A DNA stretch of 64,000 bases, from positions 38,119,598 through 38,183,597 of the forward strand of contig OX246739.1 in NCBI GenBank assembly GCA_945910005.1. Direction: 5' to 3'. Source of the stretch: Isoperla grammatica (lineage: Eukaryota; Arthropoda; Insecta; Plecoptera; Perlodidae). Under the pieces are notes generated by a model. That model did no database searches, was not told the DNA's origin, and worked only from the letters and a program-made list of their open reading frames with translations. Made by a program: the position numbers and the translations under genes. Each line of letters starts with the position of its first letter. Within the stretch, counting starts at the first letter, position 1. This document shows, in pieces, positions 1 to 64,000 of this stretch.

Positions 1-1059
1 GAATTTGCTATTTTGATGTGGTTTATTCCCTTCACCATATTTTTGTTCTAAAATCGGTGATGTTCGTTTTTATGTTTAGTATTGTTTTTGTGAAGTCACA
101 GTCTTCATCAGCAGATGCACCTTATTAGTCCGGTTCAGAATCGCATTTCCGTTCGATTTGTGAGGAGACCATTTTTTTATGATTGTTTATTTTAGAGGGG
201 CACTAGAAGATAAAAAATTGCGAGTATATGTTTTTTGAAAATTGGATTGTTGGACCCAAATTTGGATTTTGTTTTTTTCATACTTTGGGCCATAACTTCT
301 CCGAAATTGGTCTAATCAAAAAACTTTAAATTACAATTATATTTATAAATTTAAGTGCAATAGGATAACAATAGTTTAATTTTGTTCATTTTTCAAATGT
401 ACAGTCAGTGACACAAGTCTAGAGAGCATATGTTTATGTCACGTTTTAGAACCTGTACCGACTAACAAAAATTTTTTCTGAATTTATCATTTATAATCAG
501 TATTATTTAATTAAAGTAACGTATCGATTAAGTGGTCTGCGATTTTTGTATCTTAAAAACTATGGAAAATAGCCTAAGCTGAGGAATCGCGTCGATTTTG
601 AGGCCGGGGATTTGTTCGTCGCGACTAGACGTGTTCCAGCCTAAACACGAACTCGTCATTATTGTTTGATAGTTTGGCATTATTCAATAAGGCGGTGGAA
701 CGAGAGCAATTATGCTGTGATCTAAAACCTACACGTAAATGTTCGAATTTGTGAGACATCAATTTGATTTTACTAAACAAAATGTGTGAGGTAAATAAAT
801 GAAGAATTCTTGAACATAGCGAACCAACTGTAAAATCGACGAAAATCGTTATCTTCATGAAATCAGCCACTTTAAAAAGTCCAAGCATAAACATCCGGAA
901 TTAGGACCATCAAGAGTCAAAATTGTCTCAATTGCCAGCCATTTTACACACAAAACTAACAGGTTGCGTGTCAGACCCAGGTGAAATAATTTCCAAACTG
1001 GTGATAGTTTTGTAACACTCGGGGAGCTATGACCTAATTATTTATTATTATTTGTAGAC

Positions 1060-1152
1060 GAAATGGAGCCGGATATCGACTTTGATGACGATTTGATAGA
1101 AAACTGTGGTGACGATTCTTCCGACGAATCGGCTGAAGACGAATATGATTAG
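1060..1152 (+). pseudogene. acidic C-terminal exon remnant of a transposon protein
   Basis: After a plausible acceptor (pyrimidine/T-rich tract then TTTGTAG) a short open frame reads MEPDIDFDDDLIENC and then a Ser/Asp/Glu-rich end before TAG. Acidic tails of this kind terminate many pogo-like transposases. Only the last ~30 residues are visible and nothing upstream in the element encodes the catalytic domain, so this is a relic or a small exon. Identity is a weak inference. Confidence 0.35.
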
Positions 1153-1284
1153 ATTTAACTCTTAACACCATTTTCTATTTGGTATAGTTGGTTGATGGTG
1201 GCAAGTGAAGTAATCTATTTGACTAGTCGATAAAAACTGAACTGCTTATTTTTTCTAGTTTGTTTGCTGTTTTTGTGTGTTCAT

Positions 1285-2111
1285 CAGTGGCGAAACGTGG
1301 CCTTGAAATTAGGGTAGACATGGATAATTTTGTGTAATATTTCGCAGTTTAGACAAAAAACAGTTGGTAATGAGGGGGGGGGGGGGGGGGGGTGACGCAA
1401 AACGTACATTCGTGAATCGCCCAAGGCGAGAATAAACAATATCACTTTCGGCGGAGCACATCGTTAGTCACTAACAGTTTACACATTAAAGTCAATAATA
1501 TTTTTAAAAATATGGGTAGAAATCACACGCTATTTGGACATTGTACACTTTCGCACTGCACTACTGTACTGTGTTGTACGCAATCCACGACACATGCACC
1601 TCGCATTGTCAAAGGATTGCCTTGAACTGGTTACTGAAGTATCCATCGTTTTACCATCAAACATAAAAAAAATGTGAAGACAAGACACATGGGGTTGAGT
1701 TGGGTCATCACATTTTACAAAAGCAGACCGTGAAGATTTATTAGTGAATGCTGTTACGGCCGTTCCCCCAAAAGCCACAGCTCAGAGTTGGTGTGTGAGA
1801 CAAGTCTCAAATATTCTTGGAAAACTGACGAAAAAAGCGTTCTGATTATGAGCGAAAGAGACCAAAGGACTGTTTGTCTCCACACGTTTAAACCATTCAA
1901 CTTCAAGGGACAACGGTAGAGGGTGCAAGAGTGTTGCCGAATGCCGAGTCCTTCGCCGTCAACTAAATTCAAACGGTTCGCGGGAGCCACGGAAGACAAG
2001 AAAATGTAGGAAAAAAAGCATACACTTGTGCACAAGTGTATTAATGGTATAAATTAAATTTGTATAAAGGGTAGACAACGTCTCTTTGTCTCATAGGACG
2101 CTTCGCCACTG
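1285..2111. mobile_element. hAT element nested in the long-TIR transposon
   Basis: The ends are CAGTGGCGAAACG and its inverted partner (CGCTTCGCCACTG). Flanks are gtgttcat (1277-1284) and gtgtttat (2112-2119), an 8-bp target duplication with one mismatch, typical of hAT. The minus strand has broken open frames (2035-1754 and 1778-1530) with a stretch reminiscent of the HSLNLVG region of ZMYM/hAT transposases, but the order of the pieces does not match an intact protein. Contains a ~17-nt G run near 1375-1391. Confidence 0.75.
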
Positions 2112-4696
2112 GTGTTTATATGCACGATATCAGCCAAACAGGTACTCATATCCTGAAGAAATCTCCAGGGTATCTTTTAAATAGCTGCGCTTAGACATTC
2201 TCCATTTTTAATGAAATCGAATACCTACTTAAATATTGTTTTTTTTTTATTTATTTTTTTACAAAAAGTAACACAGTAACGATTTTTGTCGATTTTACAC
2301 TTGGTTCGCTATGTTCAAGAATTCTTCATTTATTTACCTCACGCATTTTGTTTAGTAAAATCAAATTGATGTCTCACAAATTCGAACATTTACGTGTTGG
2401 TTTTAGATCACAGCATAATTGCTCTTGTTCCACCGCCTTATTGAATAATGCCAAACTATCAAACAATAATGACGAGTTCGTGTTTAGGCTGGAACACGTC
2501 TAGTCGCGACGAAAAAATCCCCGGCCTCAAAATCGACGCAATTCCTCAGCTTACGCTATTTTCCATAGTTTTTAAGATACAAAAATCGCAGACCACTTAA
2601 TCGATACGTTACTTTAATTAAATAATACTGATTATAAATGATAAATTCAGAAAAAATTGTTGTTAGTCGGTACAGGTTCTAAAACGTGACATAAACAGAT
2701 GCTCTCTAGACTTGTGTCACTGACTGTACATTTGAAAAATGAACAAAATTAAACTATTGTTATCCTATTGCACTTAAATTTATAAATATAATTGTAATTT
2801 AAAGTTTTTTGATTAGACCAATTTTGGAGAAGTTATGGCCCAAAGTATGAAAAAAACAAAATCCAAATTTGGGTCCAACAATCCAAATTTCAAAAAACAT
2901 ATACTAGCAATTTTTTATCTTCTAGTGCCCCTCTACAATAAACAATCATAAAAAAATGGTCTCCTCACAAATCGAACGGAAATGCGATTCTGAACCGGAC
3001 TATATGTCTTCTGTCCCATGTCCAGTTCTTGGTGTGTTTCTGGATCTGCATCAGTTTTGCTGTAACCTCTAAAAGAATGCAACATTTTATTCCGCCACAA
3101 ATTTGTTGGCACCCATATAAGTACGTTGTCATGCTTGCTAGCTGTTCCACTGATGGTCTCGGAGGAGCCGAGTTAAGGTACGGTTCCTATGACGCACTGC
3201 ACTGCTACAATGAAATCTGATGCAATCGTTTTCTTCCACGCATCAGCCAGCCGCGTCTGCTGATGCTGACGCATAGCCGTGCGGCTGTACCCCTCCAAGA
3301 GCAGTGTAGACGCAGACGCAGGAACGTCAACATGACTGCTTCAATTTCTAAATTAATATTTTCTTGCCTTGAGGATGAACAATTAGTTGCATGTGTTGGA
3401 AAATTTCCCTGTCTTTATGATTTGGTGAACGCGCACTTTAAGAATCCAGAAGTGAAAGATGGAAAGAAATAGCAGAATACGTGAAGAAATCGGGTATTTA
3501 TAATGTTTTATTATACTATGTACATATATAAATTACCAAGTAAGTTATGTAACACGTTTATTTTGTCGGCGGAACTGTTCCTTTTAACATGTACTTATAT
3601 AAAATTACCAATTAAGTTCTTGTAACACGATTATTTTGCCGGCGGAACTGTTCCTTTTAACGTTTAATTATAACATGTACATACATAAATTATAAAATTC
3701 TCGTAATAAAATTATTTTGCCGGGGGAACTGTTCCATTCTGGTAACAAGATTATTTTGCCAGGGAACTTTTCCTGCATTACTGTTGAAGTATTCTGTGAA
3801 TGCATTTCTCACATCAAAACCGTCAGAAGTAGCAAATCCACCAGCTCGAGCAAGCAGCATAAAATTTTCGGCTGGTGGCGATTCAGTTGGGTCTAATTCA
3901 TAGTAAGGTTTATTTCCAGCCTCTAAGTATGCATCTCTTAGCAAATAATGCAAGCAGCATGCCACAATAATCAAATCTGTAATTGTATCTGGTTTCAAAG
4001 CAATGGCATTTTCAGACACTTTCCGGGCTCTAGAAAGGCGGTAGTTAAAAATAGCTTTTTCATTGTTATTTATGGCTACAGGTCGAGAAAAAGGCTTCAT
4101 CATATTTGTATATAATCTAAATGCCTCATACCCTACAAAAACGTAGGGTAACACTATATCACATTTTGGGAGCTTGCAGGGAGGGGGAAACATATTCCCA
4201 GCTGAGAAGCGCTTTCCAATGTTACTCTTGTCAAAAATTCCACTGTCCTGTCTCCTTCCTTACCATAAGACCCGATATCAGTAAAAATAAACTTGTATTT
4301 CGCATCAACGATAGCAAGCAAGACAATGGAGAAATATTGTTTATAATTGTAATACAATGAACCAGTCAATGCAGGACAAAAAACTCGCACATGCTTGCCG
4401 TCTACAGCGCCTACACAATTAGGAAAGTTCCAATTTTTTCCAACTCCTTAGATTTTGTCTTCAACTCTTCACGTGTGAGCTCTGGTAAAAAGATTGTTGT
4501 CAATTTTTTGCTTAAAACTGAAAGTATCTTTTGCACAATTCTGCTGATGTAACTATGTGATATTCTGAATGCAAATGCTAGTGAGTGGAATGATTACGTT
4601 GCCATAAACGTTGCCATAAACGTGAAAAATAAATACATTCTAGTAATCCAATTCCTATCTTGGCGTTAGAAGTAAACTAATCTGTAAACAAAATTG

Positions 4697-4891
4697 ACAA
4701 CACCACAAACAATAACCACAGTCACAAATTAAAATCACTAACCAAAGTACGTAAAGACTTGGAAGCATCCGCTCCCTTCCTCAGACAAGGAGAGTAGCCT
4801 CGCGTCTGAGGAAGGGAGCGGGTGCTCCCGAAAGTTTTCGCACGTTGGGAAGTGTTTTTAGTTTGTGACTTGTTATTGTTCGTGGTGTTGT
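4697..4891. repeat. small foldback (hairpin) element
   Basis: ACAACACCAC at the left end is inverted at the right end, and the arms stay complementary inward to a second palindrome around 4775-4835 (GCTCCCTTCCTCAGAC against its inverse). It lies between the transposase catalytic exon and the LINE fragment and is probably a MITE that inserted into the Harbinger copy. No clear target duplication was found. Confidence 0.5.
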
Positions 4892-5024
4892 ATGTTTTAA
4901 ATCCTACCGGTTTAAGAGTCGCGATTTCATTAGTCTACGTTACGTAGATTAAACTACGTACCTAGTTCATGGGTATTTCATTTTTTATTTTTATATATGT
5001 TGTAGTGCACAACTGTAAGAAAAG

Positions 5025-5855
5025 ATAATAATAATAATATAATAATCTTGATTCAATAGAACATATGGCATTTATACATAGATAAATACATTAGTTATAG
5101 AATGCGTCAATTAAAACTAAAAGTCCATGTAGTCTTCCGACAGTATATGGGCACATCTGGACTAGGTAATCTTTAAGATGTGACTTGAGGTGCGCCTGGT
5201 CATGTCCTTGAGGTGGCTTGGAAGCGTTGTACAGGATGATGCTTGAATACGCTGGATTTCTGTTAACTAAGGCCAAGTTGTGTGATGGAATATGAAAATA
5301 TTTTTTACGTCTGGTATCGTGGTCGTGGATATCTTAATTAGTGAGGTGAAGACTGTGTTGAATTGCATACATGATGCATTGATAAATGTATACTGCCGGC
5401 AAAGTTAATAAACCAAGTGATCTGAAGATGGGTCGGCACGTTGTATTGAACGGAGCCCCAAATCATTGCTCTGACTATCCTTTTTTGTATAATAAATATT
5501 CTTCGTGCTTGTGGTGATCTGCCCCAGAAGATGACGCCATAGGACATATGACAGTATACTAGGCCATAGTAGACTAAGCTTAAGGTGTTGTAGCTCACCA
5601 CTTTACGTAGGTTAAGTATAATGTATGTAGCAGGCGACAGCTTAGTGGCAACTAGTTGAACATGGGAAGACCAGTCCAGATTCTGATTCAAAATAAGCCC
5701 CAGAACTTTTGCTTCATTAACTTCTTTTAAGTGATTATTGTTCACCTTTATCAATAAACTACGGTCCTGTTGTCGTTAGGCAGTGCGAAAGTTAACGAAA
5801 ATAGTTTTCTTCAAATTTACAATGAGCCTTGCATCAGTACTCCACCCATTCATGT
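5025..5855 (-). mobile_element. 5'-truncated LINE reverse-transcriptase 3' end
   Basis: The minus strand encodes the thumb/connection part of a Jockey/CR1-type reverse transcriptase: LIVNLKKTIFVNF, then KVLGLILNQNLDWSSHV and the YGVIFWG motif. One frame break lies near 5760. The 3' end is an (AAT)n-type tail at 5025-5046, as in LINEs with microsatellite tails. The 5' truncation is close to the MADF exon 2 acceptor, so its exact border (5850-5865) is uncertain. Confidence 0.75.
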
Positions 5856-7067
5856 TCAGATGGAGGAACATCAAGGATTTGCACCAGAAAAGGCAGAAGA
5901 AAGGGAAAAGTACTGGATCTTCTACTTCCAGTAAACCTAAAAAATGGCCATTAGCTGACATGTTGTCGTTTCTTAGCAAAGTGGATTACAAGCGCCAGTG
6001 AGTTGTTTTCCGATTTGTCCTATCAGCTTCCTTCATGTTCTACAGGCGTTCTATTTTAAATGTGTTAACTATTTATTTGCAGAAGTATATCTAACATTGA
6101 GTCTGAAGACACATCCACCCTGCAGGATGACCGGGAACATGTTTTTGAAATGGACGAAAAGTAAAACACATCAACTTCAGTTTCGATTTCGACTACAGAA
6201 TTTCGTCCATCAAATTATAATAAGTGACAGAAACGTGAGGACAAAATTATGAAGGTTTTAGAGGACAGGCGTAACGAGCGGGACGAAATCTTACAGAGCC
6301 TAAGTCAAAATAAAGATGATGATGTTGACTTATTTTTTAAAAGTATAGCCATGTCAGTAAAGAAGCTCAGACCAGAATTTATACACGAAGCAAAAATGAA
6401 ATCACTGCAGATGTTATTTGATTTGGAAATACGCAATACAATGTTCTTTGCTTCACCGACAAACAGTAGTACGAATAGTTATGTTTGTTCACCACAGTCA
6501 ACACCACTTATTCTTAATATTGCGCAAACAAGCGACTTTGACTTGTGTGTCCATCCCACTTCCAAGACTAGTAAATAAACATGTTAAAGTTATTTGTGTA
6601 ACTTTCCACATAATTGCATGCATTGATTAATACAATTCATTTGCAAAATACATACAGTTATCGTTTATTAACTTACCTCAATGTTACAGCTAATTTTTCA
6701 TCTGGACTTATAGGGTAAGGAAATCTATTTGAAGAATCTTTCCTTATGTCTTCTTTTATCAGATCAAGGATGAAATTAAACTGAGTAATGTTGACTCTGA
6801 AAAAATCCGCGGAATTTCTTTTCGTCCTTCAATAAATATTAAATACCGGTTAATCAGAGTAGCAAAATAGCCTTCCTCAAGTCTTGTTTGAAATAGTGGA
6901 TGTATCTCAACATTTTTCTCAAGCATGTTCTCTTGTAATAATATCTTCTCATCCTCGATTTCTTCTAACAGCAATATTTTTGCCAATACGCTCATTTCGC
7001 TACTCATACGCGAACACGACTGAAGTGTAGTTCAGAAAACAATCGTCAGCCACACCATAGGAAATGG

Positions 7068-7122
7068 TCTGACCATGGATTTATAATAGTACCTTGTCTG
7101 ACCATGGATTTATAATAGTACC
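7068..7122. repeat. two direct copies of a 26-bp motif
   Basis: Copies at 7068-7093 and 7097-7122 begin TCTGACCATGGATTTATAAT and lie just inside the right end of the Harbinger element. An inverted version of the ATTTATAATAGTACC part occurs near 24,297-24,316, so this may be part of a dispersed repeat. Confidence 0.7.
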
Positions 7123-7356
7123 TCTGACATGCGTCTGCCGCATACGTCAGACGCGTCATACGAACCGTACCTTAAGGCGGTCTTGCAAGGCAGTGGCTTC
7201 ACCATTGTTACAAACAAAGGAGACATGCACATTGTTGCATCTGGAGGGAAGGGAACATAAGTATCTACCACACAATCTAAAAATTCCAGTAATTCTTTTA
7301 GACTAGATTATTATTGTTAAAAGATAATTATTACATATCTTTAAAAAAATTTCAAG

Positions 7357-8082
7357 ATGTATGACAGCACAGATTTCTATAAAAAGACTGTTTATATGAA
7401 AGATTACCGAGCATTTCCAGGAGAAAGGGGACCTATTGCAACGTTTGAAAAGGAATACCCCGACACAATAGCTGGCCCTTTTTATCAATATATCGTCCCA
7501 GAAAATTACAAAGGTCGGCTGCCACCATCAATACCCTATGAGCATCACGACGAGGTAATCAAACGAGTCGTGGCAAGGAGACCTCACTTGAAACATTACT
7601 TTATTGACGAACCACTAAACCTAGATATGATAGCAAAAAAATACAAGTTCGACAATAGAACCATGTATCAAGTAGAGCTCTGTAATCTTGACGATTTGGC
7701 CGGCGGGTATGTAAGTAATGTACATCTTCCGGACGATTACGTGGTCCCCCCGACGATACACAGATGTAGTTATCGTGACCCCAGGTTATCTCCCTTCCCG
7801 CTGGAATCGCGACGGAAAATAAAGGCGCCCCCAGACAATCTCAAACCATGCGAGATTACTCGTCGGGTAATGCAAATTGTGACGGGTGATACGGAGTACC
7901 AGGGAGTTATTGGGAATACTGGGAGTCGTATCATCAACGAAGAGTATCACGGAAAGTACACGAGAGCCAAGAGACCCAATAACTGGGACATCCAAACCGC
8001 AATGGTAGAGTTCCTCCCTAAGAAGCAAGATGAAGGTCTTTGTTGGAAAGCAACACACACATCCAAACGGAAAAACCCCTAA
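7357..8082 (+). CDS. uncharacterised 241-residue protein, single exon
   Basis: An uninterrupted frame of 241 codons opens with MYDSTDFYKKTVYMKDYRAF and ends with a basic tail (TSKRKNP). An AATAAA-type signal follows at about 8137. No signal peptide, transmembrane segment or familiar catalytic motif is visible. The sequence is rich in Tyr, Pro, Asp and Arg, with short Pro/Tyr-centred blocks (PFYQYIVPENYKGRLPPS; RPNNWDIQTAMVEFLP). That composition resembles ciliary or sperm microtubule-inner proteins, but this is only a guess from style. It is the only long unbroken ORF between the Harbinger element and 18 kb and its codons look constrained. It is intronless, so a retrogene is possible. Function unknown. 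Confidence 0.65.
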   Translation: MYDSTDFYKKTVYMKDYRAFPGERGPIATFEKEYPDTIAGPFYQYIVPENYKGRLPPSIPYEHHDEVIKRVVARRPHLKHYFIDEPLNLDMIAKKYKFDNRTMYQVELCNLDDLAGGYVSNVHLPDDYVVPPTIHRCSYRDPRLSPFPLESRRKIKAPPDNLKPCEITRRVMQIVTGDTEYQGVIGNTGSRIINEEYHGKYTRAKRPNNWDIQTAMVEFLPKKQDEGLCWKATHTSKRKNP

Positions 8083-8412
8083 TCAACTTAATATTATCGT
8101 ATCGATAACATCAACTATTAGGACTCGCTTGTAAAAATAAATAGTAACATAATTTTGAATTGAGACATCACATTGCACTGAAAAATGATATCAAACTTCC
8201 TGTTTGTAACTGCAAGTCGAATAGTAATCGTAAGACAATTGAAAAGTTGGTATTCTTATTTCACTCATACCCAAGTGGAAATAAAAAATGTATAGAGATG
8301 TTAAATTTAGTGATGGTTCAGTATGTTTCTTGTTTCTTTGCATCTGTATTATTACAGTCATGCTGTTACAGATGATTGGTGATATATGAAGATGAAGGAC
8401 AATTACAAAAAA

Positions 8413-8505
8413 CTCATGCCTTTGGCGGGATTCGAACCCATGTTAATAGGTGGCATATTATACTTGGCTTAGGACCTGTGCTCCAACCGCATGAGCCACT
8501 GCAGA
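8413..8505 (-). repeat. tRNA-derived SINE head
   Basis: On the minus strand an A-box-like TGGCTCATGCGGTTGGAGC (about 8480-8498) is followed by a B box GGGTTCGAATCCC (8428-8440). The spacing and the missing cloverleaf pairing suggest a SINE rather than a working tRNA. Confidence 0.6.
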
Positions 8506-8838
8506 AGAGTTCGAAGTTTAGTCCAATGCACAACTTCTAAATTAACAAAAATAAAATGTATTCCTAATGTAAGTGTAATTTTTTTTAGGAATACTGTATA
8601 TGCAATTAATGCTCATTTTATCTGCAAATGCTAGATAGGGTTCAGCCATTCTGGAATGACCACAACAGTTCTGTTTTTGGAACATTGGTATTTGGTGCAT
8701 ATGATGATATGATGGCCTGTCTCAAATTCAATCAATGATATTTTACCTACTTTCTTTACCTGTCCAAACCTCTCCAAGTCATCATCAGTGTACACTAACA
8801 CTAGTTATAATATCTTCATTCCCTATTTGGAATAGCTG

Positions 8839-8980
8839 CAGGGCGATTCTGTGTGGGCGACGATACGTTTATCACCGGTTTCAGTTGTTAAAAGAAGGCG
8901 ATGAGCCAATCACCGCCTTCGCCTTCAGTAACGACTAAAACCGCTGACAAATTTATCGTCGCCCATACAGAATCGCCCTG
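8839..8980. mobile_element. 142-bp MITE with CAGGGCGATTCTG ends
   Basis: The ends are inverted over ~27 bp (CAGGGCGATTCTGT, then GGGCGACGATA, with one mismatch). CTG flanks both sides as a possible 3-bp duplication. No coding capacity. Confidence 0.7.
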
Positions 8981-9504
8981 CTGATCCACACTGTGATACC
9001 CTGGAAACTACAGCATATCAACTTGAAATTGCTGTGCACATTCTCTAGCAATGACCGGTCTTTGGGTTTTTGAGTCACAACCAAACAATGACCAGAAAAG
9101 CAATGGAACGTTACAGGCCGGGTATATTGGTCGACTCGGGAACTTTATGGACTACTACGGTTGGTAGGGTTACCATAACGCCCTGGATTTTCCAGGACTG
9201 TCCCGACATCCTGACAATAGTTTCAGGGATGTCTAAATGTCCTGGATTGAAGTTGTGTTGATATGCAAGAAATACAGCTTGATTGCTGCTCGAAATGTTT
9301 GTACTTGATATTTTATTTATATTGTTTGCCTGTTTGTTTGGTATGTTATAGTATGTGTTTTACAATAGTATGTACTTACTTTTTAGTAAATAAATCTGTT
9401 TGAATTTTGAGTATGGTAGGCCTACATAGCCTACACATTATAAAATTGCAAAATTGAAATTAAAACAATGATAGGCTAGTCATTACCAGAAAATAAAAGG
9501 ATAA

Positions 9505-9646
9505 AGGTGCATTCACAATCTTTACTAGTACTATGGTTTAATGATTAAGACTAAGACAAACCTTAGTCACAGCCAATCAGAGCGCAGTATTCTCCCTCCC
9601 AGCCAATGAAAGAAGCCTTGTACTAGTAAAGATTGTGAATGTACCT
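9505..9646. mobile_element. 142-bp Harbinger-type MITE
   Basis: The terminal inverted repeat starts AGGTGCATTCACAATC and extends through TTTACTAGTA. It is flanked by TAA on both sides (9502-9504; 9647-9649), the TWA duplication expected of PIF/Harbinger. Related internal sequence recurs at 26,258-26,476. Confidence 0.75.
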
Positions 9647-10114
9647 TAAATTAATGAAAATTTGACCGTCAATTTACAAATTCTCTTTGTTGAAATAAAA
9701 AAGAAACATTGTGCCTGTGAAAGTTATATTAGTTTCTTCAGAAAGTTAACTTATTTTGATAACTGGTTGAGTTCTGTGTTTATTTTGCAAGAGAACATGT
9801 ACATTGTTCAAAAATATATCCTTTACTAATAACATTGAGTTTAGAAGCACTCAATGGTAATAGTGAAGCAACAAAACAGCAAACAAATATCATATTCAAC
9901 ACAGATTTACCAGTTTAATATAAAATAAATAATCAATCCACTTTATGCATGTTTCATAGTTGGGAAATCTATGGTTGCTGCTAATATTTGTTTACCTAAA
10001 GTGAAAGTAATTATTGCACATTTTTAATTTGTCCCCGATTGTTGTTATCGAAATAACTCTACGTTTGGGGCTGGTTGAGCTTACGTAATGGAACGTATAT
10101 CTTCTATTAAGTTA

Positions 10115-10527
10115 AGCATCATTCACAATCTGTTGTAAGGTGTAAGGAGTAAGTCGTAAGGTTTATGCCGCAAGGCGTACGAAAAGCCAACCGTTCACAA
10201 TGACAATATTTTGTAAACTATTCTACGCATGCGCAACGGACGATGCATGACGATGCACAGCCTTTTGTATGTTCGACCATGGTGTTGGACACATGACTGC
10301 ATGGCAGTGTATCAGCTGTGTATGGTAGGAGTGTGAGATACCTTGTTGTGATTGGTTCGTCGTAAGTGTCTCGTCGTAAGAATTGGATTTTGGGCAATTC
10401 ACTACGACTTGCGCCTTACAACATACGACGCGTTGTGAACAGTAACATTGAAACATACGCTTGGCAATATTAAACCATACGCCTTACGCCTTAAACCTTA
10501 CGCCTTAAAACTGATTGTGAATGAGCC
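10115..10527. mobile_element. MITE with TCATTCACAATC ends
   Basis: The left end (CATCATTCACAATC) and right end (inverse of CTCATTCACAATC) match imperfectly. Arms carry repeated CTTACG/CGTAAG words that pair with each other. Its ends resemble the 9505-9646 MITE, so it may be a Harbinger relative. The target duplication is unclear (TTA/CTA). Confidence 0.55.
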
Positions 10528-11701
10528 TCTAAGTCTGTTGATCATCAGGCATTGTGCCGCACTGATAATATAAAATTGAACACATCAGTTGATTAGCATA
10601 CCAACATGAAATGGCACATGCCCAAGAACTTGGTCAATTCAAATGAAAGAACTGTATGTACTCAGAATAATACATTGATTTTTGCTTATAATGTTTATTA
10701 TCACAACTTAATATTATAAAACACATATAAATGAGATGCATACATCCTTTGTATTCGATTTACATATTTTATACAGTACTGAAATATTTATTTACCCACC
10801 TTGTATTACACTTATATATAATTATGAGCATAGTTTTTAAACGAGTTCATTTAAAATGAGATTCTAAAGCTAAACCAGGGAATATAGTGTTAAGAGTACG
10901 TAACTTTTACACATTCTCTACGAGTAAAATTCTTTACAATAAAATTAAAATATTGTACATTGTAATAAAACATATATTCACATAGAATTGGATAATATGT
11001 ATAAACATTAAACAGTATACATAATTTTATTTTTCAAATTATTTGTGATGGTTTTGTGTAAATTTATTGGAGTTTTTATAGTTTATATACACGTCGCATA
11101 CATGTCATTCGTTTAATAATGTTTCGTGGTTCAAGGCAAATGCTCGTTTTTGTTCCCGCAAGAGTATCTATGAACATAAGTGGACAATAGACGAATGCAC
11201 AGTTTAGTTACAAAATTCTGAATGCATTAGGTTAGTCAAGAAGCAACAGCCGTCAGTAAATTTGGTCCTGATGCTAAGTTGCATGCATAGTGAACAATAA
11301 TGGTGGACAATTTTGAGTTTTTGACTAGTAAAATTAGTAAATGCAGGCTCATTAAAAGGATCTATCTAGAGAAAGAGGTAGATACCACATTACATCATGC
11401 CAGAAATATGTGGTATTTGATAAAGAATTGAGAACCCTATTTGAAATGTAGGATTTTTTAGTGTCAACCATATATACATATAGGAAAAAACTAGTTGTTG
11501 TCGACTCAACTAAAGCAACATTCATTCAACTTTACGTGAGTTTGATAAGTGTGTGAGAATACATTTCATTATTTGTTTTTGCTCGTTACAAGTAGCCTTT
11601 CTCACTCCAAGTTTGTTCCTTTTAATTGGTAAAAAGTATAAATCCAGAGAACATTGTTACTGTAGCAGAGCTGGTACTCCTTAAAAAAATACTATACAAC
11701 T
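10528..11701. other. AT-rich intergenic sequence, nothing recognised
   Basis: I see no credible ORF, RNA gene or bounded repeat in this stretch; it is AT-rich with many stops in all frames. Confidence 0.6.
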
Positions 11702-12088
11702 TAGGGCTGGGAGAAAACGGTTAATTTTGTAAACGTTTATTTTTCCAAATTTATCGCGTTTAAACGTGTAAACGTAACACCCCTCCAGTTCACAAAATGA
11801 TCACAAAAAAGTGAGGTTTGTTGCAAAAAAACATGTTCAACGAAATAACACGGTTGATTTATTATTATAATATTCATTGTTGGTTATATTCCCCGCCGTT
11901 GTGTGCAACTGTCCACAGCCATTTTGACTCCACACACTAAGCTATGCCTCGTCGGCTCGTCGAAGAACTGTTACATCGGAAAAATCTGTGAATTGGGTTT
12001 TGACACGGTTAAACGTGTATGAATGTTTGTACACGTATATTTTCTCGCGGGCGTTTACACGTTTAAACGTTTACACGACTCAGCCCTA
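11702..12088. mobile_element. 387-bp non-autonomous hAT (TAGGGCTG family)
   Basis: TAGGGCTG at the left is inverted as CAGCCCTA at the right, with a perfect 8-bp duplication ATACAACT on both sides (11694-11701; 12089-12096). The interior is rich in AAACGTTTA-like words and contains no ORF. A second copy in the opposite orientation lies at 21785-22204. Confidence 0.9.
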
Positions 12089-12320
12089 ATACAACTTATA
12101 TAATGTAGTTTCGCTGTAATTTATAGAATACACATAACGATATTAATTTATTAGCAAAAGAAGTGTTTTTTTAACTATTACTTTCAGTATAAGAAGTTTT
12201 GATATAACTAGTTGATCTTACCACGACGCAAGTTTAATTCAAATGGATATTTATTGGAGAAACACTCTCGTGGGTGGATTTGTTGTGAAATCGATAAATT
12301 ATATATATCCAAAAATTAAA

Positions 12321-12399
12321 AAAAAACCTGACTGGGAATTGAACCCAGGTCTCACACTTGCCAAGTGGCACCATGACCCCTAGACCAACGGGACTGGCA
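12321..12399 (-). repeat. tRNA-like SINE head
   Basis: Minus strand: an A-box-like TTGGTCTAGGGGTCATGGT near 12370-12389 and a B box GGGTTCAATTCC at 12335-12346, followed by an A-rich/T-rich tract. Could be a degenerate tRNA gene, but the variable region is long and I prefer a SINE. Confidence 0.55.
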
Positions 12400-15300
12400 A
12401 TTTAATGTCAGGATATTGCACATTATAACATCTAGATATTAAGATTTTTTCACACGTACGTGAAACAATGCAAAGGACTGTCTTCTAATTGAACCACATG
12501 TCCCGAACATAATTATGTGGTGTACATACACTACATAATATAACATGCCTGATACTATTATTTTTTTATTTAAGCACAACATGTTTTGTAATTGCCCAGT
12601 TATGTAATACTAATATATCATCAATCACACTTTAGCTGACTGCAGCAATCAGCTAGAATGCTGCAATGCAATGAATACTGGTACAGTATTACCAAAATTG
12701 CAAGAGGTGCTGAAAAGAAAAAAGAGTTTGAATTGAAAGGCAATTAACAACGCGTCAATAAACAAAACTTTCTTTGCATTACTAGTTTGAAAGGCTGTAT
12801 ACTACGGTACATAACTTTAAATAACCAAGTTGGAATTAAGAAGTGTTTATCGGGTAACCTTTTACACTATCATTCTACCATGAAGTACGATAATGCGTAC
12901 TTTCTCATTTTGAGCACTTATGTCACCTTAGTTATGTACGATGTGTCCACTCAACAATTTATTTTTATCAATATCATCCATTAATTACATTTTTCCAATT
13001 AATAATAAATAAGTTACACATAGTTAATGACAGCTTTGATCTTAGTGAGTATTAATTATTCCATTAGTAACTTTTGTGTCGTGTATTAAAAATGTGTCAT
13101 TGAGAGACTGATGACAAGTAGTATGTAACTGAAACACATTTCACAATAGCTACAGGGACTAAATTTGTATTTAAAAATGGGATAGAGCATTTACATAGGT
13201 ACTTGAAATAATTTTAATTATAGACACAGAACTGCATTTGTTATAAGCATGTTGGTGAAGGCACACCAGATCAGTATTAGTATCATGAACCAATTGGTTT
13301 CATGTGACAACCGGAACATTTACTTATAGCTAATTACCGAAAGCTTAGTTTTATATGTAAGTTACGTATATCAAGCCCACATGTTGCTAGTCCGTGGAGT
13401 ACATAAAGCAGTGATGTCCAACGATACGTATTGATTATTGCAAACGCTATCGATGTCGCGAGAAAATTGATGTACATCTCGATACCGATTTCGTTTCATT
13501 GTATCGAAAGGATCACGATACTGTTTTACTTTTAAACGATACCGTACGAGTAACTGCAGTTCATAATTGCAAATTTCCCCTTCCCAGACCCCTGCACTAC
13601 CCATAATTCACAAACGCTTGGTTTGCTGTGATCCCTTCTACATAAGAAACTGAAATTTTAAAGAAAGACGAATGTGTTTGGTATTGTGAGCTGCCTACCT
13701 CATCATATATGTTCTCTCTCTCACCAACTCCACGGCTCAATAGCTGCCTCTCTCTACTCTTTTTTCCACTCAATACATATCTTGCTGGCATATGCTGGCC
13801 AGCATTACCAAACTACTAGCAAGTCCCACGCTGCTACACAACTCATGTTATTTCTGCCATTTCACAAATAACTAACAAGTGAGCAACCAGTCGCCTGGCA
13901 ATATCCCTAGCCTAATTCTAATTGATAGGTTAAATTACCAAGTTACACACAAATTTTCCTGCAATCATTATGTAGCCTGTTGTTTTATCTTTTAAGTTTT
14001 AATTACTGCCAAAATATGAGATGTCCCTTTCAATTTGTGTATATTGCGATGCCATAAAAAGGTGTCAATATCAATTATTAATTGATAAAAATATCACTGA
14101 CCATCACAAGCATGCATGCTTGCAAAATCTAACTATGCACACATACATACTAGGTACCGAAATATTGTATACATAGAGATATGAAACAATCACAAAAATG
14201 ATGTACTATGAAAAAAGAATTTCTTTTAATCAGTTTATTTCACATTCTTAGTGTTTTATGATGCTTGGTGGTATTTAAAACCTATTTTATTTTCAGAATT
14301 TTTGCAATTCGACCAATTCGCTAGGCCTATATTGTTGAAAGTAGTCAAATTTCCATCGATGCATTTATTACACTTATTTGCAGTAAAATCCAAGCATTTA
14401 TGCATTAAAGGATGTCTTGATATTAAATTCCCACCCTTTTAGGCTTAATTTGCTGGGATACGTCCCCATTCGATCGATGTTGTTTTGCACATGCTCAAAG
14501 GTCAGAGTTTCATAAATATATCGATAGGGGTAGTTGAAAAGTTGCCATTAGGTTGATTGCCATTTTCAGTCAAGCTGATTAGTTAGGTGCTCTTTACCAG
14601 TTTCTCATTATGTGACTCATTGTCAACCATAGCAACAAAATTGACTTGATTTTTACGTATTTTATGTAAAACATTACCATCAGGTTTAAATGTTTTATTT
14701 TCTTTCATGTAGGCGTAAGTGCGATAAAATACTATTTTCTTGCATCAATGAAACTCATTTTCACATGACACTGCTTCTCTTACAATCTCTTTCAAGATCA
14801 AATCAACAATTTTCCAAAGTGCACGAGTATTGTTAACAGGAAATAAATAATAATGTTTAAGTTAATCACACCAATTATTGTCCACTTTAAATTTAGAAAA
14901 AACAATGTTCTCTCTCTCTCTTCTTCCTGGAAAAGTTGCATTGACTGAAAATGCTACGTATTTAATTTTTTGTTTGTTATGGTATTTTATGTATCATGGC
15001 TAACCATCACTCGACTCAAGTAAGCTGTTGGCATCTCATCTCAATCGTACAATTACATTAGAACAAAACATGTTAATTAATGTTCAACATAATTGTTATG
15101 TAAAAGCAAAATCATTATTAGCAGGACTGATTATAGATGAGCTAACACATCTGAAATGTCACACAAGAGCCGAAACCAGTTATGCCCTAAACACCAGTGG
15201 TTATTGCCAAGTCGGAGCAATTGAGAAGAGAGTGGCATGTATGAATATGAAAAACGTGGCCTGTAGAACATATTAATGTAAGCACAATGTGTTTTGCTTG

Positions 15301-15615
15301 TCTTTGCATTGAAGCTGGGAGTATGACAGACAGTTTAAACAAACTCCAGAATGAGAACATCCAAGGTGAGAACATCCTTGTCTCATATAAACTGCATTAT
15401 CTGAAGACTGCTACAAAGTATCAGTGTTCAAAACATTTGGCAGCAAGTCTTCAGCTTTCAATTTCAAAACTTATGTCTAAAATATTTAGTTTTATAATCA
15501 ATCCATAAGGATTATTCTGGTAACTATATACTTTTACAATCTGAATGATACCAACTTTGTGTTTAGAATGTAACGGTTTCAACTTTCAAAGTAATAGTTG
15601 CTCTTTCATTAGCTA
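12400..15615. other. gene-free stretch
   Basis: No supported gene. Short frames at 12787-12984 and 15028-15508 look like chance. A possible decayed hAT spans roughly 13412-14098 (CAGTGAT at both ends, TATCGAT-rich interior), but its flanks do not form an 8-bp duplication. Confidence 0.55.
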
Positions 15616-16235
15616 TACTGCTCTCACTGTAACGTACAAGGTGTTGTTGTCACGGATTATGTAATAATTTCCCCTCCCCCTTTCCACCTCCACTCGATAC
15701 CGGCTGAGCGCGTGCGAGAAAGGTATGCGGGGAAGGTTGCGGTCAACAAGCCAGGTGTCATTGTTTAAAATAGCAATCTTTTAAAGTACCGGTAGTTAAA
15801 TGTTACAATTTCTCAATTACTTATCAAATATACGGAATAATCACGAAAAATGGTTATAAAATTAACTTTGAATTTTAAAAACAGCTTGAAAACTGTCAAT
15901 TTTACAGAAGTTGTCTCGTCATCATTATAATTTTCAGACTACGCCAACATTGTTACTATTCAAGCTATTTTTAAAATTCAAAGTTAATTTTATATAATTT
16001 TTTTCATTTTTTTTGTGATTAATCCATATACAGGTAACTGAGAAGTGATTGAGAAATATTGCTATTTTAAACAATGACACCTGGCTTGTTGACCGCAACC
16101 CTCCCCGCATACCTTTCTCGTACACGCTCAGCTGGTACCGAGTGGAGGTGGAAAGGGGGAGGAGAAATTACTACATAGGCCCCTAATCCGTGATGACAAC
16201 ACCTTGTTGAGTTGTACGTTACAGTGAGAGCAGTA
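15616..16235. mobile_element. 620-bp foldback element with TA duplication
   Basis: TACTGCTCTCACTGTAACG and its inverse form the ends. TA flanks each side (15614-15615; 16236-16237). The two arms (~280 bp each) pair almost throughout, leaving a loop near 15,895-15,945. TA duplication suggests a Tc1/mariner-mobilised MITE. No ORF. Confidence 0.8.
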
Positions 16236-18238
16236 TATAGGTTTGTTTATCATCAAAATCCCAATATACACAGGGCCTACATCTGAAAGAATCTTTACTG
16301 CATTCACAACTAGGCAAGGATGTCACACATTTAATAAAAAGTGAACGGTTTGATGCTAAGTACAAAAACATCACATGTTAGTTTGGATTTCAACTCAGTC
16401 TCATGTAGCAAACTGGGGAACTCTTGGGGTGATTCATCCAAATGTGCCTAACCACAATACAGTAGTACCAAGTACCACCATCTTGGCCTAAACAGCTAAA
16501 AAAAAGCTACTTTTGTAGTATTTGTATGTGAAGGTCTTTCGTCCCATCCACACAACCCACGAGGGCCATAAGGCCCTACGCAAAAAAGTACTATGCCACT
16601 TTTCCCACCAAAAAGGGTATTAGACAGGGGGGGGGGGGGGGTGCTCTTTTTACCAGACCAGAACAATTCTCCTTCATTCTTCTGACAAATTGCTCGACTA
16701 TAGGTTGCATGAAGGCACTGCCACTGTGTGTGTACACGTATACTATGCAAAATACCCGTGACTGTTGCAGGTGACTCAATCCTTTAGTAGAATATCTTTT
16801 ACACCTATCAAAAAATTTACATCGCCATCGGCTACCAATGTAAATACATACTTTAACTAGTATGCATGAGTGACTTTTAAAAGACATGTTTCTGAGCTTC
16901 GCTTTGAGCGTGGAAGTGTGGCGTGCCGAGCGATAGCGCAAGAGATGTGGACGGACCAACAAGTTGTGTGGCTTGAAGACAACGCACACAGTGGCAGTAC
17001 CCAACCATGTGTGATCATACAGCACCCCACGACTAGAGAGTTCACTAATAAACCCAGTGTTCAGTTCTCAAACGACTTTATGTGGAATGATTGTTTAGTG
17101 TGGTTAGTTTGTTTAGACCTACATAACATAGCTTATGGACATGGAAATGTAGTACCGGTAGGCCTATTGTATTTTGTACTAATAGTTTTTATAAATCTTC
17201 AAATATTTATGCCGCTTATAGTAAAATGTAATAGTTAATAGTTACAGCTAAGAAATAAAAGGGCAATGAGGCAGTAGAAAGTTTACTATATGTGTATCAC
17301 TGTCGGAAAAGAAGAAAATTGAGAGGAGAAGAGGGTCAACTGGATCATGGAATGTACAAGATGGAAATTTGCCATAGACTTTGGCTTTGTAATACTGTAG
17401 GCCTACTTACAGTAATGGAAACTTCAAAATGCTAGTACTACACAAGGTTATACCCTAAAAGGAAGGATTTTTTGAAAAATAAAGTAACACACCTGGTCCT
17501 CTAGTTCTAGACTTGTGGCTGGAAAGATAAATATTATTATAGGTGTAAACAAAAAGTAACTGTAGTACGAGATGCATGCTACTAACACTTTGTAGGTAGG
17601 CATAACGTCACACAATATGACTAGGTAAATATTGTCAATAAATCCAACCAGTAACACGATCAAGGAGACCTGGGATCTACATATAAAACCTGGAACCAGT
17701 ATTAAATTCAAAATCTATGTTACTAAGCCAAAGGCTTGCAAAACTAAATCACGCAGTCTTCAAAACACACTCTCCATGTCCATAGGATGTACATATTTGG
17801 TTTTATTCTTTTGAAAATGTGTATTAGTGGGGGCTACTTGTTTTGAATATTTGCAACATGATTCTTTATAGTTTTTATTTACCCAACTTAAAGCTGAAAT
17901 GTATAGCCTAATATGTTATGAATTCCACTAATAAACCCAAGAGGGATTATATTTCCATACACAGTATTTTGAGAACTTTGTAGTCGAGCTAATGGGTAAA
18001 ATAATAGGTCTTTTGTCTTTCTCTCTCTTATACTCCCTTTGACTCCATTATACTTTGAGATTCACTAAATATTACATACAACCCAAGTATGTAGTTAAGA
18101 GCCATAATGATGCGCCGTTTAAGAACTGATCACCAAAAAATAGGTCCACTGCTGTGAGTAGTCTAGTTCTGAATAAATTCTAGAGTACGTATTAACTAAA
18201 TTGAAAAATAATGGCTGCCACGAGCTATCACAGAGTTA
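16236..18238. other. gene-free stretch
   Basis: No recognised gene. Contains a ~17-nt G run at about 16626-16642. The two overlapping ~120-140 codon frames around 16.6-17.2 kb have no recognisable motif and run on opposite strands, so they are not annotated. Confidence 0.55.
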
Positions 18239-21200
18239 TTAACAGTGAGGATGTTGCGACCGATCCCCTTGTTCACTTCGAATCGAGCTCTCGATTATCG
18301 GGCTGTCCACAACCGAAGCGTTGCCGGACTCTTCGCTGATTGTTGACAAACCTGTCACCGTTGTTGTTATTACTGGAATCTTCCCAAACATGGTCTTTTT
18401 GTCAGTAGGAGAGTCTGGGTCTATGATGAAGTCTCCAAATCCGGCGTTCAAGTTGGTGAAGTCGGTGATTTGCGGCTGACAAACACCGGAATCTACAATC
18501 GGTGGTAAAAACATTCGACGATACTGGTGTCGATTGGAGTGGGAGTGATCGGCGGTGCTATCCTAAACGAGAAAGTTAGATCATTATTGACCCACCACCA
18601 ATGGCAAAGTCTAACGAATTTCCAGTCTTGATATTGACATAAACTAGGAAGACATCTCCATTATTATGTATCAATTGATCATCAATTCTTTTAAAGTGGT
18701 CTGATAAGACTTACAAAATATGCTTTTTACTGTCTTGTTCTATTTCATATAATTGTATATAGGCCAACTATACAGCATATGAACTACTACTAAATGTAGG
18801 CAAACATTACTTCATCCTATCAAATAGAAAGACAATAAGTTACACTGACATTTTGTGTAGGCTATACGTACCATATTGTATCGACTAGCAAGTGCCACCT
18901 CTGAGCTTCTAGAATCCTGTTCGATGGGTTGAAAGACATGTAGAATTGTCCAAGTGGGTACAAAGAATTTAGCCATCATGAAGAAAGAAAAGATTGTCGA
19001 GTAAACAATCTGAGTGTGACCGAACAGAGCGCTGCACCCGGCTTTCTCCGTTCCAACTAGAACATAATATGAACACCACATTAAACCTCCAATTTGGAAG
19101 GAAGTACTCATTGACTTTAGTGATACTTTGACATCAAGTGTGAAATCATCCTTAAATTTACCACGAGAAATGAATCTATATCCAATACAAAGTATGTAGC
19201 CTAAAGAAAGATAGGCTACAATCATTTAAAGGTTGATATCATTATCAATATACTTCATAACCAATATCATTAATCATTATCAACACAATATATGTTAAAA
19301 AATTCAAAAAAGAGCAGGAACTGATCCATGACCATAGGCTACGCGGATGCCTACAAGATTTTAACAAAATGTAAAGACTAACACATCATTCCCTACTCAT
19401 GGACCCTACTCATGGACTTTGGTAGGCACAAAATTAATTCATCCTAATTATAGGTCTCGCAAAACAACCTCGGTAATGCTTTCGTCATCAATCAATGACG
19501 TGTTTACGGTCTCGGACAACCCGAGCAGGTATCTGAATTAGCCACGGTCGCTGGTTGGCTGCCGCTCACCCACCCGTGACGGAAGCATTACCAAAGATCT
19601 TGTACGGCGAGTATAGCCTATCGGTACACTAAAAAAAAAAAAACCATACATCTAGATGACTTCAAACAGTGGCAGCTGGTGGGGGCAGACAAGGGAGGCC
19701 AGGCCTCCAGTCAAACATTTCCGGGGGGAGGAGGATTAATCTGTCCCATGATCTTGTTTAAAATGGTTTTATGTATTTTGATTTTTGATGTTCTACTTAC
19801 GGTACATAATATACATACATATTTACCTTAAGATTTGTTAAACGCAACCACAAGTTCAACGTTTCAAAATTTCGCACCTCTTTAGAAAGTGACTGCTAGC
19901 CACGTTGCACCAGTAGAAAGCGCGAGGAACATTCGGGCCTCCTGTTGTTCAGTCCTGTGGTAGCCTGCCTACCTGAGCGGTGCGGGGCAATGCAATAGGC
20001 ATACTCCCCCCCTCCCTCCCTAAGTTGCTGCATGTGTAATAAGATGCCAAAGGAGGCCAGCAGCTTCGTTTTTTTTTCTTGGATTTTTCACGAAAGTAAC
20101 GAAGTCGGCCGCTTTCCAGTTCTCTCAGCAGTTTGTCCTTTGTAGGGAATTGTTAGTTGTTTTCCTGCTGTTGTTGTTCCTACCTTGTTGCTTGATTCAA
20201 TGAAGTCAAATATTCTGGACGAGTTATTAGTGCCACCATTAACGAGACATACATACGAGGAAAGAGTAGGCCTAAGGAAGACAGAAGACTGAAACGAGCT
20301 ATACCCGTTGCTACAGAGGGGTGGAGAGAAACAGCACGTTTTTTTGTCACGGTATGGGAGATTGTTATGGCTGATGGCAAGTGTCGTCAACTTAAATTCA
20401 AGCAACTTAAATCCGGAACTTAAACCCTAATCCACACCTACATTATAACACCTAAAACAACGGAGGTACCGGTATAAAAATGCTGTTTAAAAAAATCGAC
20501 CTGCGGAGCAAATTGGGGGGCCCGGCCTCCAAACTCCCCTTGTACTGGTGCAACTTTCAATTGCTTACATATTCGGTCTCTGGAAGTGTCCTGGTCTCCC
20601 TGTTATTTTATACCGCGAGCCACCACTGACTTCAAATGGCTAATTTTATCATTTAGTAGAGGCCTGGCAGGGCTAATCTATTCTCCTTTGTGGGCTAGAA
20701 ATTAGAAATAGGCTAGAAACTCACCAAATCTCATCACGGCATCAAATGTGACGGCTAAAATGGCAGAGAACTCGTACGCGGCAATGACACTCCAAACGTC
20801 TCGAGTCTGAGTACTCTTGAATGAGGCAAGGGCCCAGATTCCTTCCATTCTATGGGTGACATAGATCGCCGCCACTAGAAACGTCTGCACAATGGCAAAG
20901 TCTGCCGATGAGAGCATCAGCCAGTAGGGACGCATGCACTCAGTCCAGCTTCCCGCAACATCCACCATGCCCATCAGTGCCACAGTGATGCAGTAGAGGA
21001 TGTGTAAGCACAGGACAGGATTGATCAAGTGCTGAACGATATCCTCCCTGTTCAGGCTTCGGGCAGCAAGGGACCAGTGAAGGTGACATATTATTGTGAA
21101 CTGTAGCAACTTGAGGAATCCTGCTGAAAAGTCCAGTTGAGGAAAGCGATTGCCAACCATGAAACTTGTACCACTAAAAAGAAAACAATGCCAATTAACA

Positions 21201-23807
21201 TTTTTTGTAATAGACATCAGATTCCAACACAGCCATTCAAGCTACTGCTCCAGATTGTGAAATGACAAGTTTGCAAAAAGTGTCGAAATACACAGTAACT
21301 TCAACTCGTCGAAAAGAAGAGTTGGTAACGCTTGCGAACAGGTGATCCGTCTTTGTACTCACTTCCTTTGTGTATTTCTTTGCGAGATTGATGGGCCTAC
21401 GTAGTAGACTATAGGCCTATACACATTATTTGATTATTTATCTGTAGGCCTAAGGTACAGTAATTTTTTTGCAAATAGGCTATTATATTTTTTGATAGTA
21501 AAATTAATTTTTAAAATACATCTTTTTGACATCTTTCACATTCACTATGGCAATATGGCATACAAGCAGGCGCGCAGTGAGGTGTACCAACGTAAGTAAA
21601 TTTGAAAAAACCCTAAAAGACACCTTCTTCAAATTATACAAGTGCTAGTCTATAATTCATGGGAAGTAGATTGGCAAAACTACAACGGAGTTGGAGCTAA
21701 GACAAATGAAGAAGGTGGAATTCTACACGAAATATACTTCCAGGTATATTTAATGGTGTTTAAAATAAATAATAATATTGTAACTAGGGCTGAGTCGTTT
21801 AAGCGTGTAAACGCCCGCGAGAAAATGTACGTGTACAAATATTCATACACGTTTAACCGTGACTTATACCCAGCCTGACCAATCCCCCCCCCCCCCCCCC
21901 ACCCAAAACCCAATTCACAGATTTTAACAATGTCACAGCTCTTTGACATGGCCACAAGGCATAGCTTTGTGCGTGGAGTCAAAATGACTGTGGACAGTTG
22001 GTCACAAAGGTGGGGAATATAATCAACAATGACTATTATAATAAAACAAACGTGTTAATTCGTTGAAAATTTTTTTGCGAAAATTATAACTTAATTTTTT
22101 GTTATCATTTTGTGAACCGGAGGGGTGTTACGTTTAAACATTTACGTTGCGAAAAATTTGGAAAAATAAACGTTTATAAAATTAACGGTTTTCTTCCAGC
22201 CCCAATTGTAACATCGGTTAAAAAGATTAACAATTGAACATTTCACAATAAAACTGTGAATAATAATGCAACTTTGGTGTTTTTCTACGAAAAAAGTGAG
22301 TAAAACGGCGGATCACCTCTTTGCAAGCATTACCGAAGAGCTAAACCTGAATTTCAGTTGTGGATGACACTTTTAGCCAATCAGTGTGTTCTATTTCCCA
22401 ACTGAGGTGGTCCAAGGTTGTGCTGATTGGCTGAAAGCCTGAAAGCAAGTTTTTAAACACACGTTTGCAGTCACAACGTAACGTCACAACGTGAATCCAT
22501 CCCACTCGTTTTTGGTGGCTTGGAAAATATGCAAGTTTTTAAAACCAAAACGTAGGCCTACGTTGTGATCTAAATGTGTATTGCAGTTTATTCCCGTTGC
22601 GATTGTTCCATGGTGTTCATAATTTGTGATTGAAAACGTTCTGTGACCAATCAGAAACGAGCTTCGTTACGCCTAATGCTAGCAACGACAACTAAACAAA
22701 CTATTTACCAGCCGTCAGTTGTCAAACTTTTGTTATTCCTCACAAGTGTCAAAAGGTAAGGTCTAGGCCTAGATTTCGTAAGTAGGCCTAAGGGCCTAGG
22801 CCTACCTCTAGAGCATGTGTTTATAAAAAAAAAATTGCATCCAAAAGTTAAAAAGAGTCTACGCGCTCCTTAAACCAATCTAAATCATTATTGTCTAAAT
22901 CATTATTGTCTCCTTCATCTGCGGCATTTTCAATCTCATCGCGGAACTACGTATTCAATTGTTTGTTGTTGTTGTGGTCACCATGACTGTCTGAAAAGAA
23001 ACATTAACTGCCATTGAGTACAATTGAATCATGGGGGCAGTGATTTAAAACGTGAAAAATTATCCAACCACGAGTATTTCGATGGCGGGAGGGAACGTCA
23101 CGTTTCGAGACGTGAATTCGTTGGCGTTGCGGTTTAAAAACTTGCATTCTGCGCAAAACGTACGTTTTGATCATTACGTGACCCGCCAAGCCACCTTTTT
23201 TTAGGAATTGACTGCAAACGTGTGTTTAAAAACTTGCCTCCCAGTACCACGCCGAGCACATCCACAACTGAAGATCCAGGCTTAAACAGGTCCTAGGCAC
23301 AGGCCTACCCTTATGCAAAAAAGCCTCACTAGCCCTATGTGCACTTTCCAACTAGGCCTAGGCCTATTGTGTTCTCAGGCTGACGTGACAGAAAGTTGGT
23401 GGCAAGTAGATGTCTAGCGCAGGAACTTAAAATGAGTTTAAATCCTACAGACTGGGATCATGTAATATAAAGGAAAATAGACCTAACTAGGCCTAGGCCT
23501 ATGCATAATTAGTGCCCAAGCATAGGTCTCAGGCCCTTGTCAAGTAAACCTAAGTAGGGCCTATGGGTACTTACCAAATTAGACATTCGACGGCTGAAAC
23601 GTAAAATAGGACATAGTGGTGCATTTGCCGATGTCTGCAAATATGATATTTTACAATCTTCAAGACCACGAAGGCAAGGGTTATCGTTGCTGTTGTTGTG
23701 AGTAAACTTGCACGGACACATGCCAACGTATCGTACGTGTCAAAAAAACATCCTTTATTTGCAACATCTACTGTATCGTTGCCGAACTTACGCCCTCGCG
23801 TCCACAT
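18239..23807 (-). CDS. orphan multi-pass membrane protein, four exons, ~444 residues
   Basis: Exons in transcript order: complement(23575..23807), (20725..21173), (18872..19200), (18239..18562). All junctions have GT/AG ends and the reading phases agree (2, 1, 0), giving one 444-residue frame from an ATG at 23807 to a stop at 18239. About seven or eight hydrophobic segments are visible, for example near residues 35-55 (TITLAFVVLKIVKY), 65-85, 95-115, 130-150, 160-180, 205-235, 265-285 and 295-325. A hydrophilic tail of roughly 110 residues follows, with FLPPIVDSGVCQPQ and a Ser/Glu-rich end. The layout resembles a 7TM receptor or transporter-like protein, but I recognise no signature (no DRY, no NPxxY), so family is unknown. 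Introns 1 and 2 are filled with nested DNA transposons. An upstream non-coding exon is possible (TTTTTAG acceptor just before the ATG). Confidence 0.75.
19472..19592. repeat. 121-bp inverted-repeat element
   Basis: GGTAATGCTTTCGTCA at the left is inverted at the right with one mismatch. The ends resemble those of the larger element at 21324-22334, so this is probably an internally deleted relative. Flanks do not show a matching 8-bp duplication. Confidence 0.55.
19667..20628. mobile_element. 962-bp hAT (ZMYM1-like end type)
   Basis: The left end is CAGTGGCAGCTGGTGG and the right end is the inverse of CAGTGGTGGCTCGCGG. A perfect 8-bp duplication ACTTCAAA flanks it (19659-19666; 20629-20636). 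The CAGGCCTCC words just inside the ends are common in this hAT group. The plus strand around 20,190-20,400 has short transposase-like stretches but is broken by stops. It lies in intron 2 of the orphan membrane gene. Confidence 0.85.
21324..22334. mobile_element. hAT-like element, host of a nested hAT
   Basis: The terminal inverted repeats run ~42 bp (GGTAACGCTTGCGAACAGG at the left; GGTAATGCTTGCAAAGAGG inverted at the right). Flanks gaagagtt (21316-21323) and gaagagct (22335-22342) match at 7 of 8 positions. A 420-bp hAT of another family has inserted inside. Lies in intron 1 of the orphan membrane gene. Confidence 0.7.
21785..22204. mobile_element. nested hAT, second copy of the TAGGGCTG family
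   Basis: TAGGGCTG at the left and CAGCCCCA at the right are flanked by perfect ATTGTAAC duplications (21777-21784; 22205-22212). The interior matches the copy at 11702-12088 in inverted orientation, including the TTGACTCCACACAC and AAACGTTTA words. A ~17-nt C run lies near 21884-21900. Confidence 0.88.
22343..23284. mobile_element. ~940-bp inverted-repeat element
   Basis: The left end AAACCTGAATTTCAGTTGTG and right end (inverse of AAGCCTGGATCTTCAGTTGTG) pair. Inner blocks also pair (GCAAGTTTTTAAACACACG with its inverse near 23,215). It abuts the right duplication of the 21324-22334 element. A clear target duplication was not found, so borders are approximate. Confidence 0.55.
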
Positions 23808-24429
23808 TTCAAACACTAAAAATAAATCAAAAGTGTCAATGACATTAGCGTGGGTGTACCCGCCCTAGCCTAGGCCTAACAACATCCTTTGTGCAGAATG
23901 GCGATGGCCTAGGCCTTAGGTAGGCCATAAACCCCATTATATGTGACAAGAGCTTACAAACGTCATTCCAAAGTCCTACCATAAACATTAGAAAAGGATT
24001 ACTAACCTGAATAAATAGTGTTATGTGAAATGCATGACCTACTTATACATTCAATATACACGAAAAACCTACAGGAAAATGCTTCACAATATTTTCCACT
24101 TTGATTTCTCTATTTTCATTCATAATGAGTAAAACTGCAAAATTCGTGTACAGACGCCATGATGGCTACCATTTCCGTACGTCATAAAAGCACCGCCTTT
24201 TAGAGACGATACCGCTGAACGCCCGCAGTTTGTGCGCCTAGATTTGAATCCATGAACTATGGCCATGCATGAACCATGTGCATGAACCATGGAGTAGGTA
24301 CTATTATAAATCCATGCATGAACACACCATGGAGTTATAAGTGGGGCTTATAACTCCATGAACACACAACACTAGAATACGGAAGGTGTAAAGCGGTGCT
24401 TACACAAGATACTAGTGATTATTGACTAA

Positions 24430-26260
24430 CCCCCCACAGGCTTCTTTCATTGGCCCCCCCTTAATACCCACACTTAAGGGGACTGGGGATGAGTTATTTA
24501 CTGGTGATAAGGACAAAGCGGAGGCTTTGAACTCACACTATGGGGAGGTATTCCAAGAGAGGGAAGATTCTAGTATGCAGTGGGAAGGGGGGAGGGGTAG
24601 CAAGCCACTCACGATAACGAATCTTGATATTAGAAGGGTTTTAGGAAAGATGGGAGGGAGAAAGGCATCGGGGCAGGATGGGTTGATGTGTAGATTTTTG
24701 AAAATTGGGGGGGAGGGGGTTGTTAGGTTTGTAGGGGATATTTGCAGGAAATCGTTAAGGGAAGGTACTATACCGGAGGGTTGGAGGGAAGGACTTGTAG
24801 TGCCAATACATAAGGGGGGGGATAGAAGTCAAGTAGGGAATTACAGACCTGTTAGTCTCACTTCGGTAGGGAGCAAGATAATGGAAAAGGTAGTAGCAAA
24901 TTATGTTAGGGAGGTGTTGGAGGGGGAGGGATGGTTGGTAGATAGCCAGCATGGGTTTAGGGAGGGGTATTCTTGCGAGACGCAATTGATAGGTCTTGTT
25001 CAGGATATAGGGGAGGCTCTAGATAAGGGGGAGGAGGTTGATGCAGTTTTCCTTGATTTTGAAAAGGCTTTTGATAAAGTGTCTCATGGGATTTTGATGA
25101 GGAAGGTTGATAGTGTGATTGCAGATAAAGGGGTTGTAAGGTGGATGGGAGATTTTCTAGCAAATAGGTCGCAAAGGGTAAGGGTGGGGGGTAGCATATC
25201 AGCAGCTATCGAAGTTACATCGGGGGTGCCGCAGGGGTCGGTGCTGGGTCCACTGTTATTTATAATGTTTATTAATGATATAGGAAGGGATATTGAGTCA
25301 AGATTAAGGTTGTTTGCTGATGATTGCGTCTTGTATAGGGTGATTAAGGGGGTGGAGGATGCTAAGTTGTTGCAGGATGATTTGAACAGGATAGAGGAGT
25401 GGGTTGATGTTAATAGGATGGGTTTGAATGCGGGAAAGTGTAAACTGGTTGGGTTCACGCGTAAATTAAAAGGGGATGCGAGAGAGTATTTTCTTGAGGG
25501 GGTTCTAGAAAAGGTAAAGAAGTATAAGTATTTGGGAATTTTATTGGCCGAAGATTTGGGATGGGGGGACCAGGTGCAGGAAAGTGTAAGAAAGGGATAT
25601 AGAAACTTAGGGTTTGTTATGAGGAATTTGAAGGGAGCTAGTAGGGAGGTAAAGGATATGGCTTACAAAACAGTGATACGGCCTATATTGGAATATGGTG
25701 GTGCGGTGTGGGATCCATATAGGAAAGGGGAAGTCATGGAATTAGAAAAGGTGCAGCGTAGGGCGGCAAGGAAGGTTTCAGGACAAGTTAGGAGATGGAG
25801 GTATGTGGAAGATAGGTTAGGGAATGTGGTAAGGGCTTATGATAGTGTTACAGCAATGATGGGGGAATTGGGTTGGGAGTCCTTAGAGGAGAGACGGAGG
25901 AGTGATAGGATGTGTAATTTATATAGAGCAGCTAGGGGGAAAGGAGGGTGGGGGGAAATCCAGAGCAGGTTGCAAGAAGGAGTTTATAGAGGGAGGGGGG
26001 ATCATAATTGGAAGTTTCAGCGTCGGGTAGTGAGAAGTGATCTGGGTAGGTTTGGTTTTGTTGAGAGAACGGTAAGGGAATGGAATGAGTTGCCCGAGGA
26101 GGTTGTTGAGTGCGATTCAGTAAGGGAATTTAGAAATAGATTGACGAAAAGGAGGTGACGAGGGAGGGTGGGGAGGGGGGAGGTTTGGATAGGTTGCCAC
26201 CGGGTAGTTGTGGCCCATTTGCAGCCTTTAAGTATTTTAATCTTAATCTTAATCTTGGCT
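24430..26260 (+). mobile_element. 5'-truncated LINE with intact reverse-transcriptase frame
   Basis: An uninterrupted frame to the stop at 26158 encodes ~570 residues of a CR1/Jockey-type reverse transcriptase. Motifs in order include GNYRPVSLTS, the FLDFEKAFDKV catalytic block, SGVPQGSVLGP and LRLFADDCVLY with the FADD active site. The thumb/connection follows (KKYKYLGILLAEDLGW; ILEYGGAVWDP) and then an RxWNELP-type C-terminus. The endonuclease half is absent, so the copy was cut short at insertion. A short 3' region ends in a (TTAATC)n tail at about 26,235-26,260. The coding strand is unusually G-rich and C-poor compared with its surroundings. Lack of stops suggests a recent insertion. Confidence 0.9.
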
Positions 26261-26476
26261 GGGAGGGAGAATACTGCGCTCTGATTGGCTGTGACTAAGG
26301 TTTGTCTTGACTTGACTAAGGAATTGAACTCTGATTGGCTGTGACTAAGGTTTGTCTTGACTTGACCAAGGAATTGAAATATGATCAATTCCTTAGTCAA
26401 GTCAAGACCAACCTTCGTCACAGCCAATCAGAGCGCAGTATTCTCACTCATAGCCAATGGAAGAAGCCTGTGGCTT
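26258..26476. repeat. rearranged Harbinger MITE copy
   Basis: Blocks GGGAGAATACTGCGCTCTG and CTGATTGGCTGTGACTAAGG occur, one of them duplicated, then both recur inverted at 26,400-26,440. The same blocks form the core of the MITE at 9505-9646. The copy is internally duplicated and its ends are lost against the LINE tail. Confidence 0.6.
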
Positions 26477-26502
26477 AATCACGGAGGCTAGACACTCATC
26501 AC

Positions 26503-26983
26503 TAGAGGTCCGTGTATTTCGCGAATAACGATAACACCGAAATATGTAAGAATCATTTTATTTCACAAAATGAGCATGAATTGATCGATTTTAAACATGA
26601 AAATGTCAAAATTGAATCACCACCAAACACCAAAATTCGTATAAATCGGTGAATAACACCGAAATTCGTATTATTCGTGTTTTTAATGACGAAAAAGATG
26701 AAAAATCAGATATTTTTAATTATAAGCCCATTTTTTCCAGTTTTTTTGGCCGGTAGGCGACAATCTGGAAAAAATAGTGTCTCAAGTAACACTGTATAAA
26801 TGCATATTCAAACTTCTCGCAGAAAAAGCCCCCACGTGTAAGTTGTAAATGAAACGCTACATGCGTGAAAATATAGGGAATATGAATAAAACCGTCAAAA
26901 TACAGCTTTTCTTGAATAACATCGAAATTTGTTACTTCAAAAACAAAATTTAATTAAAAATAAAACCGTTTTCACGGACCCCT
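26503..26983. mobile_element. 481-bp non-autonomous hAT (TAGAGGTCCG family)
   Basis: TAGAGGTCCGTG at the left and CACGGACCCCTA at the right are flanked by CTCATCAC and CTAATCAC, an 8-bp duplication with one mismatch. The interior is rich in AATAACACCGAAAT. The related copy at 58694-59668 shares the end type and this word. No ORF. Confidence 0.8.
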
Positions 26984-28559
26984 ACTAATCACTAGTCATT
27001 TATGTAAACGGCCTTTAATGGTAAACTTTATGACTGTTGATCGAATCCCCACTATTATTATTAGTTGGCGTTGATCCAGACGGACTTTTTGTTCTGCAAT
27101 TGCAGCATGCATGCACAAAACATGCAATCTCAATGCAATATCGACTCACAGGAGTTGTACATGTATAACATATTAATATACCTTTCCAAGTTCCCCTTAT
27201 GCACATCAACAGTTTAGCTTCAAAAGAAGTTCGCCAAGTGTTTGAAACATGTTTCGGTGCTAAATCCATTTCCTGGTGTGAGAAGGTGATTTCCCCCCCC
27301 CCCCCCCGTCCCCCCGCTCTTACATAGATTTTGAAAATCTCACAAAAGAAACTTCCCGGCCTATGCGCGCAACCTTTCTTTCCCAATCCCCCACTGATTA
27401 CAGGTCGCGTAATATAACCCTTCTGTACACTTGCTACAGCAATGGGCGTTTTGGAATGTGGGTGCTATTGTCATAGATGAGAGAGACATTGGCCAACCAA
27501 ATGTCAGTATTTGACCAAACTACCCGCTGATTGTCTCCGAGTCCGACTCATCACCTACAGTGCTTAATTTCAAGGCAGACGTGGGCGGACGATCCTACCT
27601 ACTCTTTTTTCGAGGGCGGACGCGTACGCCCACTTGTTTTTGGAAAAGTCCTAATTGATAAGTCAACACGGTGTTATAATAGACTGTAGCCTGTCCCTAA
27701 TCACAGTACTAATGTGTCAACTGGACTCTCCCTGCTACTTGAAAAATATAATATGCCTGCTTGATTGGTGGGGTTGGGGGTTGGTAGGTATTTTTCACCC
27801 CTTAAAGTCAAGTAGATGACAAGAAAAGATTATTTTTATTACAGAAAACGTGAAACCGTACAAAGCCCCTCGACCGCCCCCACCCCCATAGGGTTGCCAT
27901 GCGTCCCGCTTTCTGCGGGACAGTCCTGATATTCAATTTCAGGTCAATGTTGCGACGTTTAGTTTACATAAGATATCCGCACTCAGCAGTCCAGAACGTG
28001 CTCATCGCAGTCAAAATGTTCTTGTCAAAGTTCCAATTCATTTTGGTGGATTTCTGGTTTTTGCACTACATAATGACATTTTCGGTATTACATTCAGTCC
28101 AGTATTTTTGTCTGAAACGCTCAGAACACACTCTAAAACACCAATTTAAACAAATTTCGCCTGCGGCGCTATTGTTTGATTAATTTGGCGCCTAAGGCCA
28201 TATTCATAGCCGTCCTCTAACCCTAGGTGCGCCCGTTTTTGCTATGGATTTGTTTTCTATATGGGAAATAATATACATGACTCTGTTATCTGGAAAGAAA
28301 GAATAATGTCAGTAATAAAATGTTATATTTTAGTTTTTAATCAATAATTGATGTGATATTTTATTTTAAGAGTTGGAACGCCGAGCGAATTGGTCAGGGA
28401 AAGTCAGTGAAAGTGTTTTTACTTTTTTGTTGGGAACCCTGCACTTGTCATTCTCAAATAATCATCTCCATGTCGAGATACGACCTCGCTTCGTTGTCAG
28501 CTACGTCACTCACGTAAACAAGACAGAATGAGTTGTAATTGTATTAGTATTAGGTACCC
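26984..28559. other. gene-free stretch with a hAT end fragment
   Basis: No gene recognised. A TAGGGTTGCCATGCGTCCCG block at about 27,887-27,906 matches the end of the complete hAT MITE at 43069-43457 but has no partner end nearby. A C run lies at 27,292-27,307. Confidence 0.5.
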
Positions 28560-29940
28560 AGCTAACAAATTGATATCAAAAAGACATCTTAAAGATGCCA
28601 TTTTATGATAAACTGGATATCTTAAAGATGTCCATAAAGATAGGAAATGATATCTTTAAAGTAACTTTAAGACGTTCCTATGTCCCACTTGCAGACATCT
28701 TTATGATATCATTATAAGATATCTTAAAGACATCATGCAGATGAACAACTTGATATCAAAAAGATAAATTTAAGATATCTTTTTGGGATTAATTGTATTA
28801 TTTTAGATAGGAAAAGATATCTTTAAGGTATCTTTAAGATGTTTCTAAAATTCTCCGTTCATCTTTATTACATCAATATGAGCTATCTTTAAGACTCCAT
28901 GCTAAGATAAAAAAAAGATGTCTACAAAGATAGGAAAATATATCTTTAAGTAATCTTTAAGACATTCATATGGCCCACTTTCAGATATCATTATTAGATA
29001 TCTAAAATACGTCATGCTAGACTATATCTTTAAGATGTTTATATATTCCACTTTAAGACATCTTTACGATATCATTTCAAGATATCTTTAAAATGTCATG
29101 AGATGATATCTTTTATGGTAGCATTTCTAGTTACCTTTAAGTTATCAAATAGATATGTAAAAGACACCTTCCACAAACCAAAAAAAGATCTGTAAAATGA
29201 TATCTTTAATGCATCTTGGGGTTGATATCTTACAGACATCTAAAGGATGTCAAATTGATACGGAAAAGACATCAGTTCATCTAAAACAAATTTGAAATGA
29301 TATCTTTTAGATATCTTTGGAGCGATATTTTAAAGGCATCTTAGAAGCGGTATCTTAAAGACACCCTAAAGATATCAAATTGATATGAAAAAGACATCCA
29401 TCCATCTTAAAAGGGTCTTTGAAATGACATCTTTAAGACATCTTTAGAACTGTATCTTAAAGACACCCTAAAGATATCAATTTGATATGCAAAAGACATC
29501 CATCCATCTTAAAAGAGTCTTTGAAATGACATCTTTAAGACATCTTTAGAACTGTATCTTAAAGACACCCTAAAGATATCAATTTGATATGAAAAAGACA
29601 TCCATTCATCTTAAAATGGTCTTTGAAATGACATCTTTAAGACATCTTTAGAACTGTATCTTAAAGACACCCTAAAGATATCAATTTGATATGAAAAAGA
29701 CATCCATTCATCTTAAAATGGTCTTTGAAATAACATCTTTAAGACATCTTTAGAGCGGTATCTTAAAGACACCCTAAAGATATCAAATTGATATGAAAAA
29801 GACATCCATCCATCTTGAAAGGGTCTTTGAAATGATATATTTAAGACATCTTTGGAGAAGTATCTTAAAGACACCCTAAAGATATCAAACAGACACCTTT
29901 GGAGTGATATCTTTAAGACTTCCAAAATGCATCAATTTGA
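28560..29940. repeat. GATATC-rich satellite, 102-bp period
   Basis: From 29351 the motif TATCTTAAAGACACCC recurs at 29351, 29453, 29555, 29657, 29759 and 29861, exactly 102 bp apart. Upstream (28560-29350) the array is more diverged but uses the same AAGATATCTT and AAGACATCTTTAA words. The array runs into the assembly gap, so its true length is unknown. ORFs across it are by-products of the repeat. Confidence 0.9.
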
Positions 29941-30140
29941 NNNNNNNNNNNNNNNNNNNNNNNNNNNNNNNNNNNNNNNNNNNNNNNNNNNNNNNNNNNN
30001 NNNNNNNNNNNNNNNNNNNNNNNNNNNNNNNNNNNNNNNNNNNNNNNNNNNNNNNNNNNNNNNNNNNNNNNNNNNNNNNNNNNNNNNNNNNNNNNNNNNN
30101 NNNNNNNNNNNNNNNNNNNNNNNNNNNNNNNNNNNNNNNN
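29941..30140. other. 200-N assembly gap
   Basis: Exactly 200 N, a conventional gap size, placed where the satellite array collapses. Confidence 0.99.
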
Positions 30141-31744
30141 ACTGGGTATTAGTGTATCGGCACGGCATGAATCTACATGGTCGCTCGCAGCGCAACCATT
30201 TATGCAATAGTGTTTTGGTCGGTGCAGTTGCTTGTCAACAGGTGTTTTCTGCTTCACAATGGATAACTCATATCGAGTAAGTAAGTAAAATACATTTCAC
30301 TCTCTAACTGTACAAGGAGCTATCATAGATTGTTTGTAACAATCAATTGTGTAAATACATGTATTGATAATGTAGTATTGTAAGTAGGGTGCGAATCGAC
30401 GGCTTGGCAGAGGGGGGGATTGTGCCCGGGATTGCCCAAGTATTCTGCGTGGCCAGGAAGGAGTCTGGGGCAAAGCCCCAGCCGCCGAAGGCAAACATTC
30501 TTTGGGGTTATATTATTGCCCTCGAGATAGTCTTTGAAGCGATCTGAGATATTATTTTGAAAGGGGCAATTTGCCTACAATACAATGCTTTGTTTGGTTT
30601 ATTAATTAATGTACAAACACTTCCTGACTGGGAATATATGTGTAAATTGACGAATTATATATTAACGTTACGAGATAAAATCACAATATGATATGAGAAG
30701 ATGGGTATCCAGAGGTAAGGATTTAGCCATACCAGGCGGGGATACTTTACAGAAAAACAGAACCAGGGATGAAATTACCAGAGGGCCGGGGTGAAATTCC
30801 CCCCCCCCCCCCCCCCCCCTCCAACAATTTGCACCCTGATTGTAAGCCCCCCCCCCCACCCGCCCCCGCAGTGTTGTATATAAGTTTAGTTTGCACGAGT
30901 AAAACTGACGTAGGCCTAAGAGAACATTGGATTATTTACTTGCGTGGCAAGAATGGCGTTTGTGTGAATGAGGTTAATATAATATAAAAAAACACAACTA
31001 GATAAGGAATCGATTCCCCCCCCCCTTCATTCAATCTTTCAATTTACAGGGACTCAATAATTTATCATTTTGTTAACTTGTTCTATACGGTCAAATGAAA
31101 AGGCCTTCGTAAGTTTATCTTATAGCTTATTTTAACACCGTCATATTTTGGTATAGGCATACATGAATAGTTCTAGCATGATGCAACAATACCTCAGATA
31201 TTGTTAGAGTATAAAAGTCATGAGGGAGTTTTCATCTGCCCTGTATATTATATTTCATGAATTGTTTCCATCATAGCAGGTTACAGAAATACGGGTTGTA
31301 AAATGTAATCATAACATGTAAAATTAAATCTCTAAATGTAAATATTTTTAAATTTATCTAGTTGGTATACCTGTCTTGATTTGTGCGCAATTCTTTCAAT
31401 TCTCCCTCTCACTCCCACTGTCGCATTGGCTTGACGTCATCTAAAAATACCGTTGCAGATCACGTGGGGACATTCGATCAATCAGAACGCTCATCAGGAT
31501 CTTCAGCGACATGAATAGCATGATTATGGAGCCTTCAATGATGAGTCATCTATGACGTCATGCATCTACAAAACAAGCATCTACAAGGGTGCTACAGCAT
31601 CTACATGGTACGTGTGTGGAACCACTACCACAAATTGTCACATAATAGAAAAATGAGCCCATCACAGTATAAACAAGTAAATAAATACAAACGTTTATTG
31701 TTATACAATATAGCCTATGAATATGATACAATGGTTGAAACAGA
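30141..31744. other. gene-free stretch downstream of the PGRP gene
   Basis: No gene seen. The block TCTGGGGCAAAGCCCCAGCC at 30,463-30,482 is shared with the hAT MITE at 43069-43457. C runs occur near 30,800 and 30,850. Otherwise AT-rich. Confidence 0.5.
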
Positions 31745-34700
31745 TTATGCTTCTGATAACGACGTGTTGAAATGCGGTTCCGTCACAAATCTTGAAGCTT
31801 CCAAGCAGGGTAGCGGGTCCTCTAGCCAATTAGGAAGAACTTTGATATCGTCGAACAGTGCCTGCCCTGGACTCTCTGTGGCCGACACCTGTCTATGGCC
31901 GAGCAACTTGTAGTGTTTGCTGATCTTGCCCAACCGAACACCCTCCTCGATCAGCTGAGTTGCGGCGAGGAACTGGCTGGGGGTAGGGTGATCCGTGATG
32001 AAGGTGCCGATGAAGGAAATACCTGGGTGATAAAACGACACGATTAGACAAACTATTCCAAGCAAAATCTCCAACAAAGGTGCAAAGGAGATGAAAAGAA
32101 AACTCTTGATTTGCTGAAATATTTTCTCGAGACTTGAGGAAACTGATAAGTACATTAAATATAGGGACACCTCTTGGTACTGACGGACGTTAATTTGTGT
32201 CTATGTCGAAGTAAGATACAGTATAATGTAAAGAATAATATTGATGCATGTTGCCGAAAAACAAAGTACCATTATATACAAAGTGGTTTACCACTTTTCT
32301 TAATTCACTACTATAGCAAGGTCTACTTGAACGCCGCCTAGCGGCTAGTCGTGTATCTCCGTGCGCCCCAACACCATCCCATCCTCTACCCGTGTATACG
32401 TAGCCGTCACCGCCCACAAGGAAGTTGTAGCCAATGAGCGACTTACCTATGCTACACACGCTGAACCCATAGGCGTGCGCCCCCACACCGTCCCATCCTC
32501 TATCCGTGTATACGTAGCCGTCACCGCCCACAAGGAGTTGTAGCCAATGAGCGACTTACCTATGCTGCACACGTTGAACCCATAGGCGTGCGCCCCCACA
32601 CCGTCCCAAACTCTACCCGTGTATACGTAGCCGTCACCGCCCACAAGGAAGTTGTAGCCAATAAGCAACTTACCTATGCTACACACGTTGAACCAATAGG
32701 CGTGCGCCCCCACACCGTCCCATCCTCTACCCGTGTATACGTAGCCGTCACCACCCACAAGGAAGTTGTAGCCAATGAGCAACTTACCTATGCTACACAC
32801 GTTGAACCAATAGGCGTGCGCCCCCACACTGTCCCATCCTCTACCCGTGTATACGTAGCCGTCACCGCCCACAAGGAAGTTGTAGCCAATGAGCGACTTA
32901 CCTATGCTACACACGTTAAACCCATAGGCGTGCGCCCCCACACCGTCCCATCCTCTACCCGTGTAGCCGTCACCGCCCACAAGGAAGTTGTAGCCAATGA
33001 GCGACTTACCTATGCTACACACGTTGAACCCATAGGCGTGCACCCCCACACCGTCCCATCCTCTACCCGTGTATACGTAGCCGTCACCGCCCACAAGGAA
33101 GTTGTAGCCAATGAGCGACTTACCTATGCTACACACGTTGAACCCATAGGCGTGCGCCTCCACACCGTCCCATCCTCTACCCGTGTATACGTAGCCGTCA
33201 CCGCCCACAAGGAAGTTGTAGCCAATGAGCGACTTACCTATGCTACACACGTTGAACCCATAGGCGTGCGCCCCCACACTGTCCCATCCTCTACCCGTGT
33301 ATACGTAGCCGTCACCGCCCACAAGGAAGTTGTAGCCAATGTCTGACCAGCCCTTGCTCTCGATGTGGAAGGTCTGAGTGATACGGACGATGTACACGCA
33401 CTGTGCTTGACTATAGCACTGCTCTGTGGCTGTATGACTGTAAAGGAAACGATATATCATTATTATCAACTTGACCAAACAAACTGCGTCCAATTATATA
33501 ACCGTGGTAATGTAGAGGTTTCATAATATCAATGTAACTAGTCTAATGCTTGAGAAATAGTCGAGTGTAAATTGTACCAACTTTGTTTTCTACTTCTTTA
33601 CTTCTTTTAATTTCTACCCTATCATATGCTTTTGGGTTGGATACCTGGAGATTCTTAGCACGCGTTTGTGGCTAATGAGGCTTTCTCACTCTACTATAAG
33701 CGTAAGACTGACTTTGTACGAATGTGTGAAAGAACGCCAGGAATCTGTTGACTTTTGTTGAAACAGTGTGCATGAAACGGCCGTTAGATAAGGAAGCGAA
33801 GACGAGGAGGGAACTTTGAATTCTTTGTCATATCGATATTCATAATTATCGATATCACTATTTCAATGGCACAAATATGGGTTATTTTTATGGTCACTGT
33901 GGTGTTTGTTGTCGTACCTAATGATGACGTAAGGGACGGGAAGACTCAATTTGTCGACGGGATGCGTTGCTGGCTGAGCCAACCAATCCTGGCGACCCAA
34001 GATGCGCAGCTTCCCACTCAGCGTCACATCTGCACAACACATGGTTGAATATTATAAACATCATTGATATTATTTTAAGAGTTATGTTTTCTTTACATGT
34101 TGCAATCACACTCTTATTACATGCTACATCACGGAAGTTCTCGGAATTAATTGGGGCGTGTTTTCTAAGCCGTTGATGGTATAATCTTTTTTTTTATGGA
34201 GATATACAATTTAAAATTGGCATACTGTGCAAGTTTTCAAGAACACACCTCATCATATTCTGATGGCGTCAGAACTATTACGAAGCAAGAGAAACACACA
34301 ATTAAGTTAATTTAGTTGCTTGCTTAGTTCTCTAAAAAAATAAGTCAATATTTGCTACAGCACTATCTGTGGTCGGGATCGTATGATCTCGTTTCTGCAG
34401 CGTGTGTTCATAAACATTACATTCATTCATCTAGCAGAGAATTTTCCTGGCGTTGGCGCACGTATTGTTTTTGCTGGGATACGATAAAAATGTTCGGTTC
34501 AAAAGGATCAAGTTGAATTATTTCTGTTCAGTTTTCCTCATAGCCCCTGCATGCTTGAATGTTTCTCTGGTGTTGACTCTGGGTTGGTTTATGTTGGGAA
34601 TAGATAAAATGTTGGGTTCAAAGGGATCAAGATGCATTATGCTCATTTCTTCATAGCTCTGGTTGGGATGTGTGTCAATGTATTGTATAATAAACTGCCA

Positions 34701-37700
34701 CGTGACGTTAGGGATCGCCCTGGCAACCAGGTTTCCAGATCGCGTGAGTTGAGTCGGAAACGAAAACGAGAACGTGATGTCAAGACTTGGGGACCGAGCT
34801 TGGCATGATACGAAAATATATCAACTTCTGTTGACCAACAAAAAACCAAACAAGTGACAGTACTGAATGTAATATTTTGATACATACTAGATGTTTTGGC
34901 GCACCCTGTGTCTTGTCCAGGGGTAGGAAGTCAATTATGTTATATTCACATGATATTAACTTAACTTTTTTAACGTATTTGGAAATCAAATTTTCAAAAT
35001 TAAAAATTATCATTAAAAAAGCTGAATCAAACTTTGCCATCTACAAAATGGAACACCACATACTAGATAAGCAGCATGTTTTACATGCCTCTGATTTAGG
35101 CCCTACTTTTGTCACCTTGTAAAGCCAAAACTTATATTTATCAGGCGTGAGCAATTTGAAGTTCGTACGGTATATTGCTATAGTCTTGCGAAATTGGGTG
35201 TTGAACCATATAGTCTGGCGAAGGAGGAAGTGAGATGACGAACTACGCAACGATGAGTCAACCATATTATTCCCAACCAGAAAACGGACATAGTTTGTGT
35301 CGAGGAGTGATAACAGTAAAGGGAAATGTCATAGCTAAATTTATATATAGGCTAAACATCATGATTAAAAAAAATCACTATAAAACACAAACAAGCATAT
35401 TCTTATTAACGCAATTTTGTGCTCTATAGTCCATATAGTGATTATGATATCTGAACTTCCTCTCGGCATAAGTTACCCCTACCACAATTCACAACGTGTA
35501 GGCCTGCAGAGGGGCATGGATAATGGACGAAACCCAAGTATACTTTCTCACGTATCCTTAAATTTATCTTGATAAGTTGAAGGAATATCTATACACAAAA
35601 TCGATCCTTTTGATCATTTTTTTTATTTTTAATGTGTCTATTCATTACAAAACCAAAAAAACATGCCGGCCATACTGGAAGCACAGACAACGTGCAAAGC
35701 AGTATGTTTAAATTTTAGTGTAATTACTTTCGATTGGCGATATTTCAGACGATGGTGCTTTTTTAATTTAAACTATTCAATGAATTGGGTTTCTAAAGTA
35801 AACAAACGTACCGTTTTGGCACACAATATATCCGCCACGCCCACTATGTGAATGCCTACACCTAATGATGCACTCTTGCAGCGAATGCATGCGATGGAAA
35901 TAAGGCGCATTGCATTGTATACCAGCTATGTCCTCGGTACCCTCTGCACGTAGTCACAAGGTCGAGCGCTTCATGGCAAAGTGCCCAGTCTCGAATAGCA
36001 CTAAACTATTCACACAAGGAAAAGTGGAGTTGTTATACGTAGTTAGTTGGATAATGAAGTGGTTTTTAAAAGACGTATTTAATATGATGCTTCCGTCGAG
36101 TTGGTACGCATCAGCCAATCTGTGGTTATATTGGATAAAACAAGTTAGCGCCATGATAAATATTTATCGGCTGGTAATAATGCCGGGCCTTCTGATAAAG
36201 TTGGTAGAACAGTCTGTGATCTGGTACAGGGTATAGTTGGGAGACAACGCAGACAGAGTAACACACAATTCTTGGGTATTATTTACTTACTGATTATATC
36301 ATGGATAGCATGACCACAGATAACAAATTCACTACGCGGGTTATATCTGTGGCATGATTATGTCAATTTACCGTGGGTATACGCAACATAACTTATAAAA
36401 ATAATATATAGGCATATATATGGCTATACTTAGTTGTGATTGGATAATCGAAATCTGTGTTTACTAACTCAATGGATATTGTTATTGGTCTGAAAACACG
36501 AAAGTAGAATTTCACGATACGCACGTGTCAAATACCCAACATATTGTTATAATTCCCCCTGAAAGTACATGCCTGAAAGTGTAAACTCGCGAATGTTTAA
36601 ATCAGTGAAAGTCTAAAACCAGAAAATTAAATATACCAGAGTTCGTTTTTTAAATTATAATGTTTAATAATCAGTTACTGTGTTCTGCTATGGCTATCAA
36701 TGGGTAACTTGGCACATCTACTCAATAATGGAACACGGATATTATCTTTTAGGGATGTGTTTGTTAGTGAAGCAATGTGGCAAAAACAGTCTTCTCTCAC
36801 CACTTTGAGCTGTGTTTACAAGCCTCCTATACTTGTCGCCCATATTAATATAATATGTCAGCAACAAATAACAAGGGGTCGCGGCTCCCAAGTCATGCAA
36901 CAACTGGTTGGTGAACGACAATCAAATGCATGATTTGGGCAGACAAGTTCGTAATAATAAACTGTTACAAACTACAAGTCCCTCATACATGAACTAGAGC
37001 ATTTTCTTTCCGAAATGAGCTATACAGTATAGCCTTCGAAATAAAAGTATAAGGACATTACAAAAAAGAAAAACTAAAGAAGGGGGGGGGGGGGGCTTGA
37101 TAACGTAGTAGGAGACTTCGAAATATCGTAGGTTTTATAGTATCCAGTTTATAGTTCAACTATGAGAGTTTTATTCATCGTATTTTGGGGTAATAACTAT
37201 TTAATAATGTGCTTCCTTTTGGAAGTATAATATTGCCTGTAGGGCTTAATATGTTGTGTGGTGCTTACGCTTACTGCTTGTATATGGTCGTGAGCTTGAT
37301 TAATATAAAAGAATAATGTTAACTACAAATCAACTCGAAACAACACATTATACTCCAGTCTTCTAAATCACGATTGTTGGGCGAAGATGCGTGGCTCAGC
37401 GGGCATGCACGGAACTAAGATCCGGGAGGTTGCGGTTTCGTTAACCACCACAGACAATCCTGCCGGAAGCATGTTACTGAGGTCTTCCTCAGCAGTAAGG
37501 AATGGTCATCGTTTGCTACCGCTGTCTGAACTTATCTCTTTCGCTTCATGAAAAGTGGCGACTTGCCGTTGCACTACCCTGTCCCCTTCTTGAAAAATAC
37601 TAAATTACTGAATAATTGCCCTCCTCAGGCCAATAATTTTATTTTATTTAAGGTGTCTATACAAGTAGGCCTACCATATCTCGTCCTGGGCTGATTGTAA

Positions 37701-40700
37701 GTGAGTTCTCCACCGTAGCGCTTACTTGTTGGATCGTCAGACTCGATGTCGGTTCTGCTGACGATGACTAGAAGGATTGTCAGCGAGATGGCAAAGACGA
37801 CGACGAAGCTTAAGGCGACCATCGAGAGCAGACAGCGCCGCCGCCTCGACGCCGCACCAAGGCACAGCTTTAAGGCGTCGTGACGCTCAAGATCCTGGCC
37901 GCCTGCAACCAAGGAACATCACACCCGAGGTAGAATTGGGTCTAGGATGACTCTGCCAGTCGTAAGAGGCGACGAAGTGAGGTCCTCCAATTTCCCCTTT
38001 CCACACCGTTTTAACCTCCTAGTTGTCCCTTTCCTCCAATGACCTCTACGTCATATGACCTGGTCACGTGGTTGTCGAGTACGCGGCGTATCAAGCAATA
38101 TGCGGCCGTTAGTACAGTAGGATTTAGGAATGTCGTCAGATACTCCTCTTTAGAACAGTATGGTTCAGCTGCTTCGCGGTGGACTAGGTGACGTAGATGC
38201 ACTCAATAAGTTACGGTGGATCGCATCGCGGCTGGATACCCCCCTCCCCCCCCCCCACCACCCCTATCATTTCGTTGCTGTACTCGAGTATAGCGCGTGT
38301 TTGCACGTAACATTTCTAAATGTAAGGATCTCAATCAATCTTCTTTGCTGCATTGGGTACTACGTTTAGTTAGAACAAGAACTCTCACCGACCAGTCAAT
38401 GGTATTGATTATGATGACGACATTTCAGCTGCATTTATAAATAAAAAGGTTTTTATTAATTTTTAATCGATAAATGATCAAGTGGGTGACATATAAAGAT
38501 AAACAAGTTAAGCCGTACCAAAGCCATTAGCTCGAATCTCGACAAACATATATTGCATGCAACATGGGTACATATAGACGATCCTTTACCTAGTAGAGAA
38601 TAATTACGTTTTAAAATATAATCAATGATTTGAACAAACAATCCTTCTATTTGTTATCTTATCAAGACTTGTTAGGTCCAGAAGAACCCGGTTTGCTTAG
38701 AGCTATAACATTGGTTGGTGCAAATTGGATGCATATTGACTCGTGATAAAAAGGGGCCTATGAAAGGTGACGAAGCAATGCGTTGCATCCACCACTGGAT
38801 TATTGAAACGTGACCTTGGCAAATCTCGCGTTCTATCTGACCAAGGCTCCGCTGGACACAGAATCAAGAAGATGGCTCCGCACGGGATATTATAGATTGA
38901 CCAACACCACATCTCCCCTGGCCAAAACGGGCGAGTCAAAGTCGACTGGAATGCAGGTGATAGCGCATAAACGCGTGATCCTCGCGCTCGGCGCGTGAGC
39001 GGTAGCGGCAAAACATGGCTTCACTTACATTGCATTATTTCCGAAACTATTCAAGCTAGAGCAATATTATAAGCAGCACAAAAAAGATGACAGTTATACC
39101 TTGACGACGATAGTTTTATATTTGTGACAGGTCTCTTGTAAACCATACAAATTGCGATCGTATAAAACGTAGAAATCTTCGAAAAGGTTTCCACTAACAC
39201 TACTCTGCTTTAATGGCATTATTTTATTAACTATTAATGTTTGACAAATATAGTGCACATCATCGTGTAGAGGAAGGTTAGACAAAAGTATTTATGTGAT
39301 TTAATGGTTGATACGCGTATTGGTTATCTTGAAACCATGAGTTGAATATTGGCTGAACGTAGTTTTGCCGTAGCCTGCTGGCTACGGCCGGCCGTAAAGC
39401 TCTGCCGTAAGCGCGCGGGAGAGATGTGTTCCCGACCGCTGCCGACAGCAACTGACACCTGCTAGCTGTACTTCACTACCGGCCGCCCCTAAAAAAACCG
39501 AATAGACTAGACCCGGATGCGCGCGCAAGCTTTCGCGCGCGGAGATGTGCTCGTGGTAAATCTATACGTGTGCCATGTATCTTGCAAGCACATGGGCGCC
39601 GACAGTAATTGTGCCGGGGGGGAGCACCGGTAAAACACAAAGTACAAGTATAGAAACTGGAGGCGTAGCACCCAGTAAACATACTTCACAGAATTGCCCT
39701 TCTTTTTATCTTTTGAATAATTTATGAATTTATGAAAATTCAGCTTTATGAAAATATATAAAAATTAACAATCATTAAATAACATTTTATTTTTAATTCA
39801 GTTTATAGGTGACACTATATCTGACTGAAAAAGAATAACTTTTCAAGCATAAATGAGTTTTGTTTTTTTCCCAAGCTTTTATTTCATACATAGCCTAAAC
39901 TCGCTTTTCTATTTAGTGTCCCTTTGTCTCACGGCCACTGTCTCCGTGTATCTCTTGGCTTTCTACCTTGAACTTGTCAGCGAGTCCAAACTATGTGTAT
40001 AAACTATATAATAACCCTGAACATTCCTAGCTCGAATAGATTTAAACCTCGAAAGATTGAACGGAAAATGAATCCTAGATCCTGTACGGTTGATTAATAT
40101 CGTGGTTTTCCCTAACTTTTGTCACTCGTGTCCTTCCACTTCCTGTGTCTCCAGAATAACGCATCACTCGCACTCGCAGGATTGTCGGTTTGGGAATCGA
40201 GCCCGCGTCCTTTGAATCCGAGTCCCGGTGCAGATGGCACAGCAGATACCTTCTCCAGGCGATGATACTGTGTCCATTGTTTCAACGCTTCCGTCTATAA
40301 ATCTGAAGGTTACGTACATCATACTGGTTATTTAAATCCAACTCGCTGCAACTGGGAAACAAACAAGGCCGAGTGAAGAGTACCATGGAGCAAACGTCAC
40401 TAAAAACAGAGCCGGCGCGTCATATGATAGTGATGGGGGTGAGGGAGGGCAACGGGGACAGGGAGCTTCTGCCCCCCTCCATCGCTATACCTGTCTCAGT
40501 AAGAAGTACATACCTAAACTGATAAGTGATAATACTTAATATATGGTCAGTAAAGTCCAAATACTTTCACCTAAATTATTGATATTGCTATTGTTAACAA
40601 TTTCCCTTCAAGTTCTGAGACCTACGTTTCAGCAATCATTTTATGCTAAGGGTGGGACTCGAACTCGCAACCCCTTAATACAGAGCTTTTCAAACTTTTT

Positions 40701-43700
40701 TGCCCGCGACCCCAAATTTCTAGGTACAAAATCTCGCTACCCCGTCCTATATCAGACCTTATTTGCGTAGTTTATATTGATATTGATATTGATATTGATA
40801 TCTTTATTAGCATCTTTGATTGTAATGTGCTCATACATTTGTACACAATCTGTGGCTGCTGTAGACTACTTAGAATTAACAGATGAGTATGTACTTAAGA
40901 TTTAGGTAGATTAGATTAGGGTAACATATACACTAAAATAACTTAGTAGATAGCATGTTACATAACACATTAAACATAAGACAATTAACAATTGAATAAC
41001 TTAGTAGATATCATAACATAACACATTAAACATAGGACAATTAACACTAACATATTATATATACTGTTTTAGGATACCCTTCATACCTTCTAGTGACTTA
41101 GGGAGAGTCACCATAACTCCTTTTGGGAGGGCATTCCACTCCCTTTTGGCCCTAGCCAGAAAAGAGTATTTTCCGGTGTTCGTCCTGCTGCCTATGACCC
41201 TCAGTTTATATGCGTGGTCACCTCTCCCTAAATAGTCGGCCTTTTCAAGCCTGCCAGATAGGTCTACCCATGCTGGTTCACCCGTATAAATCTTGTACAT
41301 GGCACAGAGCCTTGCCATTTTTCTCCTCCCTTCAAGTGTTTCCCAGCTAAGCTTTCCTAACATACATGTTGCACTCGCTTTCCGTCTGAAATCCACCATA
41401 GCATATCTTGCTGCTCTCCTCTGCACCATCTCCACTTTCTTGGTGTGCCCTATCTGGTAGCAGCCCCATACACTTGCACAATACTCTAAGCTAGGCCTTA
41501 CTAATGATAAATATCCCTTTTCTTTGACTTTCTTGCTGCATCCTCTTAGACTTCTCATCACAAAGTGCAGCTTTTTATATGCCTGAGCTACCATTGCACT
41601 TATATGCTGGTCCCAGCTTAAGTTACTTGCTACAGTTAATCCTAAGTATTTACAGCTCTTACTTGCTACTACTTCACAGGTGCCTAATTTGTACTTATAT
41701 ATAACAATATTTTTCTTTTTGGTAAACCTCAACATTTTGCTTTTATCGCCATTGAGCCTCATTCTATTTAATTCCACCCATTTATTTACTAAATCTAGAT
41801 CATGCTGGAGTTGTTCGCAGTCCCTAGCACTCCTTATTATTCTATATATAATGCAGTCATCTGCAAACAGTCGTACTCTAGCTGTTATTCCCACAGGCAG
41901 GTCGTTGATATATGCAATGAACAGCAGGGGACCCAGCACACTACCCTGTGGTATCCCAGAAGTAACTTTCACACTACTTGATAGGTGATTACCTACCCTC
42001 ACCCTCTGTGTTCTTCCATTAAGGAACTCTCCAATCCATTGTACTACTCTACTGTCAATACCCATTGCTGCAACTTTTTTCATTAGCCTATCATGAGGTA
42101 CTACATCGAACGCCTTTGCAAAATCTATTACGATCCCATCTATTTGCCCATTCTCGTCAATTGCATCGGCAACGTCTTGTGTGAAACCTAGCAGCTGGCT
42201 ATATATTAAAATAGATGGTCGCTTGTTAGCTGATACTTGCAGCGATTCACTTCGTCTGTGAGTCTGTGTTGACATTTGTATAAAAGTTTTCCGCTGAGCC
42301 TCTTTTTTCAACTTTTCTAAGTACATCTTATAGATTTTCTTTAAAAAGTTCCATTCTACGTACACCTTAATTTCCATTTTTCATAAGCTCGTCGCACCCC
42401 GCCGGGGTCGCGACCCATTGTTTGATATAGCGCTGTTCTAATTCAACCCCATATATACCCCAAGATTCGCGCATCGATGTGTGCACTATATGCTCGCTGT
42501 GTAAACATAGCTGGCCGGCCTCTGCCTCGTCGGCTATCTAAACCATAAACCCGCTTCCAAGAACCGTACTTCTCCGTGTTGACTCTGCTGTTATGTCACG
42601 TTCGATACTCACCCATTACGAGTGCAAATAAACCTAATTCAAGTTCTAGGAAACTAACTGAATGGTGTTTACTCTAGTTCTTGACTCGTTGACGTCTATA
42701 TTTTGACATATCACCGCTGATCGAGATCCACGTGAATAACAAAGCCACACGATAGCCATGATCCCGGGACTCGAATCTGAACCAATGTCTGAACCTCAGA
42801 GATCATGCTTATAAATCACGACCAATGCGTCCTCCATTTCCTAACACACGCTTTTTGATCGAATACCACGATAAGACACTCCTCAATAAACGATCACACT
42901 GTGAATGATATTATTTTAGTGGTGCATTGCATCATTGGTTGTAAGATCACAAACACTAGTACGGTATTTCAAGGGTCATCCATTGTTGAGGTAATGTGAG
43001 GAGTACCGGTACTACAATAATCTGTTCTTAGCTCAAACGAATGTACTTTCCATTGTATCTCTATCACTTAGGGTTGCCATATTACCTGGATAGAAATTCG
43101 GGACATATATAGGAAATGAGGGCACAACAAGGGTCTGGGGCAAAGCCCCAGCCGCCGGAGGCGAAACATTTTTAGGCCACTTATTCCCGGAAAACGACGA
43201 TTATAAGCAATAATGTATTTTCAATGTCTGTAGTGATGAATAAACAATTTCACAACAAAGCTATGGCGCGCCACATTTGAACCGTAATTCTTTAAAAAAA
43301 TAAATAATTAAAACAAAAAAACGGTTTTGAAACAATTACAAGACTGAGTATAGGACTAGGATTTGGAAATCGGGACATTTCCAAATTTCTGGGACTCAAA
43401 AAATACAGAGATCAAAATCGGGACAATCCCGATGTTTCGGGACGTATGGCAACCCTACTATCACTTGGACCATACAAGCACAGATATAAGGGATTTGTTT
43501 TAAATCAAATTAGTTGTCTGTGGTACAAGTGTAAAGATCTACTTTTCTAGATCAACAATCCTTCAGATATAAGCATGGAATTGATATGACGTAGGCCTAT
43601 ATAAAGATATGATGAGGTGCAAGGCATCAAAAACTGAGAGTCATGTTTCGAACGATTTGTATTCTCTCATTTGTTCCAAAAGGCCCAGCGGTAAGTTTGA

Positions 43701-46700
43701 AGTCGGACTATATTGCACAAGCACACTGGTAAGAAAGTAAGTAAGTATAACACAATTATTAATAAGTAAAATATCCCCGTACAGCGGACATTATATTCCT
43801 ACAAAATCTTACTAAACGAATAAATCGAATAACCGCGTAAATGTCGACAGAACAACAATCGTAATCGACTAGGAAGTGACGCATGCGTAGTGTTGTGCCC
43901 ACGCACTTCCTAGTTGGCGTCATTGCAGCATGACCACGCCACGTACCAAAACCTTTGCAAACATGCCGATAGTTGTATTCAATGCACGCACAGCTTTGAG
44001 TTTTAGGGGCCTTCGCACGTAGCTGAAATGCCGCGGTGAATATCAAAAGACAAAACATATTAGATTTACCTATTTTGGTTTAATATTTTTTACTCTTCCA
44101 CTTAGGATACAAAAATATCTGAACCACCCGACAGGGTAGGGTCTACATCATTCTTACTATTTTTGGTCTGAACCTTCACAAATCAATGTCAAAAAGCTCA
44201 CAAATCTTGTTAGTGTTCTCGAAATTGCTTGGTATATTTTATTCTATTGTTGACTAATTCAAATTATATAGGAAGTTATGTTCTTTTATTACAACTTGCG
44301 TTTTATGCATTGTTGCGTAGTAACTACAACTTGGTTGTGATCAACTTATAAAGTATCTGAATTAACGAAATTAAATATTGTGAACCCATCTAAATAGTTC
44401 TACCAATACCATTATTTAGGTGCTAGTATTTTATTACAATACAATGTATTTAGGCCAACGTTTCAGGAAAATTACAGATCTCGTTTTAAGGGTGAAAACA
44501 AAAATGCTAACTGAACAACATGTATCATTTTCAAACAGTTAGTTCCTTTCAATCCTTTGTTACGTTCTTTATATTTTGGTATACAGACAAGGAGAAAAGT
44601 CGGCCTAATTTCGTACACTGTAAAATATGAATGACGTACGTCAAAACTTATCTCATGTTCTCTTCCCAGATTAAAATAGTCTTCACGGAACAGATAAGAC
44701 CCATAACAAGTGAGCGAGGTGTGGGCGTGGCACATGTCATGTTTTCATGTAAGAGGGCGGCCAAAGTACGTCCGCGACTCCGCGGCCTAAGAATCTCGCA
44801 TCAGTAAAATTGTGCGATATTTTACTTGAGAAATGTAAAAAAAAGAACATAATGAAACACTTTTCGAGAATATGCCAAATTGGAGTCTTCGACGTGGACA
44901 CTATATTGATCACTGATCTTCGACGTGGACACTCATGATCAGTGATCATTAGTGTCCACGTCCAAGACTCCAATTTGGCATATTCTCGAAAAGTGTTTCA
45001 TTATGTTCTTTTTTTTTACATTTCTCAAGTAAAATATCCACAATTTTACTGATGCGAGATTCTTAGGCCGCGGAGTCGCGGACGTACCTTGGCCGCCCTC
45101 TTACATGAAAACATGACTTGTGATTCGTTGAGCTGAACTGGCAGAAATTTAGAATGATAATGAGTTATATCTGTGGAACCATTACCAGTGACCTATCCAG
45201 CTAGAGTGCAAATGGGATGTATTAATTTATTTAAAAATGTCGTATATGACGTCAGATTGTCGTAATAGGGGTTTAGAGGTCTAGCGCCCTGGACCATGTG
45301 TGAACATGTGCCACTGTGTCAATTGTATTGAAAATCTACGAGTCAGCACAATGAAAACATTTTTTTTTATTAAAAAAGTCTTACAAACGAGCCCACTGAT
45401 AAAAGTATAATAGCTAACATTTGATGAACAACAATATAGAGATTATTATTATCTTTTCTTAATTAATTCTTTTTAAAGAACAGCGTACTCACAAGAAATT
45501 ACGGAAGGTAATTTGACAAATACTTACTACAAAACTAGTCGTTTTATCGATAGGGAATTGTTCTTCACTTTCAATCATTATGCTAGTTTTGCTAGTATGT
45601 AAAATAGAAAGATCTTCATCTGAATCATTTTGAATGTGATTGGTTACCATGACGTCATGCGCTGCACTTTCCCAACCATAATGGTGTGTGGAATTTCCAG
45701 CTAACTTTTATGAGTGGAAATCATTTCTAAAACTGGAAATTAAAATATTTGTGTATTCAGAACGAAGGCGTCTTTACTTTAGAAGATGTGCCTCTAAAAC
45801 TAAAACTATAAGATGTTCCTCAAGAATACATTTGTTACGAGTTTTTCTGTTTGAAAATTGCCATAACAAAGCCACCCCCCCCCTTTTTTTGCGCACTCTC
45901 AACACGCTTGAAAAAAGTTGGAATAAGTTGAAGGCCATATATGAAATTAATAAATGAATGTTAAAAGATGTGCACGAGAGTCCTTTGTGCGGGCACCGAT
46001 CACCCAGGATGGAACCACCTTGACCAATTGGAATTACTCTGGTGTATTTGTTCAATTTCATTTTAACCCGAGTGACCCTTTCCACCCATAAGAATTTTTA
46101 AATATGTTCCTCCAACATGGCTTATTCTTCCAACTGCCTCCCTCGTATGGTCCCGGGAGAGAATAGGTCCAAATTGACAACATTTGAAATTTGATTACAA
46201 AAAAACAAGATCTGTACGTCTGGCTAGTCGGGGCCCCAAACACAGCGGGCCCCCCTGCTTCGCGGGGGCGGTGGGGGTCTCCTTTACGGTTACACCACTG
46301 AACTGAACCCGAGTATTCTCAACATACATGTACACTGGTCCCGAATCAACCTTACAGATCCTTTCGACAGAGATGAGGGATTCGTGTAGCCAACCGACGA
46401 GCCCCAATCTTAAATTTACCGGTCGCTGATTGGCCACGAACCACTCGTCTACGACGAACAGTTGTTTCGGGGCAAGTATACACGCAAGAAGGTTGACTTT
46501 CCGGTCCACGCTGCTCAGGCTCAGGCTAAGTTACTCCGACTCGAAGGTGTTTCGTTTCGATTAGCATCGTTGCATAAATAAAAGACGTTAAACCCCAAAT
46601 ATCATCATCATCATCATCATCATCGACGGTTGGGAATTGTTAGTCGATACGATCTCTCGTAGTCGAGGATGCTGTGCACCCGATTGTACCACTCGCCACG

Positions 46701-47630
46701 ACAACATTGTCTCGACTGTGATTGGCGTGACTGAGATTGTGATTGGCGTGACTGAGATTGTACCACTCGCCACGACAAAGTTGTCTCGACTGTGATGGCG
46801 TGACTGAGATTGTACCACTCGCCACGACAAAGTTGTCTTGATTGTGATTGGCGTGACTGAGATTGTACCACTCGCCACGACAAAGTTGTCTCGACTGTGA
46901 TTGGCGTGACTGAGATTGTACCACTCGCCACGACAAAGTTGTCTCGACTGTGATTGGCGTGACTGAGATTGTACCACTCGCCGCGACAAAGTTGTCTCGA
47001 CTGTGATTGGCGTGACTGAGATTGTACCACTCGCCGCGACAAAGTTGTCTCGACTGTGATTGACGTGACTGAGATTGTACCGACCACTGCGCACCGTAGA
47101 ATTTGCAGCGCCAATCAGAGAAGAGAAACAGGGTAGTCTTCGCACTCACCCTTGTTCGCCGCCGGTGTGACGTCAGAGGGTGCAGGAAGGGGCTCGGGCT
47201 CGACCTTGACCCCAGGGAAGTCACCCTCCACAGCATCCTTCCCGTTCGCATACACAACCTGTTTAATGGTCACGGGACCCTGGTAAAATGTTTTATTCCC
47301 GAAGTGAATGTCCGACGAATTGTTCACTGAAACGGAACCAAAACTCGGCACTTGTTGCACTGCTGCATCCAGTGCGACGCCGCAACGTCCTCCATCTGTC
47401 GTCAGGTCGTCGTCGTCGTCGTCATCATACACGGAGATGGTGGACTCGTCGCCCGAAGAGTCGTCATACTCCAACACTGCACCGCCTACCCCAGGCGCAG
47501 CTAGGTTCACGCGCTGCCCCTCAACCACTGCGACGCCTAGCCCGGGAGCAGCTAGGCTCTCTGTCTGCCCCTCGACCACTGCGACGCCTAGCCCGGGAGC
47601 AGCTAGGCTCTCTGTCTGCCCCTCAACCAT
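31745..47630 (-). CDS. membrane peptidoglycan recognition protein (PGRP-LC/LE-like)
   Basis: Five exons with agreeing phases: complement(47150..47630), (37675..37902), (33918..34029), (33238..33437), (31745..32022), giving ~432 residues. Exon 1 encodes a cytoplasmic tail with three 17-residue repeats, an acidic Asp run and SSDIHFGNKTFYQGPVTIKQ, which I read as the RHIM-like signalling motif of insect PGRP-LC/LE. Exon 2 has an Arg cluster then one membrane helix (VVVFAISLTILLVIV), a type II topology. Exons 3-5 form the PGRP fold: RILGRQDWLAQ, PYVIISHTATEQC, SDIGYNFLVGGDG, GWDSVGAHAYGFN and GHRQVSATESPGQAL. The His/Tyr/His ligand positions are kept, but the zinc Cys of amidase PGRPs (TECPG) is Ser, predicting binding without cleavage. 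Exon 4 is followed by the 114-bp array (32361-33340), which offers alternative donors. Product: probable surface sensor of bacterial peptidoglycan in an Imd-type pathway (inferred from family). Confidence 0.85.
32361..33340 (-). repeat. 114-bp tandem array of a PGRP exon segment plus splice donor
   Basis: About 8.6 units, read on the minus strand, each encode 38 residues (IGYNFLVGGDGYVYTGRG, then WDGVGAHAYGFNVCSIGKSL). Every complete unit contains AGCATAG|GTAAGT, the donor that joins in phase to the last PGRP exon. The repeat junction lies ~14 nt into the intron, so exon end and donor were copied together. Units differ by a few substitutions. Unit 4 lacks 6 bp in frame, unit 8 lacks one base and shifts frame, and unit 9 is cut short. 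Donors 1-7 are usable in frame, so isoforms with 0 to 6 extra 38-residue blocks are possible in principle. Confidence 0.92.
34030..37674. other. PGRP intron, no other gene seen
   Basis: AT-rich intron. A diverged tandem duplication is visible at about 34,441-34,640 (the GGTTCAAAAGGATCAAG block recurs ~110 bp later as GGTTCAAAGGGATCAAG). A G run lies at 37,082-37,096. The ~100-codon frame at 35910-36236 has no recognisable feature and I do not call it. Confidence 0.5.
37381..37530 (+). repeat. degenerate tRNA-derived SINE
   Basis: A-box GTGGCTCAGCGGGC (37391) and a degraded B box (GGTTTCGTTAACC, 37434-37446) are followed by a CCTCAGCAGTAAGG block. The SINE at 58904 has the same order (TGGCTCAGCGG, B box, then TTCCTCAGTCGTTAAG), so these are one family. 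Confidence 0.6.
37903..40680. other. PGRP intron with tRNA-like fragments
   Basis: No second gene recognised in this part of the first PGRP intron. Minus-strand B-box-like sequences lie at 40,193-40,206 (GGGCTCGATTCCC) and 40,652-40,665 (GAGTTCGAGTCCC), probably SINE scraps. A C-rich run lies at 38,241-38,260. Confidence 0.5.
40681..42435. mobile_element. decayed hAT split by a LINE
   Basis: The left end CAGAGCTTTTCAAAC followed by CCCGCGACCCC, and the right end GGGGTCGCGACCC then TTTGATATAGCGCTG, are inverted partners of the CAGnGnTTnnCAAAC hAT type. A basic stretch on the minus strand near 42,230-42,377 (KKIYKMYLEKLKKEAQRKTF) may be a transposase remnant. The 8-bp flanks do not match well, so the copy is old. 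Confidence 0.6.
40773..42195 (-). mobile_element. 5'-truncated LINE reverse transcriptase
   Basis: The minus-strand frame (stop at 41055) begins within the RT domain near 42,195. Motifs: DGIVIDFAKAFDVVPHDRL, SGIPQGSVLGPLLF, VRLFADDCIIYR (FADD active site), CKYLGLTVASNLSWDQH and LEYCASVWG. The frame is open to the stop. The 3' end is an (ATCAAT)n tail at 40,773-40,801. It resembles the LINE at 24.4-26.3 kb in domain order but differs in composition and sequence, so it is a second lineage. Inserted into the older hAT. Confidence 0.88.
42436..43068. other. PGRP intron, no gene
   Basis: Only a minus-strand tRNA-like B box near 42,767-42,780 (GATTCGAGTCCCGGG) was noticed; probably another SINE scrap. 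Confidence 0.45.
43069..43457. mobile_element. 389-bp hAT MITE (TAGGGTTGCCATA family)
   Basis: TAGGGTTGCCATA at the left and TATGGCAACCCTA at the right are perfect partners, flanked by perfect CTATCACT duplications (43061-43068; 43458-43465). It contains the self-complementary GGGGCAAAGCCCC. Related end fragments lie near 9,172 and 27,887. Confidence 0.9.
43458..44737. other. PGRP intron, no gene
   Basis: AT-rich sequence without a supported gene. The ~100-codon frame at 43759-44058 (minus) shows no recognised domain. Confidence 0.5.
44738..45115. mobile_element. near-perfect 378-bp palindrome (foldback MITE)
   Basis: The ends are CATGTTTTCATGTAAGAGGG and its inverse. The two ~170-bp arms match with only a few differences and meet at a short spacer containing duplicated GACGTGGACACT words around 44,890-44,960. 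Flanking ACATGT/ACTTGT is at best an imperfect duplication. Recent origin is implied by arm identity. Confidence 0.8.
45116..46683. other. PGRP intron with hAT scrap
   Basis: No gene seen. On the minus strand 46,213-46,310 contains CAGTGGTGTAACCGTAAAGG followed by a GC-rich block with GCGAAGCAGGGGGGCCC, typical of a hAT end. No partner end was found. Confidence 0.45.
46684..47082. repeat. 53-bp minisatellite beside PGRP exon 1
   Basis: GTACCACTCGCC recurs at 46686, 46760, 46812, 46864, 46918, 46971 and 47024 (mostly 52-54 bp apart; the first interval is longer). It lies ~70 bp downstream of the donor of PGRP exon 1. Three overlapping minus-strand frames across it are repeat artefacts. Confidence 0.88.
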
Positions 47631-48950
47631 GCCCGCGGTAATCGGTTCACATTCTGCCCTCGCGACTCTCTACGACCGACGCCGAAGACTGTTCGTCTCT
47701 GACTGACGCGAGATGCAGCGGGATACATCGGCTGCAGGGTTTTCCCATGCAGACAGGCACGTGATCGTGACTCGAAACCTTCCTCGAACGTACGTCATAC
47801 ATTGTTGTTATTGACATTTGATACTTGGCGTTTCTGTATGAGCATGTGAACTGGAATTTATACGTGGGGTATTGGACACCCCTCGAGTTTACGGCCCAAT
47901 GCCAACCCCTATCTAGTCAAAGAAATAAGTTATAAATCAATTTTATTAATTTATAAATAAAAATAATTCTCATCATTTAAATCTCCTCCTTGATGTGATG
48001 TAAGCTTTTCTTAGTAAAACCCTTAAAAGTTAAAATAATCGGAATATAAATAATTTTCGAGATCGAATTTTGGGGTGTGGTAAGATCAAGGCATGAAAAT
48101 TATTATCTCGGAAGAGTGGGTTTGCATTTGCATCATTATAAAATGTGTGCCCTCGTAGCCAACAGCTGTTGTAAGAGGGAACGCATCATTACGTAATTTT
48201 ATAAATAATTTGGGGCAGTCCACATTGCTTGCCCATTAAATCTCATACATGAATTTGTTTTGACTCGAGGAAGGAGAAATGGCCCAAGTACGACATTTTT
48301 TTCGTAGGAATACCCGTTATAGGGTGCCACCAGCTTTACCCGATGTGAAATACGTAATGGGGTTGGGGTGCTTCCGCAGGATTTTGTACCCGATCCTCCC
48401 GTTTTAAATGTTGGCGGGTTTAATAAAATTCTATGGCGGTGCACAGAGTTATTATGGCGGTGCATTGTGCTTGGCAGCCATTTTTGCAAAGAGGCCAAAA
48501 CTGCAAAGAGGTTAGTAAAACCAGAACCGGCTGCGACTGCGACCGTTGTGGACTGTCTGTGGTCTAGAAGCTACAGAAAACAATAGTGTTGTACAATCTC
48601 AACGAAAAAGTGATCATTTAATATTTTTGTGACTTTTATCTTCTAGCTAAACGATATTTTAGTGGTAACCAATTACATTTTTGAAACTTGGAAAAATAAG
48701 AAAGTTCCTGATCTGGCAACACTGCGTCATCGTCAACTTGTACCGTGCTGATTGGATCATTCTTCGGTCTCTTGGTAGGGGAAGTTCTGTTTTTTGGTGC
48801 CGATCATTCAATAGAACATTCAGGAAGTACAGAGTTAATTCGCTTGGTAGTAAGTGGCCTCTGCTTAATTCTATTAACTCGCCGAACATTTTAGGATGTA
48901 ATAATGTTACCATATACAGGAAAATACGTGCACATTGTAATTAGCATACC
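47631..48950. other. intergenic, upstream of the PGRP gene
   Basis: No gene recognised. The PGRP promoter and 5' UTR should lie in the first few hundred bases here, but I see no convincing TATA or initiator. Confidence 0.45.
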
Positions 48951-48956
48951 GGCACA

Positions 48957-49625
48957 GACCTAGGTAGGGCTGCCTAGGGCCTAGGCAGATTGCAACGTGA
49001 CAATGAAACCTAGGCTTTAGGCAGGGGGGTCTGTGCATCTTTTGGCTATAATTGCCTCCCATTTAGCCCACCAGGGTAGGCTAGGCCTAGGCCTACCGTA
49101 GTATTAATCTCTAACTTAATTATCAAGGGGCTAGAGTTTTTCGGTGTATAAATCAATACACTGTGTTAGAAGCCATAATGTAAGCCTAGCCTAGGGTAGG
49201 CTTAGACGTAGAGTTAGGCCTTGCTATACGCAGGCCTAGGGTAGACCTAGGCTTCAATTTGTTTGCCGAGCTTAGGCCTAGGCCTACACCTCACCTAGGC
49301 CCCTACCTAGGCCTAGGCCAAGGCCTAGTCTAGGCGTAAACTAGACGAGGCCTAAGATTCAGCCCTAGGCCTAGGCCTAGCCCTAGAGAACTAGGCCTAG
49401 GCCTATTCTAGGGCCATGGTTTATTGCAGGAGTTAGACCTAGGCCTAGGTCTAACAGTAATTATTTTGGTGCTTTAGCCTAAGTCTGGGCCTAACCTTGT
49501 AGGTCTCACACAAGTAGGCCTATCTAAAGGCATGCTAGGCCTATTGAGCAGTGGGCAGTGTTTATTCTTATGATTACGGGTGAGGCCTCGGCTGAATGTA
49601 CTGTATACTTAGGCCTAGGCCTAGA
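48957..49625. repeat. TAGGCC-word cluster
   Basis: Dozens of copies of TAGGCC/GGCCTA, often as CCTAGGCCTAGGCC, with no fixed period. The same word is scattered at 22,750-23,520, 55,480-55,540 and elsewhere. It behaves as a dispersed low-complexity repeat of this genome. Confidence 0.8.
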
Positions 49626-49634
49626 CTAGGCTAT

Positions 49635-50084
49635 CACTACGTTTATCAGGGCTTTTTAAGTCGATTTAAGGTAGAACGGTTTCCGTAAGTCGATACGTTT
49701 ATCAAGGCGTTGACAATTCGGCGTAAAAAAGCAACTTTGATATTCTCCCGACAGATGTCGTCAAATCGTCTTAAAACACGTACAGTAAGGCGGTGCGCAA
49801 CATTCAGTAAGCGGTGTTACACACATAACCTATCGCGTTCGCGCCTTGCAACAATTGTCAAATAAGTACACTCAGTTGCCGCTAGGTTGCGGAAAGATGG
49901 CGTCTTAAACCGTTTTAAGTGTTCATCACGTCAAATTAAATCGGTTTAACTGTTCTAAGTCACTTTGGAAAGTGACCTAAAGTTAAACCGTTGCTAAATC
50001 GATGTGTTTACCAACACCATTAAACCGATTCAACCCTTAAAACGATTTACTTAAACCGGTTTAAAGCTCCTGATAAACGTAGTG
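49635..50084. mobile_element. 450-bp CACTA/EnSpm-type MITE
   Basis: Ends are CACTACGTTTATCAGG and its inverse. TAT flanks both sides (49632-49634; 50085-50087). CACTA-starting termini with a 3-bp duplication define the CACTA/EnSpm group. Interior is rich in GTTTAA/TTAAAC words that pair. Confidence 0.85.
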
Positions 50085-50306
50085 TATGACTAGGTGTAGG
50101 CTGACTCCACCTAGAAAATGTTTGCAAGTTAATATATAGCTAGGCCTAGGCCCTATGATGTGTTTTGTCTTCTTTTATATGATCACTTTAAATTTAGTAA
50201 AAACATGTTTTTGTAATGTGCTTCATTGTTGTTGTTGTTGTTGTGACGGCTCCAAAGTCACCGTTTACATGTAGGAGTTCCAACTTGTAAAAAAAAAAAA
50301 AAAAAA

Positions 50307-50390
50307 TCAGCCCGAACCGGTAATTGAACTGTAGACCGTCTGTCTGCATTGGAAAGAGGAATGAATCAACTAGACCAACGATCCACACAC
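50307..50390 (-). repeat. tRNA-like SINE head with A tail
   Basis: Minus strand: A-box-like GTTGGTCTAGTTGATTCA, then B-box-like AGTTCAATTACCGG, then a poly-T/poly-A tract (50,290-50,306). The A tail downstream supports a retroposed SINE. Confidence 0.55.
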
Positions 50391-52108
50391 AAAAACATTC
50401 CTACTCTTTTCGTTTGCCATAACAGTAATTCATTCAGCAAAACAGTTAAATCCAACTTACCTTTTGAACGTCTTGAACTAAAAGCCACCGATTCATACTG
50501 ACGGTCGAACTGGTTTTAGGGTTTTTCATGTACCGGTACTTACGTACGCCATATTTAACATGATTCACATGTCAAAACGATGTATTTCAAAAATAGAAAT
50601 TAACTAGGCCTATCAAAAAACATACTATTTCTAAAAAAAAAAAAAAAAACTGGAACTTACTGATAAATAGGCCTTATCAAATCATGTGTAGGCCTATGTA
50701 CTACATACATAATCAATCTTGCAAAGGAATTCACACAAAAAGTGAGTAGAACAGCCAATCAGCTGTTCACAAGAAATATCCCAACTTTTCCTAGAGTTGA
50801 TTCCGAATGAAAAAATTTGAAACATTTTTTTTATTTAGGAGTAGCCTAAATCTGCCATTTTCCAATTTGTGAAAGGTGTGTAAAAATGCATCCTAATTTG
50901 GGATCACCCTGAAGCAAAGTGTTTAAACCTATTAAAGAATACAAAAACGACTGATTTTGATTTCTTTGTTTCATGAGGAAAGGGTAGGCCTACTTGCATG
51001 GTTGCTATAGGATGCCGTTAACACACTGGAAACTAATCATAGTCAGTGGAAATCTTTGAAAAACAAAACAAATAATATTAGGAGGCCTAGTCATCTTATG
51101 AGAGGACTCAAAACTAACATAGATAGTGCTGCTAAGCAACCTCCTTTCAGCGCCATTGATGAATAGCCTAATAACAATAAAACAACAATGAAAATTGACA
51201 GCTAAACCACTCCTAATAGAAGTTTATTTTCTTGCCACCAGAATGCATCTAGTCTATTTTGAGTACTCTCAATAGGGCACTAGCAACACCAAAAGACAAC
51301 AATGAAACAAATGAATTGAATCGATGGACAAACAACAAGCTGTCAACAAATAATGTCTTCTGATTTTGCAAAACAAAACAAAAAACAAACAAATAAACAT
51401 ACAAAACTTTCACTTAGTCCTTGTCCATCATTAAAAGTTTTAAATGGCGAGCAGTTACTATTGCTACACTTGTTTTTATTTGTATGGTTGCAATTTTATT
51501 ATTTTGACAGCTGATTGTTTGTCCATCAATTCAATTCATTTGTTCCATTGTTGTAGTCCTGATGTGACGTCAGTTGCGGGTTCCCTATATTATGTATTTG
51601 CAGATAGGCCTACATTGCAACTTTTAAATGTGAACAAATTGTACTTGTATGTGACCTTTCATTTTAACAATCAAACTGACAATCTGCCATTGTTGGGATT
51701 TGGTCAACTGGTTCGGAACACTTCTTTTCTACTCCCACCCTTAGTAAATGCCAGTGTAACCCTTGGCTTGCAGAGTTTCAGACAAATTTGTGTAAACATT
51801 CCTGAACTGACTATGCCTGTACATGTGTGGGGTGTAATTGCTCAAATTATTTGTCTATAGATAGACACATAAATATTTTTTTTTTTTTTTTTTTTTTTTT
51901 ATCATATGCCCACATTTGGCTTTATCAGGCCATCATGTAAGATCTGGTCAACCAGTAGAGACAGGCCTCCTTTTCTTCTCTCTTCATGCCGTTAGGCAAT
52001 GCGTCACGTTCTGTTTTAAGTTTACTACATCTGAAGAGGTGATTCCTGTCCTGTTCCTCCACTCCAAGGCCTATGTCTTAACTTAATCAATTTTTATGAT
52101 TTTTTTAG
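50391..52108. other. intergenic, upstream of calnexin
   Basis: Contains a foldback: 51,295-51,342 pairs with 51,505-51,560 (GGACAAACAAC, GAATTGAAT and CAACAATG words). A ~24-nt T run lies at 51,877-51,900. The 138-codon frame at 51444-51860 overlaps the foldback and is not called. An upstream non-coding calnexin exon could lie here but was not identified. Confidence 0.5.
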
Positions 52109-52128
52109 GGAACATATTCAATACCAAG

Positions 52129-55019
52129 ATGAATTGGAAGGTTTTATGCTTCTGTTTGATGGTCTTGATCCATGTGGAAGAGATAAAATCTGATGAGGAT
52201 GAAGATGATGGGTTTGTGACCACTGAAGAGGTAGGTCCAAAAATGAAACCAGTGGTTTTTTAAATTCATAACTTCCTTTAGTTAGATGAGCTATTACAAG
52301 GTTTCATTTTACTTGCAGGAAATGCCTCCAGTGGAGGAAGAGGTTGCTTATGCAAGCCCCTACCCATCTGGTAACGTGTACTTAGCAGAACACTTTGATG
52401 ATCCTAATCGATTCAAGAACAATTGGGTTTTTTCGGAAGCTAAGAAGGAGGATATCGATGAAGACATAGCGAAATATGATGGTAAATATTTAAAGTAAAT
52501 TGTGCATTGTCCCTAGGAGTTTTCTGTATTAATGGCCCTGTCTCAACTTGACTGCACCGCACATCAATAATTATTCAATTTCTTAGTAGTAGGTCTTTGA
52601 TTCAGCTTGATCGGACATCTGGTGGCTGAGTAAATTGAGTTTTAAAATCACTACGTTTATCAAGCGGACTGGGTTCAGACTGACTTCAGTGCGCACTGAG
52701 TTCGGAACCCGTTTAGCAAACATACTTCAATCCAAACTCCTCCTATTTATCCCTATCCCTAGTCCTATTAAACCGGGCTGGATCGGCTTCTTAACAGAAC
52801 TGAAATAAGCTCGAGCTAAGGTGTTTATCAGTCGAACTCAGTGCGCACTAAACTCAGCTCGCACCGCCAAGTGCAAGCCCAGTCCGGGTTGATAAACGTA
52901 GTGAATGTCACTGCACAGAAACTAGTGCGCCTGAAATGATCACTGGCAGGCAGCTCTTCGAGTCAAACCGAGCGGACAGATAAGAGATGTAGCCGGCTCG
53001 CGTTATTAAGCTCTTGGTTCTCTAAACACTATCAGTTGAGCACTTGCAGCTGTGCATTTCGTTTCAAGAGGTCCAATTCATACGTGAAGATAGGCTAAAT
53101 ATATATGCATGGCTGGAATAACACCTACTATTATTTTATTTGTTTCTGCATTATTGCATTGTATTCTTGTGAAACAATGCATTCACTTGTGTAAATGCTT
53201 TCATAAATGTCCCAAAAACTATATCAAGCTAAACAATGTTTAGCGCGAATACGAAGCTCAGCCGGCACTCTTGACGGGCAGTGACATCAATCCGCGTCCA
53301 GTCAGAAAACCACCGAAATGCTGTTGAGCGCAACAGATTTATTTTTGTGTGTGTCGTACTCGTAGGAGGGGCCAAACGGCTAGATAGTAGATAGGCAAGT
53401 AGAGGGTAAGAATATAGGGAACCCAACAGCTTACCTGGTAGGTGATAGCATAAAATTAGAGTTTACATATAAAAGAATCCAGACAGAAAACGTCGAAACT
53501 GTTTCGGCCAAACAGGGCCTTGTTCACTCGACGAGTGCAGAGGGATGATTAACCTAGGTATGTATAGATATTTACAAGCATCACGCCAGTAGCGCTGTTG
53601 GGTGTGGGTTTAGGGGAAAAGAGCTAGAAGGGGGGGGGGGGGGGGGGGGGGGGAATGTGTAGTGGAGTTGTAGCACATTCTTTTCATCAAAACCTTGAAT
53701 ATGAGGGAGTTTTAGAGGTGGGATAAATCGTCTAATGGCCTTACCGTTCAAACTGTGAAATTACACGCATTTAAACTTGTAAACGCCACTAGACACCGTG
53801 TGTTAGTTAGTACATACAGCGCTAGGCTATATGTGGCCAAATTTAGCATCTAACTGGTGAAGATTTCATTCTGCGGTTGAAAATAGTGCTTGATATTATT
53901 GTGATTTATCTTTTTTTTTTTTGATGTGTACTTATTTTGTTTTGTGTTTTTTTCCCTCTTATTGTCTTGTTTTGTTTGTGTTTGTTGTGTGTTAGGCCTA
54001 GGCCTATTTGTTGTTTGTACGTCTGAAACAAGTCCTGGTTAAAATGGCGGCTTGCCTTTTTAAGATTTACTGATGGGATTCATAATCTGCCCAACAATTT
54101 TAAAAGCCGTATTTAATTTAACATTTTCACAATTTGCCATTATTGACGTGGGAAGAACGACGCTGCTTAATCAGGTAGTTGCGCGGCATTGCCCTAGCGC
54201 TTCATTCGTTTTCACTAGCACCCTCAGTGGCCAAACTCGGTGCCTATAAGCCTATTGCAAGTAGGGTAATGATGGTTAAAAAAAGGTTGTTCAGAGGTTC
54301 ATTATTTTTTAAATATGTCCATCTTGTCATAAAAAGAGATTAATAATAATTGACTGCTACTTCATTAAATACTACTAGGAAAACGCTCTGTTTGACGCGT
54401 TGATAAGCGAGCGCGTCAATATCTACGAACTTTCTGGCGAAAAGATTTCAATGCTAATACAAACAACAATTCAAGAATGCGCATTGCAACAATTTTTCTA
54501 ATTTCCATAGCTATTATACTTCCCGACATTGTTGGATGCAGTGCAATGTGCGTTGCTAAGAATTTTCGCTGTCATGTTTTCGCCGCGGTCCGCCACCGTT
54601 ACTAACAGTTATTGACAGCAATAGAAATGTAATTTCTGCCTCTAATATGTATCAGATCGCGTTAACATTAGTATATTCGTGACCGGACAAAAATTTACTA
54701 TAAGATAGCCACCTCAAATTTTGCTGTAACTGCGTTTTAGAAAAATATTTTCGAGTAACTTTGGTGTAACTTTGCCAATACTTATCAGATCGCCATTACA
54801 TTAACATATTCGTGACCGGAAAAATCTGTAGAAAAATCTGGCTATCTCACATTTTGCCGCCATTTTGTTTCAGAAAAATATTTTGCAGTAACTATGGTGT
54901 AACTTTGTAACTTTTCGAACGATTTTGCCTCAAAACTATACACCTTCAATCCACATCGAGGCTTGTGGATGGTCCAAATTTCAAGTTGATCGGACTTTCC
55001 GTTCGACCGCTATCGACAG

Positions 55020-55063
<44 letters not shown>

Positions 55064-58000
55064 AGAACGAAGTGCCATAAGAGTCTCGTGGAAACGCTCG
55101 CTTCGCTCGCTTAATTAAGTTTAGTCGGGAGGGAGAGCTGGGATTACCTGACATAATTGTGCGCAAGATTTCGTACTGACACAGTAAACATTCAATAAAA
55201 TGGACAAACCGGAAATTGAACAATTTGTCAATTTGGCGTTTAATTATCTCAGCCCTAGGGGGTTTCTTGCATTGCTAATGGAAAGTTATGTGCAGATTCA
55301 GTTGTAACTAGGCTACCTAAAGGGTTAGAATGCAGTTCTTAACTTAATCGCAATAGGAATGGGAACATCTTATTTTTGGTAAAATTAGCATTTTGTTACA
55401 TTTTCAAAAATACATGTTCACTGATCTAGCATCTAAGATGCTACAAAATTGTATTTCTATTTTCTATCGATAATATAGTTAAACAAGTAGGCCTAACTAG
55501 TTTTGAGATGTTAAGTAGGCCTAAAATAGGCCTATGCTAGTCCCAAAGTGTCTGCCCGCCTTTTGATGTCCCAAAAGACTGACACCATGTGACCTTGTCG
55601 TTGATTGTGCCGTTAACATCAAACATTCCCGACCTAATTCTGTGTACTGTATGTTGTATTCTTCTAGGTCAATGGGCTGTTGAAGCGCCCGTCAAGGATG
55701 GTTTCCGAGGTGACTTGGGCCTAGTTTTAAAGTCTAAAGCAAAACATTCTGCTATTTCATCTCGTCTCAATCGTGTGTTTGAGTTCAAAGAAAGGCCCTT
55801 AGTGGTGCAGTATGAAGTTATCTTTCAAGAAGGACAAGAATGTGGTGGTGCTTATTTAAAACTTCTCTCTGAAGATCCAAAAACCAAAGAATTGCGCCAG
55901 TTCCACGATAAAACACCGTACACCATTATGTTTGGGCCCGATAAATGTGGCAACGACCACAAGCTTCACTTCATCTTCCGCCACCGCAATCCAGTTAACG
56001 GAACATTGTCTGAAAAGCACAGCAAGAAACCCAAAGATCGTTTGGAAGAACCATTCAAAGATAAACAACCACATCTCTACACTCTTGTTATCAGGTCCGA
56101 CAATACCTACGAAGTTTCTCTGGATAGGAAGGTAAGTGAACTTGAATCCGGAGTCAAGATAAATTCAAATCTTGGAAAAATTATGTTTCTAAAAAGTAGG
56201 TATCTCGAACTCTTGTGTCAATCTCTCCACTACTATGTGCCTTACCAGAGAACTGGCCACCCACCTCCCCAGGGTGTCGTGGTGGGAGGCTCCGGCTAGG
56301 GAATTTCAGCGAGAGTTTCGTGGGTAAGAGGGTGGTGCAGTCGTCGATCTACGTCGCGTTGAGGAGACAGTCTGTTAAGTTGTTGGGCGCCACCTGCTTG
56401 GGATTTAGGAGCAAGCAGGAACCTCCTATGTGGTACTGGAATTGTGGGGGGTTTTGTCGTATGAAGACAACAATTATCATTTGAATGCTTGGATATAAAT
56501 ATAATATATAATACAATTGCAAGCACAGGCCATACAATATGAACAATAACCAGGTAATTATGTATATAACGGTCCCCTGAGGCAATACAGGGATTACTAT
56601 ACAATGATTATAAACTAAAAGGTGATGATGTACTGTGTGATACAGTGAAAGAAGTGACACAATCTATCTCGTACTATAACCATACTTTTAGACATTGAAC
56701 ATACCTCGGAGGACATACAAAGCATGAGTCGAGGGCCTGACTCCTACATTTAGCCCAGCACCGGGGCTCTATAAGGAAATGTGTCCGGGATGTTCAATCT
56801 CCAAGAATGTATATATAAGTAATTACAATGATTAAATTTAAGTAATAGTGAACCATGAGATTAACTAAATTAATCCCCAGTACAATCCCGTGTACCAACC
56901 TACCCTATGAGACAGCGTAAGTCTAACGCTACAACAATATTGGCTATTATGAGTTAGCCCACAATATTCAATCACCAACCTATTATTAAAGTATATATAT
57001 TAACAAACAATAACACATTCATGAACCCCTGTCAAATCCAAAATCGGTGTTGGGTTGTCGGCCGTAGTTGAATTGCGGCGTAGACAAATTATCAAAAATT
57101 TCCCGCCAGGGTGTATGGAGCGTAGTACACCCTCTTAACGAGTTTAGTTAAAAAAATCTATGATTCTAAAGTTCGTGGGTACTCATCTGACACCTATGGG
57201 TTCCACTTGTCGATCACGGCTCCGGCTTTAGACCCCACCACGCTGCTCCAGGATCGGGACGCTAGTGCCTGGGTTGCACGCCACTGGCATGCACGGATGA
57301 CGATCTCGTAGTCAGCTGACGCTGCTCCGACCGGGACGTGAGACGCCACCCAGTATGTAGGCCTATTATTCTCGCGACGAATATTGAACTGACGTGCACT
57401 GTCTCACTGAATGTTCAGGAAGTTGTAGACAATGTAGGAAGTATCTATCGGCACGGTACACTATCCAAACTGCGTCCCACTTGACAATTTTCCCGATTTT
57501 TTAAATTTCCTTTATCTGCATGGTTTTAAGTTCCCATAAATCATAACACCATAGTCACCATACACAGTCCACAGGCAGGTATCACGCGTCAGTGTTTGGG
57601 GTAAACACTCTCTCAAACGTCACTTAGACAATACTCATCACCGAGCACCGTTTCCCTGTCAACTGGGATACTCTAGTTGTCGTAAAGCCAAATTGGGCAC
57701 GGCACGCCCGCTATTTATAATGTCGAGTTGTAAGTGTCATGAGAACCTTATATTCCCCGAATATAACGACAAATGTACAGAAAAATTATGGTCAAAATCA
57801 CACCAGTATGAGGGCGTGTACTCCACCTTGCACAAATTCGAAACAAACCACCTTCTCTCTCTCCCCGTCAAGAACAACAAAACTCTACTCGCGCAGTCTC
57901 GGCTCGAAACCTCGCATAGCGTCATCGTGGGCCAATGGGGTCACAGGTGACATCATGGTCGTCATGTGGTTTCTACTCCCCTCCGTCTCTTATCACCACA

Positions 58001-60486
58001 ATCATACGTCACACACGGGTGATGAGTCGCTGACTGGGGCTGGATAAACACATGTTGCGTTCCTGTGCACTGTAACGTCCGTTGGCACGTTACACTCTAT
58101 GTGATCCGAGAAGTATTAACTGATTTCACGTGTTTCCTTCTATATTTTGTAGGTTGTTAATGAGGGCAGTCTGCTGAAGGATTTCACACCAGCGGTAAAC
58201 CCTCCCGCCGAGATTGAGGATCCAAACGATAAGAAGCCCCAAGATTGGGACGAGCGGGAAAAGATTCCAGACCCACACGTAAGTTCTTTTACCCTGCAAA
58301 TAGGCATAGCCTAGGAATCAGTATCGGCAGGCCAAGCTCGACACATTTTCTTCAACTTCATTATCTTCGTAAATGGCGTTCTCTTGCCATTCCACCAACT
58401 CTCCACCTTTTCCGGTCCTCCCACCATCTTTCTCTATCCTCTACCACTGGCCATTCCTCTTCCACATCTTCTTGTACCTGGTACTGCCATCTATATCTAG
58501 GTCTTCCCACTCTTCTTCGCTCATTCACTAACTCAAAGACTTGTCTTGGGATTCTGTGTTCCTCCATTCTTCTCATGTGTCCATACCATTGTAGTCGGTC
58601 CCTGCCCATCTTGAACTTGAGGCTCTCAACTCCCACTTTCTTCCTTATCACACTACTTCGTATCTTGTCCAACGTGCTGACACCTGCCATAGCTAGAGAT
58701 CCGAGTAAATGGTTTTATTTTTGGGACAAATTCGTTTTTAAAAATTAAAAATTAGGTTTTAAGTGTTTCTAAAAAGTGGAAAATTCGGTGTTATTATGGT
58801 TTTATTTTTAAGCGAGTCAAAAGTTAAAGAAAAGTAAAATAGTATAAAAATCCGATATGACAAGGTACCGGTATTCAGTTCAATGAAAAAATTAACTGCA
58901 TACTAGAGGTGGCTCAGCGGTAAGATGCGAGACTAATTCGGGAGGTCGCCGGTTCGATTCCGGCCACCGGCAATTCTGACTGAAGGTTTTTCCGAGGTTT
59001 TCCTCAGTCGTTAAGACAAAAAATGAGGTAGAGTCCTAATTACAGTCCTCGGACATTCCTTCCTAACTATCCAAACCCCCTAACATAGCCTACCTAGTAA
59101 GTCACCTGAAGAGGGGTACATCAGCTAAAGCTAGTGTGCACCCTATAACAGGGATTCCTACGAAAAATGAATTAATATTTTACTAACATTTGGGCCTAAC
59201 CAGCCTGCTATAATTGTTTTCATATTTTCATAGTTAAGGTTAACTTGAAGCCTAAATGAAGCCCTAGACATAACAGCCTATGGTAGGCCTACTTCACTGG
59301 GAAGAACAACTTTTATTGGATGTTTGCTACATTTTTTAAATGAAATGGTTGAACTGCCAGCGACATTGGACAACAAATTCTTCTGAAGTCGGTGCCAACC
59401 ACGCAGAGAGCAACTAAGAGCGGTGATTAAACCGTTTTTTGACAATTGCAGTGTATTTAAATGGTGATATTGCCATATGTAGTTGTTATTTCGTGTTTCA
59501 ATATAGATTTCGGTGTTATTGCTCAGTTAACGACAAAGTAGGTGTTATTTCGTGATTCAATACATGTATTTTTGGGTCCACGGTCAAACAATTCGTCCAC
59601 ATTTTGTATCAAAAACACAATATTTTACATTTCGTTTTAAAAAATAAAACCATTTACTAGGGTCTCTAGCCATAGCCATAGCCATAGCTATAGCAAGAAA
59701 TATTCCCATTTTTTTTTACCATTTATGAGAGGGTTGTTAGCAAGTTACTCTAGGTAGGTAGTCTACTTTATTTAACAATCCAATTTGGGAAAGTTTTTTA
59801 AAATGCGATCTTTACAAGTTCTTCTATCATATGAACCATCTTGTGTTTTGTTTAAATTAGCTGGAATACTTAAGTGTTGGAAGGCTCCAAAAGCGTATCT
59901 TCGAGTAAGATGGGCCTATGATGAATTTGACGTTGACTGGGCTGGTTCTTCTGTTGTTAGGCCGTGAAGCCGGATGAGTGGGACGATGATGCGCCTGTCC
60001 AGATTTACGATCCCAGCGCGACGAAGCCGGAGGGCTGGTTGGACGACGAGCCCGAGACGATCCCCGACCCCAATGCGGAGAAACCAGACGACTGGTGAGT
60101 GTTGCGCCATATATCGGGCGAGCTTGTGATTGTCAGACGGTTTCAATGGCATATGTAGCACATTTTTTTCAAGAACGATGTTGTTAATGGTACAGGATTT
60201 ATTCTATTGGCTTTGTAATCGTCGAATTCATTGGTTGAAAATCGTTTTTCACAGGGACACTGATATGGATGGAGAATGGGAGGCTCCCCTGGTTACAAAC
60301 CCTCTGTGCGAAACGGCTCCAGGCTGTGGAGAGTGGAAGGCGCCTCTCATTGCCAACCCGAGGTACAAGGGCAAGTGGATTGCTCCTCTCATTGATAACC
60401 CCAATTACAAGGGCAAATGGCATCCACAGAAAATTCCCAACCCTCATCATTTTGAGGACAACCACCCCTTCCGGATGACGCCCATT
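52129..60486 (+). CDS. CANX: calnexin, luminal part (C-terminus outside the window)
   Basis: Coding exons 52129-52230, 52319-52481, 55668-56131, 58153-58278, 59961-60094 and 60255-60486 join with GT/AG ends and matching phases into 407 residues. Exon 1 starts [15 protein letters not shown], a signal peptide, followed by an acidic N-terminus. Exon 3 is the lectin domain with the CGGAYLKLL and [13 protein letters not shown] blocks (paired Cys) and [11 protein letters not shown]. Exons 4-6 carry the P-domain arm: four motif-1 repeats ([14 protein letters not shown] type) and four motif-2 repeats ([11 protein letters not shown] type), the 4+4 pattern of calnexin rather than the 3+3 of calreticulin. 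The protein is an ER chaperone that binds monoglucosylated glycoproteins and recruits ERp57. The exons for the rest of the lectin domain, membrane anchor and tail were not found up to 64000. Introns carry MITEs, an LTR-like fragment, LINE and SINE copies. Confidence 0.97.
52649..52903. mobile_element. 255-bp CACTA-type MITE in a calnexin intron
   Basis: Ends CACTACGTTTATCA and inverse, with AAT on both sides (52646-52648; 52904-52906). The 14-bp end is identical to the copy at 49635-50084, while the interiors differ (here GTGCGCACT and CAGTCC words pair). Confidence 0.85.
52907..55667. other. calnexin intron 2, no other gene
   Basis: Holds a G run (~23 nt near 53,631-53,653) and an A run (~39 nt at 55,024-55,062). 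A short repeat-like block near 54,640-54,900 has two versions of ATCAGATCGC and TTCGTGACCGGA ~120 bp apart, showing a diverged tandem duplication. Confidence 0.5.
56382..58094 (-). mobile_element. possible LTR plus primer-binding site of an LTR retrotransposon
   Basis: On the minus strand TGTAACGTGCC (58,084-58,094) looks like a 5' LTR start, a TATAAATA box lies at 57,712-57,719, and TGGCGCCCAAC (56,382-56,392) matches a primer-binding site of the tRNA-Lys type. No gag/pol was found beyond it and no second LTR or target duplication could be fixed, so this is tentative. It sits inside calnexin intron 3. Confidence 0.35.
58300..58690 (-). mobile_element. LINE 3' fragment (RTE/craniofacial-protein-2-like C-terminus)
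   Basis: A 109-codon minus-strand frame contains [18 protein letters not shown] and [11 protein letters not shown], the conserved C-terminal signature of RTE-type and related LINE proteins. Upstream domains are missing; the piece ends against the hAT at 58694. Confidence 0.75.
58694..59668. mobile_element. 975-bp hAT (TAGAGATCCG family) in calnexin intron 4
   Basis: TAGAGATCCGAGTAAATGG and its inverse (TAGAGACCCTAGTAAATGG) form the ends, with perfect GCCATAGC duplications (58686-58693; 59669-59676). It shares end type and GGTGTTATT words with the copy at 26503-26983. A SINE has inserted at about 58904-59170. Confidence 0.85.
58904..59170 (+). repeat. tRNA-derived SINE inside the hAT
   Basis: A-box TGGCTCAGCGGTAAGATGC (58910) and B box GGTTCGATTCC (58951-58961) are well preserved. 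A tRNA-unrelated body follows (GGTTTTTCCGAGGTTTTCCT and a GGGTACATCAG block). A CCACCGGCA segment follows the B box in place of an acceptor stem. It is the best preserved of the SINEs here. Confidence 0.75.
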
Positions 60487-61160
60487 GTAAGTAGCCAACA
60501 CTTGTTGTTCATTGGTGATGTGCAACAATACTTTTATCAATACAGTGGAGCATCGATTATACGTTTCGTACTTATAAGTTTTTTGTATTTATACGTGATT
60601 TCTATATGGTCTCGGCCATTTCCTATAATAATCAATGTTAAAATAATTTAATTACACATTATTTGGTTATACATTATTTTTGGTTATACGCGACAGAAAT
60701 TGTTCCCCCCAGACATCTTGGTAGCGATTATACGCTAATTGGTTTTATTTGTCATCCGAAATCACTTCCTGGAAGCGCAAGCTTTATCTCGTTCAGGATA
60801 TGCATCTGTGAATGGGCGAGAATGGAATGTTGTTATTGTCAAGCGGTCACCCCGCCTCAGGCCCTAGGCTGAGGGATCGTATAGAGCCAGCCCCTCATCC
60901 CCTCCCCCACAACTATGTTTCACAGAGCTTCTGTCTATGCAGATTGTTCCAAGTTTGTTGGTGTTTTTAAATTGATATCACGTGTTCATAATGGCTTGTT
61001 TGGTCGATTTGTTGTTTTATTATTATCCTCTGATTTTATACTAACATTTCACTATTGATCTGATCGTTTCATCAATTTGTTTATTTAAAATAATTCTCAG
61101 TGCTCTGATCTTGCCGACGTAATAGGCCTGCAGGCCAAGCGCGGGCGCTGTGGTATACAT
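60487..61160. other. downstream of the last visible calnexin exon
   Basis: I searched for the next calnexin exon (GLELWSM-type block) and did not find it. Sequence from 60,543 (CAGTGGAGCATCGATTATACG) resembles a pogo/Tigger end but has no clear partner. Confidence 0.45.
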
Positions 61161-61630
61161 TAGGGATGTCATAGGGTAGGAAAATTCGGATCCGGTTCCA
61201 GACCTTCCAAGAACCGGGTTACCCGGATCCTAAAAGCCTAAATTATGTCATCTTATCTTGGTTACACCCCCCCCCCGCCCCCCGAAACCACGCAGTTGAA
61301 GGTCGTTCTCTGCCCATGCCAGCTGCCGGCCGCTGTGTGGGTTGGGCTCTGTGCGGCCGCTGCGCGCGGGAAGGGCGGGTGGAGGGGAGTGTATATGGCC
61401 TCACAGAACTCGCCCGCAGTAATGACAGCGCATACTAACCAGCGACCAGCTGGCCACGCCCACAAGCAGGAATTCACTGTAGCTTCAAGGAAAGTAGCCG
61501 CAGAAATATCGTCGCGTATTTTTTTTTTTTTTTTTTAACAAATAATACTACCCGATAAGGATCCGGATCCTAAAAATGGATTCGGGTAATTTCTGGATCC
61601 GGGTAACCCGGGTACCCTATGACATCCCTA
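61161..61630. mobile_element. 470-bp hAT with TAGGGATGTCATAGGGTA ends
   Basis: The 18-bp ends are perfect inverted partners and are flanked by perfect GTATACAT duplications (61153-61160; 61631-61638). The interior has repeated GGATCCGG words and a T run at 61,519-61,536. No coding capacity. Confidence 0.92.
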
Positions 61631-62313
61631 GTATACATCCCTCACGGATGCTGAGCCGACAGCTGCCGCCAGCCCGTGATAGCGGTCTCCCGGTCTCCTG
61701 GCCTTACAGTTGCGTCCAAACAACACTTGCGTAGCGGTCGCTGAAACTTGTTTCAGCGTTGACATTTATAATAACCGAAAAACGATTAATCAAGGTAAAT
61801 ATTGATCTGGAACTGAAAAAATAAAGTGATCGATGCTGAAAAACGGTACGGCGAGCAACGATATTTTAAAGAAAATGATTTAGATATCACTATCGGCCAG
61901 GACTATTCGAAATAAAAACGACGATTTTCACGACGTATAACATGTAAAATAAATATTTAGGCCTAAGCGCCATTTCACCCCCCCCCCCCCCCCCCTCCCT
62001 CCGCCGCCGCACGTACGTGCGCTAGAACACACCGTGAAGGGAATTTTTGTACTGCTGAAAGAGGAGACTGCCGAGAGCCGCCATCTCCATTCTCCACTCA
62101 TTACAAACGAAAACAAATGTATTTGTGAGTTCGCCCTCACCGGCCGTATAGTATAGACGTGTCTGTCGTACGCTCCGTCAGTGACTATAGGTATCGAACT
62201 TGTTATCGTGCAGTGTCCTGTGCAGTTTTAATTAAACAGTGCAGTTCGCATTTGATATGAGTAGTTTATGTCGTGAAGTGTTCCGAGTTAACTAAACTAC
62301 ATAAACAAGTGCT

Positions 62314-63645
62314 ATGTTAAGAGGTGAGAAACCACAAACTTATATAGATATGGGGTCACGCCCCCCAAATAGTACCCTTAAAGGTGAAGTTGCTAATACT
62401 TCTAAACTAACGTCTAATGTAAAAACATCAAATCGAGTGAAACGACGTAAAAACGAATCGGATGACATGGAAGTGGAGACCACTTACAATGTCTCCACAA
62501 AAAACCGATTTCATTCGCTGTCAGACTCTGATGGGGATGAATATGAAGACGAGGCTGAAGGAGAAGAAAAGGAAGTAGAAGAAGAAACAATGGATTCATC
62601 TGCAGCCAAGACAAATCATTTTCCATCTCCGCGTATTAAAATTCCTCCAATTGTGTTGTACCATTACATATCACAACACACGCAAACGTTAAATTCTTTA
62701 CGGCAATCGCTAACAGAAGATATAGACATAATATACAAAGGTGACCGGTTAATTATAAAATCTAAAAACAAAAATGACTACAATCGTATTCTAGAAGCAT
62801 TAAACAAGGCTGAGATGGAGTATCACACGTATACCCCAAAAAATGAAAAAGAGCTTAGGATGGTGTTAAAAAATGTACCACCAAATCTTACGACGAATGA
62901 AATTCACGAAGACTTACAGCGAATTGGACTTAACCCTAAAAAAGTAATACAAATGACAAAGAAACCGTCGGCTGACAACCCGACTGAACGTGTCTACCCT
63001 ATGTTCATAGTCACCTTTGATAACACAATAACACCTCAAGATGTGTACAAAAACAAAAGAGTGTGCATGTGCATAGTGCAGTGGGAAAACTATAAAAATA
63101 AGTCTGGGGTTACCCAGTGTTACAATTGTCAGTCGTTTGGCCATACAGCCACTAACTGCAAACGTAAACCAAAATGTGTCAAATGTGCAGGTCCGCACAT
63201 TACAGCTGATTGTGATAAGGGGAAAATCGCTACACCAAAGTGTGCCAACTGTCATGAAGATCACCCTGCTAGCTACAGACAGTGTTCAGTGTATGCGCGA
63301 CAGCTAAGCTTGAAAAATCAAAACAAACAAGAGGCTGTCCCCAAGACCTTGCAGCCTCCAAATATTAGTGGGAATGACTTCCCTCCTCTCCCGAGAACTT
63401 CCACCACTCCACAACAACCAGCATGGACCCGACCGTCTACTGTGCAACAACAAGACCAGCAAGAAAATGTGAGCTTCACACAAATGTTATCAGAACTGAA
63501 GGAAATATTTTCTTGTATAAACTTGACTAATATTGTTACGGTGCTTAAATCAACAGTGTCAAATGTACTCAAAGCCCCGGATAGCATATCTAAAATAGTG
63601 GCCTTAACGGAAGGTTTTTTAGAGCTTTTTAGTAAAAATGGCTAG
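62314..63645 (+). CDS. Jockey-type ORF1, gag-like nucleic-acid-binding protein
   Basis: 443 residues without a stop. The N-terminal ~100 residues are charged, with a long Glu/Asp run near residues 70-95. The middle (~170-260) resembles the PRE_C2HC region found upstream of zinc knuckles in Jockey gag proteins. Three CCHC-type knuckles follow at about residues 269-330: CYNCQSFGHTATNC, then CVKCAGPHITADC, then CANCHEDHPASYRQC (variant spacing). A Gln/Pro-rich linker (FPPLPRTSTTPQQPAW) and a hydrophobic end complete it. The protein packages LINE RNA for retrotransposition. Its stop overlaps the ORF2 start by 8 nt. Confidence 0.92.
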   Translation: MLRGEKPQTYIDMGSRPPNSTLKGEVANTSKLTSNVKTSNRVKRRKNESDDMEVETTYNVSTKNRFHSLSDSDGDEYEDEAEGEEKEVEEETMDSSAAKTNHFPSPRIKIPPIVLYHYISQHTQTLNSLRQSLTEDIDIIYKGDRLIIKSKNKNDYNRILEALNKAEMEYHTYTPKNEKELRMVLKNVPPNLTTNEIHEDLQRIGLNPKKVIQMTKKPSADNPTERVYPMFIVTFDNTITPQDVYKNKRVCMCIVQWENYKNKSGVTQCYNCQSFGHTATNCKRKPKCVKCAGPHITADCDKGKIATPKCANCHEDHPASYRQCSVYARQLSLKNQNKQEAVPKTLQPPNISGNDFPPLPRTSTTPQQPAWTRPSTVQQQDQQENVSFTQMLSELKEIFSCINLTNIVTVLKSTVSNVLKAPDSISKIVALTEGFLELFSKNG

Positions 63646-64000
63646 CTCCACGCAGCTTAACTATCTTTTCTGGAACTGTAATTCCATAGCATCTAAAGAC
63701 AAAGTTTCCGAGCTAGAAGTCGTTTTAGTGAAACAGGACATTCATATACTCGGTCTTTGTGAAACAAAACTTACGGACCGTCACACCTTAAAGTTATTAG
63801 GTTATCAAGTGTATCGTAGTGATAGAAACCGCGCGGGGGGTGGAGTAGCCCTGGCTGTAAACAACAACATTAGACATTACCAACAAATAATTCCACCTCT
63901 GACTCACTTGGAAGCAGTTGCTATACACATCGAACATCCACAGCTTGCAATGACTGTCGTGTCAGTGTACAATCCTCCAAGTGTTCGTCTCAACATGCGT
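63638..64000 (+). CDS. LINE ORF2 start: AP endonuclease domain (partial)
   Basis: ATG at 63638 opens a frame with LNYLFWNCNSIASK, LGLCETKLTD and RAGGGVALAVNN, the N-terminal blocks of the apurinic-like endonuclease that nicks target DNA (the Glu of CETKL is catalytic in the family). The frame is open to the window end; the reverse transcriptase would follow. The ATGGCTAG overlap with ORF1 suggests translation by reinitiation or a -1 coupling. Confidence 0.9.
   Translation, partial: MASSTQLNYLFWNCNSIASKDKVSELEVVLVKQDIHILGLCETKLTDRHTLKLLGYQVYRSDRNRAGGGVALAVNNNIRHYQQIIPPLTHLEAVAIHIEHPQLAMTVVSVYNPPSVRLNMR

Follow-up and report, generated by a model that had tools for sequence, protein, structure and literature searches.

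A tandem array of exon end and splice donor in an apparent PGRP-LC orthologue of Isoperla grammatica

The forms of Drosophila PGRP-LC include LCy, together with LCx and LCa. The mutually exclusive 3′ variable regions of this receptor are made by splicing, according to the available text of the source (PMC9013439). In human UBC, tandem dual-specific AGGT splice sites are present and RT-PCR gives a ladder with steps of one ubiquitin, the units being kept or removed in frame and stochastically; VCX3A is described as analogous to UBC in the available part of the same report (Duan et al, 2024; PMC10809524). The AGGT array of UBC may be taken as the nearest known parallel to the locus studied here. 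Introns from tandem arrays were reportedly described by Zhuo and colleagues in 2007. In fission yeast, repeated AGGT segments in 24-bp arrays are spliced as introns (cited in PMC4974935), and proto-splice-site duplications have been described for novel introns of Drosophila (PMC2891723), both as given in the portions of these papers that were available. The intronic minisatellites of earthworm metallothionein were also considered and offered no parallel in the available part of the source (PMC12783039). Repeated donors were not found for any PGRP, or for immune receptors of other kinds, in the literature searched, which omits most subscription journals.

The host gene

The window, which is the whole stretch of 64,000 nucleotides of I. 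grammatica DNA that was analysed, was searched by tblastn with PGRP-LC-like proteins of Timema, Anabrus and Apis. The matches placed a cytoplasmic RHIM-like exon at ~47.1–47.4 kb and PGRP exons at 34.0, 33.4 and 32.0 kb, and a hydrophobic-segment exon and the start codon were added to these by reading the sequence. The resulting gene model on the minus strand contains five exons that join in phase into a protein of 415 residues when the first of the donors described below is used, with the sole stop at the end. This agreed with the original prediction that the first donor gives a normal PGRP. Exon 1 (47,630–47,150) starts with ATG, encodes an acidic N-terminus and the motif SSDIHFGNKTFYQGPVTIKQ, which we take to be RHIM-like, and ends at the donor G|GTGAGT. 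The RHIM functions in signalling for PGRP-LC and LE, as stated in the available part of PMC8124813. Exon 2 (37,902–37,726) encodes a hydrophobic, probably transmembrane segment CLLSMVALSFVVVFAISLTILLVIV, which was spotted by eye between the RHIM-like motif and the PGRP domain, is in phase with both neighbouring exons and aligns with the hydrophobic segments of relatives. The PGRP domain begins in exon 3 (34,029–33,918, up to VIIS), continues in exon 4 (33,437–33,238 with donor 1; 200 nt, ending in SIG) and extends into exon 5 (32,022–31,745), which is entered at the acceptor CACCCAG|GT and runs from ISFIGTF to the stop.

The PGRP domain of this protein was recognized as PF01510 (Amidase_2 fold) with 5.2e-20, and its best match by sequence among solved structures was Drosophila PGRP-LCx (2f2l, 4.9e-54). 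When the protein was aligned with seven relatives (Timema twice, Anabrus, Gryllus, Apis and two sand flies), the RHIM-like motif (HFGNKTFYQGPVTIKQ; P0005, a short record from Timema, lacks it), the hydrophobic segment and the PGRP domain lined up, the first ~100 residues were weakly conserved, and a C-terminal tail of ~20 residues was found only in the protein of the window and in none of the seven aligned relatives. The closest named relatives of the PGRP part among the best 120 of 386 matches were from Timema (70–71% identity) and Gryllus (67–71%), which suggests a polyneopteran gene, and the two highest scores in that search were of two-block proteins from Diachasma and Zaprionus with 52–53% identity. 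A set of 225 PGRPs was assembled from these best 120 of 386 and the best 120 of 2673 matches, with 15 in both, and tblastn of the set (E 1e-4) matched this gene's exons only, no further PGRP cassette being found in the 64-kb window. From its exon structure and alignments, the host gene is apparently an intact insect PGRP-LC orthologue.

The PGRP part was compared with LCx in a register set by residue type at the 14 contact positions named in the available part of PMC7177551, in which the LCx letters fit at 14 of 14. The LCx contacts to DAP-peptidoglycan were identical in 13 of the 14 listed positions, and D395 is replaced by Ser. In bumblebee PGRP-LC, just one of 12 such contact mutations abolished binding (PMC7177551), so that conservation of the contacts is no proof of DAP binding. 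In PGRP-LB, zinc is bound by H42, H152 and C160, according to the part of PMC8124813 that was available, and the alignment placed the counterparts of the zinc-ligand His in the window protein at those of SHT and GHRQ. The amidase set of His, His and Cys is incomplete, the place of Cys being taken by Ser (TESPG), and this Ser marks the receptor as one of the non-catalytic, recognising kind.

Two more tandem arrays were seen in the gene, a 51-bp × 3 in-frame repeat VEGQTESLAAPGLGVAV in the exon 1 N-terminus (47,475–47,629, minus strand) and a 53-bp × 6.5 minisatellite in intron 1 (46,738–47,081), ~70 nt past the exon 1 donor, which suggests that tandem duplication happens readily at this locus. 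The long first intron also holds a reverse transcriptase ORF (PF00078; 41,055–42,380, minus strand). Elsewhere in the window, the plus strand carries another reverse transcriptase ORF (PF00078; 24,419–26,158), exons of a calnexin/calreticulin-family gene (PF00262; 55,583–56,299 and 60,130–60,651) and a 245-aa ORF (7,345–8,082) for which neither a homologue at E 0.001 (42 candidates) nor a Pfam match was found.

The array of exon end and donor

A tandem array was detected by TRF on the minus strand at 32,360–33,341 with a period of 114, 8.7 copies and 95% matches, and its score of 1789 is far above chance; an extra TRF row with a period of 450 is the same array. The array has nine unit starts (ATTGGCTACAAC) running from 33,340 to 32,435, and its nine units span 33,340–32,360. 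In a unit of 114 bp, 103 nt are exonic and 11 nt (GTAAGTCGCTC) intronic, fewer than the ~14 nt of intron originally predicted. Eight AGCATAG|GTAAGT motifs were counted, with spacings of 114, 114, 108, 114, 114, 114 and 113, and these motifs at unit spacing bear out the idea that the end of a PGRP exon was amplified along with its own splice donor. The array has a G+C content of 0.56, compared with 0.37 for the remainder of the same intron and 0.40 for the window, and its flanks are unique and clean within the complete gene model.

Unit 1 (33,340–33,227) carries donor 1, with the last exon base at 33,238 and GT at 33,237, and is followed by unit 2 (33,226–33,113; last exon base of donor 2 at 33,124) and unit 3 (33,112–32,999; last exon base of donor 3 at 33,010). 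Unit 4 (32,998–32,891; donor 4 at 32,902) measures 108 bp owing to a 6-bp in-frame deletion. The Gly-to-Trp and Ser-to-Leu changes described beforehand were confirmed, each of them in unit 5 (32,890–32,777; donor 5 at 32,788) as well as in unit 6 (32,776–32,663; donor 6 at 32,674). Unit 7 (32,662–32,549) provides the last in-frame donor at 32,560. In unit 8 (32,548–32,436), which measures 113 bp, the deletion of one T causes a frameshift, and a stop is directly followed by donor 8 (32,447). Unit 9 (32,435–32,360) is cut off after GCGCAC and has no donor. Thus, the description of the array as about 8.6 units of exactly 114 bp was right in the period and failed for units 4, 8 and 9.

No difference was seen among the eight donors at positions −7 to +6, a deviation in units 5 and 6 coming at +7, and AGGT occupied the same place in eight of nine units. 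Donor spacing was divisible by three in six of the seven intervals, the last being 113; an in-frame unit needs little explanation, as a multiple of three arises by chance in one of three cases. When donors 1–7 were joined to the acceptor at 32,022/32,023, open proteins of 415, 453, 491, 527, 565, 603 and 641 residues were obtained. Donor 8 is out of frame owing to the deletion in unit 8, with the stop just before the junction. All seven of the upstream donors are thus phase-compatible with the last exon, and at this level of the DNA the claim that any of them would splice in the same phase holds. From donor 1 to donor 8, the length of exon 4 was 200, 314, 428, 536, 650, 764, 878 and 991 nt, and the downstream intron went from 1215 nt to 424 nt. 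Upstream of the AGs of the units, pyrimidines made up 9–10 of 20 positions, also when counted by hand in the register of the real acceptors, compared with 12–14 of 20 at the four acceptors of the gene model. A long open frame of 293 aa from stop to stop lies opposite the array (32,465–33,346, plus strand) and is probably a by-product of the 114-bp period.

Units 1–8 showed 2 to 11 aligned differences in pairwise comparison and no two were identical; units 5 and 6 have two changes in common, and units 1 and 5 another. Such private and shared differences are expected from real duplication. Relative to the consensus, 17 distinct substitutions were found, nine nonsynonymous and eight synonymous; two of them lie where unit 9 breaks off (GCC to GGA) and are probably part of the junction and not mutations, and the count by hand without these was 8:7. 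In a null in which the same 17 base changes were placed at random equivalent bases of the unit in 20,000 draws, the mean was 6.4 synonymous changes and P(S ≥ 8) was 0.26, by which no selection on the units was detected, 17 changes giving little power. No stop occurred among the 17 changes, and 0.48 of the null draws contained one. Donor conservation across the eight units was not significant either (P = 0.16). The substitution pattern therefore fits neutrality at low power. The array had been proposed to be recent, gene-converted or selected; of these, selection found no support in the counts, and a recent origin belongs to the reading favoured below.

The repeated block corresponds to LCx 397–431 and holds 4 of the 14 listed contacts, namely Tyr399, Arg413, Gly424 and Asn426. 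Units 5 and 6 have Trp in place of the Gly424 equivalent, and unit 8 has Ser in place of that of Asn426. The block had been said to contain the positions of the catalytic Tyr and of a zinc His; the Tyr is there, and the His of HAY is no zinc ligand when judged by the PGRP-LB ligands and the alignment, the zinc-ligand counterparts lying outside the block.

The occurrence of this block was also followed among the 225 PGRPs listed. At least two blocks were found in 68 of the 225, and the spacing was at least 96 residues in 67 of these 68. Block spacings of ~96–130 are smaller than a whole domain, which indicates that partial domain repeats occur as well as whole ones among the matches listed. An array like the donor ladder was absent from the other PGRPs among the 225 listed, which included one single short-range block duplication. 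This smallest spacing (36) belongs to a predicted PGRP of Branchiostoma floridae (P0134), in which a block of 36 residues is perfectly repeated in tandem within a single domain. Nearly the same block is thus tandemly duplicated inside a PGRP domain as in the window, although the amphioxus case has one extra copy, different breakpoints and the status of a gene prediction in a multi-domain protein. In its AlphaFold2 model, residues 88–122, where the first copy ends and the second begins, had pLDDT <50, and the remainder of the second copy completed a domain. The model matched PGRP-LCx 2f2l with TM of 0.95 by target length and 0.46 by query length and rmsd of 1.1, over 201 alignment columns for a 166-residue chain, a count that would suit alignment to the first domain with the block gapped out. 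This model suggests that a single extra block could loop out with the fold kept. The exon 4 read-through of the window, modelled alone without exons 3 and 5 and with the frameshifted tail of unit 8, had a mean pLDDT of 39.3, and 25 of 329 residues reached 70. In this prediction the read-through blocks do not seem to fold by themselves, which argues weakly against a structured ladder.

Explanations for the repeated donors

With moderate confidence, we regard the array as a recent neutral minisatellite at an exon edge with competing donors, in which donor 1 would give the working receptor and the longer forms would be by-products. A segment of 114 bp, reaching from the last part of exon 4 to nucleotide 11 of the intron, would have expanded in tandem and copied the 5′ splice site, so that eight strong donors of identical sequence precede one acceptor. 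The downstream donors, possibly with the same AG|GT sites as acceptors, would be used stochastically and give low-to-moderate amounts of forms with one to six extra blocks; these would mostly be tolerated, since each unit keeps the reading frame, and the array may drift neutrally in the manner of minisatellites. This reading is favoured by the array and its donors, the in-phase 415-aa model, the resemblance to PGRP-LC-like proteins from Timema, Gryllus, Anabrus and Apis, which extends to the RHIM-like motif, the 13 of 14 LCx contacts, the distinctness of every unit, the 9:8 ratio of substitutions, the frameshift of unit 8, the two other arrays of the gene and, by analogy, the UBC precedent. 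Against it count the in-frame unit length and the lack of stops in units 2–7, which a selected ladder would also show, the low power of the neutrality test and, for use of the AGs as acceptors, the low pyrimidine content upstream of them. A tolerated accident appears more likely than a system tuned for diversity.

By the principle of exon definition donor 1 would be preferred, and by that of closeness to the acceptor the last donors. An inert intronic minisatellite is a possible, if doubtful, account, in which donor 1 would be used near-exclusively through definition of the 200-nt exon and units 2–9 would be mere intron. Such near-exclusive use would agree with the normal PGRP given by the 200-nt exon, compared with the 314 to 991 nt of the later donors, and with the neutral changes and the broken frame of unit 8; the 225 PGRPs listed, with one short-range duplication and no ladder of this block, also agree with it. 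However, the eight donors are identical over AGCATAG|GTAAGT, and the core site gives donor 1 no advantage, and in UBC an array of this kind can be spliced into a ladder (PMC10809524, available part).

It is unlikely, in our view, that each AG|GTAAGT acts as both acceptor and donor with removal of 114-nt or multiple introns, in dual-specific or recursive splicing that would make the array an intermediate of Rogers-type intron gain; this account overlaps with the minisatellite with competing donors that we favour. The AGGT at the site in each of eight units and the six of seven spacings that are multiples of three are consistent with it, and precedents are offered by the available descriptions of UBC and VCX3A (PMC10809524), the fission yeast 24-bp AGGT arrays (PMC4974935) and the Drosophila novel introns (PMC2891723). 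The low pyrimidine content of 9–10 of 20, a weak tract, would nevertheless speak against the unit AGs as acceptors, and a real acceptor is already present downstream.

Mis-assembly of the array or of its length is judged very unlikely. A 200-N gap does lie in the window at 29,941–30,140, close to another tandem array (102-bp × 5.5, 29,333–29,889), but the private substitutions, the 6-bp deletion and the changes shared by neighbours are unexpected from a looped assembly, and the flanks are unique and clean in a complete gene model.

A selected ladder, in which donors 1–7 would give graded receptor lengths and the extra peptidoglycan-groove segments (equivalents of Tyr399, Arg413, Gly424 and Asn426) would tune binding or clustering, could draw on the seven in-frame donors, the four of 14 contacts in the block, the alternative 3′ variable regions that Drosophila PGRP-LC already has (PMC9013439, available text) and the amphioxus model with a normal fold and one block's length disordered, but is made highly improbable by the neutral substitution pattern, the frameshift of unit 8, the loss of the Gly424 equivalent in units 5 and 6 and of the Asn426 equivalent in unit 8, the non-significant donor invariance and, weakly, the mean pLDDT of the read-through exon. 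It is just as hard to credit that this would be the first case of an immune receptor gaining diversity through a donor ladder of variable copy number, with one to seven groove-segment copies from a single exon, array length differing among individuals, and variety both heritable and splicing-driven.

With eight identical donors in one gene and exons from 200 to 991 nt, the locus is a natural test case for donor choice by the spliceosome and for the tolerance of a coding minisatellite at the edge of an exon. Should the longer forms be made, a key sensor of bacterial cell walls would vary in length through splicing; should they not be made, the gene would be an example of seven perfect donors kept silent.

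Comparison with known systems

The models of intron gain of the Rogers type, as available in PMC4974935 and PMC2891723, resemble the array in the duplication of a segment with a splice site and in the possibility of alternative splicing with the frame unchanged. The two differ in the duplicated site, which in the window is a donor with the start of an intron.

UBC and VCX3A, as far as described in the available part of PMC10809524, share with the array an in-frame tandem repeat, an AGGT splice site fixed in each unit and the possibility of an isoform ladder in steps of whole units. In contrast to both, the amplified site of the window resembles an existing donor at the end of an exon, with an intron behind it and a genuine acceptor downstream. 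Furthermore, the array differs from that of UBC in lying inside an immune-receptor fold and not between whole domains, and its ladder is predicted from the DNA.

The gene itself resembles insect PGRP-LC in its architecture, with a RHIM-like motif, a hydrophobic segment and a non-catalytic type of PGRP domain. Variety at the 3′ end of Drosophila PGRP-LC, in the available account of it (PMC9013439), comes from the choice of alternative 3′ variable regions, whereas the gene of the window has repeated donors on one domain exon.
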